Shown here piece by piece: positions 1-64,000 of a stretch of DNA of 64,000 nt. The notes beneath the pieces were generated by a model. It was given only the letters and a program-made list of their open reading frames with translations, made no database searches and was not told the origin of the DNA. Where the stretch lies: positions 62,001 through 126,000 of the forward strand of contig NZ_JADOVH010000003.1 of NCBI RefSeq assembly GCF_015751965.1. Direction: 5' to 3'. The position numbers and the translations under genes are program-made. The stretch's first letter is position 1; the number at the start of each line of letters is the position of its first letter. The stretch comes from Frigoribacterium sp. CG_9.8. GTDB lineage: Bacteria > Actinomycetota > Actinomycetes > Actinomycetales > Microbacteriaceae.

Positions 1-1476
1 CAGAGTCCGCACAGCGACGCCGCTTGGACCCGTACCGATGTAGCCGTAACCGCCGCCAGCGTTATGAGCCGGCCCCGCGATGTCGATGTGCGCCCAGGGG
101 ATGCGCCCGGCTGAGGCATCCACCTGATTGCCGACAAATTCCTGCAGGAAGACTCCGGCCAGAAGCATTCCCGCGGCGGTGTTACCGATCTTCGCGTTGG
201 CAATGTCCGCGACATCCGATTTCAGCAGCACGCGAAGCTCACCGGGCAACGGCATCCCCCAGAATTGCTCTCCAACGATCCGCGCCTGCGCTGTGACTTT
301 GCCGACGAGGGCGTCATCGCCCATGACGCCGGAATAGCGATCGCCGAGAGCCACACGCTGCGCCCCGGTGAGGGTTGCGACATCAATGATCGCGTCGGGG
401 AACTCCTCGCTCGCGGCGACGAGTCCGTCGGCCATGACGAGTCTGCCTTCGGCATCCGTATTTAGTACCTCCACGGTCGTTCCACCGCGCATCCGGAGCA
501 CGTCGTTCGGACGCACGGCGGAACCCGACGGCATATTTTCCGCAAGGCACAACCATGCGGTCAGACGCACGTTGAGGCCGAGACGCGCCGCAGCGAAGAC
601 CACGGCCATCACGGTCGCCGCACCGGTCATGTCGTATTTCATCCCCACCATGCCTGCCGGTGGCTTGAGCGACAGCCCACCGGTGTCGAACGTGATGCCC
701 TTGCCAACGAACGCCAGGTGCTGCGTTGCCGCCGCTGGGGAGTAGCTGAGCTTGACGAGCCGTGGCCCGCGAGCGGATCCCTGACCGACACCGAGAATTC
801 CGCCAAAATCTCCCGCGAGTAGTTCGTCTTCCGCCATCACCTCCACCTGGACGGGAAGATCCGAGGCGAAGTCGAGAACGGCGTCGGCAAAACTCTCTGG
901 ATACAGGTCTGCGGGCGGAGCGTTGACCAGGTCGCGCACTGAATGAATGGCTGAAGCAACAATCGCTGCGCGAGAGAGGAGTTCATTTGCGGCCTCGATC
1001 CCGTTCAGATCTACAGATGTTGTGACAGTGATCTCCGTCGCGGGAACCTTTATTTTTTCCAGTGACGATGACCGATACGCGGTGTACGAGTAGGCGCCGA
1101 TGGCTGCACCTTCCAGAACAGCGAGTACCTCAGCAGCCGACAGCGTCGGGAGGGCGATCACCAGCGAAGCCACACCGGTGAGGCGACGGGCGGCGGTTCC
1201 GGCGGCGTAACGCAAGGAATCCGCGCTTGGGCTGGAGCTACCGAGCCCAACCAGGGCGATGCTGCGAGCGCTGCCCGCCGATGCCGGCACGCGCACCAAC
1301 TCGTCCACGCCGCCGGTCACGCCGATCATGGCAAGGTCCGCCGCGAGGTCGGAGAATGCCGAGTCTTCCGTGACCAAGCGCGGGCCGTCATCCGTCGTCC
1401 TCACCCCGAGAACCAGCACGTCGGCAGCAAGCGAGGAAGGAGATTCGGCAGAGAGCACAAGGGCGGGAACAGTCAT
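1..1476 (-). CDS. pepA: Leucyl aminopeptidase (M17 family), 3' end cut by the window edge
   Basis: Cytosolic M17 metallo-aminopeptidase that removes N-terminal residues from peptides, usually as a hexamer with two metal ions. About 492 codons are visible and the frame runs off the left edge without a stop; the family is usually about 500 residues, so only a short C-terminal piece is missing. Metal and catalytic motifs are present: VGKGITFDTGG with the catalytic lysine and aspartate, and NTDAEGRL near base 460. The N-terminal substrate/regulatory domain precedes them. The ATG at 1474-1476 was chosen because a TACGAT -10 hexamer lies exactly 6 nt upstream and no Shine-Dalgarno is visible, which suggests a leaderless mRNA. 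It is divergent from the PAC2-family gene. Confidence 0.93.
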   Translation of the reverse strand, partial: MTVPALVLSAESPSSLAADVLVLGVRTTDDGPRLVTEDSAFSDLAADLAMIGVTGGVDELVRVPASAGSARSIALVGLGSSSPSADSLRYAAGTAARRLTGVASLVIALPTLSAAEVLAVLEGAAIGAYSYTAYRSSSLEKIKVPATEITVTTSVDLNGIEAANELLSRAAIVASAIHSVRDLVNAPPADLYPESFADAVLDFASDLPVQVEVMAEDELLAGDFGGILGVGQGSARGPRLVKLSYSPAAATQHLAFVGKGITFDTGGLSLKPPAGMVGMKYDMTGAATVMAVVFAAARLGLNVRLTAWLCLAENMPSGSAVRPNDVLRMRGGTTVEVLNTDAEGRLVMADGLVAASEEFPDAIIDVATLTGAQRVALGDRYSGVMGDDALVGKVTAQARIVGEQFWGMPLPGELRVLLKSDVADIANAKIGNTAAGMLLAGVFLQEFVGNQVDASAGRIPWAHIDIAGPAHNAGGGYGYIGTGPSGVAVRTL

Positions 1477-1482
1477 GACGCC

Positions 1483-1488
1483 ATCGTA
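1483..1488 (-). promoter_or_regulatory. -10 hexamer TACGAT for leaderless pepA
   Basis: TANNNT hexamer on the minus strand, 6 nt before the pepA ATG. That spacing puts the transcript start at or next to the start codon. No clear -35 was found. Confidence 0.5.
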
Positions 1489-1519
1489 TCCGCGCCACGG
1501 GATCCTGCTCGCAAGCCAA

Positions 1520-1565
1520 CCAGGGCGGGCCTGTTCGCTCTCGGCACCAACCCCAGGGCGGGCCT
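1520..1565. repeat. 13-bp direct repeat (two copies) in the pepA/PAC2 intergenic region
   Basis: CCAGGGCGGGCCT occurs at 1520-1532 and 1553-1565, so copies are 33 bp apart. Both lie just upstream of the PAC2 -10 hexamer at 1582. They could be an operator pair or a chance GC-rich duplication. Confidence 0.4.
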
Positions 1566-1581
1566 ATGGCTGAGCTCGACC

Positions 1582-1587
1582 TAGACT
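1582..1587 (+). promoter_or_regulatory. -10 hexamer TAGACT for the leaderless PAC2-family gene
   Basis: TANNNT hexamer 6 nt before the ATG at 1594. No Shine-Dalgarno separates them, so a leaderless transcript is likely. Confidence 0.5.
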
Positions 1588-1593
1588 TAATCA

Positions 1594-2523
1594 ATGCAAA
1601 ACCCCGAAGGTCTCTACGAGTTGAACCCGGGCGTCATCGACGTGCCAGAGGGACTTCACCTCGTGGCCGGCCTCACCGGCTTCGCTGACGCAGGCGCGGC
1701 CGTTACCCAGTTGAGTGAATACCTTCTCGACACGGTCACTCACCGGGAGGTCGCGACTTTCGACGCCGATATTTTGCTCGACTATCGGGCGCGCCGTCCC
1801 ACCATCTACTTCGATCAGGATCACCTGGCCGACTACCGCCCGCCACGCCTCGCGCTCTCCATCGCAACCGACGAGATCGGCCAACCCTTCCTGTTTCTCA
1901 CCGGCTTCGAGCCCGACTTCCAGTGGGAGCGGTTCAGCGAAGCGGTGATGCAGCTCATCGCCCGGTTCAAAGTGAAGACGACAACCTGGGTGCATGCGAT
2001 CCCGATGCCGGTGCCCCACACCCGCCCAATCGGGGTCACGGTGAGTGGCAACCGTCCGGAACTCATCGAGTCGATGTCCATTTGGAAGCCGCGCACGCAG
2101 GTGCCAGCCAATGCTCTTCACCTGGTCGAGTACCGGCTACAGCAGCAGTCTCACCCCACCGCGGGATTCGTTCTGCTGATCCCGCACTACCTCGCCGACA
2201 CCGAGTTTCCGGATGCTGCCGTGAAGGCGCTCGAATCGATCAGTGCGGCCACCGGGCTGATTTTTCCGACCGACGCCCTGCGCGAAGAGGGACGGGACTT
2301 CCTCACGAAGATCGATAGCCAGGTCGAGACCAACTCGGAACTCGCGCGACTGGTCGGCACTCTCGAAGAGCGTCACGACTCCTATATGGAGGGAAACCCA
2401 TTGCGTTCGCCGCTCACCGACATGGACGGCGAGCTGCCAACTGCCGATGAGATCGCCGCAGAGCTGGAGAACTTTCTTGCAGCTCGCCGCACCGGCGAAG
2501 AGACCGACCCCTTCTTGCCCTGA
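1594..2523 (+). CDS. PAC2-family protein (proteasome assembly chaperone-like)
   Basis: 309-residue PAC2-family protein. The fold is shared with eukaryotic and archaeal proteasome-assembly chaperones; its role in actinobacteria is not settled. Diagnostic features are the N-terminal GLTGFADAG segment, a central strand-rich region with HAIPMPVPHTRP, and a C-terminal helical tail that would pack against a partner. The tail ends acidic, with EETDPFLP. No signal peptide or membrane segment is visible. The ATG sits 6 nt after a TAGACT hexamer, which supports this start. An MFS transporter gene follows 45 bp downstream but has its own -10. Confidence 0.85.
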   Translation: MQNPEGLYELNPGVIDVPEGLHLVAGLTGFADAGAAVTQLSEYLLDTVTHREVATFDADILLDYRARRPTIYFDQDHLADYRPPRLALSIATDEIGQPFLFLTGFEPDFQWERFSEAVMQLIARFKVKTTTWVHAIPMPVPHTRPIGVTVSGNRPELIESMSIWKPRTQVPANALHLVEYRLQQQSHPTAGFVLLIPHYLADTEFPDAAVKALESISAATGLIFPTDALREEGRDFLTKIDSQVETNSELARLVGTLEERHDSYMEGNPLRSPLTDMDGELPTADEIAAELENFLAARRTGEETDPFLP

Positions 2524-2556
2524 GCTGGGTCCGCCAAGGCCCAAACGACCCCGGGC

Positions 2557-2562
2557 TACAGT
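2557..2562 (+). promoter_or_regulatory. -10 hexamer TACAGT for the leaderless MFS gene
   Basis: TANNNT hexamer 6 nt before the GTG at 2569, between the PAC2 stop and the transporter gene. No Shine-Dalgarno is visible. Confidence 0.5.
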
Positions 2563-2568
2563 GGAACG

Positions 2569-3915
2569 GTGAATTCGCGGCGATCCTGGCTCATTTGGGG
2601 AGTCGCCCTCTTCGCCTATCTCGTCGCCGTACTGCAGCGCACCTCGCTCGGTGTTTCCGGCATCGAAGCTGCCCACCGATTCGGAGTATCGGCTTCGGCC
2701 CTCTCCAGCCTCGCGGTCGTGCAGTTGGTCGTCTATGCCGCCCTGCAAATCCCGACCGGCGTACTGCTCGATCGAGTCGGACCGAAGGTGCTGATCGGGA
2801 CAGGAGCCGTCCTGATGTTAGCCGGGCAAATAACTCTTGCCCTCGCGCCGTCGATCGGTATTGCGGTTCTCGGGCGCATTCTCGTCGGAGCAGGTGATGC
2901 ACTGACCTTCATCTCGGTCATCCGGTTACTCGCTCTGTGGTTTCGCGGACGGATTCTGCCGCAGGTGTCGCAGTGGACTGGCAACATCGGTCAACTCGGG
3001 CAGGTCGTGTCTGCCATTCCGCTGTCACTGACCCTGCACCGCTACGGCTGGACGCCCGCTTTCCTTTCCGCTGCGGCGCTCTCGCTTGTGGCAGCGGTGC
3101 TCGTTGTCGTGTTGCTGTCCGATGGTCACCCGACGACACGACCGGGCGGTACCCCGTCAACTGACCGCCTCATCAACTGGCCGACGGCGCTGCGGCAGCT
3201 GCGAGAATCTCTCGCCCGTCCGGGCACACAGCTGGGATTCTGGTCGCATTTCGTCACCCAGTCTTCGGGCACCGTCTTCTCCTTGCTGTGGGGTTTCCCC
3301 TTGCTCACGGCCGGACTTGGCTACTCGCCAGGCACGGCATCGGGTCTACTCGCCCTGATCGTGCTCGCCGGAGTTCTGAGCGGACCGATCCTCGGCATTC
3401 TCACCGCGCGCTTCCCGATGCGGCGATCCAACCTGGTGATCGGAATAGTGGCAATGATCGGAGTCACCTGGACTGCAGTACTGATCTGGCCGGACCGTCC
3501 GCCATTCTGGCTTGTCGTTGCGCTGGTTGTGGTGTTAGGAATCGGCGGTCCCGGCTCGCTCATCGGGTTCGATTTCGCTCGAACCTTTAATCCCATGCGC
3601 AGCCTTGGCTCCGCAACCGGGGTCGTCAACGTCGGTGGTTTTCTCGCGAGTTTCGTAATGATGTACCTCATCGGGCTCATTCTCGACATCGAGAACACTG
3701 TTCGAGTGGCCGGGGGAGCGGCCAGTGATATCTACGGCTGGAATTCGTTCAGAGTCGCCTTGCTCACTCAATACGTTGTGATCGGCACAGGAGTGCTGTT
3801 CCTGATGCGGGCACGCACGAGAACTCGCCAGCTGTTGCACTCTGACGAGGGAATACAAGTGGCCCCGCTGTGGGTTTCACTAGTGAGGTTCTGGAGGCGC
3901 CGTAACGGCCGGTAA
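2569..3915 (+). CDS. MFS transporter
   Basis: 448-residue major facilitator with about 12 hydrophobic segments in two bundles. The cytoplasmic loop between TM2 and TM3 carries the MFS signature GVLLDRVGPKVLIGTG (about residues 65-80). A long central loop lies around residues 185-215. The substrate cannot be read from the sequence; general family membership is secure. The GTG start is preceded at exactly 6 nt by TACAGT and by no Shine-Dalgarno, suggesting a leaderless transcript independent of the upstream gene. The C-terminus ends in a basic stretch, RFWRRRNGR, expected to be cytoplasmic. Confidence 0.88.
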   Translation: MNSRRSWLIWGVALFAYLVAVLQRTSLGVSGIEAAHRFGVSASALSSLAVVQLVVYAALQIPTGVLLDRVGPKVLIGTGAVLMLAGQITLALAPSIGIAVLGRILVGAGDALTFISVIRLLALWFRGRILPQVSQWTGNIGQLGQVVSAIPLSLTLHRYGWTPAFLSAAALSLVAAVLVVVLLSDGHPTTRPGGTPSTDRLINWPTALRQLRESLARPGTQLGFWSHFVTQSSGTVFSLLWGFPLLTAGLGYSPGTASGLLALIVLAGVLSGPILGILTARFPMRRSNLVIGIVAMIGVTWTAVLIWPDRPPFWLVVALVVVLGIGGPGSLIGFDFARTFNPMRSLGSATGVVNVGGFLASFVMMYLIGLILDIENTVRVAGGAASDIYGWNSFRVALLTQYVVIGTGVLFLMRARTRTRQLLHSDEGIQVAPLWVSLVRFWRRRNGR

Positions 3916-4147
3916 CCCCCTACAGCTATCCGGTCGCATTGGCAAGGGTCATTCTGAATCCGTGCAATAATCAATCCAAGGCCCTTTCAGGTTTGCTTCA
4001 TTCGAACGCAGCACCACTGCGCAAGAGTGTGGAACTTGACATGGGTCTTAGTGCTGCCCGAAAAAACCCGGCTATGCGTCGGACAAGGTCAGTGCTCCCA
4101 GTGATGGGCGTGTAACGCCTGACGATCTACTAGTGAAAGGTGACCCA

Positions 4148-5548
4148 ATGGCCACCCGATCCAAAACCACTGCCGTCGCAGAACCGGACGCCGCTACCGA
4201 GGTCACTGTCGATCTCGCTGACGCCGTTGATCTGAAGACAGCACCAGCCAAGACAACTCCAGCCAAGACAACGGCAGCCAAGACAGCGGCGGCTGCGAAG
4301 GCAGCGCCTGCAAAAAAGGCACCACTGAAAAAGCCTGTTGTCAAGCGTGCCTCGAAGGCTGCAACCTCAGGGGATGAGCAAGGCGGCCCCTCGGATGAAG
4401 CAGAGGTCGTTGTCACAAGCCGGAAAAACGGCGTCGCCAAGGATGCTGATGGCAAGAATGCCGATGCGAAAGATGCCGACGCCAAAGACGCTGACGCTAA
4501 GGATGAGTCGTCCGAGGATTCGGACGAGGACAAGGACGAGAAAACCGCGGAGATACTGCCCTCGGGTGCGCTCGTACTGTCTCTTGTTGACGATGAGGAT
4601 GAAGTCCCGGTCTACTCCTCCGCAATCACCGGCGCGACGGCCGATCCGGTCAAGGACTACCTCAAACAGATCGGGAAGGTCGCTCTTCTCAACGCTGCCG
4701 AGGAAGTCGAACTCGCCATGCGAATCGAGGCCGGTCTGTTCGCGGAGGACAAGCTGGCAGACATGACGCCCGCCGAACTCAAGTCACAGCTCGGTCGCGA
4801 GCTCAACTGGGTCGCCAAGGATGGACAGCGCGCGAAAAGCCATCTGCTCGGGGCGAACCTCCGCCTGGTCGTATCGCTCGCCAAGCGCTATACCGGGCGT
4901 GGAATGCAGTTTCTCGATCTCATTCAGGAGGGTAACCTCGGCCTTATCCGCGCTGTAGAAAAATTCGACTACACCAAAGGCTTCAAGTTCTCGACCTACG
5001 CCACGTGGTGGATCCGTCAAGCTATTACGCGCGCCATGGCCGACCAGGCCCGCACGATCCGAATCCCCGTGCATATGGTCGAGGTCATCAACAAGCTCGC
5101 GCGCGTGCAGCGACAGATGCTCCAGGACCTGGGGCGCGAACCCACGCCGGAGGAGTTGAGCCGCGAGCTCGATATGACCCCGGAAAAGGTCATCGAGGTG
5201 CAGAAGTACGGGCGCGAACCGATCTCGCTTCACACCCCGCTCGGTGAAGACGGCGACAGCGAGTTCGGTGACCTCATCGAGGACACCGAAGCTGTCGTGC
5301 CGGCTGATGCTGTGGGCTTCACGATGCTCCAGAAGCAACTGGAGTCACTGCTCGACTCGCTGTCCGAGCGAGAGGCCGGGGTAATTCGCATGCGTTTTGG
5401 CCTCGGTGATGGCATGCCGAAGACCCTCGATCAGATCGGTGACACCTTCGGTGTCACACGCGAGCGAATCCGGCAGATTGAGTCGAAGACGATGGCGAAG
5501 TTGCGTCATCCGTCGCGGTCGCAGTCGCTGCGGGACTACCTCGAGTAG
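4148..5548 (+). CDS. sigA: RNA polymerase primary sigma factor (SigA/HrdB type)
   Basis: 466-residue vegetative sigma-70 factor. Residues 1-140 are a low-complexity tail, first Lys/Ala/Pro/Thr-rich and then an acidic Asp-Ala-Lys repeat. Conserved regions follow: 1.2 ([16 protein letters not shown]), 2.1-2.4 with the [16 protein letters not shown] block that melts and reads the -10, region 3, and region 4.2 with the helix-turn-helix [12 protein letters not shown] that reads the -35. Downstream of a possible GTG at 4133, the ATG at 4148 is preferred because AAAGGTGA lies 7 nt before it. The 217-bp upstream gap contains a TTGACA at 4036-4041 without a convincing -10. A CofE-like gene follows 12 bp downstream. 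Confidence 0.96.
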
Positions 5549-5560
5549 ACCCGGAACGAC

Positions 5561-6268
5561 ATGGTGATGGGTTCTGAAGCAAATGAAGGCAAGGCTCTCG
5601 AAACGGAGCTTGATGGTGTGCGCTACGAGCGCATCCCGATCAAGACCCGGCTCGTCGGCCCAACCGACGACATCGTGGAAATCGTGACAACATTCGCGCA
5701 CTCCGTCGTGCGGCCGGGCGACATTCTGTTCGTCACCGAGAAGATTGTGGCCATCACTCAGGGCCGCGCTTATCCGGTTGACGAGATCACACCGCGACCG
5801 CTCGCGACCCGGCTGTCTCGCTACGTCACTCGCACACCCTCCGGTATCGGTCTTGGGCTGCCGGAGACCATGGAGATGGCCCTGCGCGAATGCGGCACTC
5901 CGCGCATCCTTTTCGCCGCTGCCGTTGCCGTAGTAACGAAGCCGTTTGGTCGGCGTGGCGACTTCTATCGGGTAGCGGGCCCCAAGGCACGCGGCATCGA
6001 CGGCCCGACAAGTGGAACGATCCCGCCCTACAACTCACAGGTGGTGCTCGCGCCGGAACGGCCGTCAGAGGTCGCTGCTGTTCTGCGCGCCGCGCTGGGC
6101 ACTCCGGTCGACGTGCTCATCGTCGACATCAATGATTTCGGTGGCAACGTGCTCGGTTCAACGCTTGACCGCACAGCAAATCGACTGATGGAACGAATCC
6201 TGGGGGATAATCCTCTCGGCCAGGGGCACCAATCGACGCCGCTCGGTGTGATCCGCCGCGTCGTCTAG
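5561..6268 (+). CDS. CofE-like coenzyme F420-0:L-glutamate ligase family protein
   Basis: 235-residue protein of the F420_ligase family. CofE adds L-glutamate to F420-0 using GTP. The N-terminal KTRLVGPTDDIVEIV and GDILFVTEKIVAITQGR segments and the DINDFGGNVLG stretch near residue 190 match the CofE fold. The usual C-terminal nitroreductase/dehydrogenase half of FbiB is absent. No other F420 biosynthesis gene (cofC, cofD, fbiC) lies in the window. It sits 12 bp after sigA and next to an ATP-grasp ligase and two racemase-like genes, so a role in adding an amino acid to another acceptor, such as a cell-wall peptide, is possible. An alternative ATG lies at 5567. True F420 biosynthesis remains possible if the other genes lie elsewhere. 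Confidence 0.82.
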   Translation: MVMGSEANEGKALETELDGVRYERIPIKTRLVGPTDDIVEIVTTFAHSVVRPGDILFVTEKIVAITQGRAYPVDEITPRPLATRLSRYVTRTPSGIGLGLPETMEMALRECGTPRILFAAAVAVVTKPFGRRGDFYRVAGPKARGIDGPTSGTIPPYNSQVVLAPERPSEVAAVLRAALGTPVDVLIVDINDFGGNVLGSTLDRTANRLMERILGDNPLGQGHQSTPLGVIRRVV

Positions 6269-6307
6269 GCCGGCACGCGAACGAGCATGCGGGTGCGGGT
6301 TCGCCTC

Positions 6308-7495
6308 TCAGAAACCAACGTACTGCTGGTAGCGCGCCCGGTTCCCAGTGCGGATCCCCGTGGCGCTTGGCTTGTTTTCGTAGACTCCGGCAGCCCAGTT
6401 GCCCTCCACGAGCACCGGTCCGTTCTCGCCGATGACCACGTCCCAGCCCACGTACTGCACCTGTGGTACGACACGGCATGCCAAATCGATGAAGATGAAC
6501 AACTCGGGGGTCATTGGCAGCTGGAAGTCGACGATTGATACGCCGGATTCCGGATGGGTCGAATACACGTTCTCGTGCGAGTCGTACCCGGGACCGCGAG
6601 AATGGCCCTGCATATCGAGCATCGAGAAGAATCCCCCGTAGGTCTGCTGGTCACTCGCCTGGCCGCGGCCGAACTTCTGCGCCATTGCGAGCACGTGGGT
6701 GTTCTGACCGTCGAAGAATGTGGTGACGCGGGTGGTGTTTGCGGTGCCAGGGCACAGAGCGGCGAGTGTCGGGTGCTGCGTGATGTACTCCTCGAGGAGG
6801 TTTTGCCCCTTCGCGAGCATCGAACTGCGAAGTCCGTCCCAGTCGGTGATGAGAGCCGCCTCATAGCGTTCGACGCCGTGTCCCGAGTCGCTGAACGGAA
6901 CTTTCCCCATGACGCGTTCGTGTTTTTCGACGAACGCGCGCAGCTGGGCATCCGTCGTTTCGCGCACGTCGAGCCACTCGCGGCCCAACAGGTCAGCGAA
7001 GCGGCGATTGAACTCGAGCTTGTCGTGGAACAGCCCGCGGTACTCGGGCTGGTCGTACTTCATGGCGATGTGGTTGGAGAGCGAATTAGTCATGTAGGTG
7101 ACTCGCTCCCGGCGGGTCAGAATGGCGAAATCGCAGTCGACATAGTCCTGAAATGCCGTGTTGCGAAATCCCGCCGACCACAGCATGTCAACCACAATCA
7201 GAGCTACCGGCTTGTTGAACTGCACAGCTACGCCGCGGGCCCGGATCAGGACGGATGCCGCATCAAATCCACGAACCCGACGTGCGAGATACTGAATGCG
7301 ATTTTTCAGGCCGAGGCTCTGTGAATTGGCGGTGGCTCTGGTGTTAGCGATTGTTCCACTCCCGTCGATGACCGATGACCGGTATACAGTCAGATCGACA
7401 ATCCTAACCGGCGAGCTGCCCAGCGCCCGGCGAGCAGCGCGATGAGGCGGTATTCTCGAGGTCGTGCCAGCGTGCGCTGGTGGAGAGGGACGCAT
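6308..7495 (-). CDS. ATP-grasp ligase, sugar-transfer-associated ATP-grasp family; start uncertain
   Basis: ATP-grasp fold ligase, which would form an amide, thioester or similar bond through an acyl-phosphate. The segments VLVEGNWAAGVYENKP near the C-terminus, QYVGWDVVIGENGPV and NTTRVTTFFDG fit the metal- and ATP-binding half of the fold. The substrate is unknown. The open frame reaches an ATG at 7495, but that codon lies 2 nt from the divergent racemase-like ATG at 7498. The first 60 codons are poor in family features, and homologous sequence seems to begin near LKNRIQYL at about 7309, where only CTG is in frame. A non-ATG start between 7300 and 7400 is likely. Its neighbours suggest an amino-acid or peptide ligase. 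Confidence 0.75.
   Translation of the reverse strand: MRPSPPAHAGTTSRIPPHRAARRALGSSPVRIVDLTVYRSSVIDGSGTIANTRATANSQSLGLKNRIQYLARRVRGFDAASVLIRARGVAVQFNKPVALIVVDMLWSAGFRNTAFQDYVDCDFAILTRRERVTYMTNSLSNHIAMKYDQPEYRGLFHDKLEFNRRFADLLGREWLDVRETTDAQLRAFVEKHERVMGKVPFSDSGHGVERYEAALITDWDGLRSSMLAKGQNLLEEYITQHPTLAALCPGTANTTRVTTFFDGQNTHVLAMAQKFGRGQASDQQTYGGFFSMLDMQGHSRGPGYDSHENVYSTHPESGVSIVDFQLPMTPELFIFIDLACRVVPQVQYVGWDVVIGENGPVLVEGNWAAGVYENKPSATGIRTGNRARYQQYVGF
7451..7456 (+). promoter_or_regulatory. -10-like TATTCT upstream of the racemase-like pair
   Basis: TANNNT hexamer 41 nt before the ATG at 7498. It would give a leader of about 35 nt containing the GGAGAGGG ribosome-binding site at 7482-7489. It overlaps the 5' part of the opposite-strand ATP-grasp frame. 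Confidence 0.35.
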
Positions 7496-7497
7496 CG

Positions 7498-8133
7498 ATG
7501 CAGGCCAATAGCTGGCGAGCCACAGCTCGAATTGATCTGGCGGCCATCCGACAAAATCTTGTCGTTCTTACTTCGCGCTACGGCACCAAAAAGTACGTTG
7601 CGGATATCGCCGCCGATGCCTACGGGCACGGTACGTCCGAGGTCGGCCGGCTTGCTCGCAAAGCGGCGGTGACAGTGTCGGAAAGCTCTAACCCGCTTGG
7701 AGGAGAGCTGTACGGACTCACCCGCGACCCGCTCTTGCATGCTGCCATGCGTGTGAGCGCCCTGGTGATCGCTACGAAAACCATCGATGCGGGAGAGGGA
7801 GTCTCCTACGGGTATACCTGGCATGCCCCGACGCGCACCAACCTTGCACTCGTCGGGATCGGTTATGCCGATGGTCTTGATCGGAGCGCAAGCAACGTGG
7901 GATCCCTTCTTCTCGGTGGGGTAGAGCATCGCATCGTGGGGCGTGTGGCGATGAATGCCCTCGTGCTCGACCTGGGTCAGCATTCCGCCGCCATCGGTGA
8001 CGAGGCTGTGGTCTTCGGTGATCCGGCTGTTGGCGAGCCAGCCGTCGGGGACTGGGCCGGGCAGCTCGAGCGCCCGTGCGCAGAAATCGTCGCTGTTTTC
8101 GGTAGCCACCTGCCGCGGGAGTACCGATGGTAG
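7498..8133 (+). CDS. Internally truncated alanine-racemase-fold protein lacking the PLP lysine
   Basis: 211-residue protein related to fold-III alanine racemases (usually 360-390). Residues 8-45 resemble the racemase N-terminus, but the PLP motif V-K-A-D-A-Y-G-H-G reads I-A-A-D-A-Y-G-H-G, so the lysine is replaced by Ala38. Most of the TIM barrel is missing: the sequence passes from about residue 58 to GELYGLTRDP. The C-terminal beta domain is well preserved: GEGVSYG (99-105), IGYADG with the catalytic-type Tyr123, and VGRVAMN with Met152, normally supplied to the partner's active site. It cannot bind PLP alone. Its stop overlaps the next racemase start by 7 bp, implying coupled synthesis. 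A heteromer subunit is the preferred reading; a decaying duplicate is the alternative. The start is set by GGAGAGGG 8 nt upstream. Confidence 0.75.
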   Translation: MQANSWRATARIDLAAIRQNLVVLTSRYGTKKYVADIAADAYGHGTSEVGRLARKAAVTVSESSNPLGGELYGLTRDPLLHAAMRVSALVIATKTIDAGEGVSYGYTWHAPTRTNLALVGIGYADGLDRSASNVGSLLLGGVEHRIVGRVAMNALVLDLGQHSAAIGDEAVVFGDPAVGEPAVGDWAGQLERPCAEIVAVFGSHLPREYRW

Positions 8134-9209
8134 TGGACCTGCCGCAGACCGCACCGACGGCTACGATCGACCTCTCCGCCTATCGTCGCAACCTCGCACG
8201 GCTGGCCGCGCGGGTTGCTCCGTGTGCGCTGATGGCTGTCGTCAAGGCGGATGCTTACGGACACGGCCTGGTCCCGGTCGCGCGCGCGGCAGTAGCGGCC
8301 GGGGTCGAGTGGATCGGCACGATCGACGTCGAAACGGGCCTCGAGCTGCGGCGAAACGGCATCCCTCGCGATGTGGCGGTGCTCACTTGGCAGCTCGCCC
8401 CGAACGAGGACTATGCCGCGGCAATCGAGGCCGAGCTGGATTTCGGGGTCTCGACCATTGGCCAGCTGGAGGAAATCGTGGCTGTCTGCGCCTCCCGCCG
8501 CGCGCGGGTACACCTCAAAATCGACACTGGCCTCCATCGCAACGGCGCGAGTGTCGAGGAGTGGCCGGCTCTCGTGGCACGCGCGCTTGCGCTGTCGCGC
8601 AGCATGGAGATCGTTGGAGTATGGACACACATCGCGGAGGCGTCGGAGAGCGAGGACTCTGCCGCGATCGATCGCTTCTCCGCTGCCCTCGCGGTCGCTG
8701 AAGAATTGGGTGCGTCACCGACTGTCCGACATCTCGGAGCCAGCGCCGCCGCATTCACCCGCGCCGATGCGCGGTTCGATCTGGTGCGGATTGGTGCGTT
8801 TTCCTACGGAATTTCCCCCGGGGACGGGGTTTCGCCCTCATCGCTCGGACTTGAGCCCGTAATGACACTGACGGCTCCGGTGACAGCCGTGAATCTCGGC
8901 ATGGCGACGATTGCAATCGGCTACGGCGATGGGATCCCTAGCGCCGCGGCCGGGCGTGTACGGGTCGTGATCGACGGCCGCCCGTACATGATCGTCTCAG
9001 TGCAACTCGATCGCCTCACGATAGATATCGGAGATGCCACCGTGCGCCCGGGCGACACCGCTGCACTGTTTGGCGCCGGCGCACACGGCGAGCTGACTCT
9101 CCAGGACTGGGCCGACGCGCTCGGCACGATTGGCGAAGAAATTGTCACCCGGCTCAGTCCGCGCATCCGGCGTCGCTTTTTTTCTGAGGGTGTCGAACTT
9201 AACCGGTGA
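8127..9209 (+). CDS. Alanine-racemase-family protein with intact PLP barrel and reduced C-terminal domain
   Basis: 360-residue fold-III PLP racemase. Barrel residues are conserved: PLP Lys40 in VVKADAYGHG, Arg138 in KIDTGLHRNG, His168 in THIAE, Ser206 and Arg221. The C-terminal domain is unusual. The GE-x-VSYG-x-TY segment is missing, so the chain goes from VTAVNLG straight to IGYGDG (Tyr266 kept). The usual GR-V-C-M-D-Q becomes S-V-Q-L-D-R, losing the Met and Arg. These are elements retained in the upstream partner at 7498. It may be the cell's alanine racemase, or one acting on another amino acid; the window does not show whether a standard alr exists elsewhere. Alternative GTG start at 8133. 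Confidence 0.82.
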   Translation: MVVDLPQTAPTATIDLSAYRRNLARLAARVAPCALMAVVKADAYGHGLVPVARAAVAAGVEWIGTIDVETGLELRRNGIPRDVAVLTWQLAPNEDYAAAIEAELDFGVSTIGQLEEIVAVCASRRARVHLKIDTGLHRNGASVEEWPALVARALALSRSMEIVGVWTHIAEASESEDSAAIDRFSAALAVAEELGASPTVRHLGASAAAFTRADARFDLVRIGAFSYGISPGDGVSPSSLGLEPVMTLTAPVTAVNLGMATIAIGYGDGIPSAAAGRVRVVIDGRPYMIVSVQLDRLTIDIGDATVRPGDTAALFGAGAHGELTLQDWADALGTIGEEIVTRLSPRIRRRFFSEGVELNR

Positions 9210-9269
9210 CAGCAGAACAGCGCCCCGGCCGAAGCCGGAAGCGCTGTGTCAGATCGAGGACCGGGCGAG

Positions 9270-9506
9270 TCAGGCGCGGTTGTTTTGAAGCAGTCGGTCG
9301 GACTCGTCGTGCCAGTCGCTTGCGATGGTCGCAAGCTTTTCCTGGTACTTCTTGCCGTGGTGCGCGCAAAAGAGCAACTCACTAGTACCAATGGCCACAC
9401 GAATGTAGGCCTGCGCGCCGCAGCTATCGCAGCGATCCGATGCGGTGAGCTGGTGGCTCGAGTCAATTTCGTCCGGTGCAGTCGTGTCCGGTGCAATCTG
9501 AGCCAT
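9270..9506 (-). CDS. DUF7455-type small zinc-ribbon protein
   Basis: 78-residue actinobacterial protein with a probable zinc site: Cys-x2-Cys (CDSCG) near residue 27 and a second half CAHHGKKY near residue 48. The function is unknown. Such genes commonly precede the topoisomerase B-subunit gene in actinobacteria, as here, where it is divergent from parE. The start is very well supported by AAAGGAGC 5 nt before the ATG. Confidence 0.85.
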   Translation of the reverse strand: MAQIAPDTTAPDEIDSSHQLTASDRCDSCGAQAYIRVAIGTSELLFCAHHGKKYQEKLATIASDWHDESDRLLQNNRA

Positions 9507-9657
9507 GAGTTGCTCCTTTCAGTTTTCTATCAACAATTCGTTATTTACATACAAGCATGCGAGGGTGACATTACGGCGACAAAACCTGTGCATTTCGCTG
9601 AACGCGTACGCGCCCGGTGAAGGGGTGTCGTAGGTCGGTGGTGTGACTCCCGGTCGT

Positions 9658-9663
9658 TAGTGT
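9658..9663 (+). promoter_or_regulatory. -10-like TAGTGT upstream of parE
   Basis: TANNNT hexamer that would give a leader of about 60 nt ending in the strong GAAGGAGA ribosome-binding site at 9719-9726. A small inverted repeat GTGTTGAACAC (9660-9670) overlaps it. Confidence 0.3.
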
Positions 9664-9731
9664 TGAACACGGCCCCGAGAGGATCCATTCCTTGCATCAG
9701 CGATGTTGGCGGCGCCGCGAAGGAGATATGC

Positions 9732-11831
9732 GTGGCGAGCTCGGACTACTCCGCACGACACCTCTCGGTGCTCGAGGGGCTGGAGGCGGTGCGAAAGCGC
9801 CCGGGTATGTATATCGGCTCGACCGATTCGCGTGGGCTGATGCACTGCCTGTGGGAGATCATCGATAATTCTGTCGACGAGGCGCTCGGAGGCCACGGCG
9901 ATGAGATCAGCGTTGTACTACACGCCGATAACAGCATCGAAGTTCGCGACCGCGCGCGGGGGATCCCCGTTGATATCGAGCCGAAGACCGGCCTCTCCGG
10001 AGTCGAGGTTGTCTTCACCAAGCTCCACGCTGGAGGCAAGTTCGGCAGCGGGTCCTACGCCGCCTCCGGTGGACTGCACGGCGTGGGAGCATCCGTTGTC
10101 AATGCACTGTCAGAACGTCTTGACGTCGAAGTCGATCGTGACGGCAAGACCTGGGCGATGTCATTCCACCGCGGTGAGCCCGGCAGCTTCGCTGACATTT
10201 CCGGTGGCCCGAGGGCGGATGCGGTGTTCACCCCGTTCGAGAACACGAGCGAGTTGAGGGTGACTGGCACGGTCGCTCGCGGCGTCACTGGCACCCGTAT
10301 CCGTTACTGGGCAGACCCACAGATCTTTTCTCGCGGTACGACCTTCCAGAGCGATGAACTTGCGACCCGTGCGCGCCAGACTGCATTCCTCGTGCGCGGC
10401 CTCGGTATTGAAATCACCGACCAGCGAGGCGCGGATCCAACCTCTGAGCTGTACCGTTTCGACGGCGGGATCGGCGAATATGTCGACTTCCTCGCTCCCG
10501 ATACCGCCCTCACCGAGACCTGGCGGATGACCGGGACTGGCACATTCTCCGAGACTGTTCCCGTGCTCGACGATTCGGGCCACATGGTGGCCACCGAGCT
10601 CGAACGGGAGTGTGAGGTCGATATCGCACTGCGCTGGGGTACCGGGTACGAGACGGTGTTCCGCAGCTTCGTGAATATCATCGCCACCCCAAAGGGCGGT
10701 ACCCACCAGTCCGGCTTCGAAGCCGGAATGCTCAAGTTCCTGCGGTCGCAAGTGGAGCAGAACGCGCGCCGGCTCAAGGTTGGCACGGGGGCGAACAGCA
10801 CCGAGAGGATCGAGAGGGACGACATCCTCGCCGGTCTCACGGCGGTGCTGACCGTGCGGCTGCCTGAGCCTCAGTTCGAGGGCCAGACGAAGGAGATCCT
10901 GGGGACTCCCGCCGTGCGCAACATCGTCGCTGCGGTAGTTGCGAAGACAATGGGGGAGAAGTTCGGCTCACCCAAGCGCGACGACAAGACCCAGTCGGCG
11001 CTCGTGCTCGACAAAATCGTCGCGGAGATGAAGTCTCGGGTCTCGGCCCGTGCGCACAAGGAGACACAGCGACGCAAAAATGCCCTGGAAAACTCCTCAT
11101 TGCCGGCGAAGCTGGTGGACTGCCGCAGCTCTGATGTCGCCAACAGTGAACTCTTCATCGTCGAGGGTGACTCCGCGCTTGGAACAGCGAAGCTCGCACG
11201 CGACAGCGAATACCAGGCGCTTCTGCCCATCCGTGGCAAGATCCTTAACGTGCAGAAGGCGTCAGTGTCTGACATGCTCGCAAATAGCGAATGTGCCTCG
11301 ATCATCCAGGTGATCGGTGCCGGCTCCGGGCGCAGCTTCGATCTCACGGCCGCGCGCTACGGCAAGGTGATTATCATGAGCGACGCCGATGTCGACGGTG
11401 CGCACATTCGCACCCTCCTGCTCACGCTTTTCTTCCGCTACATGCCCGACATGATCCGTGACGGACGCGTGTACGCCGCGGTGCCACCGCTGCACCGGGT
11501 GATCGTGATGAACCCCGGCACCAAACCCAATGAGACGATTTACACCTATTCCGAGCAGGAACTGAACGCCGTACTCACCGGTCTCAAGAGGACGAACAAG
11601 CGGTATCAGGATCCCATCCAGCGATACAAGGGACTCGGCGAGATGGATGCCGATCAGCTGGCAAACACGACGATGGATCGGCAGCACCGCACCCTGAGGC
11701 GTGTGCAGATCACGGATGCCGTGAATGCTGAACGCGTCTTCGAACTGCTCATGGGCAATGATGTTGCGCCGCGTAAGGACTTCATCATCGCGGGCTCGGA
11801 TGGACTCTCCCGCGACCGCATCGACGTGTAG
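9732..11831 (+). CDS. parE: DNA topoisomerase IV subunit B
   Basis: 699-residue ATPase subunit of a type IIA topoisomerase, which decatenates chromosomes and relaxes supercoils with ParC. The order is a GHKL ATPase domain (RPGMYIGST, and GGLHGVGASVVNALS for ATP binding), a transducer domain, and a TOPRIM domain with EGDSALGTAKLARD and IMSDADVDGAH. The C-terminus has RYKGLGEMDADQL. The GTG at 9732 was chosen over one at 9660 because GAAGGAGA lies 5 nt before it. The alternative is GyrB, but pairing with the adjacent parC, which lacks a GyrA box, argues for topoisomerase IV. Its 3' end faces parC, with 25 bp between the stop codons. Confidence 0.93.
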   Translation: MASSDYSARHLSVLEGLEAVRKRPGMYIGSTDSRGLMHCLWEIIDNSVDEALGGHGDEISVVLHADNSIEVRDRARGIPVDIEPKTGLSGVEVVFTKLHAGGKFGSGSYAASGGLHGVGASVVNALSERLDVEVDRDGKTWAMSFHRGEPGSFADISGGPRADAVFTPFENTSELRVTGTVARGVTGTRIRYWADPQIFSRGTTFQSDELATRARQTAFLVRGLGIEITDQRGADPTSELYRFDGGIGEYVDFLAPDTALTETWRMTGTGTFSETVPVLDDSGHMVATELERECEVDIALRWGTGYETVFRSFVNIIATPKGGTHQSGFEAGMLKFLRSQVEQNARRLKVGTGANSTERIERDDILAGLTAVLTVRLPEPQFEGQTKEILGTPAVRNIVAAVVAKTMGEKFGSPKRDDKTQSALVLDKIVAEMKSRVSARAHKETQRRKNALENSSLPAKLVDCRSSDVANSELFIVEGDSALGTAKLARDSEYQALLPIRGKILNVQKASVSDMLANSECASIIQVIGAGSGRSFDLTAARYGKVIIMSDADVDGAHIRTLLLTLFFRYMPDMIRDGRVYAAVPPLHRVIVMNPGTKPNETIYTYSEQELNAVLTGLKRTNKRYQDPIQRYKGLGEMDADQLANTTMDRQHRTLRRVQITDAVNAERVFELLMGNDVAPRKDFIIAGSDGLSRDRIDV

Positions 11832-11856
11832 TCGGTCGCCGATCTGAGGATTGCGC

Positions 11857-14319
11857 TCAGCTGATCGGGCTGCCGATCGATCCGATGAGGCCGTCGAGTG
11901 GTGTACCGGATGCGTCGCGCCGAGCACCGGCGTCGGGAAGGGACCGCACCGCACCATCGAGGCCGACCGCGAGCGCAGGACCGATGCCTGCCCACGCCAT
12001 GGTCAGCTGGTCTTCACCCCTGAGGAACGAGTGAGCACGCACCCCCGAAGTCGCGCGACCCTTGCCGGGAAACTCCGACATGGCTGACACCTTCGCGCGT
12101 CCCGTTTCCATGCCTGCAATGGTTGCGCTGCTGCTGGACACCGTTGCCACCACGACCTCGGACCCCGAATCGACCGCGCCAAAAAAGATGACCGTGGCTT
12201 TAGCGCCGAGGTTGATGCCCGCCATTCCGGCTGCAGACCGCCCCTGAGGTCGCACACTGGAGGCGGGGAAGTGCAGGAGCTGCGCGTGAGAAGTGACGAA
12301 CAGCAGTTCATCGGTCTCGCTCGACTGCCGCACTCCCACAACCGAGTCTCCCGGCTTGAGGGAGATGATCTCGAACTCGGGTCGGTTCGCCCAATCCCCG
12401 GGGGTCAGCCGCTTCACTACGCCCTGTCTGGTGCCGATGGCGATTGCTTCGGCTGAGGTGAGCGACACCAGCGCGAGCACTCTCTCCTTCGTGGCATCGA
12501 TTGCCAGGTAATCGGTTATCCGCACCCCGGCGGCGAGCTGGATCGAGTTCTCTGGAACGACCGGAAGATCGACGGGAGTGAGGCGGATCAGCCGCCCGAG
12601 CGAGGTTATCGCTCCGATCTCCGACCGGCGTGTTGTGACGATGGATGACAGGATCGCATCGTGCTTGGTTCGCCGGGCGGCGCGCTCTGGAAGCTCCGAA
12701 GCAGCGATAGACAGGTCGACACGGATGGAGCGTCCGGTCGTGGACAGGAACACCCGGCATGGCGTATCCGCGATCTCGAGCACGGCTGCGGCCGCCCGCG
12801 CTGCGACAGTCGTCCCGACCGGCGCACGTGCCTCGGTCAGCAGTGTGCGACGTGGTGTGCCGAAGCGCTCCGCCACCTCCTCGAGTTCGTCAGAGACCAG
12901 CTGGCGCACTCGCTCTGGCCCGGTCAGCAGTTGCTCGAGGGCGTCGATCTCGGACAGCAGTTGGTCACGTTCCGCCTCGAGTTCGATCCGGGAGAATTTG
13001 GTGAGGCGGCGCAGTCGCAACTCCAGGATGTACTCGGCCTGGATCTGGCTGAGGTCGAAGACATCCATCAACTTCGCGCGCGCCTGCTCGGTGTCATCGC
13101 TCGCCCTGATGACCTGGATCACCTCGTCGATGTCGAGAATTGCCACGAGCAATCCCTCGACGAGGTGCAGCCGCTCTTTTTTACGCGCAAGGCGGTACTG
13201 GCTGCGACGGGTGACGACAGAGATCCGGTGGTCGACGTAGACCTGCAACAGTTCCCGGAGACCCAGGGTTTTGGGCCCACCCTCGACCAGCGCGACACTG
13301 TTGATGTTGAAGGAATCCTCGAGCGGCGTGAACCGGTAGAGCTGCTCGAGCACCGCTTCCGGGCTGAAGCCGGTCTTGATTCCCACCACAAGGCGTAGGC
13401 CATGTTTGCGGTCGGTGAGATCCGTGACATCCGAGATCCCGTTGAGCTTCTTGGAGTTGACGCCATCCTTGATCTTCTCGATCACTCTCTCCGCGCCCAC
13501 CATGTAGGGCAGCTCGGTGATGACGAGCCCAGCCTTACGCGCGGTGATGTTCTCGACCGAAACCCGCGCCCGAGTGCGGAAACTGCCGCGTCCTGTCTCG
13601 TACGCATCGCGGATGCCGGCGAGGCCGATGATGGTGCCGCCGGTCGGCAGGTCAGGCCCGGGGACGAACGACATGAGGTCATCGAGGGAGGCATCCGGAT
13701 GCGCTATCAGATGTCGTGCCGCCCCGACGACCTCGATGAGGTTGTGCGGCGCCATATTGGTTGCCATGCCGACGGCGATGCCGGAGGCGCCATTGACCAG
13801 GAGGTTGGGAAAAGCCGAGGGCAGAACTTCCGGCTGGGTCAGCTGGTTGTCGTAGTTGGGCACGAAGTTCACGACGTCTTCGTCGAGATCCTCGGTCATC
13901 GCCATCGCGGCAGCGGTGAGGCGAGCTTCGGTGTAGCGCGGTGCTGCCGGCCCGTCATCCAGAGTGCCGAAGTTGCCATGGCCATCGATCAGGGGCACCC
14001 GAAGAATGAAACTCTGGGCGAGTCGCACCATCGCATCGTAGATCGATGCGTCGCCATGCGGATGCAGCTTGCCCATCACCTCACCGGTGACGCGGGCGGA
14101 CTTCACATGCCCTCGATCGGGGCGAAGTCCCATCTCGGTCATCTGGTACAGGATGCGGCGTTGAACCGGCTTCAGTCCGTCACGGGCATCCGGCAGGGCA
14201 CGGGAGTAAATCACGGAATACGCGTATTCGAGAAACGACCCCTCCATCTCGGTGGAGACGTCGACGGTATCGATGCGTTCCCCGTTGGGCTGTGACAGGG
14301 GGATTTCGGGAGTAGTCAT
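11857..14319 (-). CDS. parC: DNA topoisomerase IV subunit A
   Basis: 820-residue DNA-cleaving subunit partnering ParE. The catalytic tyrosine is in APRYTEARL near residue 124. The quinolone-determining helix reads HPHGDASIYDAMVRLAQ, with Ala at the position that is Ser83 in E. coli GyrA; mycobacterial GyrA shares this alanine, which lowers quinolone susceptibility there. A coiled tower region and a C-terminal beta-pinwheel follow. No QRRGGKG-type GyrA box is seen, supporting ParC over GyrA. It is convergent with parE and divergent, by only 12 bp, from the phosphodiesterase gene at 14332. The weak GGGGAT before the ATG may serve as a Shine-Dalgarno. Confidence 0.92.
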   Translation of the reverse strand: MTTPEIPLSQPNGERIDTVDVSTEMEGSFLEYAYSVIYSRALPDARDGLKPVQRRILYQMTEMGLRPDRGHVKSARVTGEVMGKLHPHGDASIYDAMVRLAQSFILRVPLIDGHGNFGTLDDGPAAPRYTEARLTAAAMAMTEDLDEDVVNFVPNYDNQLTQPEVLPSAFPNLLVNGASGIAVGMATNMAPHNLIEVVGAARHLIAHPDASLDDLMSFVPGPDLPTGGTIIGLAGIRDAYETGRGSFRTRARVSVENITARKAGLVITELPYMVGAERVIEKIKDGVNSKKLNGISDVTDLTDRKHGLRLVVGIKTGFSPEAVLEQLYRFTPLEDSFNINSVALVEGGPKTLGLRELLQVYVDHRISVVTRRSQYRLARKKERLHLVEGLLVAILDIDEVIQVIRASDDTEQARAKLMDVFDLSQIQAEYILELRLRRLTKFSRIELEAERDQLLSEIDALEQLLTGPERVRQLVSDELEEVAERFGTPRRTLLTEARAPVGTTVAARAAAAVLEIADTPCRVFLSTTGRSIRVDLSIAASELPERAARRTKHDAILSSIVTTRRSEIGAITSLGRLIRLTPVDLPVVPENSIQLAAGVRITDYLAIDATKERVLALVSLTSAEAIAIGTRQGVVKRLTPGDWANRPEFEIISLKPGDSVVGVRQSSETDELLFVTSHAQLLHFPASSVRPQGRSAAGMAGINLGAKATVIFFGAVDSGSEVVVATVSSSSATIAGMETGRAKVSAMSEFPGKGRATSGVRAHSFLRGEDQLTMAWAGIGPALAVGLDGAVRSLPDAGARRDASGTPLDGLIGSIGSPIS

Positions 14320-14324
14320 AGGAT
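14319..14324 (+). promoter_or_regulatory. -10 hexamer TAGGAT for the leaderless phosphodiesterase gene
   Basis: TANNNT hexamer 7 nt before the ATG at 14332. It overlaps the first base of the opposite-strand parC start codon, so expression of the two genes may be mutually constrained. Confidence 0.45.
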
Positions 14325-14331
14325 TATCCCC

Positions 14332-15471
14332 ATGCTACCGGCCACAAAAACGCACCGGTTTAGCCTTGCCGATGTCATGCCAAGTTGCCTCAAGGCGATT
14401 GTTCATGCTCCGAATCGGTTGTCGCTGCCGCCGGTGGAGAAGGCGATCGTGCTGCTGGTAGATGGGCTCGGGGCATCCGCGCTCAGCGCCCGGGCCGGTC
14501 ACGCTCGCACTCTCGCGCCGTTGCTCAGTTCGGGATCCACAATCGGCGCGCGGTTTCCGTCGACCACGGCATCCGCGATTGCCACTCTCACCACCGGAGT
14601 GCCCCCCGGAGTTCATGGACTCGTCGGCTACAGCGTTCTCGACGCGGCTAACGACCGCGTCGTCAACCAGCTGAGCGGATGGGACGCTCGTCTCGATCCT
14701 GCGACCTGGCAGAGGGTACCGACACTGTTCGAAGAGGCACGGGATGCCGACATCCCGAGTTTCGCGATTGGGACCGAGCGTTATCGCTCCTCGGGCTACA
14801 CCAGCGCGGTACTGCGCGGGGCGGAATATCGCAGTGGAGCGTCGTTGACTGAGCGCTTCGAGCAGGCGCGTTCCACACTCGATGAAATCGACAGCGGGCT
14901 GATTTATCTTTATGTGCCGGAGTTGGACCAGGCTGGTCACTCCGCTGGCTGGCAGTCTGCTGCCTGGATCAACGCGCTTGAGGAACTCGACCGGTCAGTG
15001 CGACTGTTCGCAGCGACCCTCGGCACGGGTGAGGGCATGCTGTTGACTGCCGATCATGGGATGCTCGACGTGCCCCTGCATTCCCAGGTGCTGTTCGATT
15101 CGGATTCGCGGCTCATCGACGGCATCCGATTCGTGGCGGGGGAGCCGCGCGCGCTTCAGCTGCATTTCGAGACCGACGCGTCGCCAGCGCTTCGGCAGTC
15201 AGTGTTGGCAGCGTGGCACGAAATCGAGGGGTCACGGTCGTGGATCGTGTCTCGCGCGGAAGCGATCGAATCCGGGTGGTTCGGTGCGACAGTCGACCCC
15301 GAGGTGATTCCCCGAATCGGAGACATCATCGTCGCGGCGCGTAAGGAGATCGCCTACTACGACTCGAGGGTCACCCGCAATACCGGTAGAAATATGGTGG
15401 GGCAGCACGGTTCGTGGTCATCAGAGGAGCTCGCCATCCCACTGTTGCGATTCGGAGCTTTCGCACGCTGA
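14332..15471 (+). CDS. Alkaline-phosphatase-superfamily phosphodiesterase/nucleotide pyrophosphatase
   Basis: 379-residue soluble member of the type I phosphodiesterase/nucleotide pyrophosphatase family. It has the metal-binding LLVDGLGASAL motif near residue 40, the nucleophile region RFPSTTASAIATLTTG (Thr) near 75-90, YVPELDQAGHSAGW near 195, and TADHGM near 240 with later metal ligands including QHGSW. No signal peptide is visible, so it is probably cytoplasmic. The substrate is unknown. In actinobacteria this gene commonly sits between parC and sepH, as here. The ATG is 7 nt from a TAGGAT hexamer and 12 bp from the parC start. Confidence 0.88.
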   Translation: MLPATKTHRFSLADVMPSCLKAIVHAPNRLSLPPVEKAIVLLVDGLGASALSARAGHARTLAPLLSSGSTIGARFPSTTASAIATLTTGVPPGVHGLVGYSVLDAANDRVVNQLSGWDARLDPATWQRVPTLFEEARDADIPSFAIGTERYRSSGYTSAVLRGAEYRSGASLTERFEQARSTLDEIDSGLIYLYVPELDQAGHSAGWQSAAWINALEELDRSVRLFAATLGTGEGMLLTADHGMLDVPLHSQVLFDSDSRLIDGIRFVAGEPRALQLHFETDASPALRQSVLAAWHEIEGSRSWIVSRAEAIESGWFGATVDPEVIPRIGDIIVAARKEIAYYDSRVTRNTGRNMVGQHGSWSSEELAIPLLRFGAFAR

Positions 15472-15531
15472 CCGGCAGCCGGTGGTCGTGCCGTTCGCCG
15501 AGCGACCGAATCGGGACTTGCTGAGCAGGTC

Positions 15532-16620
15532 CTACAGGTCGTCGTCCGAACGAGCACCGAAGACGATCTCGTCCCAGCTCGGCATGGATGCTCGACCCTT
15601 GCGGGACGACGCGCGCGGCCGAAACACATTCGGCTGGGGCGCGGTATTGCCCGGTCGGTCGTCGGTGTCATCGTTGAACACGTCCAGTGGCACGTCGACG
15701 ATGCGAATTCCGCCGGTAGAGGGATGTGTGGCACGGGAGTCGGAAGCCGCGGCGTCGTCCCCGAAACCCGCCCCTTCCCGCTCGCCACGCCGGCGCCGCA
15801 GCGCCTCGAGCAGGTCGGCTGTCTGGTTCGACTCGGATTCGTCGGCGGCTGGGGCGCGGTTTATCGCGGCGTCCGACACTGCGAGCGGTGCATCATCGAG
15901 CCGTCCGTAGGGCACCGCCTCGAGGCGAGCCCGTGCCGCAGCCGTTCCGGGCTCGTGCGTTGCGAGATCCTGGCTGGTGAAGGCTCCACTGTCGAACCGG
16001 GACTGGTCGGGTTGGCGTTCTACATCCCCAACGGCCCGCAAGCGGGGAACCAGCGCGCCTGTGGCCTCCCCCTGCTGCGAGAGGGTGATGGCTTCGTTAT
16101 TAAGCGGGGAAAGTGCCGCCTTCTTCGGGTCGAAGCGCCAGCGGGCATCGCGCTCGATCTGTTCGGCGCTGAAGGAGAGCTTGACAATCCAGCCTCCACC
16201 GATCTCTTTCCAACTCGCCCAGCGCTCATCGATGGCGCCGAGATCGTAGAGACGCTCGCGGATGACGGTGCCAAAGGTCGAGCCACCACCGAGTGGGTCG
16301 GTCTCCATCGCGGTATGCACGGGCACTGCAAGCGCAGAGTTGACGACGAATTCGCGCTCGGCAAGCACCGGACCCTCGAACTTTTGGATGTACTCGAGCG
16401 GAACGCCGGTGATGGCCGCAACATCAAGAGCCGACATTCCGGATCTAATGTGGGCCTGGATTTCACGGGGCGCCAGTTTGCGGCCCGACCCCGGATCCGG
16501 GATTGCCTGGCGCAGTTTCGACTGCAGCACCTCGTCGATGGCGATGCGGTACTTGGTACCCTCGTCGGAAACAACGAGAAGTGCGCCGTTCTCCACTCCG
16601 ATGACTCTCAGGTCTTGCAT
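15532..16620 (-). CDS. sepH: Septation protein SepH (DUF3071)
   Basis: 362-residue actinobacterial cell-division protein. SepH binds FtsZ and promotes Z-ring assembly. The N-terminal DUF3071 domain (1-170) starts MQDLRVIGVENG and contains a helix-turn-helix-like GMSALDVAAITGVPLEYIQ. A long disordered acidic linker follows. The C-terminus ends with the typical SMPSWDEIVFGAR motif. The ATG at 16620 was chosen over an upstream one because the conserved domain starts exactly there and AAAGG lies at suitable distance. It is divergent from DUF4193 across a 200-bp gap. Confidence 0.92.
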   Translation of the reverse strand: MQDLRVIGVENGALLVVSDEGTKYRIAIDEVLQSKLRQAIPDPGSGRKLAPREIQAHIRSGMSALDVAAITGVPLEYIQKFEGPVLAEREFVVNSALAVPVHTAMETDPLGGGSTFGTVIRERLYDLGAIDERWASWKEIGGGWIVKLSFSAEQIERDARWRFDPKKAALSPLNNEAITLSQQGEATGALVPRLRAVGDVERQPDQSRFDSGAFTSQDLATHEPGTAAARARLEAVPYGRLDDAPLAVSDAAINRAPAADESESNQTADLLEALRRRRGEREGAGFGDDAAASDSRATHPSTGGIRIVDVPLDVFNDDTDDRPGNTAPQPNVFRPRASSRKGRASMPSWDEIVFGARSDDDL

Positions 16621-16798
16621 ACTGAACGCCTTTCGCAACTGCCTCGTGATGACAGAGTGGCACGTCGTCTTCTTAAATAACGGGAATATCCCGGGCGTGC
16701 CGCAAGTTGCTCCGATATCGGATCCACGGTCTTTGGCCAATGGTTTGCTATTCGCAAACTAATGGTGCAAGCTATGGCCGCCGATTGAGACCAATCGA

Positions 16799-16804
16799 TA
16801 TATT
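16799..16804 (+). promoter_or_regulatory. -10-like TATATT upstream of the DUF4193 gene
   Basis: AT-rich TANNNT hexamer 16 nt before the ATG at 16821, in the sepH/DUF4193 divergent gap (16621-16820). It implies a very short leader. No clear -35 was seen. Confidence 0.35.
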
Positions 16805-16820
16805 CAAGAACTGGATGGGC

Positions 16821-17114
16821 ATGGCAACCGACTACGACGCACCTCGTAAGACCGACGACGACTCCGAGTCGATCGAGGCTCTTAAAGAGCGCGTTCCGGA
16901 CAAAATGTCTGGCGTCGTCGACGTGGATGATTCTGACAATCCTGGCGGCTTCGACCTGCCGGGCGCGGATCTCTCAGAGCTCGACCTCGACGTCGTCGTG
17001 CTACCCCCGCAGGCCGACGAGTTCACCTGTGTCAATTGTTTTCTCGTCAAACATCGCTCGCAGCTCGATCACGAGGAGAAGCTCGGATTGATCTGCCAGG
17101 AGTGCGCGGCCTGA
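16821..17114 (+). CDS. DUF4193 family protein
   Basis: 97-residue acidic actinobacterial protein starting MATDYDAPRK. The C-terminal third holds two Cys pairs, CVNC near residue 72 and CQEC at the end, flanking LVKHRSQLDHEEKLG, which predict a zinc ribbon. The function is unknown. It is widely conserved beside sepH and dut. An alternative ATG 6 nt upstream (16815) is possible because no strong Shine-Dalgarno decides between them. Confidence 0.88.
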   Translation: MATDYDAPRKTDDDSESIEALKERVPDKMSGVVDVDDSDNPGGFDLPGADLSELDLDVVVLPPQADEFTCVNCFLVKHRSQLDHEEKLGLICQECAA

Positions 17115-17130
17115 GCCGGTTCGTGCGCCT

Positions 17131-17610
17131 TTAGCCGGCGCGCGCTGCCTCGATCGCGGCGGCCAGGGCATCCGGTGTTCGAGTCGACACGATCCAATAC
17201 GGGGTCGGGTCGGTCTCGTCGGTCACTTCGATTTTGGCGACCGGCGACACCCAGCCGCGGATCAGCAGCCACGCGCGTGCGTCGAGGAGGCGGCCCCGCT
17301 GAAGGGTGGCCTCTTCGCCCCGGAACACGGTCACCGTGCCGATGAGGTGAACCGAGACCCGCGCGCGCCCGGCGATGAGTTCGCCCCGGGATACTTCAAT
17401 CACGGGAGAGGTCGCAACCAAAACCAGCACAACCATCGCATAGAGAACGAGCGCAACGATCGCCCCGGCCAGAAGATTGATCGGAAGAAATACCAGCAAG
17501 CTCGCAGGCACCACCAGTGCCGTTGCCAAAAAAACCCAGTGTGATGGCCAGATGCGTTCATGGTAGAGCGTCGAAAGGATCGTCGGACCACCGGGAGGGT
17601 TCTGCGTCAT
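17131..17610 (-). CDS. DUF3093 family membrane protein
   Basis: 159-residue protein with two adjacent transmembrane segments (about residues 23-65) followed by a soluble domain containing RARVSVHLIGTVTVFRGEE and ARAWLLIRGWVSPVAKIEV. The family is actinobacterial and the function unknown. An in-frame GTG at 17649 would add 13 residues; the ATG at 17610 is preferred because the family begins shortly before the first membrane segment. It is divergent from dut, and its 3' end is 16 bp from DUF4193. Confidence 0.85.
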   Translation of the reverse strand: MTQNPPGGPTILSTLYHERIWPSHWVFLATALVVPASLLVFLPINLLAGAIVALVLYAMVVLVLVATSPVIEVSRGELIAGRARVSVHLIGTVTVFRGEEATLQRGRLLDARAWLLIRGWVSPVAKIEVTDETDPTPYWIVSTRTPDALAAAIEAARAG

Positions 17611-17662
17611 TTCTCTATTCGACCAGATTTTCCTCTGCTCCGACGGCACCGTCGTTCTGCAC

Positions 17663-17668
17663 TACCCT
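17663..17668 (+). promoter_or_regulatory. -10 hexamer TACCCT for leaderless dut
   Basis: TANNNT hexamer 6 nt before the dut GTG. No ribosome-binding site is visible between them. Confidence 0.5.
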
Positions 17669-17674
17669 CGTGAC

Positions 17675-18157
17675 GTGTCTGAAAGCGTTGAAGTCCTTAT
17701 CGTGGCCGACCGGGTGCCCAGCTATTCTCATCCCGGTGACGCGGGTGCTGACCTCGCCGCCGCCGTGGCGATAACACTTGCTCCCGGCCAGCGTGCGACA
17801 GTGGCAACCGGGGTGTCGATCGCGCTTCCCGACGGTTATGTCGGGTTTGTCGTTCCTCGGAGCGGGCTCGCGGCCACGCACGGCATCACGATCGTGAACA
17901 GTCCGGGCACGGTGGATGCCGGCTACCGTGGCGAGATCAGCGTCACCCTGTTGAATACAGACAACTCAATGCCGTACTCTGTCGCGGTCGGTGATCGAAT
18001 TGCCCAGCTCGTGGTGATGCCAGTGACTCGGGCGCGATTCATCCCGGTGCAAATCCTCCCGGGCAGCCAGCGTGGAGAATCCGGATTCGGGTCGACCGGC
18101 CACACGACCAACGACACTGAACCGCCCAGTACCGAAGAACAAGGAGAGTTTCTGTGA
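17675..18157 (+). CDS. dut: dUTP diphosphatase
   Basis: 160-residue trimeric dUTPase that hydrolyses dUTP to dUMP and PPi, keeping uracil out of DNA and supplying dTMP synthesis. The five family motifs are readable: HPGDAGADL (1), PRSGLA (2), the active-site NSPGTVDAGYRGEI (3), GDRIAQLV (4) and the glycine-rich RGESGFGSTGH (5). The length is normal. The GTG start lies 6 nt after a TACCCT hexamer. The stop overlaps the DUF3710 GTG by 4 bp (GTGA), so the genes are co-transcribed. Confidence 0.96.
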   Translation: MSESVEVLIVADRVPSYSHPGDAGADLAAAVAITLAPGQRATVATGVSIALPDGYVGFVVPRSGLAATHGITIVNSPGTVDAGYRGEISVTLLNTDNSMPYSVAVGDRIAQLVVMPVTRARFIPVQILPGSQRGESGFGSTGHTTNDTEPPSTEEQGEFL

Positions 18158-18816
18158 GCGACACCGCTTCGCCATCCGGCGAGCCTCAGCCGAACGAGAA
18201 TGCCGACACGAGCGCCACAGACGAGCCCCTGAAATCTGCCCCGGCCGACCGGGAGACCGAGGGGCCGCTTGACGAGTCTGAGGCGAACCCGGTGCGCCCG
18301 TATGTCGATCTTGGGGGAGTCAAGATCCTCCCGCGCGAGGGCCTCCAACTGCGACTCGAGGTGGAAGAGGGCAGCCAGCGAGTCGTCGCTGTCGGCCTGG
18401 ACTACGCCGGTTCCACTCTGCAGGTGCAACCATTCGCTGCGCCGCGCACCTCGGGCCTCTGGCACGAGATCCGGGAGCAGATAGCCGAACAGATCGCGAA
18501 GCAGGGCGGCACGACCCGCCTGACCGAAGGCCCATTCGGTCCAGAGCTTTTCGCGGAGATCCCGGCAACGACTCCCGGGCAGCCGGATTCGACCCGCTTA
18601 GCCCGGTTCATCGGCGTCGACGGTCCGCGATGGTTCCTGCGAGGTGTGATCGCCGGCGACGGAGCAGTCGACACCGCCGCTGCTCTCCAGATCGAAGATT
18701 TGTTCCGCAGCGTCGTCGTGGTGCGTGGCAAGACTCCCATGCCGCCGCGCGACCTTATCCCCCTCCATATGCCCAAAACCGCGGCTGCACCTGACCCGAC
18801 GACACCGGGCGCCTGA
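18154..18816 (+). CDS. DUF3710 family protein
   Basis: 220-residue actinobacterial protein. The first 50 residues are acidic and disordered. The folded domain begins near YVDLGGVKILPREGLQLRLE and includes RTSGLWHEIREQIAEQIAKQGG and DGPRWFLRGVIAG. The function is unknown. It almost always follows dut and precedes DUF3159 in this phylum. AAGGAG upstream supports the GTG start. Confidence 0.9.
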   Translation: MSDTASPSGEPQPNENADTSATDEPLKSAPADRETEGPLDESEANPVRPYVDLGGVKILPREGLQLRLEVEEGSQRVVAVGLDYAGSTLQVQPFAAPRTSGLWHEIREQIAEQIAKQGGTTRLTEGPFGPELFAEIPATTPGQPDSTRLARFIGVDGPRWFLRGVIAGDGAVDTAAALQIEDLFRSVVVVRGKTPMPPRDLIPLHMPKTAAAPDPTTPGA

Positions 18817-18821
18817 GCCGG

Positions 18822-19529
18822 GTGACTGACGAAAGAGAGCCCGAACCAGGCTTTCGGGAAGCGTTCGCCGATGCGATGCGCAAGACCGGGCTTGGCCAGG
18901 TGGCTCCGGGCGAAGTTCCGACTGGACGGTCGTTACTGAAGGCGGTCGGCGGCCTTCGCGGCTTGGTTGAGTCCATCCTGCCCGCGCTGGCATTTCTTGT
19001 GCTCTACGCGACCACCAAGAATTTGCCGCTTTCGGTGCTGGTACCGGTGGCACTCGCGGTGGTGTTCGTGGTGGTCAGACTCGTCACCCGCACCCCGATC
19101 ACTCAGGCGTTTGCGGGCATCGTTGGCATCGCTATCTCTGCGATTCTCGCCCTGGTCTCCGGTCGTCCGGAAGCGAATTTCCTTCCGGGGATCGTGGTCA
19201 ACAGTGTGAGTCTGGCTGTGTTGCTTGTCAGCATTCTTGCGCGCTGGCCGCTCATCGGAGTGATCGTCGGATTCCTCACCAACGAGACAACTCAATGGCG
19301 CGAGCAGAAAGCGAAGCGGCGGGTGCTCTACCTCACCACCTGGCTCTGGGCCGGACTCTTCGCCCTTCGTCTCGCCGTCGAGGTGCCGCTCTACCTCGCT
19401 CAACAAGCCGAGTGGCTCGCCGGGGCGAAACTCCTTCTTGGCATTCCCCTTTACGCGGGAATGCTCTGGGTGACGTGGTTGCTCGTGCGTGCCGTCTATT
19501 CGGGGATCCCGCGGCCGATCAGCGAGTGA
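18822..19529 (+). CDS. DUF3159 family membrane protein
   Basis: 235-residue integral membrane protein with five to six predicted transmembrane segments (first at about 45-65). Characteristic segments are PTGRSLLKAVGGLRGLVES near the start, RPEANFLPGIVVN in the middle, and TWLWAGLFALRLAVEVPLY later. The function is unknown. It follows DUF3710 by 5 bp and is probably the last gene of the dut operon. The GTG start has only a weak ribosome-binding site, consistent with coupling. Confidence 0.9.
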   Translation: MTDEREPEPGFREAFADAMRKTGLGQVAPGEVPTGRSLLKAVGGLRGLVESILPALAFLVLYATTKNLPLSVLVPVALAVVFVVVRLVTRTPITQAFAGIVGIAISAILALVSGRPEANFLPGIVVNSVSLAVLLVSILARWPLIGVIVGFLTNETTQWREQKAKRRVLYLTTWLWAGLFALRLAVEVPLYLAQQAEWLAGAKLLLGIPLYAGMLWVTWLLVRAVYSGIPRPISE

Positions 19530-19539
19530 TCCGCGTGCT

Positions 19540-19565
19540 AAAGTATCTTGATATCGAGATACTTT
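19540..19565. promoter_or_regulatory. 26-bp near-perfect palindrome between DUF3159 and acn (probable operator)
   Basis: Bases 19540-19565 form an inverted repeat centred on GATATC, with 12 of 13 symmetric base pairs matching; the core is TATCTTGATATCGAGATA. It starts 10 bp after the DUF3159 stop and lies about 122 bp before the aconitase ATG. It lacks a loop or T-run, so it resembles a dimeric repressor site more than a terminator. The cognate regulator is not in the window. Confidence 0.55.
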
Positions 19566-19687
19566 TACGCCGGTGTCGGCTGAACCAGTCTTAGAATTAT
19601 CGTGCTGGCATTACGGCCAGTGGCGGTCGAATATGGCACCGGGTGTCTCGCCACAGATCACACCCAGCCCAGCAAGGGAGTCGCGCA

Positions 19688-22513
19688 ATGTCGCAGGTCA
19701 ACAGTTTCGGTTCGAGGGACACGCTGACGGTGGGTTCTACTGACTACGAAATCTTCCGGATCGACCACGTTCCCGGCTCTGAGAAGTTGCCGTACAGTCT
19801 CAAAGTGCTGCTCGAGAACCTGCTGCGGACCGAAGACAACGCAAACGTCACCCGATCGCAGATCGAAGCCCTCGGGTCGTGGGTCCCTACCGCCGAACCA
19901 GACACCGAGATCCAGTTCACCCCCGCCCGGGTCATCATGCAGGACTTCACCGGGGTCCCCTGCATCGTCGACCTCGCCACCATGCGGGAGGCGGTGTCCG
20001 CCCTCGGAGGCGATCCAAAGAAGATCAACCCGCTCGCTCCGGCCGAACTCGTGATCGACCACTCCGTGATCGCCGACCTTTTCGGCTCCGAGAACGCCCT
20101 CGAGCGCAACGTCGAGATCGAGTACCAGCGCAATGGTGAGCGCTACCAATTTTTGCGCTGGGGACAGACGGCTTTCGACGACTTCAAGGTCGTGCCGCCC
20201 GGAACCGGCATCGTGCACCAGGTCAACATCGAATACCTGGCACGGGTCACGACGACTCGCACGGTGAACGGTGTGCTGCAGGCCTACCCCGACACCTGCG
20301 TTGGCACCGATTCACACACCACAATGGTCAACGGCCTCGGTGTGCTGGGCTGGGGCGTCGGTGGCATCGAGGCCGAAGCGGCAATGCTCGGCCAGCCCGT
20401 CTCCATGCTCATACCAAAGGTGGTCGGTTTCAAACTCACCGGGGTCATTCCGACCGGGGTGACCGCAACAGATGTCGTCCTCACCATCACCGAGCAGTTG
20501 CGAAAGCACGGGGTCGTCGGCAAATTCGTCGAATTCTATGGGGCTGGTGTCGCAGCTGTGCCTCTGGCCAACCGCGCCACTATCGGAAACATGAGCCCCG
20601 AGTTCGGTTCCACAGCGGCGATGTTCCCGATCGATGACGTCACGCTCGACTACCTGCGCCTCACCGGTCGAAGCGACGAGCAGGTCGCACTTGTCGAGGC
20701 CTACGCGAAGCTTCAGGGGCTCTGGCACACCGCAGATTCCGAGCCTAGTTTCAGCGAATACCTCGAGCTCGACCTGTCAACGGTCGTGCCATCGATCGCC
20801 GGGCCGAAGCGGCCGCAGGATCGGGTCATCCTCTCCTCGGCCAAGGCCCAGTTTGCGAAGGATCTCACGAGTTATGCCAGTGTCGAGGACGGACTCATCG
20901 AGCACGACCTTGTCGATCTGGGTATCTCTGAGTCGTTCCCCGCATCCGATCCGCCAAGCAATCAGCCGGAGGATGAGCACAGTCACCACCGCCACACGCA
21001 TGTCAGCCATGCGCCCTCCTCGGTGTCCCGGCCCACTGCGGTAACCACGAAATCCGGCGAGAGTTACACCCTCGATCACGGAGCCGTGGCCGTCGCGGCA
21101 ATCACGTCCTGCACCAACACCTCGAATCCTTCGGTCATGCTCGCTGCGGGGCTCCTGGCCCGCAACGCGGTCAGGAAGGGCCTCACATCCAAGCCCTGGG
21201 TCAAGACGACCCTCGCGCCCGGCTCCAAGGTGGTCACCGATTACTACGCAAAGGCTGGCCTCACTGACGACCTCGAGGCACTCGGTTTCTACACGGTCGG
21301 CTACGGCTGCACCGTCTGCATCGGCAACACCGGACCTTTGATCGAGGAGGTCACCGACGCGATCAACAAGAACGATCTCGCCGTGACCGCCGTGCTCTCC
21401 GGCAATCGAAACTTCGAGGGCCGCATCAGCCCCGATGTGAAAATGAACTATCTGGCGAGCCCCCCGCTTGTCATCGCCTACGCCCTCGCCGGTTCGATGA
21501 ACTTCGATTTCGAGACCGATTCCCTCGGCACCGGCAACGACGGCGCCGAGGTCTATCTCAAAGACATCTGGCCGGACGCTGCCGAGGTGCAGTCGACGAT
21601 CGATTCGTCTATCGACACCGCAATGTTTACCAAGGAGTACGGAGAGGTCTTCGACGGTGACGAGCGCTGGCGCTCGCTTCCGACACCGGACAGTGAGGTC
21701 TTCGAGTGGGATTCTGAATCAACCTATGTGCGTAAGCCCCCGTACTTCGAAGGAATGACCCTGGAGGCCTCTCCGGTCAGCAACATCTCGGGTGCTCGAG
21801 TGCTGGCGAAGCTCGGCGATTCAGTCACTACCGACCACATCAGCCCGGCCGGCAATATCAAGGCCGACAGCCCCGCTGGGAAATACCTTGCCGACCACGG
21901 TGTGGACCGCGCTGACTTCAACTCCTACGGATCGCGGCGCGGTAACCATGAGGTGATGATTCGCGGCACCTTCGCGAACATCCGTCTTCGCAACCAGCTC
22001 CTCGACAACGTGGAGGGCGGATTCACCCGCGACTTCACTCAGGCGGATGCACCGCAGTCGTTCATCTACGATGCAAGCCAGAACTACCAGGCCGCCGGGA
22101 CGCCACTCGTGATCTTCGGCGGCAAGGAGTACGGCTCCGGATCCTCCCGTGACTGGGCCGCGAAAGGCACGAGTCTTCTCGGTGTCAGAGCGGTCATTGT
22201 GGAGAGTTTCGAGCGTATCCATCGTTCAAACCTGATCGGGATGGGAGTGGTACCACTGCAATTCCCCGCCGGAGAGACTTGGGCAACCCTCGGCCTCGAT
22301 GGCACCGAAGTCGTGAGCATCACTGGCCTTGAGGAGTTGAACGACGGGACCACACCGAAGACCGTGCGGGTCTCGGCAGCCCCGACGGAGCACTCCGCAG
22401 CAGGCAAGCAGAACGTCGAGTTCGACGCGGTCGTGCGCATCGACACTCCCGGTGAGGCCGACTATTACCGCAACGGGGGGATCCTCCAGTACGTTCTGAG
22501 ATCGCTGGTTTAG
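19688..22513 (+). CDS. acnA: Aconitate hydratase
   Basis: 941-residue TCA-cycle enzyme that isomerises citrate and isocitrate through a [4Fe-4S] cluster. Cluster ligands are visible in [12 protein letters not shown] and in [13 protein letters not shown]. The swivel-domain motif [15 protein letters not shown] is near residue 815. Between the main domain and the cluster domain is a divergent linker containing the His-rich cluster HSHHRHTH (around 20977-21000), longer than in classic bacterial AcnA. The ATG was chosen because AAGGGAG precedes it. It lies downstream of the palindrome at 19540 and is followed 9 bp later by dxs. Confidence 0.96.
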
Positions 22514-22516
22514 GCT
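22511..22516 (+). promoter_or_regulatory. -10 hexamer TAGGCT for leaderless dxs, overlapping the acn stop codon
   Basis: The first three bases are the acnA stop codon. The hexamer ends 6 nt before the second of two adjacent GTG codons (22523), favouring that codon as the dxs start. Confidence 0.4.
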
Positions 22517-22522
22517 GTCGTG

Positions 22523-24469
22523 GTGAACCTTCTGCAAAGTATCCACGGACCACGTGATCTGGATCGGCTCACCAAGGATCAGCTCGTCGAGCTCGCCTCC
22601 GAAATCAGGGGATTCCTTGTCAGCGAGGTGTCCAAGACCGGCGGTCACCTTGGACCGAATCTCGGGGTCGTTGAGCTCACGATGGCTGTTCATCGCGTCT
22701 TCGATTCCCCGTTCGACGCGATCGTTTTCGACACCGGCCATCAGTCCTATGTGCACAAGCTGCTGACGGGGCGGCAGGATTTCAGTCGCCTTCGTGAGCG
22801 TGGCGGGCTGGCCGGTTATCCGCAGCGTTCGGAATCCGAACACGATATTGTCGAGTCCTCCCACGCCTCCAGTTCCCTGAGTTGGGCTGACGGCATCTCG
22901 CGTGCGTTCCAGATGACCGGCCAGAAGGATCGCCATGTGGTCGCGATTGTCGGTGATGGCGCTCTCACCGGGGGGATGACCTGGGAGGCGCTGAACAACA
23001 TCAGCGATGACAATTCGCGCAATCTCGTCATCATCGTCAACGACAACGGGCGCTCCTACGCCCCGACCATCGGCGGTATGGCACGTTTCCTCAACGACGT
23101 ACGCACCCGGCGTTCCTACCGCAGTCTCAATGTCTCGAGCCGCCGTTTCTTCGACCTCTTCGGATCTCCGGGGCAGGCTCTGTACCGCGGCATCCGTGGA
23201 GGTACGCACGGCTTCCTGAGCCGCTTCACCAACAATGAAGCGCTGTACTCGAACCTCGACATCAAGTACATCGGTCCAATTGACGGACATGACCTGCGGG
23301 CTATGGAGGAAGCCCTTACTCAGGCCAAGAACTATGGAGCCCCGGTCATCGTTCACGCGATCACCCAGAAGGGGAAGGGGTTCGAGCCAGCGGTGCTGGA
23401 TGCGGCGGACCAGTTTCATGCCGTCGGTCACATTGATCCGGAGACCGGCGAGCCCATCGATCCCTCTGACAAACAGTCATGGACCTCGGTTTTCGCCGAA
23501 GAACTCGTGGTTCTCGCCGACAGCAACCCGGCCATTGTGGGCATCACCGCCGCGATGCTCCGCCCCACCGGTCTGCAGCCCCTCGCCTCCAAGTACCCAG
23601 AGCGGGTCTTCGACGTTGGAATCGCCGAGCAACACGCTGTCACCTCCGCGGCCGGGCTCGCGTTCGGCGGACTGCATCCGGTTGTTGCGCTGTACGCGAC
23701 CTTCATTAACCGGGCATTCGACCAGGTGCTGATGGATGTCGCGCTACACCGGGCTGGCGTGACTTTCGTGCTCGATCGGGCCGGTGTCACTGGCCCTGAT
23801 GGGCCAAGTCATCACGGAATCTGGGACCTCGCCATTTTGCAAGTCGTCCCGCACATCCGCCTCAGCGCGCCGCGCGACGCCATTCGCCTGCGTGAAGAAC
23901 TGGGTGAGGCGGTAGCTGTGGCGGACGCCCCGACGGTGGTGCGATTCTCCAAGGGTAATGTCGGCAACGAGATCCCCGCAGTGCGCCGCCTCCCCGACGG
24001 CGTGGATATCCTCAGCGAAGCATCCCGTAAGGATGTTCTCATCATCACAGTCGGACCGATGGCCGAGATTGGGCTCGCGGTGGCGGCACGTCTGGCGGAC
24101 CAGGGCATCGGTGCGACCGTCATCGATCCGCGCTGGGTGGTGCCGGTGCCCACAAGCGTCATCGCACTTGCGGCGGAACATCGTCTCGTCGTGACCATCG
24201 AGGACGGAATCCGGGTCGGGGGTATCGGTACGCGGATTCGTCAGGATCTGCGCGCGGCTGGTGTCGACACAGCACTGAACGAACTCGGACTGCCCGATGA
24301 GTTTCTCCAGCACGGGTCGCGCGCAGAGATCCTCGAAGAGGCTGGCCTCACCCCACAGCAGATCGCCCGCGATGTCGTCGAGCAAGTGCTCGGCAGCAAG
24401 ATCCCGGTGGCGCGCCCGCTCACCGGTGAGGCCCATGAACAGAGCGCACTGGGGTCAGATCGCTCCTAG
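22523..24469 (+). CDS. dxs: 1-deoxy-D-xylulose-5-phosphate synthase
   Basis: 648-residue thiamine-diphosphate enzyme joining pyruvate and glyceraldehyde 3-phosphate, the first step of the MEP isoprenoid pathway. The TPP-binding motif GDGALTGGMTWEALNN is near residue 150. The pyrimidine-domain motif DVGIAEQHAVTSAAGLA is near 365, and DRAGVTGPDGPSHHG near 420. Length is normal, with an extra 25-residue tail. Two GTG codons are possible (22520, 22523); the second is 6 nt from TAGGCT. A 166-bp convergent gap to fadB follows, with no clear terminator. Confidence 0.95.
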   Translation: MNLLQSIHGPRDLDRLTKDQLVELASEIRGFLVSEVSKTGGHLGPNLGVVELTMAVHRVFDSPFDAIVFDTGHQSYVHKLLTGRQDFSRLRERGGLAGYPQRSESEHDIVESSHASSSLSWADGISRAFQMTGQKDRHVVAIVGDGALTGGMTWEALNNISDDNSRNLVIIVNDNGRSYAPTIGGMARFLNDVRTRRSYRSLNVSSRRFFDLFGSPGQALYRGIRGGTHGFLSRFTNNEALYSNLDIKYIGPIDGHDLRAMEEALTQAKNYGAPVIVHAITQKGKGFEPAVLDAADQFHAVGHIDPETGEPIDPSDKQSWTSVFAEELVVLADSNPAIVGITAAMLRPTGLQPLASKYPERVFDVGIAEQHAVTSAAGLAFGGLHPVVALYATFINRAFDQVLMDVALHRAGVTFVLDRAGVTGPDGPSHHGIWDLAILQVVPHIRLSAPRDAIRLREELGEAVAVADAPTVVRFSKGNVGNEIPAVRRLPDGVDILSEASRKDVLIITVGPMAEIGLAVAARLADQGIGATVIDPRWVVPVPTSVIALAAEHRLVVTIEDGIRVGGIGTRIRQDLRAAGVDTALNELGLPDEFLQHGSRAEILEEAGLTPQQIARDVVEQVLGSKIPVARPLTGEAHEQSALGSDRS

Positions 24470-24635
24470 CTTCAACACCCCGAGCGCCGACAACTGCGGA
24501 CGCATGCTGTCGTCGCTGCTCAGCAGTCGGGGCACGGATAGTGCGGCCCGGAACACCGACCCGCACTGCCCCTGCCCGCTATGCCCCTACTGCCCCACCA
24601 CAGTGTTCGAGCTGCACGCAGCGCGCGAGGTGCCG

Positions 24636-26774
24636 CTAGCTGACACCGCGCAGCGCCGGGTGGTGGAAGGTGTCATTGAAGACCCGCTCCGAGGCACCGA
24701 CCCGGTCGAGGTACGGCGTCACCCCGCCCATTTGGAACGGATATCCTGCGCCAAGAATGAGGCTGAGGTCGATGTCTTCCGCTGCCTCGACGACTGCCTC
24801 ATCGAGCATGCGATGAACCTCATCGGCCAAGCCATCCTCGATGCGGGTTCGGAGCTCATCGGCAGTCATCGGCGTTGTGCCCCCGGCGACGATGGCACGG
24901 GCCTTCTTGTCGATGCCGGTCACCTTTCCCTTGGAGTCACGCTCGAAGATGTGACCGAGCTCGGCTAGCTTGTGCAGGTTCGCACTCTGGAAGAACCGCT
25001 CTGGGAAAGCGGCATGGTGCGTATCGAGTACATGGGCTCCGACCGTCAGGCCAACGAGTTCGAGCAGCTCGAATGGAGTCATCGGGAGACCGAAGGGCTT
25101 CGTCGATTCCTCGACGACCTCGAACGCAGTGCCGGTGTCGACCGCGTGCATCGCCTCGCCCAAGACCTTCGCAAGAATACGGTTGACCACAAATCCGGGG
25201 GTGTCGGTCGTGATCACAGCGTTCTTGAACAGCTTCGCGGCCGTGACCATTGCAGTCGAGAGCGTCGCGTCATCCGTCTGCGGAGTCTTGACCACCTCGA
25301 CAAGGGGCATGACGGCCACCGGGTTGAAGAAATGAAAACCTACAAGGCGCTCCGGATGCTTCAGCTTGGCACCGATTTGCTCGACCGACAGCGACGAGGT
25401 ATTCGTCGCGAGCACGGCGGTGTCGGAGAGGTACTGCTCCACGTCGGCAAAGACGTCCTGCTTGACCCCGAGCTCCTCGTACACGGCCTCGATCACCCAG
25501 TCACAGGCAGCGAAATCGGCCTTGTCGGTTGTTCCTGTGACGAGGGCCGTGAGTCGGTTTGCCTCATCCGGTGAGATGCGCTTTTTGGTGAGTAGCGCGT
25601 CGATCTCCTCGTGGATATAACTCACGCCCTTGTCGACGCGGGCCTGGTCGAGGTCGGTGATGACCACCGGCACCTTGAGTCGACGCACGAAGAGCAGCGC
25701 GAACTGGCTTGCCATCAGGCCGGCCCCGATCACGCCGACCTTGGTAACCGGTCTTGCGATGCTCTTATCCGGGGCGCCTGCCGGGTGCTTGGTGCGTTTT
25801 TGCACCAAGTTGAATGCGTAGATGCTCGCCTTGAACTGGTCACCGGAAATGAGGTCGGCGAGTGCATCGTCCTCGGCCGCAAAACCGGTCTCGCGATCGG
25901 TATTCTTGGCAGCTTTGAGCAGACCGAGGGCCGTGTAGGGGGATTGTGCCACGGTTCCGATTCGACTCTCGAGCATCTTGGTTGCGACCCCGATCGCGAT
26001 GTCCCATTTGATGGCGCGCTCGATCTTGCCTGGGGCGTTGGCGCGCTTCACCGTGGTGGTGCCCGCGATCACGCCGTCTGCCCATGCGATGGAGTGCTCG
26101 AGGAACGAGACGGAATCGAAGATGGCGTCGGCGATCCCGAGGTCGAATACTTCCTGCCCGGTCAGCATCCGGTTGTTTTTCAGCGGGTTCTCGATGACGA
26201 CCTTCAGCGCGTTTTCGATACCGATCAGGTTCGGTAGCAGCCACGTTCCACCCCAGCCGGGAATGATTCCGAGAAACACCTCTGGCAGTGCGACGCCGGG
26301 GGTGTTGCGATCGACCGTGCGGTAGTCGGCGTTGAGTCCGATCTCGAGTCCGCCGCCGAGCGCGAGACCGTTGATGAACACAAAGGACGGCACGCCAAGA
26401 TCGCTCAGCTTACCGAGGGCATAGTGACCGAGTTGGGCCATCTGTTTGCCGATGGCCCGGCTGGAGATCGAGCCGACCTTGGAGAGGTCTGCGCCGGCGG
26501 CAAGGAAGAACGGCTTACCGGTAATGGCGACTCCGACAATCTCTCCGCGAGAAGCTCGCTCCTTCAGCGTGTCGAGGGTCACGGCAAATTCGACAAGGGT
26601 GACCGGGCCGAGCGTTGTGGGACGGGTGTGGTCCCGGCCATTGTCGAGCGTCACGAGTGCAAGTGTGCGACCTCCCGAGATTGGCAGGTCCCGCACATAC
26701 GAGTGGGTGACGACCTCATCTTCGGATGCTGCAATGAGTTCCGCAAACCGGGTCTGTGTTGCGACGTCAGTCAT
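24636..26774 (-). CDS. fadB: Bifunctional enoyl-CoA hydratase / 3-hydroxyacyl-CoA dehydrogenase
   Basis: 712-residue multifunctional beta-oxidation subunit. The crotonase domain (about 1-270) has an oxyanion-hole-type GVAITGKPFFLAAGADLSKVG and NGLALGGGLEIGLNADY. The NAD-binding dehydrogenase domain starts near 325 with VGVIGAGLMASQFALLF, contains GFHFFNPVAVMPLVEVV, and is followed by two C-terminal helical domains. It hydrates enoyl-CoA and oxidises the hydroxyacyl-CoA for the thiolase encoded just upstream. The ATG at 26774 overlaps the thiolase stop (ATGA) and has GGAAAGAAG before it. An apparent N-terminal extension to 26960 is thiolase sequence in another frame. Confidence 0.94.
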   Translation of the reverse strand: MTDVATQTRFAELIAASEDEVVTHSYVRDLPISGGRTLALVTLDNGRDHTRPTTLGPVTLVEFAVTLDTLKERASRGEIVGVAITGKPFFLAAGADLSKVGSISSRAIGKQMAQLGHYALGKLSDLGVPSFVFINGLALGGGLEIGLNADYRTVDRNTPGVALPEVFLGIIPGWGGTWLLPNLIGIENALKVVIENPLKNNRMLTGQEVFDLGIADAIFDSVSFLEHSIAWADGVIAGTTTVKRANAPGKIERAIKWDIAIGVATKMLESRIGTVAQSPYTALGLLKAAKNTDRETGFAAEDDALADLISGDQFKASIYAFNLVQKRTKHPAGAPDKSIARPVTKVGVIGAGLMASQFALLFVRRLKVPVVITDLDQARVDKGVSYIHEEIDALLTKKRISPDEANRLTALVTGTTDKADFAACDWVIEAVYEELGVKQDVFADVEQYLSDTAVLATNTSSLSVEQIGAKLKHPERLVGFHFFNPVAVMPLVEVVKTPQTDDATLSTAMVTAAKLFKNAVITTDTPGFVVNRILAKVLGEAMHAVDTGTAFEVVEESTKPFGLPMTPFELLELVGLTVGAHVLDTHHAAFPERFFQSANLHKLAELGHIFERDSKGKVTGIDKKARAIVAGGTTPMTADELRTRIEDGLADEVHRMLDEAVVEAAEDIDLSLILGAGYPFQMGGVTPYLDRVGASERVFNDTFHHPALRGVS

Positions 26775-27973
26775 TTCTTCTTCTTTCCGTCGAAGTACGG
26801 GTTCTCCCAGATGACAGAGCCGCCCTGGCCAAGGCCAACGCACATTGCGGTTAGGCCGTAGCGCACATGCGGCTGCTCCTTGAACTGCGCAGCAAGCTGG
26901 ATCATCAGGCGAACGCCAGAGGAAGCAAGCGGATGGCCGATCGCGATTGCTCCACCCCATTGGTTGACGCGAGGGTCTTCGTCGGCGATGCCAAAATGGT
27001 CGAGAAGCGAGAGCACCTGCACGGCAAAGGCTTCGTTGAGTTCGAACAGGCCGATGTCGGTGATCGACAGGCCAGCCTTACGCAGTGCTTTTTCGGTCGA
27101 GGGCACTGGCCCAAGACCCATGATCTCGGGTTCGACACCGGCGAAAGCGAAGCTCACGAGTGTCATCTTGGCGCTGAGCCCCAATTCTTTGGCGACGGTC
27201 TCGCTTGCGAGAAGGCTGATCGTTGCACCGTCATTGAGGCCGGACGCGTTTCCTGCGGTAACCCGGCCGTGTGCACGAAACGGCGTCTTCAGCGCGGCCA
27301 GGCCCTCAAGAGTGGTCTCGGGCCGAAGAGCCTCATCGCGGGTGGCGAGGCCCCACCCGGATTCGGACCGGATCGAGACCGGAATCAGGTCGGGTTGAAG
27401 CTTGCCGTTGTCGTAGGCTGCGGCGGCTTTCTGCTGGCTTGCGAGGGCGTACCGGTCCGACCGCTCCTTGGTCAGAAGCGGGAAACGGTCGTGAATGCGC
27501 TCGGCGGTAGAGCCCATGTTGAGTGCCTCGCCGCTCACCAGCTTTTCGGAGAGGAATCGCGGGTTCGGATCCGCGCCGAAGCCCATCGGATGACGGCCCA
27601 TGTGCTCGACGCCGCCCGCAAGGGCGAGATCATAAGCTCCGAATGCGATGCCTCCGGCCAGCGTGGTGACCGAGGTCATCGCTCCGGCGCACATGCGGTC
27701 GATGGCGAATCCGGGTACCGACTTCGGCAGGCCCGCGAGAAGCGCGGCGGTGCGCCCGAGGGTCAGGCCCTGGTCGCCCTGTTGGGTGGTCGCGGCAATT
27801 GCGACCTCATCAACCCGGTCCCTGGGAACATCCGGATTGCGCTCGAGCAAGCCGACCATAGCCTTGACGACCAGATCATCCGCCCGGGTGTTCCAGTACA
27901 TTCCTTTTTCACCCGCGCGTCCGAAGGGAGTACGAACCCCATCGACGAACACGACTTCATGTCTCTCGGCCAC
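26771..27973 (-). CDS. fadA: Acetyl-CoA C-acyltransferase (beta-oxidation thiolase)
   Basis: 400-residue thiolase that cleaves 3-ketoacyl-CoA with CoA. The nucleophilic Cys is in DRMCAGAMTSV near residue 86, the general-base His in GGAIAIGHPLASSG, and the second Cys in TAMCVGLGQGG. NEAFAVQ and GGVEHMG are also typical. It is the first gene of a fadAB pair with a 4-bp overlap. The GTG at 27973 is preferred to the ATG at 27988 because AAGAGG precedes it at the right distance. A TAGGCT hexamer further upstream on the minus strand may be the promoter. Confidence 0.94.
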   Translation of the reverse strand: MAERHEVVFVDGVRTPFGRAGEKGMYWNTRADDLVVKAMVGLLERNPDVPRDRVDEVAIAATTQQGDQGLTLGRTAALLAGLPKSVPGFAIDRMCAGAMTSVTTLAGGIAFGAYDLALAGGVEHMGRHPMGFGADPNPRFLSEKLVSGEALNMGSTAERIHDRFPLLTKERSDRYALASQQKAAAAYDNGKLQPDLIPVSIRSESGWGLATRDEALRPETTLEGLAALKTPFRAHGRVTAGNASGLNDGATISLLASETVAKELGLSAKMTLVSFAFAGVEPEIMGLGPVPSTEKALRKAGLSITDIGLFELNEAFAVQVLSLLDHFGIADEDPRVNQWGGAIAIGHPLASSGVRLMIQLAAQFKEQPHVRYGLTAMCVGLGQGGSVIWENPYFDGKKKK

Positions 27974-28047
27974 AATGCCTCTTCTCATTCTTAGGTAAAA
28001 ACAAGCCTAAACCGCCAAAAATCAGGGTGAGAATCGTTTGACTGTTC

Positions 28048-29397
28048 CTACGAGACCTGCTCGACGTCCGGTTCGATCGTTTGGCTGGCATCCACAAAGG
28101 CATCGAGGATCACCTGTGCGATAGCGTCAATTTGCCAGGGGCGTGCCCCGAGGCCGAGGAGGTCGGTGCGGATGCTCTCGACGTCGAGCGGGTGCAGGGG
28201 AGTCCACGCGAGGCGACGCAGCAAATCGGGCGTCAGGACATTTTCGGCGGGAATGTCGATCTCGGTGGAGACGACGGCGATCGCGGCGCGGGCAGCCTTG
28301 AGGCGTTTGTCTGCCTCCGGATTACGGTCGCTCCAGACCCTCGGAGGGGGAATCGCCTCACTCGCGACCCTCAGCGCCGGGAGATCATCCGTGGTGCGTC
28401 CAACCTCGATCGCAGCCCACCAGCGCGGGAGTTCCGAGCGGCTTGCGCGTCCGTTGAACTCACGGAGGGAGGCAAGCTCGTGGCGGGATTCGGGCATCGC
28501 TTTAGCGGCAGCAACGAGCGACGCATCGGGAACCAGACGTCCGGGAGCCGTGTCGATTTGGCGGGCGTAAGAATCACGCGCCTCCCACAGCTCGCGAGCT
28601 ACCGCAAGATTTCGGGCGCCGCGCACGGTATGGAGGCCGGACAGCCGACGCCAGGCATCCCCGGTGGCAACTTTTGCTTCGCGCGTGAGTACGGCAGAGA
28701 ATTCTTGGTTGGCGATCTGGGTCTTGCCGGCGGCCTGGAGCAGAATGACCATCGCATCTCGCAGGTCGGGGAGCAACTCGACGTCGAGTGCCGCGTACAC
28801 CAACCACGCCTGGGGAAGTGGACGAGTCGACCAGTCGGCAGCAGAGTGCTCTTTGGCCAGATGAATGCCGAGCAGGTTTTCCACGACGGTGCCGAGTCCG
28901 ACGCGGGGAAGACCGGCAAGCCGTGCACCGAGCTCGGTGTCGAAGATGCGGGTGGGGTCAAGTCCGACCTCCCGCAGGCAAGCGAGGTCCTGGCTGGCGG
29001 CGTGCAGGATCCATTCCTCATCTCGGATCACCGCGTCGAGCTCCGCAAATGAGCCGATAGCCGGCGGGTCGAACAGAAAGACACCTGAGCCTCTGCGGTA
29101 AATCTGAATCAGGTAAGCCCGCTGGGAAAAGCGGAAGCCGGAGGCACGCTCGGCGTCGATTGCAATCGGACCGTGTCCGGCCGCGATGGCCGCGACGGCG
29201 TCAAGATACTCTTCTCGGGTCTCGATGACATGCACCTCAACATGAGGAGCCTGTTGCTGCCCCACATCGGGTACTGGCTGCGGCGCACTTGCGGTGACGG
29301 GCTCTGCCTCGGACGGGGACTCACTTGCGAAAGCGTCACCGTGACCGTCGAATTGGGTACCGTCAAGAAACACCGGTTCGCGTCCGGTGTCGTTCAC
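28048..29397 (-). CDS. rnd: Ribonuclease D with HRDC domain
   Basis: 449-residue 3'-5' exoribonuclease for tRNA and other small RNA trimming. The DEDDy exonuclease domain (about 60-245) shows Asp/Glu in PIAIDAERASGF, an Asp in FDTELGARLAGL, and Tyr/Asp in VYAALDVELLPDL. An HRDC domain follows near 255-330, then an actinobacterial C-terminal region containing LLRRLAWTP. The first 60 residues are disordered. The GTG at 29397 overlaps the DUF3000 stop by 4 bp (GTGA) and is preferred to an upstream in-frame codon at 29466. Confidence 0.92.
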   Translation of the reverse strand: MNDTGREPVFLDGTQFDGHGDAFASESPSEAEPVTASAPQPVPDVGQQQAPHVEVHVIETREEYLDAVAAIAAGHGPIAIDAERASGFRFSQRAYLIQIYRRGSGVFLFDPPAIGSFAELDAVIRDEEWILHAASQDLACLREVGLDPTRIFDTELGARLAGLPRVGLGTVVENLLGIHLAKEHSAADWSTRPLPQAWLVYAALDVELLPDLRDAMVILLQAAGKTQIANQEFSAVLTREAKVATGDAWRRLSGLHTVRGARNLAVARELWEARDSYARQIDTAPGRLVPDASLVAAAKAMPESRHELASLREFNGRASRSELPRWWAAIEVGRTTDDLPALRVASEAIPPPRVWSDRNPEADKRLKAARAAIAVVSTEIDIPAENVLTPDLLRRLAWTPLHPLDVESIRTDLLGLGARPWQIDAIAQVILDAFVDASQTIEPDVEQVS

Positions 29398-29993
29398 GTC
29401 CGTTCTCTGCGGGCCGCTAGCACACTCACTCCTTCGAAAGCTGGCGGCAGTCCCGCCAGCATGCACAGCAATTCACCCCAGCCTTCCACATGTGCGGTGA
29501 TGTTGTGGGCGTCGAGCGGAGTCCATGAAGCGCGAAGCTCTATTTGTGCCCCATCACCCTGCGCGGCTAGCTCGCCGAACCCGGTGGAGATGATGCGGGT
29601 GGCCGTGCCCGATTCTGCGGTGTAACGGGCGCCACGTGCCCTCAAAGCGTCGACGAGCCACGACCAGGAGACACCTGCAAGATAAGAATCGAGACCGATG
29701 TCGGTTTCAATCGGAGCCTGCGCGTAGCAGACGACACGGAAAACACCGCCCCAGGATTCAGGGGAGGACGGATCGTAGAGCAGGATGAACCGACCGGTCG
29801 CAAGTTCCGAATCCGAGTCGTGCCGCGCCGGGGTGACATCCGCGGCCAGTGCCACACTAAATGGAGCGAGGTCCCTACCCGGCGAGGGAATCTCGGAGAA
29901 CACGAGTTCTGAACGCAGCGACGCACTGCGGATGGCATCGAGGGCAGCGCGGAATGCGGCCGGCTCCGGTTGTCCTGCGGCATTTTCGGGCAC
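29394..29993 (-). CDS. DUF3000 family protein
   Basis: 199-residue actinobacterial protein of unknown function, regularly encoded just upstream of RNase D, so a link to RNA processing is possible. Segments typical of the family are GRFILLYDPSSPESWGGVFRVV and DSYLAGVSWSWLVDAL. It is translationally coupled to RNase D through GTGA. The GTG start lies 6 nt from a TAGTCT hexamer and 22 bp from the divergent alpha/beta hydrolase start. Confidence 0.9.
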   Translation of the reverse strand: MPENAAGQPEPAAFRAALDAIRSASLRSELVFSEIPSPGRDLAPFSVALAADVTPARHDSDSELATGRFILLYDPSSPESWGGVFRVVCYAQAPIETDIGLDSYLAGVSWSWLVDALRARGARYTAESGTATRIISTGFGELAAQGDGAQIELRASWTPLDAHNITAHVEGWGELLCMLAGLPPAFEGVSVLAARRERT

Positions 29994-29999
29994 GAGTGA

Positions 30000-30009
30000 A
30001 GACTAAAGT
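30000..30009. promoter_or_regulatory. Overlapping divergent -10 elements (TAGTCT minus, TAAAGT plus)
   Basis: The minus -10 (30000-30005) and plus -10 (30004-30009) share the two bases TA at 30004-30005. Each is followed by 6 nt and then a GTG (29993 minus, 30016 plus). The whole 22-bp gap is consumed by this arrangement. Confidence 0.55.
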
Positions 30010-30015
30010 TCCTCT

Positions 30016-31200
30016 GTGGCAGATTCCCGACGGCACGCCGTCAAAGCAATTCCCTCGGCTCCCGCCATCCTCGCCACGATTGCGGCTGTTGCGGCTGTTA
30101 CTGCGATCACCGTCGCGGCAGTAACGCTTCAGGTTGCTCGCTCGGTTGTGACGCCGCCGAAGCGTCGCCCGGAGGACACGCGAATCCTCGCCGTCGACGG
30201 TGCGGGAGAGACGATAACGCTGATCGCGACCGCCGACGCTCGGCTCCCCGGAGAGTACGGCTTCTTTTTCGGTGAGGGAAGCGGCCATGCGCGGGTCGGT
30301 GGAATCGTCGCGCAGACCCAGCACACCGTCATCCGCCGGCTCCTCGGTGTTGACCGCGGAGTACTCACCCGAGCTCGTCGCGGCCGGTTCAGCGGATGGT
30401 TTTATACCGGCCCGGCTGACCTCGGTTTTCCATTCGAGAACGTAGAGATCGCAACAGAACTCGGACCCGCACCCGCCTGGCTCGTGCCGCCGGAAGAACC
30501 GAGCACTCGGTGGGTCATTGAGGTGCATGGCCGCGCGGTGCGCCGCGAAGAAACTGTGCGGGCGGTCCCTGTATTTCGGGCCGCCGGCTATTGCTCGCTG
30601 CTGATTTCCTATCGCAACGACGAGGATGCCCCGGCGAGTCTCGACGGGCGGTACGGGCTCGGTGATACCGAATGGCATGACGTGGATGCCGCGATTCGCT
30701 ATGCCGTGGAACACGGTGCGACGGATATCGTGCTGATGGGCTGGTCGATGGGGGGAGCGACGGTACTGCAGGCCGCCACCCGCGCTGAATTCGCGGGAGT
30801 TGTGCGGGGCATCGTGCTGGATTCACCGGTGATCGACTGGGTAACCGCCCTGCGATTTCACGGAAAGCGACTGGGGCTGCCGAACCTGATTTGCTCCGCA
30901 GCGATCGCGCTCCTCAGTATGAAATGGGCTGGTTCGCTCACCGGTCAGCGTGCGCCGATCGACCTGGCACAGCTCGACTTCGTGCGTCGTTCCGCCGACT
31001 TGCAGCTGCCCATCCTGCTCATGCACAGCGACGATGACGGATTCATCCCCGCGACAGCCTCGCTCGCACTCTCCGCGGCGCGCCCCGACATCGTCACCTA
31101 TGTGAAGTTCACCGTCGCTGGCCACACCAAGCTCTGGAATTACGACCGCGAACGATGGAACGATGCCATATCGTGCTGGCTTGCCACGGAGCTCGCGTAG
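30016..31200 (+). CDS. Membrane-anchored alpha/beta hydrolase
   Basis: 394-residue serine hydrolase. One N-terminal transmembrane helix (about 15-40) anchors it, with the catalytic domain probably outside the membrane. The nucleophile elbow is GWSMGG near residue 240; the acid is likely in MHSDDDGFIP and the histidine in AGHTKLW. A pre-domain of about 150 residues precedes the hydrolase fold. The substrate is unknown. The GTG start is 6 nt after TAAAGT in a promoter shared with DUF3000. There is no Shine-Dalgarno, supporting leaderless translation. Confidence 0.85.
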   Translation: MADSRRHAVKAIPSAPAILATIAAVAAVTAITVAAVTLQVARSVVTPPKRRPEDTRILAVDGAGETITLIATADARLPGEYGFFFGEGSGHARVGGIVAQTQHTVIRRLLGVDRGVLTRARRGRFSGWFYTGPADLGFPFENVEIATELGPAPAWLVPPEEPSTRWVIEVHGRAVRREETVRAVPVFRAAGYCSLLISYRNDEDAPASLDGRYGLGDTEWHDVDAAIRYAVEHGATDIVLMGWSMGGATVLQAATRAEFAGVVRGIVLDSPVIDWVTALRFHGKRLGLPNLICSAAIALLSMKWAGSLTGQRAPIDLAQLDFVRRSADLQLPILLMHSDDDGFIPATASLALSAARPDIVTYVKFTVAGHTKLWNYDRERWNDAISCWLATELA

Positions 31201-31222
31201 TGGCCTCCCGAAGCTCCCCAGC

Positions 31223-31264
31223 CGAGAAGACCCAATCGAGAAGACCCAGCCGAGAAGTCCCGGC
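31223..31264. repeat. Three tandem 14-bp repeats after the alpha/beta hydrolase
   Basis: Units CGAGAAGACCCAAT, CGAGAAGACCCAGC and CGAGAAGTCCCGGC occupy 31223-31236, 31237-31250 and 31251-31264. They fill the 74-bp convergent gap. A second 3 x 14-bp array of different sequence lies at 58184. Confidence 0.7.
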
Positions 31265-31268
31265 AGGG

Positions 31269-31288
31269 GAGTTCTCAGTCGAGAACTC
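31269..31288. terminator. Perfect 8-bp hairpin between convergent genes
   Basis: GAGTTCTC and GAGAACTC flank an AGTC loop. The hairpin spans the stop codon of the pyrimidine reductase gene and lies downstream of the hydrolase. There is no T-run, so termination is only a possibility. Confidence 0.4.
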
Positions 31289-31988
31289 GCCAGCGTGCGT
31301 AGAGCGTGTTGCCGTCATCCGCAAGCAACTGTGCCAGCTCAAGACGATGCGCCGAGATCGGCGAGCTTCCGAACATCGGCAGGGTCACTCCTCCGACGAC
31401 GGGGCTCGTAGTCAGACAGAGCTCGTCGACGAGGCCGGCATCCAGCATTTGAGCCGCGAGCGATGGCCCGCCTTCGCAGACGATTCGACGGAGTCCTCGC
31501 GCCCGCAGCGTTTCCACGATGTCGGTGGCAGACATGCGACCCGCGGTGTCAGGTACGACGACGATTTCCGCAGACGGTAGGCCTGCGCTGGCGGTTTCGA
31601 CGACCGCTGACGGACACAGAATGAGTGGGCTGAATCGACCGGGTTCGACGGTAAGGCGGTGCCCGCCGAGATCCCCGGTGCTTGTGACAATCGCGAGCGG
31701 AGCAGTACGAGGCAGCTGGTAGCCCTCAGCGCGAACGCTCGCCGCACCGACGAGCACCACGTCGCTGTCACGTCGGATCACACCGAGAATCTTGCGATCC
31801 GCACGATTGGTGAGGGTGTGTGAGGTGTCGTCCCCGCCAGCGGCACTGCCACTGAGGCTCGCGACCAGGTTGATGCGAAGGGTGTCGGCGCCAGCAAGTA
31901 CGTACAACCGGCCGAGTTGATCGCGCGCATCTGCTGCCTCAAGGTCGATCGGTTGACCGGCTTCGGGAAACAGGGCTCGGACGATCAC
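31275..31988 (-). CDS. Pyrimidine reductase family protein (RibD C-terminal-like)
   Basis: 237-residue member of the RibD reductase/dihydrofolate-reductase-like fold. Features include LRINLVASLSGSAAGGDDTS, DVVLVGAASVRAEGY, and RRIVCEGGPSLAAQMLDAGLVDEL, the glycine-rich NADPH-binding segment. It lacks the deaminase half of bifunctional RibD. It could act in riboflavin synthesis or on another pyrimidine or pterin substrate. The GTG at 31988 overlaps the sufE stop (GTGA), so the two genes are coupled. Confidence 0.82.
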   Translation of the reverse strand: MIVRALFPEAGQPIDLEAADARDQLGRLYVLAGADTLRINLVASLSGSAAGGDDTSHTLTNRADRKILGVIRRDSDVVLVGAASVRAEGYQLPRTAPLAIVTSTGDLGGHRLTVEPGRFSPLILCPSAVVETASAGLPSAEIVVVPDTAGRMSATDIVETLRARGLRRIVCEGGPSLAAQMLDAGLVDELCLTTSPVVGGVTLPMFGSSPISAHRLELAQLLADDGNTLYARWRVLD

Positions 31989-32425
31989 GCGGGGACTCTC
32001 TCGCGCACCTGTCGTTTGGTGCGCGCCAGCATTGCGCTCATCCCGCGGATGCGCAGCAGACTCACCGCCTGGGTCAGTCCGATGGTGTTTGGGAAATCAT
32101 CGGGCACATCGAGTACCTGTTGTGCGGTGAGGCCCGAGAGGCCCTGGGCGAGGATCGATGCGAAGCCGCGGGTCGTCGGCGCCTCTCTCGGAGCGGTGGC
32201 GTGGAGATGCACGATGTGATCGTCGTCCACCTCAGTGAAGATAAACACCGGTGACTGGCACTCCACGACACGTTCGAAGAGATCAGGATGTTCCGCATAG
32301 CGCGGTGGAAGCTCGGGGAGATCATTGGCGAACTCGAGAAGGAGGATGAGCCGATCACCCTGTTCGAGTTCGAGAAACTCCTCGCGGATCTGGGCGAGGG
32401 ACTCGGGAAGAGCGCTAGTGGTCAT
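31985..32425 (-). CDS. sufE: SufE family protein
   Basis: 146-residue SufE-like sulfur acceptor. SufE proteins take persulfide sulfur from a cysteine desulfurase and pass it on for Fe-S cluster assembly. The acceptor Cys is in VVECQSPVF near residue 55. HATAPREAPTTRGFASI and the C-terminal LTQAVSLLRIRGMSAML are characteristic. No sufS or sufBCD lies nearby; the neighbour is a sulfurtransferase, an association common in actinobacteria. The ATG at 32425 is preferred to an in-frame TTG at 32434. Confidence 0.88.
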   Translation of the reverse strand: MTTSALPESLAQIREEFLELEQGDRLILLLEFANDLPELPPRYAEHPDLFERVVECQSPVFIFTEVDDDHIVHLHATAPREAPTTRGFASILAQGLSGLTAQQVLDVPDDFPNTIGLTQAVSLLRIRGMSAMLARTKRQVRERVPA

Positions 32426-32511
32426 AGATCCCAATCATTCCATCCGGAGGAGCGGGGTTGGCTGTGTGAGTGTGGACAGCCGGCAGGCCACGGCCTCGAG
32501 TTTGCCTGCTC

Positions 32512-33411
32512 TCAGCGGATCGGTATCGCTCCCGGCTCGGCCCCCATGGCGATGGGCACCCTCACCGCGGAGCCCCACTCCGTCCAGGATCCGTCGTAGT
32601 TGCGCACGCCCTCGAAACCGAGCAGGTGAGTCAGCACGAACCAGGTGTGCGCCGAACGTTCGCCAATGCGGCAGTAGGCAATCACATCGTCGCCGGTGGT
32701 GAGGCCAGCGCCAATCCGGTAAATGGACTCGAGTTCCGGAAGGGTTCGGAACGTGCCATCCTCAGCCACGGCCTTACCCCACGGCACACTCTGTGCGCTC
32801 GGGATGTGACCGGCGCGAAGCGATCCTTCCTCGGGGTAGGCGGGCGCTGTGGTGCGTTCGCCGCTGTACTCCTCGGGGGAACGCACGTCGATGAGCGGTT
32901 TGCCGAAGTGCGCGAGCACATCATCTTTGAAGGCGCGGATCGCGGAATCATTGCGTTCAACGACCGGATAGTCGACTGCGGCCGGCCGCGATGTCGGGGT
33001 GACGTACTCTCCACCTTCGGCCTCCCACTTGGCGCGGCCACCGTCCAGCAGTCTCACGTCAGCGTGTCCGAAGAGAGTGAAGACCCACAGAGCGTAGGCC
33101 GCCCACCAGTTGTTCTTATCGCCGTAGATCACGACGGTGGTGTCACGGCTGATGCCCTTGGAACCGACCAGGGCGGCGAATCGAGCCCCGTCGATGTAAT
33201 CGCGTTCGACTGGATCGTTGAGATCGGTATGCCAGTCGACCTTCACCGCCCCGGGGATGTGACCGGTCTCGTACAGGAGCACATCCTCATCGGATTCGAC
33301 GACAACCAGACCGGGTGCACCGAGGTTGGCACGCAACCAGTCGGTGCTCACGAGACGGCTGGGGTGGGCGAACGCGGTGAACGAGGCTGATGGGTCGACC
33401 TCTACGGTCAT
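32512..33411 (-). CDS. sseA: Thiosulfate/3-mercaptopyruvate sulfurtransferase
   Basis: 299-residue tandem rhodanese. The N-terminal domain lacks the catalytic cysteine and contains [11 protein letters not shown]; the C-terminal domain carries the active-site loop CRIGERSAH near residue 245. It moves a sulfane sulfur from thiosulfate or mercaptopyruvate to an acceptor; the exact donor is not fixed by the loop. GGAGG lies before the ATG. It is divergent from zapE and upstream of sufE. Confidence 0.92.
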
Positions 33412-33572
33412 GTGATACCTCCGGTTTGCGCCCGTATGGGCGGCGGTTTGCCTGCGGGCAGAGAGCTAGGCTCGAAGCTGTCGATAGTGAATCTACTCAG
33501 TCGACCTGTGCGTGACATCGATTCTGTAAGACTCCGACACATCTCCCCACAAGCGTAAGGGCCTCGAGACAC

Positions 33573-34595
33573 GTGAGCTTCGAACAGGCGATCTCCCGAG
33601 GCAGTCTCGTCGACCGCGACTGCTCCATCACGGCTGAAGAGATGGTGCAGCATCTGGTGCCACCGCGTCAGTTCGAGACGGCAACGCTGGATTCATACCG
33701 GCCGGATCGGGACTATCCGTCGCAGGGTGGTGCCGTCGCGGCCATCCGGAACTTCGCCCGCGGGTTTTCAGCGAAAACCAACCATCTGTTTTCCCGTCGC
33801 AAGACTCCAGTGGAAATGCCAGGGGTATATTTCGACGGAGGTTTCGGCGTCGGCAAGACCCACCTTCTCGCAGCCCTCTGGCATCTTGCCCCCGGTCGCA
33901 AATACTTCGGCACCTTCATCGAGTACACGGCGCTCGTCGGGGCCCTCGGTTATGTCGGTGCAGTGGCGCAATTGCAGGGCGCAACCCTGGTCTGCATCGA
34001 TGAGTTCGAACTCGACGATCCGGGGGACACCAGGCTTATGTCCCGGCTGCTCTCGGAGCTCGTCGCCTCTGGATCCCGTATTGCCGCGACGTCGAACACC
34101 CCGCCCAATGCACTCGGTGAGGGCAGGTTCGCCGCGCAGGATTTCCTCCGCGAGATTGACGCGCTGGCCGCTCGTTTCACCACTCTTCGCATTGACGGGC
34201 TTGACTACCGGCGCCGCGCGATGCAGGGTCACGCTTCGACGTCCGCCGAATCCGAGTTCGACGCCAGGCTGACAGACCTCTCGGGGGTCATCACGGTAGA
34301 CAGTTTCGATACCGTGATCCAGCACCTGTCCACGGTGCATCCCTCCCGCTATGTGCGGATGATCGACGGTTTGGACGGGATCGCCCTGACCGGCGTTCAT
34401 CCGCTGTCGAACCAGACCGATGCCCTGCGTCTCGTTGCCTTCGTCGATCGTCTCTACGATGCCCAGGTGCACATACTCGCTACCGGCACCCCACTGGACC
34501 GGGTTTTCGATGACGACATGCTCGCGGGCGGTTACCGCAAGAAATATCTTCGAGCGGCGTCGCGGCTGATCGCACTCACCGCCGACCGCGCCTGA
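33573..34595 (+). CDS. zapE: Cell division protein ZapE (AFG1-like ATPase)
   Basis: 340-residue P-loop ATPase of the ZapE/AFG1 family; in E. coli ZapE acts on FtsZ rings late in division. Walker A is GGFGVGKTH near residue 92, Walker B is LVCIDEFELDDPGD near 145, and RIAATSNTPPNALGEGRF follows. GTG start; the 161-bp gap to sseA holds no obvious TANNNT at leaderless spacing. It is convergent with nhaA over 65 bp. Confidence 0.92.
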   Translation: MSFEQAISRGSLVDRDCSITAEEMVQHLVPPRQFETATLDSYRPDRDYPSQGGAVAAIRNFARGFSAKTNHLFSRRKTPVEMPGVYFDGGFGVGKTHLLAALWHLAPGRKYFGTFIEYTALVGALGYVGAVAQLQGATLVCIDEFELDDPGDTRLMSRLLSELVASGSRIAATSNTPPNALGEGRFAAQDFLREIDALAARFTTLRIDGLDYRRRAMQGHASTSAESEFDARLTDLSGVITVDSFDTVIQHLSTVHPSRYVRMIDGLDGIALTGVHPLSNQTDALRLVAFVDRLYDAQVHILATGTPLDRVFDDDMLAGGYRKKYLRAASRLIALTADRA

Positions 34596-34660
34596 ACCGG
34601 CACGACCCCACCTCTCTGCAGCGAATGAGTCGGCTGTGACCGCCCGGGAGTGCGGTGTGT

Positions 34661-35794
34661 TCAGGCCGCGTCGATTGACCGGTAGTGACGTGCGCGGATC
34701 GCCGTGAGCGTGACGCCGATCACTGCGGCGAGCACTGACGCGATCAGAATCGCGAGTGTGCCCTCGACGGCAACCTCTTCTTGGTTCTCATAGGCAAGCT
34801 CGTTCATCAGCAGGGACACGGTGAATCCGATTCCGCCGAGGGCGGCAACGGCGAGGATGTCACCGAGCGGAAAGCGGTGTCGCTTTGAGGCAAGCCGATT
34901 GGCCACCAGTGCCCCACCGGTGATGCCGATCAGCTTTCCGATCGGCAGAGCGACGATGATCGCCCAAAACACCGGGCTGAGCTCGCTGATACCCACCGCG
35001 GGGAGCACGACAAGCGCCGCAACGAAGGCGAATACGGGCAGGATGATTCCGTTGCTCCATGGTTCGAGAGCATGCCGGGTGCGCCCAGCGCTCTTACCGA
35101 CCATGATCAGCCCGAGGGCGACGCCGGCGATGGTCGCGTGGATTCCGGAAAGGTATACCAGCACCCAGGCGGTGAGGCCGAGCACGATCAGTATCACCAC
35201 GGTCGGCGCCGACCGCACGCGCCTGCTCAGCCAGCCGAAAAGCAGCACGACCGGCACAGCGGCGAGCAGTGGAAGCGGTCGGAGATCGTCGGTGAAGAAG
35301 AAGGCAATGATGAGGATCGCAATGAGGTCGTCGATCACCGCGAGGGCCAGGAGTAATGCGCGGATTCGCGTGGGAAGAGCTCGGCCGACGAGAGCCAGCG
35401 CACCGAGCGCAAAAGCGATGTCTGTTGCCGTGGGAATCGGCCAACCATTGGCAAGTTCGGGGTCGGGCACCATCAGCAGGAAGATCGCGGCAGGCACGAT
35501 GACGCCTCCCACCGCGGCGATGGTCGGCACGAGTGCTTTTCTCGCGCTGTTGAGCTCGCCGCTGGTGAGTTCGTGCTTCAGCTCGATTGCAGCAAGAAAG
35601 AAAAAAATGGCGAGCAAACCGTCGGTGACCCAGTGGCCGATCGAGAGATTCAACCCGAGCCAGGGCACAGGAAGTCGCTGATCCCTCAGGCCCTGGAGCG
35701 CCGGCCCGAGTGCAGAATTCGCGAGGGCAACTCCGAGAATTGCCGCCCCCAAAAGGAGAAAGGCGGCGTAGCGCTCGCTGCGGAGGAATTTCAC
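34661..35794 (-). CDS. nhaA: Na+/H+ antiporter NhaA
   Basis: 377-residue electrogenic antiporter exchanging sodium for protons, with about 11-12 transmembrane helices. The ion-binding aspartates are in LALAVIDDLIAILIIA (paired Asp, near residue 150). The discontinuous helix region TATDIAFALGALALVG is also conserved. Length is normal. GTG start; no strong ribosome-binding site was found. It is divergent from amt. Confidence 0.93.
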   Translation of the reverse strand: MKFLRSERYAAFLLLGAAILGVALANSALGPALQGLRDQRLPVPWLGLNLSIGHWVTDGLLAIFFFLAAIELKHELTSGELNSARKALVPTIAAVGGVIVPAAIFLLMVPDPELANGWPIPTATDIAFALGALALVGRALPTRIRALLLALAVIDDLIAILIIAFFFTDDLRPLPLLAAVPVVLLFGWLSRRVRSAPTVVILIVLGLTAWVLVYLSGIHATIAGVALGLIMVGKSAGRTRHALEPWSNGIILPVFAFVAALVVLPAVGISELSPVFWAIIVALPIGKLIGITGGALVANRLASKRHRFPLGDILAVAALGGIGFTVSLLMNELAYENQEEVAVEGTLAILIASVLAAVIGVTLTAIRARHYRSIDAA

Positions 35795-35910
35795 GGTGTA
35801 CTCGTTCGCATTTTGCTAAGTCTACAAGAGTGCCTCGCACGAGAGGCCTGCGCTCACCGTCCTCGCCAGCGCGGTCGTGGAAACACGATGTTTACCTGAC
35901 GGCCCCGCAT

Positions 35911-35926
35911 GTAACAACGAAGAAAC
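35911..35926 (+). promoter_or_regulatory. GlnR-box-like site GTAAC-N6-GAAAC upstream of amt
   Basis: It matches the actinobacterial GlnR consensus gTnAc-n6-GaAAc exactly. It lies about 140 bp before the amt start. Nitrogen-limited activation of ammonium transport genes by GlnR is well known in actinobacteria. An imperfect palindrome, GGAAACA-cga-TGTTTACC (35879-35896), lies just upstream. Confidence 0.5.
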
Positions 35927-36064
35927 ACTTCAACACGCTTGCCGAAATATCCGCCGTTCAAACTACTGCCATCCCGAGACGCGGCTGCGATCCGGCGCCT
36001 GCTGCCGGGTGTCGGGCGAACCGCAACGCGGCACTCCCTTGGTTACAGAGAGGCACCCCCACCC

Positions 36065-37336
36065 ATGGTCGAATTATCGGTCCTTGCCGACGCCACAACT
36101 GACGGCATCACGTCAAACCTGAACTCGCTCTGGCTGCTCGTAGCCGCGGCTCTCGTGCTCATCATGACCCCCGGAGTCGCGTTCTTCTATGGCGGAATGG
36201 TGCGCGCGAAGAGCGTCATCAGCATGATGATGATGAGCTTCGGCGCAATGGGCCTCATCGGCGTGCTGTGGGTGCTCTACGGGTACGGGCTAGCGTTTGG
36301 GCCGCCGCTGATCGGCGGCTGGCTCGGTAACCCCTCCGGGCTCTTTGGACTGGGCAAGCTCGTCGGAATCGGCAAAGGTGGGGCAATGACTCCAGACCTT
36401 CCCGGTCTCGCCTTCGCCGGCTTCCAAGCCACCTTCGCGATCATCACTGTTGCGCTAATTTCTGGTGCCATCGCGGACCGCGCCAAATTCGGTGCCTGGA
36501 TGGTCTTCGCCGGTGTGTGGGCGACCATCGTCTACTTCCCAGTCGCATATTGGGTGTTCAACCTGGGCGACGGCTGGGCTGCGTTCGGACTCAAGGTCAA
36601 CGATTTCGCCGGCGGGACGGCGGTTCACATCAACGCCGGCGCGGCCGGCCTCGCCCTCGCGCTTGTCTTGGGTAAACGGGTCGGCTTCCGCAAGGGCATA
36701 TCGAAGCCACACAACGTGCCGCTGACCCTGCTCGGCGCGGCGCTGCTCTGGTTCGGCTGGTTCGGATTCAACGCCGGCTCCGAGGCTGCAGTCGACGGCG
36801 TCGCCGCCATCGCCTGGATCAACACATTGGTGGCTCCGTCCGCCGCTATTCTCGGCTGGTTGATCGTTGAACGGATCAAGGACGGTAAGCCGACTTCCAT
36901 CGGTGCCGCGTCCGGGGCCGTGGCGGGACTGGTCGCGATCACCCCGGCCTGCAACATTCTGACCCCGGGTTGGGCCATTGTGCTCGGTATCCTTGCCGGC
37001 GCAGTCTGTGCCCTCGCCATTGATCTCAAGTTCAAGCTCGGCTTCGATGACTCGCTGGATGTTGTCGGCATCCACCTGGTCGGTGGTTTGCTCGGCACTC
37101 TCTACGTCGGTATTTTCGGCAGCGGAATCGGCTTCATCGACACCGGAAGCTTGAAGCAGCTGAGCGTGCAGGCGATCGCCGGATTCGGTATCGGGATCTA
37201 CTCGTTCGTTCTTGCCTGGATCATCGGTATGGTCATTCAAAAGACCATGGGCTTCCGCATTACCAACGAGGATGAGGTCGCTGGTGTCGACACCATCGTG
37301 CACGGTGAAGAGGGGTACGCGCTCGAGACCGTTTAG
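36065..37336 (+). CDS. amt: Ammonium transporter
   Basis: 423-residue Amt/MEP/Rh channel with 11 predicted transmembrane helices, forming a trimer for ammonium uptake. The twin pore histidines are present in AVHINAG (near residue 185) and VVGIHLVGG (near 335). An FYGGMVRAKS motif follows TM1. No glnK/glnD follows, unlike many amt loci; a diverged Amt-like paralogue follows instead. The ATG at 36065 is preferred over frame-open codons upstream because AGAGAGG precedes it and the first helix begins soon after. A GlnR-like box lies in the 270-bp upstream gap. Confidence 0.95.
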   Translation: MVELSVLADATTDGITSNLNSLWLLVAAALVLIMTPGVAFFYGGMVRAKSVISMMMMSFGAMGLIGVLWVLYGYGLAFGPPLIGGWLGNPSGLFGLGKLVGIGKGGAMTPDLPGLAFAGFQATFAIITVALISGAIADRAKFGAWMVFAGVWATIVYFPVAYWVFNLGDGWAAFGLKVNDFAGGTAVHINAGAAGLALALVLGKRVGFRKGISKPHNVPLTLLGAALLWFGWFGFNAGSEAAVDGVAAIAWINTLVAPSAAILGWLIVERIKDGKPTSIGAASGAVAGLVAITPACNILTPGWAIVLGILAGAVCALAIDLKFKLGFDDSLDVVGIHLVGGLLGTLYVGIFGSGIGFIDTGSLKQLSVQAIAGFGIGIYSFVLAWIIGMVIQKTMGFRITNEDEVAGVDTIVHGEEGYALETV

Positions 37337-37363
37337 TCTGCCGCACAGTGAGCACCACGACTT

Positions 37364-37401
37364 GAGATGGGGCGTCGACCTTCGGGTCAGCGCCCCATCT
37401 C
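37364..37401 (+). terminator. Strong hairpin terminator after amt
   Basis: AGATGGGGCG pairs with CGCCCCATCT, and an inner GACC-TTCG-GGTC hairpin caps it with a UUCG loop. No long T-run follows, which is common in high-GC actinobacteria. Confidence 0.75.
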
Positions 37402-37461
37402 TGCATCCCCCTAGTCTTGGCTGCGAAGCGTCGCAGTGGCGGCCGGAGAGGCAGGTGTGCC

Positions 37462-38496
37462 ATGGATGCTGTGGGCCTGGGGTTCAGCGCACTGGCTACC
37501 GTGTCGATCCTTGCCGTCTCCGGCCTTCTCGCTGTCTCCGGCCTTCTCGACTCTGTGGAGAAGCATCGCCCTGCAGGAGGCTCCACCCGCGCCATTCTTA
37601 CCGCCGTCCTCGGCGGGTCTGTGGTTGTGCTGGCCTACCTCCTGCGGCTGCTGGCTCTACCTGTGCTCCTTATGGGACCGGTCGTGGCTCTTGCGGCGTT
37701 ATTAGCGATCCTCGCCAGCTCTGTGTCAGGCCACGAATCCACCCCACGAAGACTTGCCATCGCTGCAGCCTCGACAATTTTTGTGTTTTTGCCCGTTGCC
37801 GCAGCTGTTTTCTCCACCTCGTTCGACCCCTTCGGGACGCGAATTGGCGTGATTGATTTCGGAGGAGCAGTTCCTACCCTGGTCGTCGGTGGGGGGCTCG
37901 CGCTCGGTCTGAGCCTGATCCGCGCCCCTTCCACGGGCCCCGCCCGAAAACTTCCCGACGCACGGAGGATGCTCATCCTCGCGATCCTGGCCTGGATTGC
38001 CTGCGTGGGCTGGATGGTCGGACTCGAATTGGCCGCGGACGATATGGTGCCAATCATCGTGGCCAGCGCAGTCGTGACGCCCCCGATGGCCGCTGTCGCA
38101 GCATCTGTCGTCGAGCGCCTCCGCTTCAGCCGTACGACGGCCTCGGGGATGGTCACGGGTCTCGTCACAGGCATAGCTGCTGCAGTACCTGCCTGTGCGT
38201 TCGTCACCGCACCACTCGCCGCCGTGATCGGGCTCATCGTCGGAGCAGTCGGCGGCGTTCTCCCGCGCGGGATGCGTCGTTCGCTAGCCGGATTCATTGT
38301 GGTCGGCGCCGCCATCGGTACCGTGCTGGTAGGCGTCTTCGGCACGAACATCGGGTATCTCTACACGGGGCAGCCTGAGTTGGTCGTGAGCCAGCTGTCG
38401 ATCACGCTCGTGGCTGCCGCCGGCGGGATTTCGCTTGGCGTGGCGATCGGTTGGCTGTTTCGGCGGTGGCCCCAGAAAGCCGAGGTGACCCGGTGA
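37462..38496 (+). CDS. Amt-like membrane protein without the pore histidines
   Basis: 344-residue polytopic membrane protein with about 10 hydrophobic segments. It aligns with the adjacent amt over three blocks: RIGVIDFGGAVPTLVVGGG against its KVNDFAGGTAVHINAG; the VERLRF to AVPACAFVTAP stretch against VERIKD to ITPACNILTPG; and LAGFIVVGAAIGTVLVGVFG against VVGIHLVGGLLGTLYVGIFG. Both twin-histidine positions are replaced (about Leu140, and Ile near residue 275). It cannot use the standard Amt conduction mechanism and may be a sensor, a partner or a decayed duplicate. Residues 18-29 contain a duplicated AVSGLL. The ATG at 37462 follows AGG at 7 nt. Confidence 0.75.
   Translation: MDAVGLGFSALATVSILAVSGLLAVSGLLDSVEKHRPAGGSTRAILTAVLGGSVVVLAYLLRLLALPVLLMGPVVALAALLAILASSVSGHESTPRRLAIAAASTIFVFLPVAAAVFSTSFDPFGTRIGVIDFGGAVPTLVVGGGLALGLSLIRAPSTGPARKLPDARRMLILAILAWIACVGWMVGLELAADDMVPIIVASAVVTPPMAAVAASVVERLRFSRTTASGMVTGLVTGIAAAVPACAFVTAPLAAVIGLIVGAVGGVLPRGMRRSLAGFIVVGAAIGTVLVGVFGTNIGYLYTGQPELVVSQLSITLVAAAGGISLGVAIGWLFRRWPQKAEVTR
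37515..37550 (+). repeat. 18-bp in-frame tandem duplication in the Amt-like gene
   Basis: GTCTCCGGCCTTCTCG is repeated at an 18-bp interval, encoding VSGLLA then VSGLLD in the first membrane helix. The near-identical DNA suggests a recent slippage event. Confidence 0.7.
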
Positions 38497-38565
38497 TCGC
38501 TGGGCCTGATCGTTCAGCGCCCCGGCGGAAGCACACGATTGGGGGATAGCCCGGGTGGCTCCGAG

Positions 38566-39468
38566 CTAACGTTCCATCATGCTGCGGGCTATGAGAGCCC
38601 GCGCCGCAGTGCCCTCGGGAATCGGCAGGATCGGGAACACGTGGATCATCCCCGGCATCTCGTGATAATCGATCGTGAGGCCGGCGGCTCTGGCGAGACC
38701 CATGAATTTCGTCGCATCCGCGTTCAGGATGTCCCTGGTCCCGCTGAACATTGTGAGGGGGCCGAGCCCGCGGAGGTCGCCATAGAGCGGACTGACCAGG
38801 GAATTTGTTTCCGAAAGTGGGCCGCGATAGACGCCACCGGCAAAATGCGAACCGGGCACGGCGAGCCAGGGGTCACGGGGTGCGATAACCGCGAGTTGGG
38901 GATCGGTGCCGGTGATGTCGAGCCAGGGGGAAATCAGTACGGTGCGGTGCGGGGCCGCACTGCCTCGGTCGCGCAGCTGCATTGCCACGGCAAGTGCCAT
39001 CCCACCTCCGGCTGAATCTCCGAGAAGACTGGTGTTTTCCGCACCGACTTCCGCGATAAGCCCGGCGGCAAGATCAGTCGCTTTCGGCACGATGGTCTCG
39101 GCCGTCTCGGCTGGGGCCAGCGGATAAATCGGTACGAGGAATCGCGTGTTTGTTTCTATGGCGAGCCTCGCCACGAACAGCCAGTGCTGCAGTGCGATCT
39201 CGAAGACGTAGCATCCGCCGTGGAGGTACAGGGCACGGCGGGCGGGGGCGGAACCCTTCGGGCTGATCTCGTAGACAGTCCAGCCCGCGATCGTGTGTTC
39301 TCGCACGTCGACCAGCCGTGAAAGCCGTGCCGGGGGGCGTGATTTCGGAGCTCGGCCGGCGGCCTGCCGTGCCAGTGTCTGCCGCATCGCCTCGGCGGAA
39401 GAGAACACGTGCTTGGATCCGCGAATGGTCATGACCGCTGGCATGAGACGGCTGGCGAGACTCTGCAT
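38566..39468 (-). CDS. Alpha/beta hydrolase, hormone-sensitive-lipase family
   Basis: 300-residue esterase/lipase. The oxyanion motif HGG is in LYLHGGCYVFE near residue 80, the nucleophile is in LLGDSAGGGMA near 150, Asp in SGTRDILN and His in MPGMIHVFP near the C-terminus. It probably hydrolyses short to medium acyl esters; the substrate is unknown. The ATG at 39468 is 6 nt from a TATGCT hexamer and 22 bp from the divergent DUF2071 start. Frame-open sequence further upstream lies inside that neighbour. Confidence 0.88.
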   Translation of the reverse strand: MQSLASRLMPAVMTIRGSKHVFSSAEAMRQTLARQAAGRAPKSRPPARLSRLVDVREHTIAGWTVYEISPKGSAPARRALYLHGGCYVFEIALQHWLFVARLAIETNTRFLVPIYPLAPAETAETIVPKATDLAAGLIAEVGAENTSLLGDSAGGGMALAVAMQLRDRGSAAPHRTVLISPWLDITGTDPQLAVIAPRDPWLAVPGSHFAGGVYRGPLSETNSLVSPLYGDLRGLGPLTMFSGTRDILNADATKFMGLARAAGLTIDYHEMPGMIHVFPILPIPEGTAARALIARSMMER

Positions 39469-39474
39469 CCGGCA

Positions 39475-39484
39475 AGCATAGGCT
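39475..39484. promoter_or_regulatory. Overlapping divergent -10 elements (TATGCT minus, TAGGCT plus)
   Basis: The minus -10 (39475-39480) and plus -10 (39479-39484) share TA at 39479-39480. Each ends 6 nt before a start codon (39468 minus ATG, 39491 plus GTG). The geometry is identical to 30000-30009. Confidence 0.55.
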
Positions 39485-39490
39485 GGCGCT

Positions 39491-40273
39491 GTGGAGTCAA
39501 TCTCGCAGATCGCACCAATTCTTCCCGGGCGCCCGGTTCTCCAGCAGTTTTGGGCCGATTTGACCTTTGTGCACTGGAGAGTGGATGCGTCGGTCATCGC
39601 TCCGCTTCTGCCGTCCGGAATCGTCCCCGACGTCTTCGACGGCAGCTCCTGGGTGGGACTCATTCCGTTCCGGATGGTCGGATCCGCGTTCTTCGGTGGA
39701 CCAGCTGTGCCCTACTTCGGTACCTTCACCGAGGTTAATGTGCGGCTCTACGGAGTAGACGAGTTCGGTCGGCGCGGGGTCGTGTTCGCTTCCCTCGAGG
39801 CCTCGCGGCTCGCCGCGGTGATTGCGGCACGCACGGTCTTCGGGCTCCCGTACTTCTGGGCAGCCGCCGATTTCAGCCATGACGGTCTCGATTATCGCTA
39901 CGTGAGTAAGCGCATCGGCGGCGGTGGACCGACCACGAAGATCGTGAGTCGGGCATCCGCAGTTGCGGTGGTCGACGACCCGCTAGCCGACTTCCTCACC
40001 GCCCGATGGAGGTTGTTCGTCGGACGCGGCGGCAAGACTGCTGTGCAGGCGAATCAGCATGGCGCGTGGCCACTGGTCACCGCCGAGCTCCTCGAACTCG
40101 ACGATGAACTCCTCGCCGCAGCCGGACTACCCGGAATCGCGGATCGAGCACCGGATTCCGTGCTCTTCTCACCGGGGGTTCTCACGCAGTTCAGCGGCGC
40201 CCAGCCACTGGTTATGCCGACGAGCCGGCGACTATCGGCCCCGGGACCTGCGGCGACCTCCAGCAGTCCCTGA
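39491..40273 (+). CDS. DUF2071 (YqjF-like) protein
   Basis: 260-residue member of the DUF2071/YqjF family, structurally related to acetoacetate decarboxylase. Family segments include WRVDASVIAPLLPSGIVPDVFDGSSWVGLIPFRM and GRRGVVFASLEASRLAAV, FGLPYFWA, and later a basic region with TARWRLFVGR. The activity is not established. The GTG start is 6 nt from TAGGCT. The 3' end faces the tRNA-Val(CAC) gene. Confidence 0.85.
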   Translation: MESISQIAPILPGRPVLQQFWADLTFVHWRVDASVIAPLLPSGIVPDVFDGSSWVGLIPFRMVGSAFFGGPAVPYFGTFTEVNVRLYGVDEFGRRGVVFASLEASRLAAVIAARTVFGLPYFWAAADFSHDGLDYRYVSKRIGGGGPTTKIVSRASAVAVVDDPLADFLTARWRLFVGRGGKTAVQANQHGAWPLVTAELLELDDELLAAAGLPGIADRAPDSVLFSPGVLTQFSGAQPLVMPTSRRLSAPGPAATSSSP

Positions 40274-40300
40274 GCCTCTCATCAGTGCCAGGAAGTTGTG

Positions 40301-40373
40301 TGGGCGATACCGGACTCGAACCGATGACCTCTTCGGTGTGAACGAAGCGCGCTACCAACTGCGCCAATCGCCC
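40301..40373 (-). tRNA. tRNA-Val (anticodon CAC)
   Basis: 73-nt cloverleaf read on the minus strand. Acceptor GGGCGAT pairs with ATCGCCC. The anticodon arm is CTTCG-TTCACAC-CGAAG, giving CAC for the GUG codon. The T arm has TTCGAGT. CCA is not encoded. Confidence 0.95.
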
Positions 40374-40494
40374 TGACTCGCCAATACTGCCATATCTGGC
40401 GAGGGTCCACGTCGCCACGCCGGACCGTCATATGGTTTGGTGAGACCTCGAGCATCGGATAGAGTCAGGGACGCACACAGAAATGTGAGCAGTT

Positions 40495-40566
40495 GCGGAT
40501 GTGGCGCAGTGGTAGCGCATCACCTTGCCAAGGTGAGGGTCGCGAGTTCGAATCTCGTCATCCGCT
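40495..40566 (+). tRNA. tRNA-Gly (anticodon GCC)
   Basis: 72-nt cloverleaf. Acceptor GCGGATG pairs with CATCCGC. The anticodon arm is TCACC-TTGCCAA-GGTGA, giving GCC. The T loop is TTCGAAT. CCA is not encoded. Confidence 0.95.
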
Positions 40567-40612
40567 CGAGTGGAATTGTTTGCACTGTATTTGACACGAA
40601 AGTGTCAGGCGC

Positions 40613-40683
40613 GGTGGCGTGGCCGAGAGGCGAGGCAGCGGCCTGCAAAGCCGTCCACACGGGTTCAAATCCCGTCGCCACCT
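40613..40683 (+). tRNA. tRNA-Cys (anticodon GCA)
   Basis: 71-nt cloverleaf. Acceptor GGTGGCG pairs with CGCCACC. The anticodon loop CTGCAAA gives GCA. The T loop is TTCAAAT. CCA is not encoded. Confidence 0.95.
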
Positions 40684-40712
40684 CAAGTAATAAAATAATT
40701 TCATACCGATTT

Positions 40713-40784
40713 GAGCGATTGGCGCAGCGGTAGCGCGCTTCCCTGACACGGAAGAGGTCGCTGGTTCGATCCCAGTATCGCTCA
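40713..40784 (+). tRNA. tRNA-Val (anticodon GAC)
   Basis: 72-nt cloverleaf. Acceptor GAGCGAT pairs with ATCGCTC. The anticodon arm is CTTCC-CTGACAC-GGAAG, giving GAC for GUC/GUU. It is the last of a Gly-Cys-Val cluster and is followed by an intrinsic terminator. Confidence 0.95.
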
Positions 40785-40792
40785 CAAGAAAA

Positions 40793-40815
40793 GCCCCGGT
40801 CAGCCGGGGTTTTTT
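40793..40815 (+). terminator. Intrinsic terminator of the tRNA Gly-Cys-Val operon
   Basis: CCCCGG (40794-40799) and CCGGGG (40804-40809) flank a TCAG loop, followed by six T residues at 40810-40815. This is a classical rho-independent terminator. Confidence 0.9.
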
Positions 40816-40932
40816 CTGCTCAAAAACATCGTGCGAGAGCCGAGCCACATCCATTGCCCGGTCACGCAGTCTCCGCGAAGACAGCGCTGTTGTTTGCGGG
40901 AGCCGCTGGATGCGGATCAGCGCGATCCCAAT

Positions 40933-41718
40933 TCAGTCGCCGAGGGACGGTGCGCTGTGCTCACTTCGTTTGTCGAAACTGGGGAATTGAATGTTTGCGC
41001 TCACGGATAACCAGTAACGCCGGATGGTCGGTTGCACTTCGGGTGCCAAGAGTAAATTCGGAATCAGCTGCCACGAACCAGCAGAATCCGGCACTTCCTG
41101 AAGAACCGTTCCGCTGGTGTGGATCTCTATCGACTCCGTAGCCTCGGCGTCGTTTGGACCGCGGTGCCAGAGTCCAAATATGTGGGGCTTAGCCGATTCG
41201 CCGTTCGTGGGCGCCTGTGCCAGTTCGACCCACTTCGCAACGGTGTGCGAAATCTGATAGCTCACCGAGATGTCGTTCCCCGGCAACAGTGCGTACCGCG
41301 TTCGTGAGACCCCGGCGACGGAAAACGCCTCGTCGTTGTAGGCGTGTAAATCCGCCATGCCCGGACCGTCGCTATGGACGGAAAAGCTGACGGTCGCCGC
41401 AATGCAGTGGTTGGCGTCTCTGGGAAGCTGAAAGCTCGCCTCCGGCCAGATTTGCTCAGTATTCCGGCCAGTGAGTCGGTCAACACGTGGATTTTGAGGT
41501 TCAGCGATCACCAGTAGCCGCGGGATTGCAGAATCGATCCGAGCAAGCTGAGTCTCTTGAAGAATCGCCTGGGAGATCCCGACCGCTGCCGCCGCTGCTT
41601 CCGCACCTTGCTTGGCCGCACCGACTGACTTCTTCGTCTGAATCGACTGATAGGCAATGACGATCGCCGACGCCGTAGTGGCGACTGCGCCGAGTACCGC
41701 CCAACTGTCTGTGGTCAT
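40933..41718 (-). CDS. Hypothetical protein with one N-terminal transmembrane helix
   Basis: 261 residues. I do not recognise the family. Residues 5-25 form a hydrophobic helix, with no cleavage site. An Ala/Gln/Lys-rich helix (about 26-60, possibly coiled-coil) follows, then a beta-rich region with scattered aromatic residues. The layout resembles membrane-tethered accessory proteins often found singly next to tRNA genes. It lies alone between the tRNA cluster and thrS, on the strand opposite to both, so it may be accessory. The ATG is 6 nt from a TAGTGT hexamer. Confidence 0.65.
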   Translation of the reverse strand: MTTDSWAVLGAVATTASAIVIAYQSIQTKKSVGAAKQGAEAAAAAVGISQAILQETQLARIDSAIPRLLVIAEPQNPRVDRLTGRNTEQIWPEASFQLPRDANHCIAATVSFSVHSDGPGMADLHAYNDEAFSVAGVSRTRYALLPGNDISVSYQISHTVAKWVELAQAPTNGESAKPHIFGLWHRGPNDAEATESIEIHTSGTVLQEVPDSAGSWQLIPNLLLAPEVQPTIRRYWLSVSANIQFPSFDKRSEHSAPSLGD

Positions 41719-41724
41719 GAGCCG

Positions 41725-41730
41725 ACACTA
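41725..41730 (-). promoter_or_regulatory. -10 hexamer TAGTGT for the leaderless hypothetical gene
   Basis: TANNNT on the minus strand, 6 nt before the ATG at 41718. Confidence 0.45.
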
Positions 41731-41903
41731 CCGGCTGCATACTTTTCGGAGATCAGTTTCCAGGCCCAGGCCCACTTCTCGGCGGCCCACTTCGCCCCGC
41801 CCGCTCGACACGAATGAGCGCACGCCCGGCGACGCTAAAGTTGACACACCGCCCGGCGAGTCACGCTCTCCGGGGTCCGCCCGACCCAAGGAGCACATCC
41901 GTC

Positions 41904-43922
<2,019 letters not shown>

Positions 43923-43924
43923 GA

Positions 43925-44494
43925 GTGCCAGACACTTACGGCCCCGATGATTTCGATGGTGTTGAGATTGAATCTTCGGTTGACTTTGCGGCAGTTCCCG
44001 ATGCCTTTCAGCGGCTGTGGACTCCGCATCGCCTCGTTTACATCACCGCGGGGCCGCAGCCGCACGCCGACGAATGCCCATTCTGCGTCGCACCGTCGCT
44101 GAGTGACGAGAAGGCCCTCATCGTCGCGCGCGGCGAGACGTGCTTCGTGCTGCTAAATCTTTTTCCATACAACGCCGGTCACTTGCTGGTCTGCCCCTAT
44201 CGCCACGTGGCGAGCTATGACGATGCAACGGGTGAAGAGGTGGCCGAAATGGGCGCGCTCACCCAAACGGCGATGCGGGTGTTGCGTGCGACGGCAAATT
44301 GTGACGGCTTCAATCTCGGCATGAACCAGGGCGGGATAGCCGGTGCGGGGATCGCCGAGCATCTCCACCAGCACATCGTTCCGCGTTGGGCGCAGGATTC
44401 CAACTTCTTTCCAATAATTGCGGGAACGAAGGCGATGCCGCGCCTTCTCGGCGACGTGCGCGCCGAGGTCGCGGAGAGCTGGCCGCACCCGTAA
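43925..44494 (+). CDS. HIT family protein
   Basis: 189-residue histidine-triad nucleotide hydrolase or transferase. The HIT motif is [10 protein letters not shown] near residue 140, preceded by [23 protein letters not shown] Cys-x2-Cys (ECPFC) near residue 55 suggests the zinc-binding AP4A-phosphorylase-like subgroup. The GTG follows the thrS stop closely, so the two are probably co-transcribed. Confidence 0.9.
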
Positions 44495-44521
44495 CCGACC
44501 GTAATTCTCAGTCTCACCTGC

Positions 44522-44527
44522 TTAGAA
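44522..44527 (+). promoter_or_regulatory. -10 hexamer TAGAAT upstream of pdxS
   Basis: TANNNT hexamer between the HIT stop and pdxS. It would give a leader of about 40 nt ending in GAGAGGCGAGAA before the GTG at 44572. Confidence 0.45.
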
Positions 44528-44571
44528 TGAATCAGCAACGCGGCACCTGCGGGGCATCAGAGAGGCGAGAA

Positions 44572-45492
44572 GTGAACGACATCACCACCATCGAGAACAG
44601 CAGCAGCACCGAAAACTTTGGGTCAAGCCGCGTCAAACGTGGCTTCGCCGACATGCTCAAGGGAGGCGTCATCATGGACGTCGTCACCGCGAAGCAAGCA
44701 CGGATCGCCGAGGATTCCGGGGCCGTCGCGGTAATGGCTCTTGAGCGGGTTCCTGCGGACATCCGGGCACAGGGCGGTGTTGCTCGCATGAGTGACCTCG
44801 ACCTGATCGAGTCGATCATCGCCGAGGTCTCGATCCCCGTGATGGCCAAGACCCGCATCGGTCACTTTGTGGAGGCGCAGATTCTGCAGACCCTCAAGGT
44901 GGACTACATCGACGAATCCGAGGTGCTGTCGCCAGCGGATTACGCGAACCACATCGACAAGTGGCCCTTTACGGTTCCCTTCATCTGTGGTGCGACGAAC
45001 TTGGGTGAGGCTCTCCGCCGAATCAACGAAGGCGCAGCGATGATTCGCTCGAAGGGTGAGGCCGGCACGGGCGATGTCTCAGAGGCGACCAAGCACATCC
45101 GTACGATCACCTCGGAGATCCGCGCGCTCGCGGCCAAGTCGCACGACGAGCTGTATGTCTCGGCCAAGGAACTGCAGGCGCCCTACGAACTGGTCCTCGA
45201 GATTGCACGCACCGGCAAACTCCCGGTTGTGCTCTTCACCGCCGGGGGAGTTGCCACTCCTGCAGATGCCGCCATGCTCATGCAGCTTGGCGCGGATGGA
45301 GTCTTTGTGGGATCTGGAGTCTTCAAGTCGGGAAACCCAGAGGCCCGTGCCGCGGCCATCGTGAAGGCGACCACCTTCTACGATGACCCCTTTGTGGTCG
45401 CCTCCGCATGCCGTGGTCTCGGCGAAGCGATGGTCGGGATTAACGTGTCCGACCTGCCCGCACCGCACCGCCTGTCCGAACGTGGCTGGTAG
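44572..45492 (+). CDS. pdxS: Pyridoxal 5'-phosphate synthase, PdxS subunit
   Basis: 306-residue synthase subunit of the PdxS/PdxT complex. It builds PLP from ribose 5-phosphate, glyceraldehyde 3-phosphate and ammonia channelled from PdxT. The (beta/alpha)8 barrel motifs include [31 protein letters not shown] and [20 protein letters not shown]. Length is normal. The GTG was chosen by its GAGAGG ribosome-binding site. It overlaps pdxT by 11 bp. Confidence 0.96.
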
Positions 45493-46084
45493 TTCGGCAC
45501 CGATAGTCGGTGTTCTTGCGCTCCAGGGCGATTTTCGCGAACACATCGCGATGCTCAAATCTTTGGGAGCGGACGCTCGTGCGGTTCGCCGTCCGGAAGA
45601 GCTCGCCCTGGTCGGCGGCCTCGTAATTCCGGGCGGCGAATCAAGTGTTATCGACAAGCTGTCTCGCATTTTCGGGTTAGCCGAACCCTTGAAGAGCGCC
45701 ATTCGCGCTGGCCTTCCGGTTTATGGAACCTGCGCCGGGCTCATCATGCTCGCCGACAGAGTGCTCGATGCCATTGCCGGGCAGCAGAGCCTCGGCGGTC
45801 TCGACATCTCTGTGCGTCGAAATGCCTTCGGATCTCAGCTGGACTCCTTCGAGACCAATCTGGATATCCCCGCGGTCGGTGTGACGCCGATGCACGCGGT
45901 ATTCATTCGCGCGCCTGTGGTCGAGCAAATCGGAGCGGGAGTCACCCCGCTCGCAACGCTCGCGGACGGTCGTGTTGTGGCCGTTGAACAGGGAAACCTT
46001 CTCGGGACAGCATTTCACCCCGAGATGACGGGTGATACCCGCTTCCACCAGTACTTTCTCGATCGGGTGCGCTCGATGGCCTGA
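45482..46084 (+). CDS. pdxT: Pyridoxal 5'-phosphate synthase glutaminase, PdxT subunit
   Basis: 200-residue class I glutaminase supplying ammonia to PdxS. The catalytic Cys is in [10 protein letters not shown] near residue 80 and the His/Glu pair in [16 protein letters not shown] near the end. The [11 protein letters not shown] segment forms the oxyanion region. The GTG start lies within the pdxS 3' end (11-bp overlap), so translation is coupled. Confidence 0.95.
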
Positions 46085-46146
46085 GCCCGGCAGCACGTAG
46101 GTCGGGTGCGCTGCGGCATCCGACCGAGTGCCGCCGCTGTGCTGGC

Positions 46147-46152
46147 TAGAAT
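46147..46152 (+). promoter_or_regulatory. -10 hexamer TAGAAT for leaderless yebC
   Basis: TANNNT hexamer 7 nt before the yebC ATG at 46160. Confidence 0.5.
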
Positions 46153-46159
46153 GTTGAGC

Positions 46160-46921
46160 ATGTCAGGCCACTCCAAATGGGCAACCACCAAGCACCAAAA
46201 GGCGATCAAAGATTCACGCCGTGCCAAGTCGTTCGCCAAACTCATCAAGAACATCGAAGTCGCGGCAAAGTTGGGTGGTGCGGACCTCGCGGGTAACCCG
46301 ACGCTCGTCGACGCTATCCAAAAAGCCAAGAAGACCTCGGTGCCGAACTCGAACATCGACTCGGCGGTCAAGCGTGGATCCGGCCAACTCGGCGAAGCGG
46401 TCGACTACCAGACGATCATTTACGAGGGCTACGCCGCGGGCGGCGTCGCGCTGCTGATCGAATGCCTCACCGACAATAAGAACCGCGCCGCGGCGGACGT
46501 GCGCACCGTAATGACCCGCAACGGCGGCACCATGGGGGATCCGGGCAGCGTCGCCTACAACTTCAGCCGCAAGGGCGTGGTCTCGGTGACCAAGACCGAC
46601 GGTCTCACAGAAGACGACATCCTCGGTGCAGTGCTTGATGCCGGTGCGGAAGAGGTCAATGACCGCGGCGCCGGTTACGAGATCATCACCGAACCGCACG
46701 ACATGGTGGCGGCCCGCGCCGCTCTGCAGAGTGCAGGCATTGAATACGACTCGGCGGATGTCGAGTTCGTGCCCGGTGTGACGATCGAGGTTGACGCGGA
46801 GACCGCGCGCAAGATCTATCTACTCATCGATGCGCTGGATGACAACGACGACGTGCAAAACGTATACGGCAACTTCGATGTGCCCGCCGACGTGCAGGCC
46901 GAGCTCGACGACGAGGAGTAA
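46160..46921 (+). CDS. yebC: YebC/PmpR family protein
   Basis: 253-residue YebC-family protein. Members were annotated as DNA-binding transcription factors; some are now linked to translation of proline-rich stretches. The start [21 protein letters not shown] and the [20 protein letters not shown] segment are diagnostic. It is the first gene of the yebC-ruvCAB group. The ATG is preceded at 7 nt by TAGAAT, so the transcript may be leaderless. An upstream in-frame ATG at 46151 lies inside that hexamer and is less likely. Confidence 0.93.
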
Positions 46922-46928
46922 TACCCCG

Positions 46929-47531
46929 GTGGTCGCACCATTAGGGACCATCATCCGGGTGCTCGGCATTGATCCGGGGCTCACCCGGTGTGGCGTGGGA
47001 ATCGTGGATGTCACCCCAACGCGCAGGGCAACGCTCGTGGACGTTGTCGTGATCCGCAGCGGCACAGAGTTGCCACTCGAACAGCGGCTTCTGCTTGTCG
47101 GGAACGAGATTGAACGTCTTCTCGACCTGCACAATCCCCACGCGGTGGCGATCGAACGTGTTTTTGCGCAGCAGAACCTCAGGACGGTGATGGGTGTGGC
47201 CCAGATCAGCGGAGTTGCGCTCCACCTCGCAGCCAAACGGGGTCTCCCCGTCGGGCTGCACACGCCGAGTGAGGTGAAATCTGCGATCACCGGGTACGGT
47301 TCCGCCGACAAGAGGCAGGTCGCGACGATGGTGGCGAAAGTGCTCGGCCTGGCCGAATTGCCGAAACCAGCGGATGCTTCGGACGCTCTTGCCATCGCGA
47401 TCTGCCACGCCTGGAAGCGCGGCGCAACCGTCGCAGCTCCCGGGGCTGCTCGCACGACGGCACAGGAGACATGGCTCGCCGCGGAGCGGTCCGCTGCGAA
47501 GTCGTCCCCCAAACGTAGGCTGGGGTCATGA
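46929..47531 (+). CDS. ruvC: Holliday junction endonuclease RuvC
   Basis: 200-residue resolvase that cuts Holliday junctions symmetrically. Catalytic acids are visible in VLGIDPGLTRCG, AIERVFAQQNLRTVMGVAQ and PADASDALAIAICH. GAGGAG at the end of yebC lies 10 nt before the GTG at 46929. A second in-frame GTG at 46959, closer to the conserved core, is an alternative start. The C-terminal 30 residues are low in conservation. It overlaps ruvA by 4 bp (ATGA). Confidence 0.94.
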   Translation: MVAPLGTIIRVLGIDPGLTRCGVGIVDVTPTRRATLVDVVVIRSGTELPLEQRLLLVGNEIERLLDLHNPHAVAIERVFAQQNLRTVMGVAQISGVALHLAAKRGLPVGLHTPSEVKSAITGYGSADKRQVATMVAKVLGLAELPKPADASDALAIAICHAWKRGATVAAPGAARTTAQETWLAAERSAAKSSPKRRLGS

Positions 47532-48142
47532 TCTCCTCGGTGCGCGGAATAGTGCTCGGCGTCGCTGGCACCAGCGCCGTGATTGAGGTCGGAGGCGTGG
47601 GTCTCGCGATAACCGTGACTCCGCAACACGCACGCGCACTGCGCATCGGTGCGGAAGCGACAGTGAGAACAGCCCTCATCGTGCGCGAGGATGACCTTGC
47701 ACTGTTCGGCTTTGTCGATTCTGACGAACTCGCGGTGTTTGATTTACTTCGCGGGGTCACCGGTGTCGGGCCGAAGTCCGCCATGGGAGTGCTCGCGGCG
47801 CTGACACCCGGACAGGTGGCATCGGCCGTAGCCACCGAGGATGATGCGGTCTTTCGCAAGGTCACGGGCATCGGTCCGAAGACGGCCAAGCTCATCGTTC
47901 TTTCGCTGGCCGGCAAGATGCAGGTGACGTCGATACCGGCCAACACGCGTGTCGTCGCGACTGTGTCGACCAGCGAGAGTGTGCTGGTTGCCCTTGTGGG
48001 GCTCGGCTGGTCGGAGCGCGCCGCAGCCCTTGCAGTGGAAGACGCCCTTTCCGGCGCATCAGCACCAGAATCGCTGACCGTGGCCTCACTCCTGCGGCTC
48101 GCGCTGACGCAGCTCGGTCCGCAGCAGGTGAGTACTCGGTGA
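47528..48142 (+). CDS. ruvA: Holliday junction branch migration protein RuvA
   Basis: 204-residue junction-binding protein. It has an N-terminal OB fold, a central pair of helix-hairpin-helix motifs ([17 protein letters not shown] and [16 protein letters not shown]), and a C-terminal domain that contacts RuvB. It works as a tetramer on four-way junctions. It overlaps ruvC (ATGA) and ruvB (GTGA). Confidence 0.95.
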
Positions 48143-49188
48143 CGGATGACCCCTACGTGTCGTCGCACGGTGCGGCAGCCATCGTGAGGCCGGCGCCGGA
48201 ATCGGATGCCGAGCTCGCGTTCGAGGGAGCATTGCGCCCCAAGACCCTCGCGGAGTTCGTTGGCCAAGCTAAAGTGCGGGCACAACTGCAGCTGCTGCTG
48301 CAGGCGGCAAAGCTGCAAAAGCGCACCCCCGACCACATCCTGCTTGCCGGCCCCCCAGGTCTCGGCAAGACGACTCTCGCGATGATCGTGGCAGAGGAAA
48401 GTGGTCGTCCATTACGAATGTCGAGCGGGCCAGCCATCCAGCACGCCGGTGACCTCGCTGCTGTGCTCTCCTCGCTTGTGCCGGGAGAGATCCTCTTCAT
48501 CGACGAGATCCATCGCATGGCTCGCTCGGCGGAGGAGATGCTATACCTCGCAATGGAGGATTTCCGCATCGACATCATGGTGGGCAAGGGAGCGGGTGCC
48601 ACATCCATTCCCCTCGATCTTGCGCCATTCACTCTCGTCGGTGCGACGACGAGATCGGGGATGCTCCCGAACCCGTTGCGTGATCGGTTCGGGTTCACCG
48701 CTCATCTCGAGTTCTACTCCGATGCCGAGCTCGAGCAGGTTCTCGTGCGCGCTGCCTCTCTTCTCGGGCTCGATATGCACCGCGGTGCCCTTGCCGAAAT
48801 CGCGGGGCGATGCCGGGGCACCCCGAGAATTGCGAACAGGTTGCTTCGCCGGGTGCGGGACTACTCACTTGTGCACGAGACCGACGGTCTCGAGGCCGTG
48901 CACGCCGCACTCGACCTCTACGAAGTCGACGCGCTCGGTCTTGATCGGCTCGACCGCGCGGTGATGGATATTCTCCTTACCCGCTTCGACGGCGGACCGG
49001 TGGGGCTCAACACGCTCGCTGTCTCGGTGGGGGAGGAGGCGGAGACCATCGAATCGGTGGTCGAACCGTTCCTCGTGCGCATTGGGCTGGTGATCCGCAC
49101 CCCCCGCGGACGCGTCGCGACAAAGCAGGCATGGACCCACTTCGGCATCCCGAGGGCGGAGTCTGCGCTCTGTGCGGATGGCCTATAA
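48139..49188 (+). CDS. ruvB: Holliday junction branch migration helicase RuvB
   Basis: 349-residue AAA+ motor for branch migration. Walker A is [14 protein letters not shown], Walker [18 protein letters not shown], sensor [18 protein letters not shown] with the arginine finger, and a C-terminal winged helix ending in [13 protein letters not shown]. Length is standard. Its stop codon lies inside a perfect TATAAT -10 for the next operon. Confidence 0.96.
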
Positions 49189-49189
49189 T
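49184..49189 (+). promoter_or_regulatory. Consensus TATAAT -10 for yajC-secDF, overlapping the ruvB stop
   Basis: The TAA within TATAAT is the ruvB stop codon. The transcript would start near 49196 and carry a leader of about 60 nt with AAAGG before yajC. No strong -35 is visible. Confidence 0.5.
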
Positions 49190-49259
49190 TCAAGCTGGTC
49201 ACAGTGCGCGGGGTGAGACTCCCGGTGTTCTTTACACGTCCCTGAAAGGCTTTTTCTCC

Positions 49260-49697
49260 ATGGATCCCACACTTATTCTCATCGCTGTTGCACTCGCGGT
49301 GTTCGTCTTCTTCCAGTTCCGTTCGTCGCGCAAGCGCAACAAAGAGACCGCGGCGCGTCAGGCTGCGATTGCACCCGGCGTCGAAATCATGACCAACTTC
49401 GGCCTGTACGGTACCGTGCTGTCGATCGACGAAGACACGAACATGGCGCTCGTCGAAACCACACCGGGAACCGTGATCAGGATCCACCGCCAGACGATCC
49501 TCAAGGCAGTCGAGGATGAGGTGCCGGAGGTTTCAGCCACTGAAGACGACGAGTCAGTCGCCCCGGTCGCCGAGCTCAATCAGGACAGCGCTATCGAGGC
49601 TGGGGATCCCCAATTCGGTGAGCGGATCGAGCCGACCTCCAGCAAGCCGGCGCGCAAGGCCGCACCGAAGACCGCGCCCAAGAAAACTGACGACTGA
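49260..49697 (+). CDS. yajC: Preprotein translocase subunit YajC
   Basis: 145-residue single-pass membrane protein of the SecDF-YajC complex. One N-terminal helix (residues 4-22) is followed by RSSRKRNKETAARQAAIAPG and the core GVEIMTNFGLYGTVLSID. The C-terminal 50 residues are an acidic then Lys/Ala/Pro-rich tail not found in short YajC proteins. The ATG at 49260 is supported by AAAGG. Confidence 0.93.
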   Translation: MDPTLILIAVALAVFVFFQFRSSRKRNKETAARQAAIAPGVEIMTNFGLYGTVLSIDEDTNMALVETTPGTVIRIHRQTILKAVEDEVPEVSATEDDESVAPVAELNQDSAIEAGDPQFGERIEPTSSKPARKAAPKTAPKKTDD

Positions 49698-49804
49698 CCA
49701 TTAGCCCGGTGCAGGTCGCGCTCCAGTGTGCGATCTTCCTGTGTGCCCGCCTCCAGTGCGCTTCGGTCGATGACCAGAGAGCACGCGTAGAAAGCTGAGT
49801 CCCT

Positions 49805-51562
49805 GTGGCAAGAACGACCTCGGTCAAGAAGGCCCTGAGGTCGCTGACCTGGCTGCTGATCATCGTGGCAGGACTTGCGGGACTCAATGGGTACGCAGCC
49901 GCTTTCGCGGGAGGCTCCTGGCTTCCGAAACTGGCACTCGACCTCGAGGGTGGAACGCAGATCATCCTGACTCCCCAAGTGGCGAGCGGCGCGGCAAACC
50001 CCACCGCTGAGCAACTCGACCAGGCGGTTGCGATCATCCGCCAGCGCATCGACGCGAGTGGAGTGTCAGAGGCGGAGATCAACACGCAGGGAGCGTCCAA
50101 TGTCGTGGTCTCGATTCCGGGCACCCCTGACCGGGCCACCATCAACCGCATCGAGTCCTCGGCCAAGCTCGAGTTCCGTGCGGTGCTCGTATCCGATGCC
50201 GCCGCCACGAGCGCGGTAGGTAGCGCGAGTCCAACGCCGAGCCCGAGCGCCTCGGATGCTCCGCTCCAGTCGACGCCGAGCACCACGCCGACGGACGGAA
50301 GTGACCAGGCGTACGTCACCCCCGCACTGCAGAAACAGTTCGCCGATTTCAGCTGCGACCAGGTCGAGGCCGCGAAGACCAACGTGGCCCCGGCCGACCA
50401 GCCGCTCATCACCTGCGACGTCAAGGAACAAGGTCGGCAGCAGTTCAAGTACATTCTTGGCCCGGTCGAGGTTGCTGGCGAGACCATTGCGGACGCCACT
50501 AGCGGCCAAAACGCGAACAGCCAGGGAATCAGCACCGGAGTGTGGGCGGTCAACATCGTCTTCAACGCCAAGGGTTCGGACGAGTTCGGCAAGGTGACGA
50601 CCCGGCTGAATGCACTCACCGGCGTGCGTAACCAGTTTGCGATCGTGCTGGACGGTCGAATCATCTCCGCTCCGACCACCAACACCGTGATCACCAACGG
50701 CAAACCGCAGATCACCGGGTCATTCACCCAGGCATCGTCCAAGGCACTCGCAGACCAGCTGAAGTTCGGTGCCCTTCCCATCGGATTCAAGGTACAGAGC
50801 AACGACAGTATCTCGGCGACACTCGGTGCGAGCCAGCTGCAGAGCGGGTTGCTTGCCGGTCTCATCGGACTGGTTCTTGTCGTTTTGTATTCTCTGGTGC
50901 AGTACCGAACCCTCGGGCTGGTAACGGTCGCCTCCCTTGTCGTCGCGGCGACGATTACCTTCCTCATCGTCAATCTGCTCTCCTGGCGGCAGGGCTACCG
51001 GCTTTCCCTCGCCGGTGTTGCCGGTCTGATCGTCGCGATCGGTATCACCGCAGATTCGTTCATCGTCTACTTCGAACGGATACGCGACGAGCTGCGAGAC
51101 GGGCGGGCGCTCGAGTCGGCGGTCGAAGCGGGCTGGAAACGTGCAGTGCGCACAATCATCGCCTCGGATACCGTCAACTTCCTCGCGGCCGCAATCCTCT
51201 TCATTCTCGCGGTGGGAAACGTAAAGGGCTTCGCGCTCACACTGGGGCTGACAACACTCGTTGACCTGGTGGTGGTCGCCCTATTCACGCACCCGGTGTT
51301 GCAGCTGATCTCGCGGCATAAGTACTTCAGAGAGGGCCACCGCTTCAGTGGACTCGATCCGCGCGCGCTCGGTGCGGTCTATCGCGGACGCGCCACCTTC
51401 CGGGAGCCGTCGGCAGTGTCCGGCACTAAGCGCGCGCCGGCGCACAACGAGGCCAAGAAGCGCCAGACTATCGCCGAGCGCAAAGCAGCAGAGCTCGAGG
51501 CGACCACACCGGGAAATAAGAAGCTCGCGTCCTCTACGAAAACCGACGGGAAGGACTCCTGA
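49805..51562 (+). CDS. secD: Protein translocase subunit SecD
   Basis: 585-residue RND-type membrane protein that uses the proton gradient to assist Sec export with SecF. TM1 (about 17-37) is followed by the large extracytoplasmic domain beginning LDLEGGTQIILTP; it contains a Ser/Pro/Thr-rich insert near 140-165. Five further helices include GLIVAIGITADSFIVYFERIRDE. A basic cytoplasmic tail ends the protein. The GTG start has only a weak ribosome-binding site. Its stop overlaps the secF ATG by one base (TGATG). Confidence 0.95.
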   Translation: MARTTSVKKALRSLTWLLIIVAGLAGLNGYAAAFAGGSWLPKLALDLEGGTQIILTPQVASGAANPTAEQLDQAVAIIRQRIDASGVSEAEINTQGASNVVVSIPGTPDRATINRIESSAKLEFRAVLVSDAAATSAVGSASPTPSPSASDAPLQSTPSTTPTDGSDQAYVTPALQKQFADFSCDQVEAAKTNVAPADQPLITCDVKEQGRQQFKYILGPVEVAGETIADATSGQNANSQGISTGVWAVNIVFNAKGSDEFGKVTTRLNALTGVRNQFAIVLDGRIISAPTTNTVITNGKPQITGSFTQASSKALADQLKFGALPIGFKVQSNDSISATLGASQLQSGLLAGLIGLVLVVLYSLVQYRTLGLVTVASLVVAATITFLIVNLLSWRQGYRLSLAGVAGLIVAIGITADSFIVYFERIRDELRDGRALESAVEAGWKRAVRTIIASDTVNFLAAAILFILAVGNVKGFALTLGLTTLVDLVVVALFTHPVLQLISRHKYFREGHRFSGLDPRALGAVYRGRATFREPSAVSGTKRAPAHNEAKKRQTIAERKAAELEATTPGNKKLASSTKTDGKDS

Positions 51563-52575
51563 TGGCCAGCTTCGCACAATTCGGCAACGATCTGTATACG
51601 GGCAAACGCTCGTACGATATCGTCGGCAAGCGCAAGGTCTGGTACGGCATCTCCGCTCTGCTGATCCTCATTGTGATCGTGGTGCCGATCCTGCGTGGTG
51701 GGTTCCTCTTTGGGATCGAGTTTCTCGGCGGTTCCCAATTTCAGATCGCAAGCACAGCCGGCCTCGACTCGACGAGAGCTCAGACCCTCGCCCAGGAAAC
51801 CGTTCTTGCGGTGGAGCCAGGGTCGAACCCTCGCGTGACACTGGTAGGCACTGACTCCTCGGTACGGGTGCAGACCGACCAGCTGACCAGTGAGCAGAGT
51901 GTCGCCATCCAGCAGGCACTGGCGGAGGCATACAAGATAAAAGATTCGGATGTCACGACGTCTTTCATCGGTGCAACCTGGGGTCAGGACATCACGAAAC
52001 AGGCGCTCACCGGGCTGATCGTGTTCGTGATTCTCGCGTCGATTGTGATGGCACTCTACTTCCGCACGTGGAAGATGTCTCTTGCGGCCATCACGGCGCT
52101 GATGCACGACCTCATCATCACAGCCGGGGTATACGGGGTGTTCCGCATCGAGGTCACCCCCGCGGCTGTCATCGGCTTCCTGACCATCCTCGGCTACTCG
52201 CTGTATGACACCGTCGTGGTCTTCGACAAGATCCGTGAAAACACCGACGAGGACGGCGGAGCATCACGGCGCACCTTCGGGGAGTCAGTGAACCTCGCGG
52301 TGAACCAGACACTCGTTCGGTCGATCAACACATCGGTGGTTGCCATTTTGCCGGTTGGGTCGATCCTCTTTATTGGGGCATTTGCGCTCGGTGCCGGCAC
52401 CCTGAGAGACATTTCGCTCGCACTCTTTATCGGCATTATCGTGGGAACCTACTCGACGATCTTCATCGCTGCCCCCTTCTATGCCCAGTTGCGTAGCACC
52501 GAGGATGTGAATAAGAAGCGCGATAAGCGTGCCCGTGCTGTGCGCGAGGCCAGCTTTGTCGCATCCGTCGAATAG
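51562..52575 (+). CDS. secF: Protein translocase subunit SecF
   Basis: 337-residue SecD partner with six transmembrane helices. Conserved segments are the N-terminal RKVWYGISALLILIVIVVP, FGIEFLGGSQFQI, and GYSLYDTVVVFDKIRENT with VNQTLVRSINTSVVAILPV. Translation is coupled to secD. Length is normal. Confidence 0.95.
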   Translation: MASFAQFGNDLYTGKRSYDIVGKRKVWYGISALLILIVIVVPILRGGFLFGIEFLGGSQFQIASTAGLDSTRAQTLAQETVLAVEPGSNPRVTLVGTDSSVRVQTDQLTSEQSVAIQQALAEAYKIKDSDVTTSFIGATWGQDITKQALTGLIVFVILASIVMALYFRTWKMSLAAITALMHDLIITAGVYGVFRIEVTPAAVIGFLTILGYSLYDTVVVFDKIRENTDEDGGASRRTFGESVNLAVNQTLVRSINTSVVAILPVGSILFIGAFALGAGTLRDISLALFIGIIVGTYSTIFIAAPFYAQLRSTEDVNKKRDKRARAVREASFVASVE

Positions 52576-52599
52576 TCACCCTCCGGGAAAGGACCGACC

Positions 52600-52935
52600 A
52601 TGGCCGTGTCATCCATCACTGCCCGCGAAGCAATAACCCTCACTGGCAACGGCACCTGGTTACTCGACGTGCGAGACCAGGATGAATGGGACCGTGGCCA
52701 CGCGCCATCCGCCCACCTGGTGCCACTATCAGAACTCCCGGCACGGCTCGCCGAGATCCCGACCGACCAGCAAGTGCTTGTGGTCTGCCTTGCAGGCAGC
52801 CGATCGCTGCGCGCTGCCACCGCGCTTGCCGAATCCGGAGTGGATGCGGTAACGGTTTCCGGGGGGATGCTCGCCTGGTCCACGGCCAACGGTCCATTGG
52901 TTTCTGCTGGAGCGGACGCAGCCCGCATCGAGTGA
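52600..52935 (+). CDS. Single-domain rhodanese-like protein
   Basis: 111-residue rhodanese. The active-site loop is CLAGSRS near residue 67, preceded by LLDVRDQDEWDRGH. It can carry a persulfide; the partner is unknown. AAAGGACC lies before the ATG. It lies between secF and rsh and probably belongs to the same transcript. Confidence 0.9.
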   Translation: MAVSSITAREAITLTGNGTWLLDVRDQDEWDRGHAPSAHLVPLSELPARLAEIPTDQQVLVVCLAGSRSLRAATALAESGVDAVTVSGGMLAWSTANGPLVSAGADAARIE

Positions 52936-53026
52936 GGTCGCTGGTGCGAGACGCTCATCCAGCCATCAGCGAACGGGCGAAGAGCACCACTCGCGCAGTG
53001 ATAGTTTTGCACGAGGAGGAATGCTG

Positions 53027-55327
53027 ATGGTTGATACGACGACGTCCAAGCCAAGTCTGCCCTCCGCCGGGCCACCGGCCCAGGGTACGAATGCCCCCAC
53101 GACCGGATCTCTGCGCACGCTTCTGCCACGAATCTTCTCAAAGGCCCAGCCCGTCGGCGCGGTCGATCGCCTCATCAAGACGGCGCGGATGCATCATCCG
53201 AAGGCCGATGTCAGCATCATCGAGCGCGCCTATTCGACCGCAGAAATCGCCCATCGCAGCCAGAAACGCCGCAGTGGTGAGCCCTACATCACCCATCCAG
53301 TGGCAGTGGCGCAAATCTTGGCCGACCTGGGGATCGGACCGAAGACTCTCGCCGCTGCGCTGCTCCACGACACGGTTGAAGACACCGAATACTCGCTGGA
53401 TCTTCTGCGCCGTGACTTCGGTGACGAAATCGCGATGCTGGTCGACGGTGTCACCAAACTCGACAAGCTCAAGTACGGGGACAGCGCGCAGGCCGAGACG
53501 GTACGCAAAATGGTCGTCGCGATGTCTAAGGACATCCGGGTGCTGGTGATCAAACTGGCCGATCGTCTGCACAACGCGCGCACCTGGGGATTCGTGCCGG
53601 CCGAGACGGCTACCCGCAAAGCGCAGGAAACGCTTGAGATCTACGCCCCGCTCGCGCACCGGCTCGGAATCCAGACCATCAAGTGGGAGCTCGAAGACCT
53701 CTCATTCGCGGTGCTCTACCCGAAGCTCTATATCGAGATCGAAAACCTGGTCAAGCAGCGCACGCCCCAGCGTGAAGAATTTGTGCAGCAGGTCATCGAC
53801 TCGGTAAAGGACGACCTCAAGGCATCCAAGATCAAGGGCAAGGTTGTCGGGCGCCCCAAGCAGTACTACTCGATATACCAAAAAATGATCCTGCGAGGGC
53901 GGGAATTCGACGAGATCTACGATCTGGTTGGAATCCGGGTGCTGGTCGGATCGGTGCGAGACTGTTACGCCGTTCTCGGGTCTATCCACGCGCGCTGGAA
54001 CCCGATCCCCGGTCGTTTTAAGGACTACATCGCCACCCCCAAGTTCAACCTGTACCAGTCGCTGCACACCACAGTGATAGGTCCAAAGGGGCGTGCGGTG
54101 GAGCTCCAGATCCGCACCGACGAGATGCATCAGCGCGCCGAATTCGGGGTGGCGGCGCACTGGAAGTACAAGGACCGGGTCAACGGAAAAGGGTCGTCGA
54201 GCGAGGCGGGCGACGGCGATATGGCCTGGCTTGCTCACATCACCGACTGGCAGGCCGAGACAGCCGACCCCAACGAGTTTCTCGACTCATTGCGGTTCGA
54301 GATCGGCGCAAAAGAGGTTTACGTCTTCACCCCTCAGGGCAAGGTCATCGGCCTACCAGCGGGAGCGACACCGGTCGACTTCGCGTATGCGGTGCACACC
54401 GAGGTTGGTCACCGCACCATGGGCTCCAAGGTCAACGGGCGACTGGTGCCGCTGGAGAGTGGATTGAACTCCGGCGACGTCGTCGAGATATTCACATCGA
54501 AGAATCCGGACGCCGGGCCGAGCCAGGGCTGGCTCAACTTCGTCAAAAGCCCCCGGGCCCGCAACAAGATCAAGCAATGGTTCACGAAGGAACGGCGCGA
54601 CGAGGCGATCGAGCAGGGTAAGGATGCTATCGCGCGGGCCATGCGCAAGCAGAATCTCCCGCTGCAGAAGCTGATGAACCAGGATTCCTTCAACGAGGTC
54701 GCAGCTCAGATGCGATACGAGGATATCTCCTCTCTCTATGCCGCAGTGGGGGAAGGTCACGTTTCCACCCAGTCGGTGATCGAGAAGGTGCTTGGCACCC
54801 TGCACGCCGAGGCGGAAGCGGAAGACGCCGAGGTTTCTTTCCCCACCAAGGGGCGCAGTAAGCAGTTGCGCAACAGCGACTCCGGTGTGCTCGTGCGTGG
54901 CGCTCCGGACATCCTGGTGAAGCTGGCAAAGTGTTGCACACCCGTGCCCGGCGATGAGATCATCGGATTTGTCACCCGCGGTTCGGGTGTCTCGGTGCAC
55001 AAGAGTGATTGCAACAATGTTGTGTCACTGCTGAACGAGCCAGAGCGAATGGTGGACGTCGAGTGGGCACCGACCTCATCGAGTATTTTCCTGGTGCAGA
55101 TCCAGGTCGAAGCGCTTGACCGTGCCGGCCTGCTCTCGGATGTGACGAGGGTGCTCTCCGAGAGCCATGTCAACATCCTGTCGGCCTCCGTCTCCACCTC
55201 GAGTGATCGACTTGCACTCAGCCGCTTCGTCTTCGAGATGGGTGACACCACGCACCTCGACGCTGTGCTCAACGCCGTGCGGCGCATCGATGCTGTCTAC
55301 GACGTCTATCGGGTCAACGGCGGTTGA
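53027..55327 (+). CDS. rsh: Bifunctional (p)ppGpp synthase/hydrolase (RelA/SpoT homologue)
   Basis: 766-residue RSH protein controlling the stringent response. The HD hydrolase domain has THPVAVAQILADLG and LLHDTVEDTEYS plus KLADRLHNART. The synthase domain contains GRPKQYYSIYQKM, IYDLVGIRVLV and TPKFNLYQSLHT. TGS (VYVFTPQGKVIGLPAGATPVDFAYAVH), a helical/zinc-finger region (KCCTPVPGDEI) and a C-terminal ACT domain follow. AGGAGG at 53014-53019 is 7 nt from the ATG at 53027 but only 1 nt from one at 53021, which decides the start. Its 3' end overlaps the convergent gene by 14 bp. Confidence 0.96.
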   Translation: MVDTTTSKPSLPSAGPPAQGTNAPTTGSLRTLLPRIFSKAQPVGAVDRLIKTARMHHPKADVSIIERAYSTAEIAHRSQKRRSGEPYITHPVAVAQILADLGIGPKTLAAALLHDTVEDTEYSLDLLRRDFGDEIAMLVDGVTKLDKLKYGDSAQAETVRKMVVAMSKDIRVLVIKLADRLHNARTWGFVPAETATRKAQETLEIYAPLAHRLGIQTIKWELEDLSFAVLYPKLYIEIENLVKQRTPQREEFVQQVIDSVKDDLKASKIKGKVVGRPKQYYSIYQKMILRGREFDEIYDLVGIRVLVGSVRDCYAVLGSIHARWNPIPGRFKDYIATPKFNLYQSLHTTVIGPKGRAVELQIRTDEMHQRAEFGVAAHWKYKDRVNGKGSSSEAGDGDMAWLAHITDWQAETADPNEFLDSLRFEIGAKEVYVFTPQGKVIGLPAGATPVDFAYAVHTEVGHRTMGSKVNGRLVPLESGLNSGDVVEIFTSKNPDAGPSQGWLNFVKSPRARNKIKQWFTKERRDEAIEQGKDAIARAMRKQNLPLQKLMNQDSFNEVAAQMRYEDISSLYAAVGEGHVSTQSVIEKVLGTLHAEAEAEDAEVSFPTKGRSKQLRNSDSGVLVRGAPDILVKLAKCCTPVPGDEIIGFVTRGSGVSVHKSDCNNVVSLLNEPERMVDVEWAPTSSSIFLVQIQVEALDRAGLLSDVTRVLSESHVNILSASVSTSSDRLALSRFVFEMGDTTHLDAVLNAVRRIDAVYDVYRVNGG

Positions 55328-55970
55328 TCGGTTGATCGGTTGGCCCGTGCAGGTGCCGCGCACGGGGGTCTGAATCACGGGTGGGTTGGTGCACCACTTC
55401 GATTCGCCGAATGGCTTCTTCAATCCGTCTGAGGGCCAGAGCCTTATGGGGCAGGTTACGGTGGCGATCGAGTACGGCGCGACAATCAGCGAATCCCAAC
55501 CCGCCAATCCGGAGGAGTCCGCCGACCATCCGGAACTCGTCATCTTCGAAAACGGGGCTATGGCGAGCCAGATCCACCACGGTACGAAGTGGTGTGGTCA
55601 CCGATAGCCCAGCAATGCTGACCTGGTCACCGGCGGCAATCACGACCTCGCGAACCTTCAGTTTGACGAGAGTCGCAGTTGCCGCGCGTGCGCGGATAGC
55701 GGTACAGAACTGGTGAGTGCTCGGCAGCGTGGTCGCACCGTAGATCCATGCCGCGCTGCGCTGTTCCACGATGAGCCGGGAGGGAATCGTGAGCAGGAGG
55801 GCGCGGGCGCGCAATTCAGAGGTTTCGATCTCATCCACTGGACTGAAGCACTGGTCGACCCGGTACAGCTCACCGTCCAGTTTCGCAGCGTGCAGCTCCG
55901 CCTCAGGCAGATCCGGATGGGACAGCACTGACGGAAGGCGGGACATACCAGCAATCGTCGTGGAGGCCAT
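55314..55970 (-). CDS. AbiEi-antitoxin-like protein
   Basis: 218-residue protein resembling the type IV AbiEi antitoxin family widespread in actinobacteria. Such proteins have an N-terminal winged helix and a C-terminal domain; here RALLLTIPSRLIVEQRSAAWIYGA and LRTVVDLARHSP are the recognisable segments. No AbiEii nucleotidyltransferase toxin gene is adjacent, so it is solitary. The ATG at 55970 was chosen as the first before the conserved region; another at 55946 is possible, and neither has a ribosome-binding site. It ends 14 bp inside rsh on the opposite strand, and a TTGATCGG repeat lies in the overlap. Confidence 0.65.
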   Translation of the reverse strand: MASTTIAGMSRLPSVLSHPDLPEAELHAAKLDGELYRVDQCFSPVDEIETSELRARALLLTIPSRLIVEQRSAAWIYGATTLPSTHQFCTAIRARAATATLVKLKVREVVIAAGDQVSIAGLSVTTPLRTVVDLARHSPVFEDDEFRMVGGLLRIGGLGFADCRAVLDRHRNLPHKALALRRIEEAIRRIEVVHQPTRDSDPRARHLHGPTDQPINRR

Positions 55971-56041
55971 CGGCAACCATCGGGTAGTGAGCGCAATCTG
56001 TGGAGAACACTCCAGACCGAACAGCGGGGAAGGACCTGTTG

Positions 56042-57271
56042 CTAGCCGATCGCCTTGAGCCAGGCCTGGCGAGCTTCGAGCGCCTCCGTCGCATCCGCGA
56101 CCCGCTGGGCATTGCCCCCAGCTTTTGCCTCGGCGAGCTCTGTCTCGAGCTTGGCAATAGCGTCCTGCAGCTGACCGGCTAGTCCCTCGGCGCGCGCGAT
56201 CCGTTCCGGATTCACCGTGTGCCAATGGTCCTCATCGAGCTTGCGCACTGCGGTCTCGACTGCGCGGAGGCGGTCTTCGACCGGCTTCACCCGTTCACGC
56301 GGCACTTTTCCGATCGCATCCCATCGACCCTGGATGGACAGCAGGGCCACCTTTGCTTTTGCTCGATCGGTCTCGGTGACGAGAGGTTCAGCTTCGGTGA
56401 GGAGGGCGAGTTTAAGCTCGAGGTTAGCGGTGAATTCCTCATTGTCTTTCGCGTCCACTTCGGACTTCGCCGAGTACAGTGCGTCTCCAGCCGACTTGAA
56501 TCTCAGCCAGAGAGCATCATCAAATTTTTTGCCGGCACGGCCAGCCGACTTCCAGTCGTCAAGAAGAGTGCGGTAGACCGAAATGCCGCCCAGTCCCTGG
56601 GAAATAAGGGCTTCCGCCTTTTCCGCAAGCTCCTGCTTCTTATGACGGGCGTCCTTGTGGGTGGAGTCGAGCTCGGCAAAAAACGCTTTGCGATGCGTTT
56701 CGATAGTGGTGCGAGCAGCGCGGAATCGCTTCCACAGTTCGTTGCTCTCGTTCTTGGGAAGTCGGGGTCCGTCGGCCTGGTGCTTTTGCCAGCGCGCAAA
56801 AATGTCGTCGAGGGTCGCGCTGACTTGCTTCCACTGGGCTTTTGCCGGGTCCTGTGCCGCAAGCTTCTCGGCTTCGAGCACGAATGTTTCCCGTTCGGCA
56901 AGGGCTGCGGTTGTCGCAGCCTTCGTTTCGGCTGTCTGCTTCTGGGTGAGTTCGCCAACCACTTCATCGAGGGAACCGAGTCGTTTGGCGAGGGAGGGCA
57001 GATCTCCGACGGCGTTAGCCGAGGCGACGGTCACCTTGAGTGCCGAGATGGTCTTCGCGACATCCGCAGCCGCCGTGCCGCGCTTGATCCGCTGCTCAAG
57101 CAGGGTGACCTGGCCGGCCAATTCGACGTACTTACGCTGGAAGTAGCCCAAAGCCTCTTCGGCCGTGCCATCGGGATACTGCCCGACCGCGCGTTCACCT
57201 TCGCCGTCACGCACGAAAACAGTGCCCGTCTCGTCCACACGGCCCCATGGAGCCTGTTCGTCTGTCGCCAA
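56042..57271 (-). CDS. DUF349 coiled-coil protein
   Basis: 409-residue, highly charged, mostly helical protein with DUF349 repeats. Repeated W-K and A-R-W-Q units (for example DDIFARWQKHQADGP, LLDDWKSAGRAGKKFDDALWLRF, IQGRWDAIGKVPRERVKPVE) mark the repeats. Residues 1-40 contain PWGRVDETGTVFVRDG. The function is unknown. Two starts compete: GTG at 57280 and TTG at 57271. The TTG is preferred because AAAGGTGAG lies 4 nt before it. Confidence 0.88.
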   Translation of the reverse strand: MATDEQAPWGRVDETGTVFVRDGEGERAVGQYPDGTAEEALGYFQRKYVELAGQVTLLEQRIKRGTAAADVAKTISALKVTVASANAVGDLPSLAKRLGSLDEVVGELTQKQTAETKAATTAALAERETFVLEAEKLAAQDPAKAQWKQVSATLDDIFARWQKHQADGPRLPKNESNELWKRFRAARTTIETHRKAFFAELDSTHKDARHKKQELAEKAEALISQGLGGISVYRTLLDDWKSAGRAGKKFDDALWLRFKSAGDALYSAKSEVDAKDNEEFTANLELKLALLTEAEPLVTETDRAKAKVALLSIQGRWDAIGKVPRERVKPVEDRLRAVETAVRKLDEDHWHTVNPERIARAEGLAGQLQDAIAKLETELAEAKAGGNAQRVADATEALEARQAWLKAIG

Positions 57272-57321
57272 AAGTCTCACCTTTGCTTGTCGGCCATGCT
57301 GTGGAATGGCCGACCTTCAGC

Positions 57322-58122
57322 CTATTGCACGGTCAGTTGCGTGATCTTCGTCGGTATGACCGGCGCGCCATCACCCGCACTGGTGGTGGACGGTGTGACA
57401 CCGCCATCGGCGATCTTGCTCACAAAGTCCGCGAGGCCGCTTGTGATTGTGCCGAAGACGGTGTAGCCGCCTGTTGAGGGGTCCAATTTCGTCTCGGCGT
57501 AGGTGATGAAGAACTGACTGCTCTGCGAGTACGGGTTGGCGCCGCGGGCCATGGCAATGGTTCCCGCGGGGTAGACGCCGTCGGCGGGCACGTTTTCGAG
57601 TGGGCCGAAGCTGAAGCCAATATCCCCTGATCCTTTTCCATCGACGGAACCGCATTGGATGAGCTTGGCTGTGGCGCTGGTAGTCAGTCGATGACAGGTG
57701 CTGCCCGTGCTGGTATAAAAATTTTTCTCGGCGAGATCAATGAAGACCGACGTTGCCTGGGGTGCCTTTGCGCCGTCGAGCGAGATTCCCAACTTGACCG
57801 CGTTGAGCGTGAGCTCTCCGGTCCAGGTGCGGCCGCCGGCAATGGTCTTGGCCGGAACGGCACCGACATTTTTCCCCGCAGCAACGCTGTTGGAGGGGGA
57901 AGGCGAGGCCGAAGCGGCGGGCATCCCGGGACCGGCAGCAAAATAGAAAATCTGGGTGAGCGTTGCGAGAGTGGCGATCACGATTACTCCAGCGACGGCA
58001 ACCAGGTTGTCGCGGCGGCGACGGGTCACCTGCAGGCTGTGTACCGACTGTCTTGCGTTGAAGCGGCGCAGTCGGTCACGGGCTTCTCGCGCATCTCGCT
58101 CGGTGTTCTTGCTTGCTGCCAC
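57322..58122 (-). CDS. Peptidyl-prolyl cis-trans isomerase, cyclophilin type, membrane-anchored
   Basis: 266-residue protein. The N-terminal basic segment (residues 5-38) is followed by one transmembrane helix (about 40-62), a Ser/Pro linker, and a cyclophilin domain from about 110. The domain includes GTIAMARGANPYSQSSQFFITY and YTVFGTITSG, the typical core. It probably folds exported proteins outside the membrane. The GTG at 58122 follows AAGGGAC at 8 nt, so frame-open sequence up to 58209 is not used. It is divergent from rarA across a gap with 14-bp repeats. Confidence 0.9.
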   Translation of the reverse strand: MAASKNTERDAREARDRLRRFNARQSVHSLQVTRRRRDNLVAVAGVIVIATLATLTQIFYFAAGPGMPAASASPSPSNSVAAGKNVGAVPAKTIAGGRTWTGELTLNAVKLGISLDGAKAPQATSVFIDLAEKNFYTSTGSTCHRLTTSATAKLIQCGSVDGKGSGDIGFSFGPLENVPADGVYPAGTIAMARGANPYSQSSQFFITYAETKLDPSTGGYTVFGTITSGLADFVSKIADGGVTPSTTSAGDGAPVIPTKITQLTVQ

Positions 58123-58183
58123 GGCTAGTCCCTTAGAGCTCAGTGCCGCGCTGACGGCAGGGGATGTCCCACTGCACTGTATC

Positions 58184-58225
58184 TGACCGGCGCATGCTGA
58201 CCGGCGCACGCTGACCGGCGCGCGG
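58184..58225. repeat. Three tandem 14-bp repeats between the cyclophilin gene and rarA
   Basis: Units TGACCGGCGCATGC, TGACCGGCGCACGC and TGACCGGCGCGCGG at 58184-58197, 58198-58211 and 58212-58225. They lie 44 bp before the rarA start codon, at the expected upstream side of its promoter. Confidence 0.75.
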
Positions 58226-58255
58226 CGGCGGATCTCTCCTGTCAGTGGCGCGAAC

Positions 58256-58261
58256 TACCAT
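58256..58261 (+). promoter_or_regulatory. -10 hexamer TACCAT for leaderless rarA
   Basis: TANNNT hexamer 7 nt before the ATG at 58269, making that ATG more likely than the in-frame GTG at 58245. Confidence 0.4.
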
Positions 58262-58268
58262 TGTGTTC

Positions 58269-59603
58269 ATGGTGGATGCCCAGATCGGACTGCGAGCCGG
58301 AGCAACACCGCTGGCCGTGCGGATGCGACCGCGCAGCCTCGACGAGGTCGCGGGGCAGCGGCATCTGCTCGCCCCCGGCTCACCGCTGGTGAGTCTTGCA
58401 TCGGACAAGACGGGCGAGCAAGGGGCGACCTCGGTTATCCTGTGGGGGCCTCCCGGCACGGGAAAGACCACGCTCGCCCAGGCCATTGCGCATTCTTCCG
58501 GTCGTAAGTTCGTAGAACTCTCGGCCGTCAACGCAGGCGTCAAAGACGTGCGCGAGGTGATGGAGCAGGCGATGTCCTCGCGGGATCTCTACGGCGTCTC
58601 GACGGTGCTCTTTCTCGATGAAATACATCGGTTCAGCAAAGCCCAGCAGGATGCATTGCTGCCGGGGGTAGAAAACGGCTGGATCATCCTGGTGGCAGCC
58701 ACCACCGAGAACCCATCCTTCTCGGTGATCTCGCCGCTGCTGTCCCGGTCGCTTCTGCTGACCCTCGAGGTGCTTGGTGACGAAGACCTCGGAACGCTCG
58801 TCGACCGGGCCGTGGTGGACCCGCGTGGTCTCGCCGACAAAGTCGTACTGGAGCAAGACGCTCGGGCTCTCATCATCCGACTCGCTTCCGGTGACGCCCG
58901 GCGTGCACTCACAGCCCTCGAGGCCGCGGCGCTGTCGGCGACTTCCACGACTGAGGCGGATGAGAAGCCGGTCGTCACCGCAGATATCGTCGCGATGGCC
59001 GTTGACCGGGCACTGCTGCGCTACGACCGCAACGGCGATGAGCACTACGACGTGATCAGCGCGTTCATCAAGTCGATCCGTGGCTCCGATGTGGATGCCG
59101 CACTCCACTATCTCGCCCGCATGATCGAGGCGGGTGAAGATCCGCGTTTCATCTCGCGTCGGGTGATGATCAGCGCGGCAGAAGACATCGGCATCGCTGA
59201 TCCGCAGGCGCTCCTGATCGCCGTCGCCGCAGCTGACGCCGTGCAGTACGTCGGACTGCCGGAGGGGCGCATCCCGCTGGCCGAGGCGGTGGTCTACCTC
59301 GCGACGGCGCCCAAGTCCAACGCCGCGTACCTGGCACTGGATGCCGCGATAGCGGATGTGCGCTCTGGCAAAATCGGGCGGGTCCCGAAGCACCTGCGAG
59401 ACGCCCATTACGCCGGGGCCAAGAAGCTGGGACACGGCAAGGGCTATCGCTACTCCCACGATTCTGAGCTCGGGGTGGTGCCACAGCAATACCTGCCCGA
59501 CGAGTTGCGCGACACTCGCTACTACCTGCCAACCGAGCACGGCAACGAGCGCGATGTGAAGGCGCGGCTGGAAAAATTGCGGAAGATCATTCGCGGGGAA
59601 TAG
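58269..59603 (+). CDS. rarA: Replication-associated recombination ATPase RarA
   Basis: 444-residue AAA+ ATPase of the RarA/MgsA/WRNIP1 family, acting at stalled replication forks. Walker A is [14 protein letters not shown] near residue 68, Walker [20 protein letters not shown], sensor [20 protein letters not shown] tetramerisation and C-terminal domain follow with [19 protein letters not shown] and YKYSHD-like residues ([11 protein letters not shown]). The ATG is 7 nt from a TACCAT hexamer. Confidence 0.94.
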
Positions 59604-59672
59604 CAGGAGTTGGCAGGAAGTGGGTTTCACCACCGTCGCGAGCGCAAGCTGCTCGACCACCGGGTCTTCTGT

Positions 59673-59678
59673 TAGAAT
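59673..59678 (+). promoter_or_regulatory. -10 hexamer TAGAAT for rpsD with a leader of about 115 nt
   Basis: TANNNT hexamer in TTAGAATTC. The leader to the GTG at 59801 contains a GC-rich hairpin (CGCGG-gcct-CCGCG) and ends in GAAAGGAAA. It could hold an S4 autoregulatory site; no known one was recognised. Confidence 0.45.
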
Positions 59679-59800
59679 TCACGACGGTCCTGTGGAACGC
59701 TCTCAGGCCGACACCCTCTTCCCAATCTGTCTGCGCTCGCGCGCGGGCCTCCGCGGCGCACATCCGTTTCGTGGGGGCGAAGAGAATCGAAAGGAAACTC

Positions 59801-60430
59801 GTGTCTACCCAGTCACGTACCCGTAGCAAGACGCGCCTGTCGCGTGCGTTGGGCATTCCGCTCACGCCGAAGGCCGCCAAATACCTCGAGAAGCGCCCGT
59901 ACCCCCCGGGGGAGCATGGACGCACCAAGCGCAAGACCGACAGCGACTACGCCGTGCGTCTTCGCGAGAAGCAGCGACTGCGCGCCCAGTACGGCATCCG
60001 CGAGGCTCAGCTGAAGATCCAGTTCGAAGAGGCACGTCGTGCCGCTGGTCTGACCGGTGAAAACCTGGTCGAGCAGCTCGAGATGCGTCTCGATGCGCTG
60101 ATCGTTCGTGCCGCCATCGCGCGCACCACGGCGCAGGCTCGCCAGATGATCGTGCACCGTCATATCCTCGTCGATGGGCAGCGTGTCGACCGACCCTCTT
60201 TCCGCGTGAAGCCGGGCCAGCTCATCCACGTGCACCCCAAGAGTGAGGGCATGGAGCCATTCCAGGTTGCCGCCGCTGGCGGTCACGTGGATGTTCTTCC
60301 GAAACTCCCGCCCTACCTCGAGGTCGAGATCGACAAGCTGCAGGCCCGCCTCGTGCGGCGCCCGAAGCGGGCCGAGGTTCCCGTGACCTGTGAAGTACAG
60401 CTCGTCGTCGAGTACTACGCGGCTCGCTAG
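59801..60430 (+). CDS. rpsD: 30S ribosomal protein S4
   Basis: 209-residue primary rRNA-binding protein that nucleates assembly of the 30S body and binds the 16S 5' domain. S4 landmarks: GEHGRTKRKTDSDYAVRLREKQRLRAQYGIRE, the S4 domain MRLDALIVRAAIARTTAQARQMIVHRHILVDG, and the C-terminal strand region. No N-terminal Cys zinc motif, i.e. the C-minus form common in actinobacteria. The GTG is supported by GAAAGGAAA. It stands alone, outside the alpha operon. A hairpin terminator follows. Confidence 0.97.
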   Translation: MSTQSRTRSKTRLSRALGIPLTPKAAKYLEKRPYPPGEHGRTKRKTDSDYAVRLREKQRLRAQYGIREAQLKIQFEEARRAAGLTGENLVEQLEMRLDALIVRAAIARTTAQARQMIVHRHILVDGQRVDRPSFRVKPGQLIHVHPKSEGMEPFQVAAAGGHVDVLPKLPPYLEVEIDKLQARLVRRPKRAEVPVTCEVQLVVEYYAAR

Positions 60431-60475
60431 TTCCGATCTGGGCGCTGGGCGCCCTGCTTGACCACCGGTATTGTG

Positions 60476-60505
60476 GGAGCGGATCATCTTCGGATGGTCC
60501 GCTCC
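60476..60505 (+). terminator. Hairpin terminator after rpsD
   Basis: A 13-bp stem (60476-60488 with 60493-60505, one G-T pair) closes a TTCG tetraloop and is followed by TTCTGGTT. Confidence 0.75.
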
Positions 60506-60537
60506 TTCTGGTTAGGACCGATCGATTGGTGGAGATC

Positions 60538-60903
60538 ATGAGCGGTGCCGATATTGCCGGACTGATTGCTGCGGGTGTATTTGCGGTGCTAGTGGGGCTT
60601 CTGGCGATTCCCCTGATCAAGCTCGGCCGCGTCTTCGATGAGGCGAGCGCGGCGATCCGTGACCTCGGCACGAACGTCACCCCACTGCTCGAGGAGGCGA
60701 CCAACACGATCTCCGAAACGAACAAGCAGATCGCCCGGGTGGACACCATCACGAGGGGAGTCGCCGATGCGACCGGCAATGTCTCCTCCCTCATCGCACT
60801 CACCGCTGCCACGGTCGGCGGTCCGTTGATCAAACTCGCCGGCTTCTCGGCCGCGGTCAAGGTGGCGCTCGGAGCACTGAAGCCGAAACCGCGCACAAAG
60901 TAA
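60538..60903 (+). CDS. DUF948 family membrane protein
   Basis: 121-residue protein with one N-terminal transmembrane helix (about 5-27), then an amphipathic helical region with NTISETNKQIARVDTITRGVADATGNVSSL. DUF948 proteins are small, general, and of unknown role. The ATG at 60538 follows GGAG at 5 nt. It is followed by a 73-residue membrane protein gene and alaS, an order common in actinobacteria. Confidence 0.88.
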   Translation: MSGADIAGLIAAGVFAVLVGLLAIPLIKLGRVFDEASAAIRDLGTNVTPLLEEATNTISETNKQIARVDTITRGVADATGNVSSLIALTAATVGGPLIKLAGFSAAVKVALGALKPKPRTK

Positions 60904-60956
60904 GCTTGATACACCCGAAGCGCCCGAAGCATCCGCAATTCATCTAGGGAGCAACC

Positions 60957-61178
60957 ATGAAGAACATCCTCTGGCTCATCGTCGGTGTGGGGTTGGGATT
61001 CGTCGCCGCCCACCAGATCAACAAGACCCCCGAGGGCAAGCGTTTCTTCGAGGACGTGGATAGTCGCGCCCACGAGTTCTCGAACGCTGTCGTAGACGGC
61101 TATAAGGAGCGCGAAGCCGAGCTCCGGGCGGCGGTGGCTGATTCGCCGGACGTGCTCTCCAACATCTCCGCACGCTGA
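60957..61178 (+). CDS. Small membrane-anchored protein
   Basis: 73-residue protein with one N-terminal hydrophobic helix (residues 3-18) and a charged helical tail containing NKTPEGKRFFEDVDSRAHEF. I do not recognise a named family, but its place between DUF948 and alaS and its strong ribosome-binding site (GGGAGCAACC before ATG) support a real gene. It may work with DUF948. Confidence 0.8.
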   Translation: MKNILWLIVGVGLGFVAAHQINKTPEGKRFFEDVDSRAHEFSNAVVDGYKEREAELRAAVADSPDVLSNISAR

Positions 61179-61235
61179 TCACTATCCCCGTACCATCCGG
61201 CTGCCCTCACGGGCATGCCCTGACCTCAGGACACC

Positions 61236-63890
61236 ATGCAGACCGCTGATATCCGGGGCCGCTGGCTCGACTTCTTTGCCGAGCGCGGTCACACCGTAGT
61301 TCCCTCCGCTTCACTGGTGAGCGACGATCCGACCCTCCTGTTCACGGTTGCCGGCATGGTGCCGTTCGTGCCGTACCTCGCTGGGCTGGTACCGGCGCCG
61401 TACCCGCGTGCCACGAGTGTGCAGAAGTGTATCCGTACCCTCGATATCGAAGAGGTCGGCAAAACTCCGCGGCACGGCACCTTTTTTCAGATGAACGGTA
61501 ATTTTTCCTTTGGCGACTACTTCAAGGAACAGGCGATCACTTATGCCTGGGATCTGTTGACCACGTCGGAAGCCGACGGCGGGTACGGCTTCGCCGAGAA
61601 AGATCTCTGGGTCACGGTCTACAAAGACGACGACGAAGCGTTCGACCTGTGGAAGAAGATTGCAGGTCTCCCGGAAGAGCGGATCCAGCGACTGGATATG
61701 GACACCAATTACTGGTCGACCGGTCAACCCGGCCCAGCCGGTCCGTGTTCCGAGATTTTCTTTGACCGGGGTCCTGCCTATGGAATCGACGGCGGACCGG
61801 CGACCGATGATGACCGCTATGTGGAGATCTGGAACCTGGTCTTCATGCAGTACCTTCGTGGCCCGGGATCGGGAAAAAATTTCCAGATCCTTGGCGACCT
61901 GCCGAAGAAAAATATCGACACCGGTATGGGCCTCGAGCGAGTCGCTTTCTTGAAGCAGGGGGTCGAGAACATGTACGAGATCGACCAGGTGCGCCCGGTA
62001 CTCGATCTCGCATCCGCACTGTCGGGTCGTCAGTATGGTGCCAGCCACGACGACGACGTGCGCATGCGCATCGTTGCTGATCATGTGCGCTCAGCGCTCA
62101 TGCTCATGTCTGATGGCATCACGCCATCGAACGAGGGACGCGGCTACATCCTGCGCCGCCTGATGCGTCGCACGATACGCTCCATGCGCCTGCTCGGCGT
62201 AGACACTCCGACTTTCACGGAGCTTTTTGCCGCATCGAAGGACGCCATGAAGGCGGCGTACCCCGAGGTCGATAGCGACTATGACCGCATCCGCAATCTT
62301 GCGACGGCGGAAGAAGAGACCTTCCTCCGCACCCTGGCGAGCGGCACGAACATCCTCGATCTGGCGGTGACGAAGACAAAGGGCGTTGGAGTAAAGCAAC
62401 TCGCCGGTGACACCGCCTTCCTGCTGCATGACACTTTTGGGTTTCCGATCGACTTGACGCTCGAGATGGCTGGGGAGGCGGGCCTCAGCGTCGACCGCGA
62501 CGCCTTTGATGCACTGATGCTTGAGCAGCGAACCATGGCGAAGGCCGATGCCAAGGCGAAGAAGACGCTGCTGGCCGATCTCTCCGTCTACAGTGCATTC
62601 CGCGCTGTGGGCGAGACCGTGTTCACGGGGTACGACCACCTCGATACCGACACCACCGTCCTCGGCCTGATCGTCGATGGCGTGTCGGTGTCGAAGGCAG
62701 TTGCGGGGGATATCGCCGAGGTGATCCTGGCTGAGACGTCCCTTTATGCCGAGTCCGGTGGTCAGGAGGCGGATTCCGGGAGCATTGTCGGAAGCGGGTT
62801 CGACCTCGAGGTGCTCGATGTGCAGCGGCCGGTGAAGGGCCTCGTGAGTCACCGCGTGCAGGTGCGTACCGGAGAAGTGGGAGTGGGGGATTCGGCCACG
62901 AGCGAAGTCGACCGCGATTATCGGCGAGGTGCCACCCAGGCGCACTCGGCGACCCATCTCATCCACGCGGCACTCCGCGAGGTGCTCGGACCGGATGCAC
63001 ACCAGGCCGGTTCCGATAATCGGGCCGGCTATATGCGCCTTGACTTCAACTGGAGCAAGCCCCTTTCGCTCGAGACACGCAGTGAGATCGAAGACATCGC
63101 GAATAACGCCGTGCGAGAGAATCTGGAGGTCTCGACACGGATCATGCCCCTCGATGCGGCCCGCGCCCTCGGCGCCATGGCCTTGTTCGGCGAAAAGTAT
63201 GGCGAGGAGGTGCGTGTGGTCGAGATCGGTGGACCCTGGTCACTCGAGCTGTGCGCTGGTATCCACGTGGGTCGGAGTTCGGAAATCGGGCTGATCAACG
63301 TGATCAGCGAGGCCTCAATCGGGTCGAGTAATCGACGAATCGAGTCCCTGGTCGGGCGAGAGGCGTTCCGCGATCTTGCGACTGAACGCTCGATCGTCAA
63401 CGAGTTGACATCGACGCTAAAGACGCCGCGAGACCAGGTGACGAGTCGCATTGCCGAGTTGCTTGTCAACCTGAAGAACGCCGAGAGGCGCATCACCGAG
63501 TTCGAGCAGGCCCAACTCACCGAACGTGTTCCCGCCATTCTTGCCGAGGCGAGCCGGATAGGAAAGATGACTGCCGTCATCGCCAATGTCGGAGTGCTGT
63601 CATCGTCCGATGACCTGCGCCTGCTCGCCATCACTGTGCGCACCCGACTCGGCAGCGACGCGGCCGTCGTGGCTCTCGCTGCGGATGTTGCTGGCAAGCC
63701 CGCGGTCATCGTCGCGACCAACGAGGCTGCACGCACCGTCGGGGCGAAGGCTGGCACGTTAGCGAAGGTGGCCGCGGGCATCCTCGGAGGAGGGGGTGGC
63801 GGCAAAGACGACCTGGCACAGGGTGGCGGTTCGAACCTCGCAGCAATCCCGACCGCCCTCGAGGCCATCGCCGCCGGGCTCCCGAGGTAA
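61236..63890 (+). CDS. alaS: Alanyl-tRNA synthetase
   Basis: 884-residue class II synthetase. The catalytic domain begins [18 protein letters not shown] and holds FTVAGMVPF and [10 protein letters not shown]. The editing domain carries the HxxxH zinc pair in [12 protein letters not shown] and the Cys/His pair in [10 protein letters not shown]. The C-terminal C-Ala domain contains a Gly-rich [15 protein letters not shown] near the end. No ribosome-binding site is strong upstream of the ATG. No T-box leader is visible. ruvX follows 2 nt later. Confidence 0.96.
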
Positions 63891-63892
63891 CG

Positions 63893-64000
63893 GTGCGATC
63901 GGGTTCCCGACTCGGCATCGATGTCGGTACGGTGCGGATCGGTGTTGCTTCAAGCGACCCGCACGGAATGCTTGCATTTCCGGTGAGTACGGTGAACCGT
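63893..64000 (+). CDS. ruvX: RuvX/YqgF family putative pre-16S rRNA nuclease, partial (cut at window edge)
   Basis: 36 codons of an open frame that continues past the window edge. The start [21 protein letters not shown] contains the RNase H-like Asp motif of YqgF, thought to process pre-16S rRNA. GTG starts 2 nt after the alaS stop, so the genes are coupled. Confidence 0.85.

Follow-up and report, generated by a model that had tools for sequence, protein, structure and literature searches.

A putative asymmetric enzyme of the alanine racemase fold formed by two complementary chains in Microbacteriaceae

Alanine racemase, a drug target, is the textbook case of a homodimer whose subunits share their active sites. 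Two adjacent genes, denoted A and B, in the window (the whole 64,000-nucleotide stretch of the Frigoribacterium sp. CG_9.8 genome that was analysed) very probably (about 90%) encode an obligate heterodimer (A:B) that has the alanine racemase fold and only one functional active site. Such pairs, present in roughly one hundred related genomes, appear to represent a real and widespread asymmetric enzyme for which, judging from sequence comparison, the mechanism can be proposed with high confidence and the substrate with low confidence. An obligate heteromeric racemase had been suggested in an earlier note on this DNA, and the suggestion gains support from the conserved losses in both chains, the selection acting on them and the existence of natural fusions. 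The open-access literature, to which the search was confined, offered among its top-ranked matches no description of an alanine racemase that is split or heterodimeric.

The two genes and the predicted composite site

Both frames are intact (A has an ATG start and a TAG stop), and the overlap between the stop of A and the start of B, which the earlier note reported correctly (Table 1), suggests translational coupling. Reference positions follow the numbering of G. stearothermophilus Alr, with columns assigned by motif in the present analysis. By motif, A has Ala38 in the place of the PLP lysine and preserves the GEGVSYG segment (from G99), Tyr123, Arg149 and Met152, the last three being equivalent to Y265', R309' and M312', respectively. 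In Pfam, A covers the whole Ala_racemase_C profile (105 bits) and matches Ala_racemase_N at profile positions 1-48 only, with 21.6 bits against a cut-off of 24.1. The earlier description of A, with the PLP lysine and the greater part of the barrel lost but GEGVSYG and Tyr123 kept, is thus borne out by both motifs and profiles. An AlphaFold model of the window A built on 37 sequences (pLDDT 91.8, pTM 0.89) finds in Foldseek the alanine racemases of M. tuberculosis and Streptomyces as best matches (TMq about 0.82-0.85), with M. tuberculosis Alr 8ahw at the top (TMq 0.84).

Table 1. Features of the window around the A-B pair
Feature	Coordinates	Strand	Basis and occurrence
RpoD-type sigma factor, locus landmark	4133..5548	+	Name from sequence recognition; relative in 35/37 A-B loci
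F420_ligase (CofE-like) protein	5561..6268	+	Family profile match; relative in 13/37 A-B loci, one only 36% identical
ATPgrasp_ST protein, divergent; true start probably inside frame	6308..7495	-	Family profile match; relative in 10/37 A-B loci
Putative subunit A: C-terminal (beta) domain of alanine-racemase-fold protein with N-terminal remnant	7498..8133	+	Pfam, residue motifs, AlphaFold, Foldseek
Overlap of A stop and B start, 7 bp	8127..8133	+	Coordinates
Putative subunit B: complete PLP barrel, degenerate C-terminal domain	8127..9209	+	Pfam, TIGR00492, residue motifs
ParE/GyrB-type topoisomerase subunit, locus landmark	9660..11831	+	Name from sequence recognition; relative in 37/37 A-B loci

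The B protein retains, again by motif, Lys40, Tyr44, Lys131, Arg138, His168, Ser206, Arg221 and Gly223, has Leu294 in the place of the motif methionine and contains no GxGVSYG, in agreement with the earlier note, which listed Lys40, Arg138, His168 and Arg221 as kept and the partner motifs as lost. Position 354, on which the earlier note is silent, is Glu337. B scores 191 bits with Ala_racemase_N and matches Ala_racemase_C only from profile position 33. The NCBIfam alr model TIGR00492 (cut-off 168 bits) recognizes B (207.1) and not A (113.7), and the single chain with both halves that the model describes is found in neither. B thus has the barrel side of alanine racemase (the PLP lysine together with the PLP- and substrate-binding residues), A has the partner side (Tyr265, Met312 and GVSYG) that is lost or degenerate in B, and Tyr354 is missing. 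As far as sequence allows one to judge, neither A nor B alone would be able to supply both halves of the site. The genome (2.85 Mb) encodes two further full-length racemases, one at C6 with Tyr354 and one at C1 (L106, G000:C1:961618-962256) with His, not Tyr, at this position.

The available text of PMC3485190 describes the site of this fold as containing Lys39 from one subunit and Tyr265' from the other; in that of PMC3245724, the NH of Met312' binds the carboxylate of bound acetate as it does that of alanine, and Tyr354 belongs to the PLP chain. These papers assign Tyr265 and Met312 to the partner, and Tyr354 and Ile352 to the chain that carries PLP. They differ in how they print Arg309: one marks its M. 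tuberculosis equivalent with a prime (Arg316'), the other gives it unprimed. Because the papers put Tyr265 and Met312 on the partner chain, the residues that A and B each retain appear to be those needed by one A:B site. We infer that the barrel of B would bind PLP on Lys40, that the C-terminal domain of A would cover this PLP site, and that A would provide the second catalytic residue, Tyr123, along with Met152, which would contact the substrate carboxylate, and Arg149. The second, mirror-image site, composed of the barrel of A and the C-terminal domain of B, would be dead, so that its residues would be free to be lost.

Alternatively, A could act on B in a structural or regulatory way, activating it and giving it no catalytic residues. 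The precedent is found in the trypanosomatid prozymes of AdoMetDC and deoxyhypusine synthase, where, according to the available parts of PMC5201418 and PMC3663545, an impaired paralog needs an inactive one, and the dead paralog raises the activity of deoxyhypusine synthase 3000-fold (PMC3663545). However, those enzymes are unrelated to A and B and are activated by a dead paralog, whereas A keeps partner-side catalytic residues; these reach the site of the partner in the published structures, as far as the cited text describes them, and the copies in B have been lost. A purely activating role of A therefore appears very unlikely compared to a composite site to which both chains would contribute.

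Conservation, selection and fusion of the pair

A and B were each searched in 150 genomes of the family. An A-like gene lies directly upstream of B in 29 of the 30 B loci listed, and the lone exception (L064, genome G124) is a B located at a contig end; the co-occurrence is in part trivial given that A and B are adjacent. The fetched regions contain 52 tandem pairs, and the profile score marks the first gene as full in 15 of them and not in the other 37. In these 37 A-B pairs, for which the sorting used this score and none of the active-site residues, Lys39 is found in none of the A chains, V-S-Y and Met312 in all 37, and Arg309 in 36, and position 265 is Tyr in 33 and Phe in 4. Conversely, Lys39, Tyr43, Lys129, Arg136, His166, Ser204, Arg219 and Gly221 are each present in 37/37 B chains, which have neither Met312 (0/37) nor V-S-Y (0/37) and carry Asp or Glu at position 354 without exception (37/37). 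Adjacent pairs in Microbacteriaceae, proposed in the earlier note as a check, are thus conserved together with both sets of losses.

A larger set comprises 151 classified loci, with the added regions taken from among the matches listed for a search in which 148 of 398 genomes gave a hit at E <= 1e-60. These include 98 A-B loci, one locus with two A-B pairs, three A-B fusions, 44 full-full tandems, two single full-length genes and three loci scored as 'B only'. None of the 299 chains is unclassifiable, non-intact pairs are always in the order A then B, and there are no A-A, B-B or intact-A pairs among the classified loci, a regularity that the way of assigning chains does not itself produce. 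Since chains in this set were assigned by combinations of the scored residues, the per-residue counts are partly built in: in 103 A chains, Lys39 is never found, V/I-S-Y and Met312 are universal (103 each), Tyr265 is present in 92 and replaced by Phe in 11, and Arg309 is present in 94 and missing in 9. With the same reservation, Lys39, Tyr43, Arg136 and His166 are found in 106/106 B chains, two of which are ended by contig ends, and Ser204, Arg219 and Gly221 in 105/105 readable ones; among the 104 readable at the respective positions, V-S-Y is found in 0, Met312 in 1, Arg309 in 8 and Tyr265 in 39, and in all 104 the Tyr354 of ordinary enzymes is replaced by Asp or Glu. Several of these observations count against the composite site: a tyrosine mechanism would be less convincing for the Phe265 chains, nine A chains have no Arg309, the methionine is present in one B, and the B of the window keeps its own tyrosine (Tyr266).

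The position of the PLP lysine is occupied by Arg in 63 of the 103 A chains, and 62 of the 103 retain Tyr43, a residue of that loop. This loop before AYGHG (residues 38-45 of the window A) may serve the interface; PLP would not be expected to bind there.

The length of A, as gauged by profile match, ranges from nearly full (L072, L074, L085, L092) to the C-terminal domain alone (L081, L086, L088, L091, L093). In one locus (L235, G241:C9:8000-20000), two A-B pairs are located near each other, one with a short A and the other with a longer A. An overlap of 4 bp is found in 25/37 A-B and 11/15 full-full pairs, with starts chosen by script.

This stepwise loss of most of the barrel, along with the faster evolution of A than of B in many pairs, is what could be expected if A were a dying duplicate or pseudogene and B worked alone as a homodimer, the alternative raised in the earlier note. 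Such decay is hardly credible given the rest of the evidence. A is under purifying selection: among the 30 closest pairs in 98 loci, A has a dN/dS (Nei-Gojobori) of 0.06-0.34 and B one of 0.08-0.26, the signature that the earlier note had anticipated for both truncated genes. The frame of A, the absence or disruption of which in close relatives would have spoken for decay according to that note, is open in all 8 other matching genomes of the same genus; a ninth, 78% complete, gave no match. A suspected internal stop in the A of G076 was dismissed, as the frame is open over query positions 9-209 and the TGA is read as the proper end of A. A broken A would be scored as 'B only', and the three such loci among the 151 are two in which B is near a contig end (L238, L310) and one fusion missed by the score threshold (L266). 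Furthermore, A keeps the tyrosine and methionine motifs, fusions exist, and a B homodimer would have to operate without the methionine in 103 of 104 and without Tyr265 in 65 of 104 readable chains. The obligate A:B heterodimer is accordingly the reading that we retain.

Natural A-B fusions are found in four genomes from three genera (L209, which is the same as L123, L210, L261 and L266) and add evidence for the predicted physical A:B complex. The fusion L123/L209, of which 745 aa were used, comes from the MAG Microbacteriaceae RYN_83 and joins B in one frame to an A that is full-length and has no PLP lysine. The same fusion occurs in G299 (L210), 53% identical over query positions 7-745. Both belong to genus g84, where five of six genomes matched, the other three with separate genes. 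Further fusions are present in G250 (L261) and G368 (L266), from two other genera, the latter joining the C-terminal domain of A to B in a single 595-codon frame. An assembly error as the source of the L123 fusion was rejected given that G299 is also fused and that G250 and G368 have fusions of their own. The AlphaFold model of the L123 fusion has pLDDT 83.4 and pTM 0.68, with only two alignment rows expected on the B half (in a test alignment, every A row aligned to the A half); its best Foldseek matches are Alr chains.

Origins of the pair and a second split at the alr locus

In the 44 full-full tandems, exemplified by Herbiconiux, Subtercola and Clavibacter, both the first copy (F1; 40 Tyr and 4 Trp at position 354) and the second copy (F2; 29 Asp and 15 Glu) are intact. 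These tandems differ from A-B in this respect and in their neighbourhood, and share with it the tandem order, as well as Asp/Glu354 and clade membership between F2 and B; an F1-F2 tandem is a plausible ancestor of A-B. Trees were built from 29 of the 103 A chains, 29 B chains, 12 of the 44 full-full pairs and 15 ordinary enzymes. In the barrel tree (70 rows, after removal of the long B_L304, B_L301 and C_L106), B and F2 together make up a single clade (100/97), and monophyly of B on its own is rejected (AU p = 0.0011). Trees of the C-terminal domain are based on a short alignment; in a quick one, A is one group beside five F1 rows (SH-aLRT 92); in later C-domain trees, A is not one group, and a single origin of A is not rejected (AU p = 0.22). 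In six intact F1-F2 pairs (L084, L087, L098, L116, L118, L119), F1 has Cys for Lys129 and F2 has Glu354; in the five of them included in the quick C-domain tree, F1 is nearest to A. These pairs may already be heterodimers with two sites.

At least 40 of the 150 genomes carry A-B (G124, with A beyond the contig end, included) and 16 carry an intact F2, with no overlap (0.005 by simple counting that ignores relatedness). The lack of any genome with both suggests that A-B and F2 do the same job.

A separate split, with Tyr354, is found at the ordinary alr locus. In three Agreia genomes (Agreia sp. Leaf283, Agreia sp. Leaf210 and A. bicolorata), a lysine-bearing Tyr354 chain without V-S-Y and the methionine is followed by a short A-like chain, and the neighbours of this locus match those of the full-length racemase at C6 in the Frigoribacterium genome. 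The same two halves are in one frame in Pseudoclavibacter sp. AY1F1 and Gulosibacter chungangensis. Ala_racemase_N matches above 100 bits in A. bicolorata (G153) and G. chungangensis (G160) are confined to the split or fused enzymes, with matching C-domains, and no intact alanine racemase was found in these two genomes by profile search; gaps in the genomes could conceal another gene. A D-amino-acid aminotransferase (TIGR01121) is above cut-off in 0/5 genomes tested, with no match in two Gulosibacter and weaker matches of up to 63.5 bits in two Agreia. These two species thus seem to have no alanine racemase besides the split or fused alr, and the asymmetric enzyme must make D-alanine if it is made by racemisation. 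Pseudoclavibacter is excluded from this argument by an additional full-length match (G159:C9).

The alr-locus chains fall outside the B + F2 clade in the barrel tree. Two origins of the lopsided architecture, one in the Asp/Glu354 class and one in the Tyr354 class, are well supported by sequence, and more than two are possible.

Neighbourhood, substrate and implications

In addition to the landmarks in Table 1, a ParC relative adjoins the pair in 35/37 A-B loci, and a GatD-like gene is near it in 22/37. One GatD-like gene that was tested belongs to GATase_3 and its adjoining gene combines MurT_C and Mur_ligase_M; a frame similar to this MurT-like one adjoins the GatD-like gene in the three loci inspected. 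The CofE-like gene (13 loci, the window included) and the GatD-like gene (22 loci) are never found together, and a MurT_C match was not found in the window's own genome. At positions 5561-7495 of the window, the CofE-like and divergent ATP-grasp genes stand where relatives have the GatD-like and MurT-like genes, and these two genes may offer another route to modified D-Glu in peptidoglycan.

Among known systems, Alr (a PLP enzyme, TIGR00492; 1xfc, 5fac, 1sft) resembles A and B together in its fold and in the pooled active-site residues except for position 354, and differs in being a homodimer with two equal sites and Tyr354, in contrast to two unequal chains, one predicted site and Asp/Glu354. 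The lysine-preferring Lyr and the broad-specificity Bar (4dza, 4dyj), which have a wider substrate range, resemble B in that position 354 is not Tyr; unlike A-B, they are homodimers with Thr or Ala at 354 according to the available text of PMC3485190, as opposed to the acidic residue in B. Tyr354 narrows the entryway in alanine racemase, and the substrate of A-B may not be alanine because all readable B chains have Asp or Glu there. The same acidic residue, along with Phe265 in some A chains, would also fit a composite PLP site that catalyzes a reaction other than racemisation, such as decarboxylation, or acts as a PLP carrier. This is unlikely, considering that Arg136, His166 and Arg219 are present in every readable B, that most A chains have Tyr265, and that a peptidoglycan-type GatD-like gene accompanies many pairs; racemisation is the preferred reading.

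Given Asp/Glu354, the peptidoglycan-type neighbours and the D-diamino acids reported in member genera, a basic amino acid, Orn or Dab of type-B peptidoglycan bridges, is our tentative candidate for the substrate, at somewhat less than even odds. In the available text of PMC5945732, the wall of Agreia contains L-Dab and D-Orn and that of Subtercola, which has F1-F2, contains Dab; in that of PMC4156110, Rhodoluna lacicola has a D-Ala-D-Dab peptide. The Rhodoluna genome with A-B is a MAG (locus L171). Two observations count against the diamino-acid proposal: among 15 further named genomes an Asp/Glu354 enzyme is found only in Pseudolysinimonas, and none was found among matches at E <= 1e-20 in two Agromyces genomes and one Cryobacterium, the walls of which we take to contain Dab. 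With these exceptions, a simple rule that equates Asp/Glu354 with Dab in the wall is not clean.

The broadest form of the proposal, in which lopsided single-site heterodimers arose at least twice and perhaps three times in one family, the split or fused alr is seemingly the sole alanine racemase in two species, and A-B makes a D-diamino acid of type-B peptidoglycan bridges, is one to which we give a slightly smaller chance of being right than wrong. Two sites have seemingly been reduced to one after duplication, with the stages visible as two intact copies, a nearly full-length degenerate partner, a short partner, a C-terminal domain alone and a re-fused chain, so that the transition from a homomer to an obligate heteromer becomes directly testable on one enzyme. 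For the organisms themselves, A-B is a candidate for the enzyme that supplies the D-Orn or D-Dab of type-B peptidoglycan.
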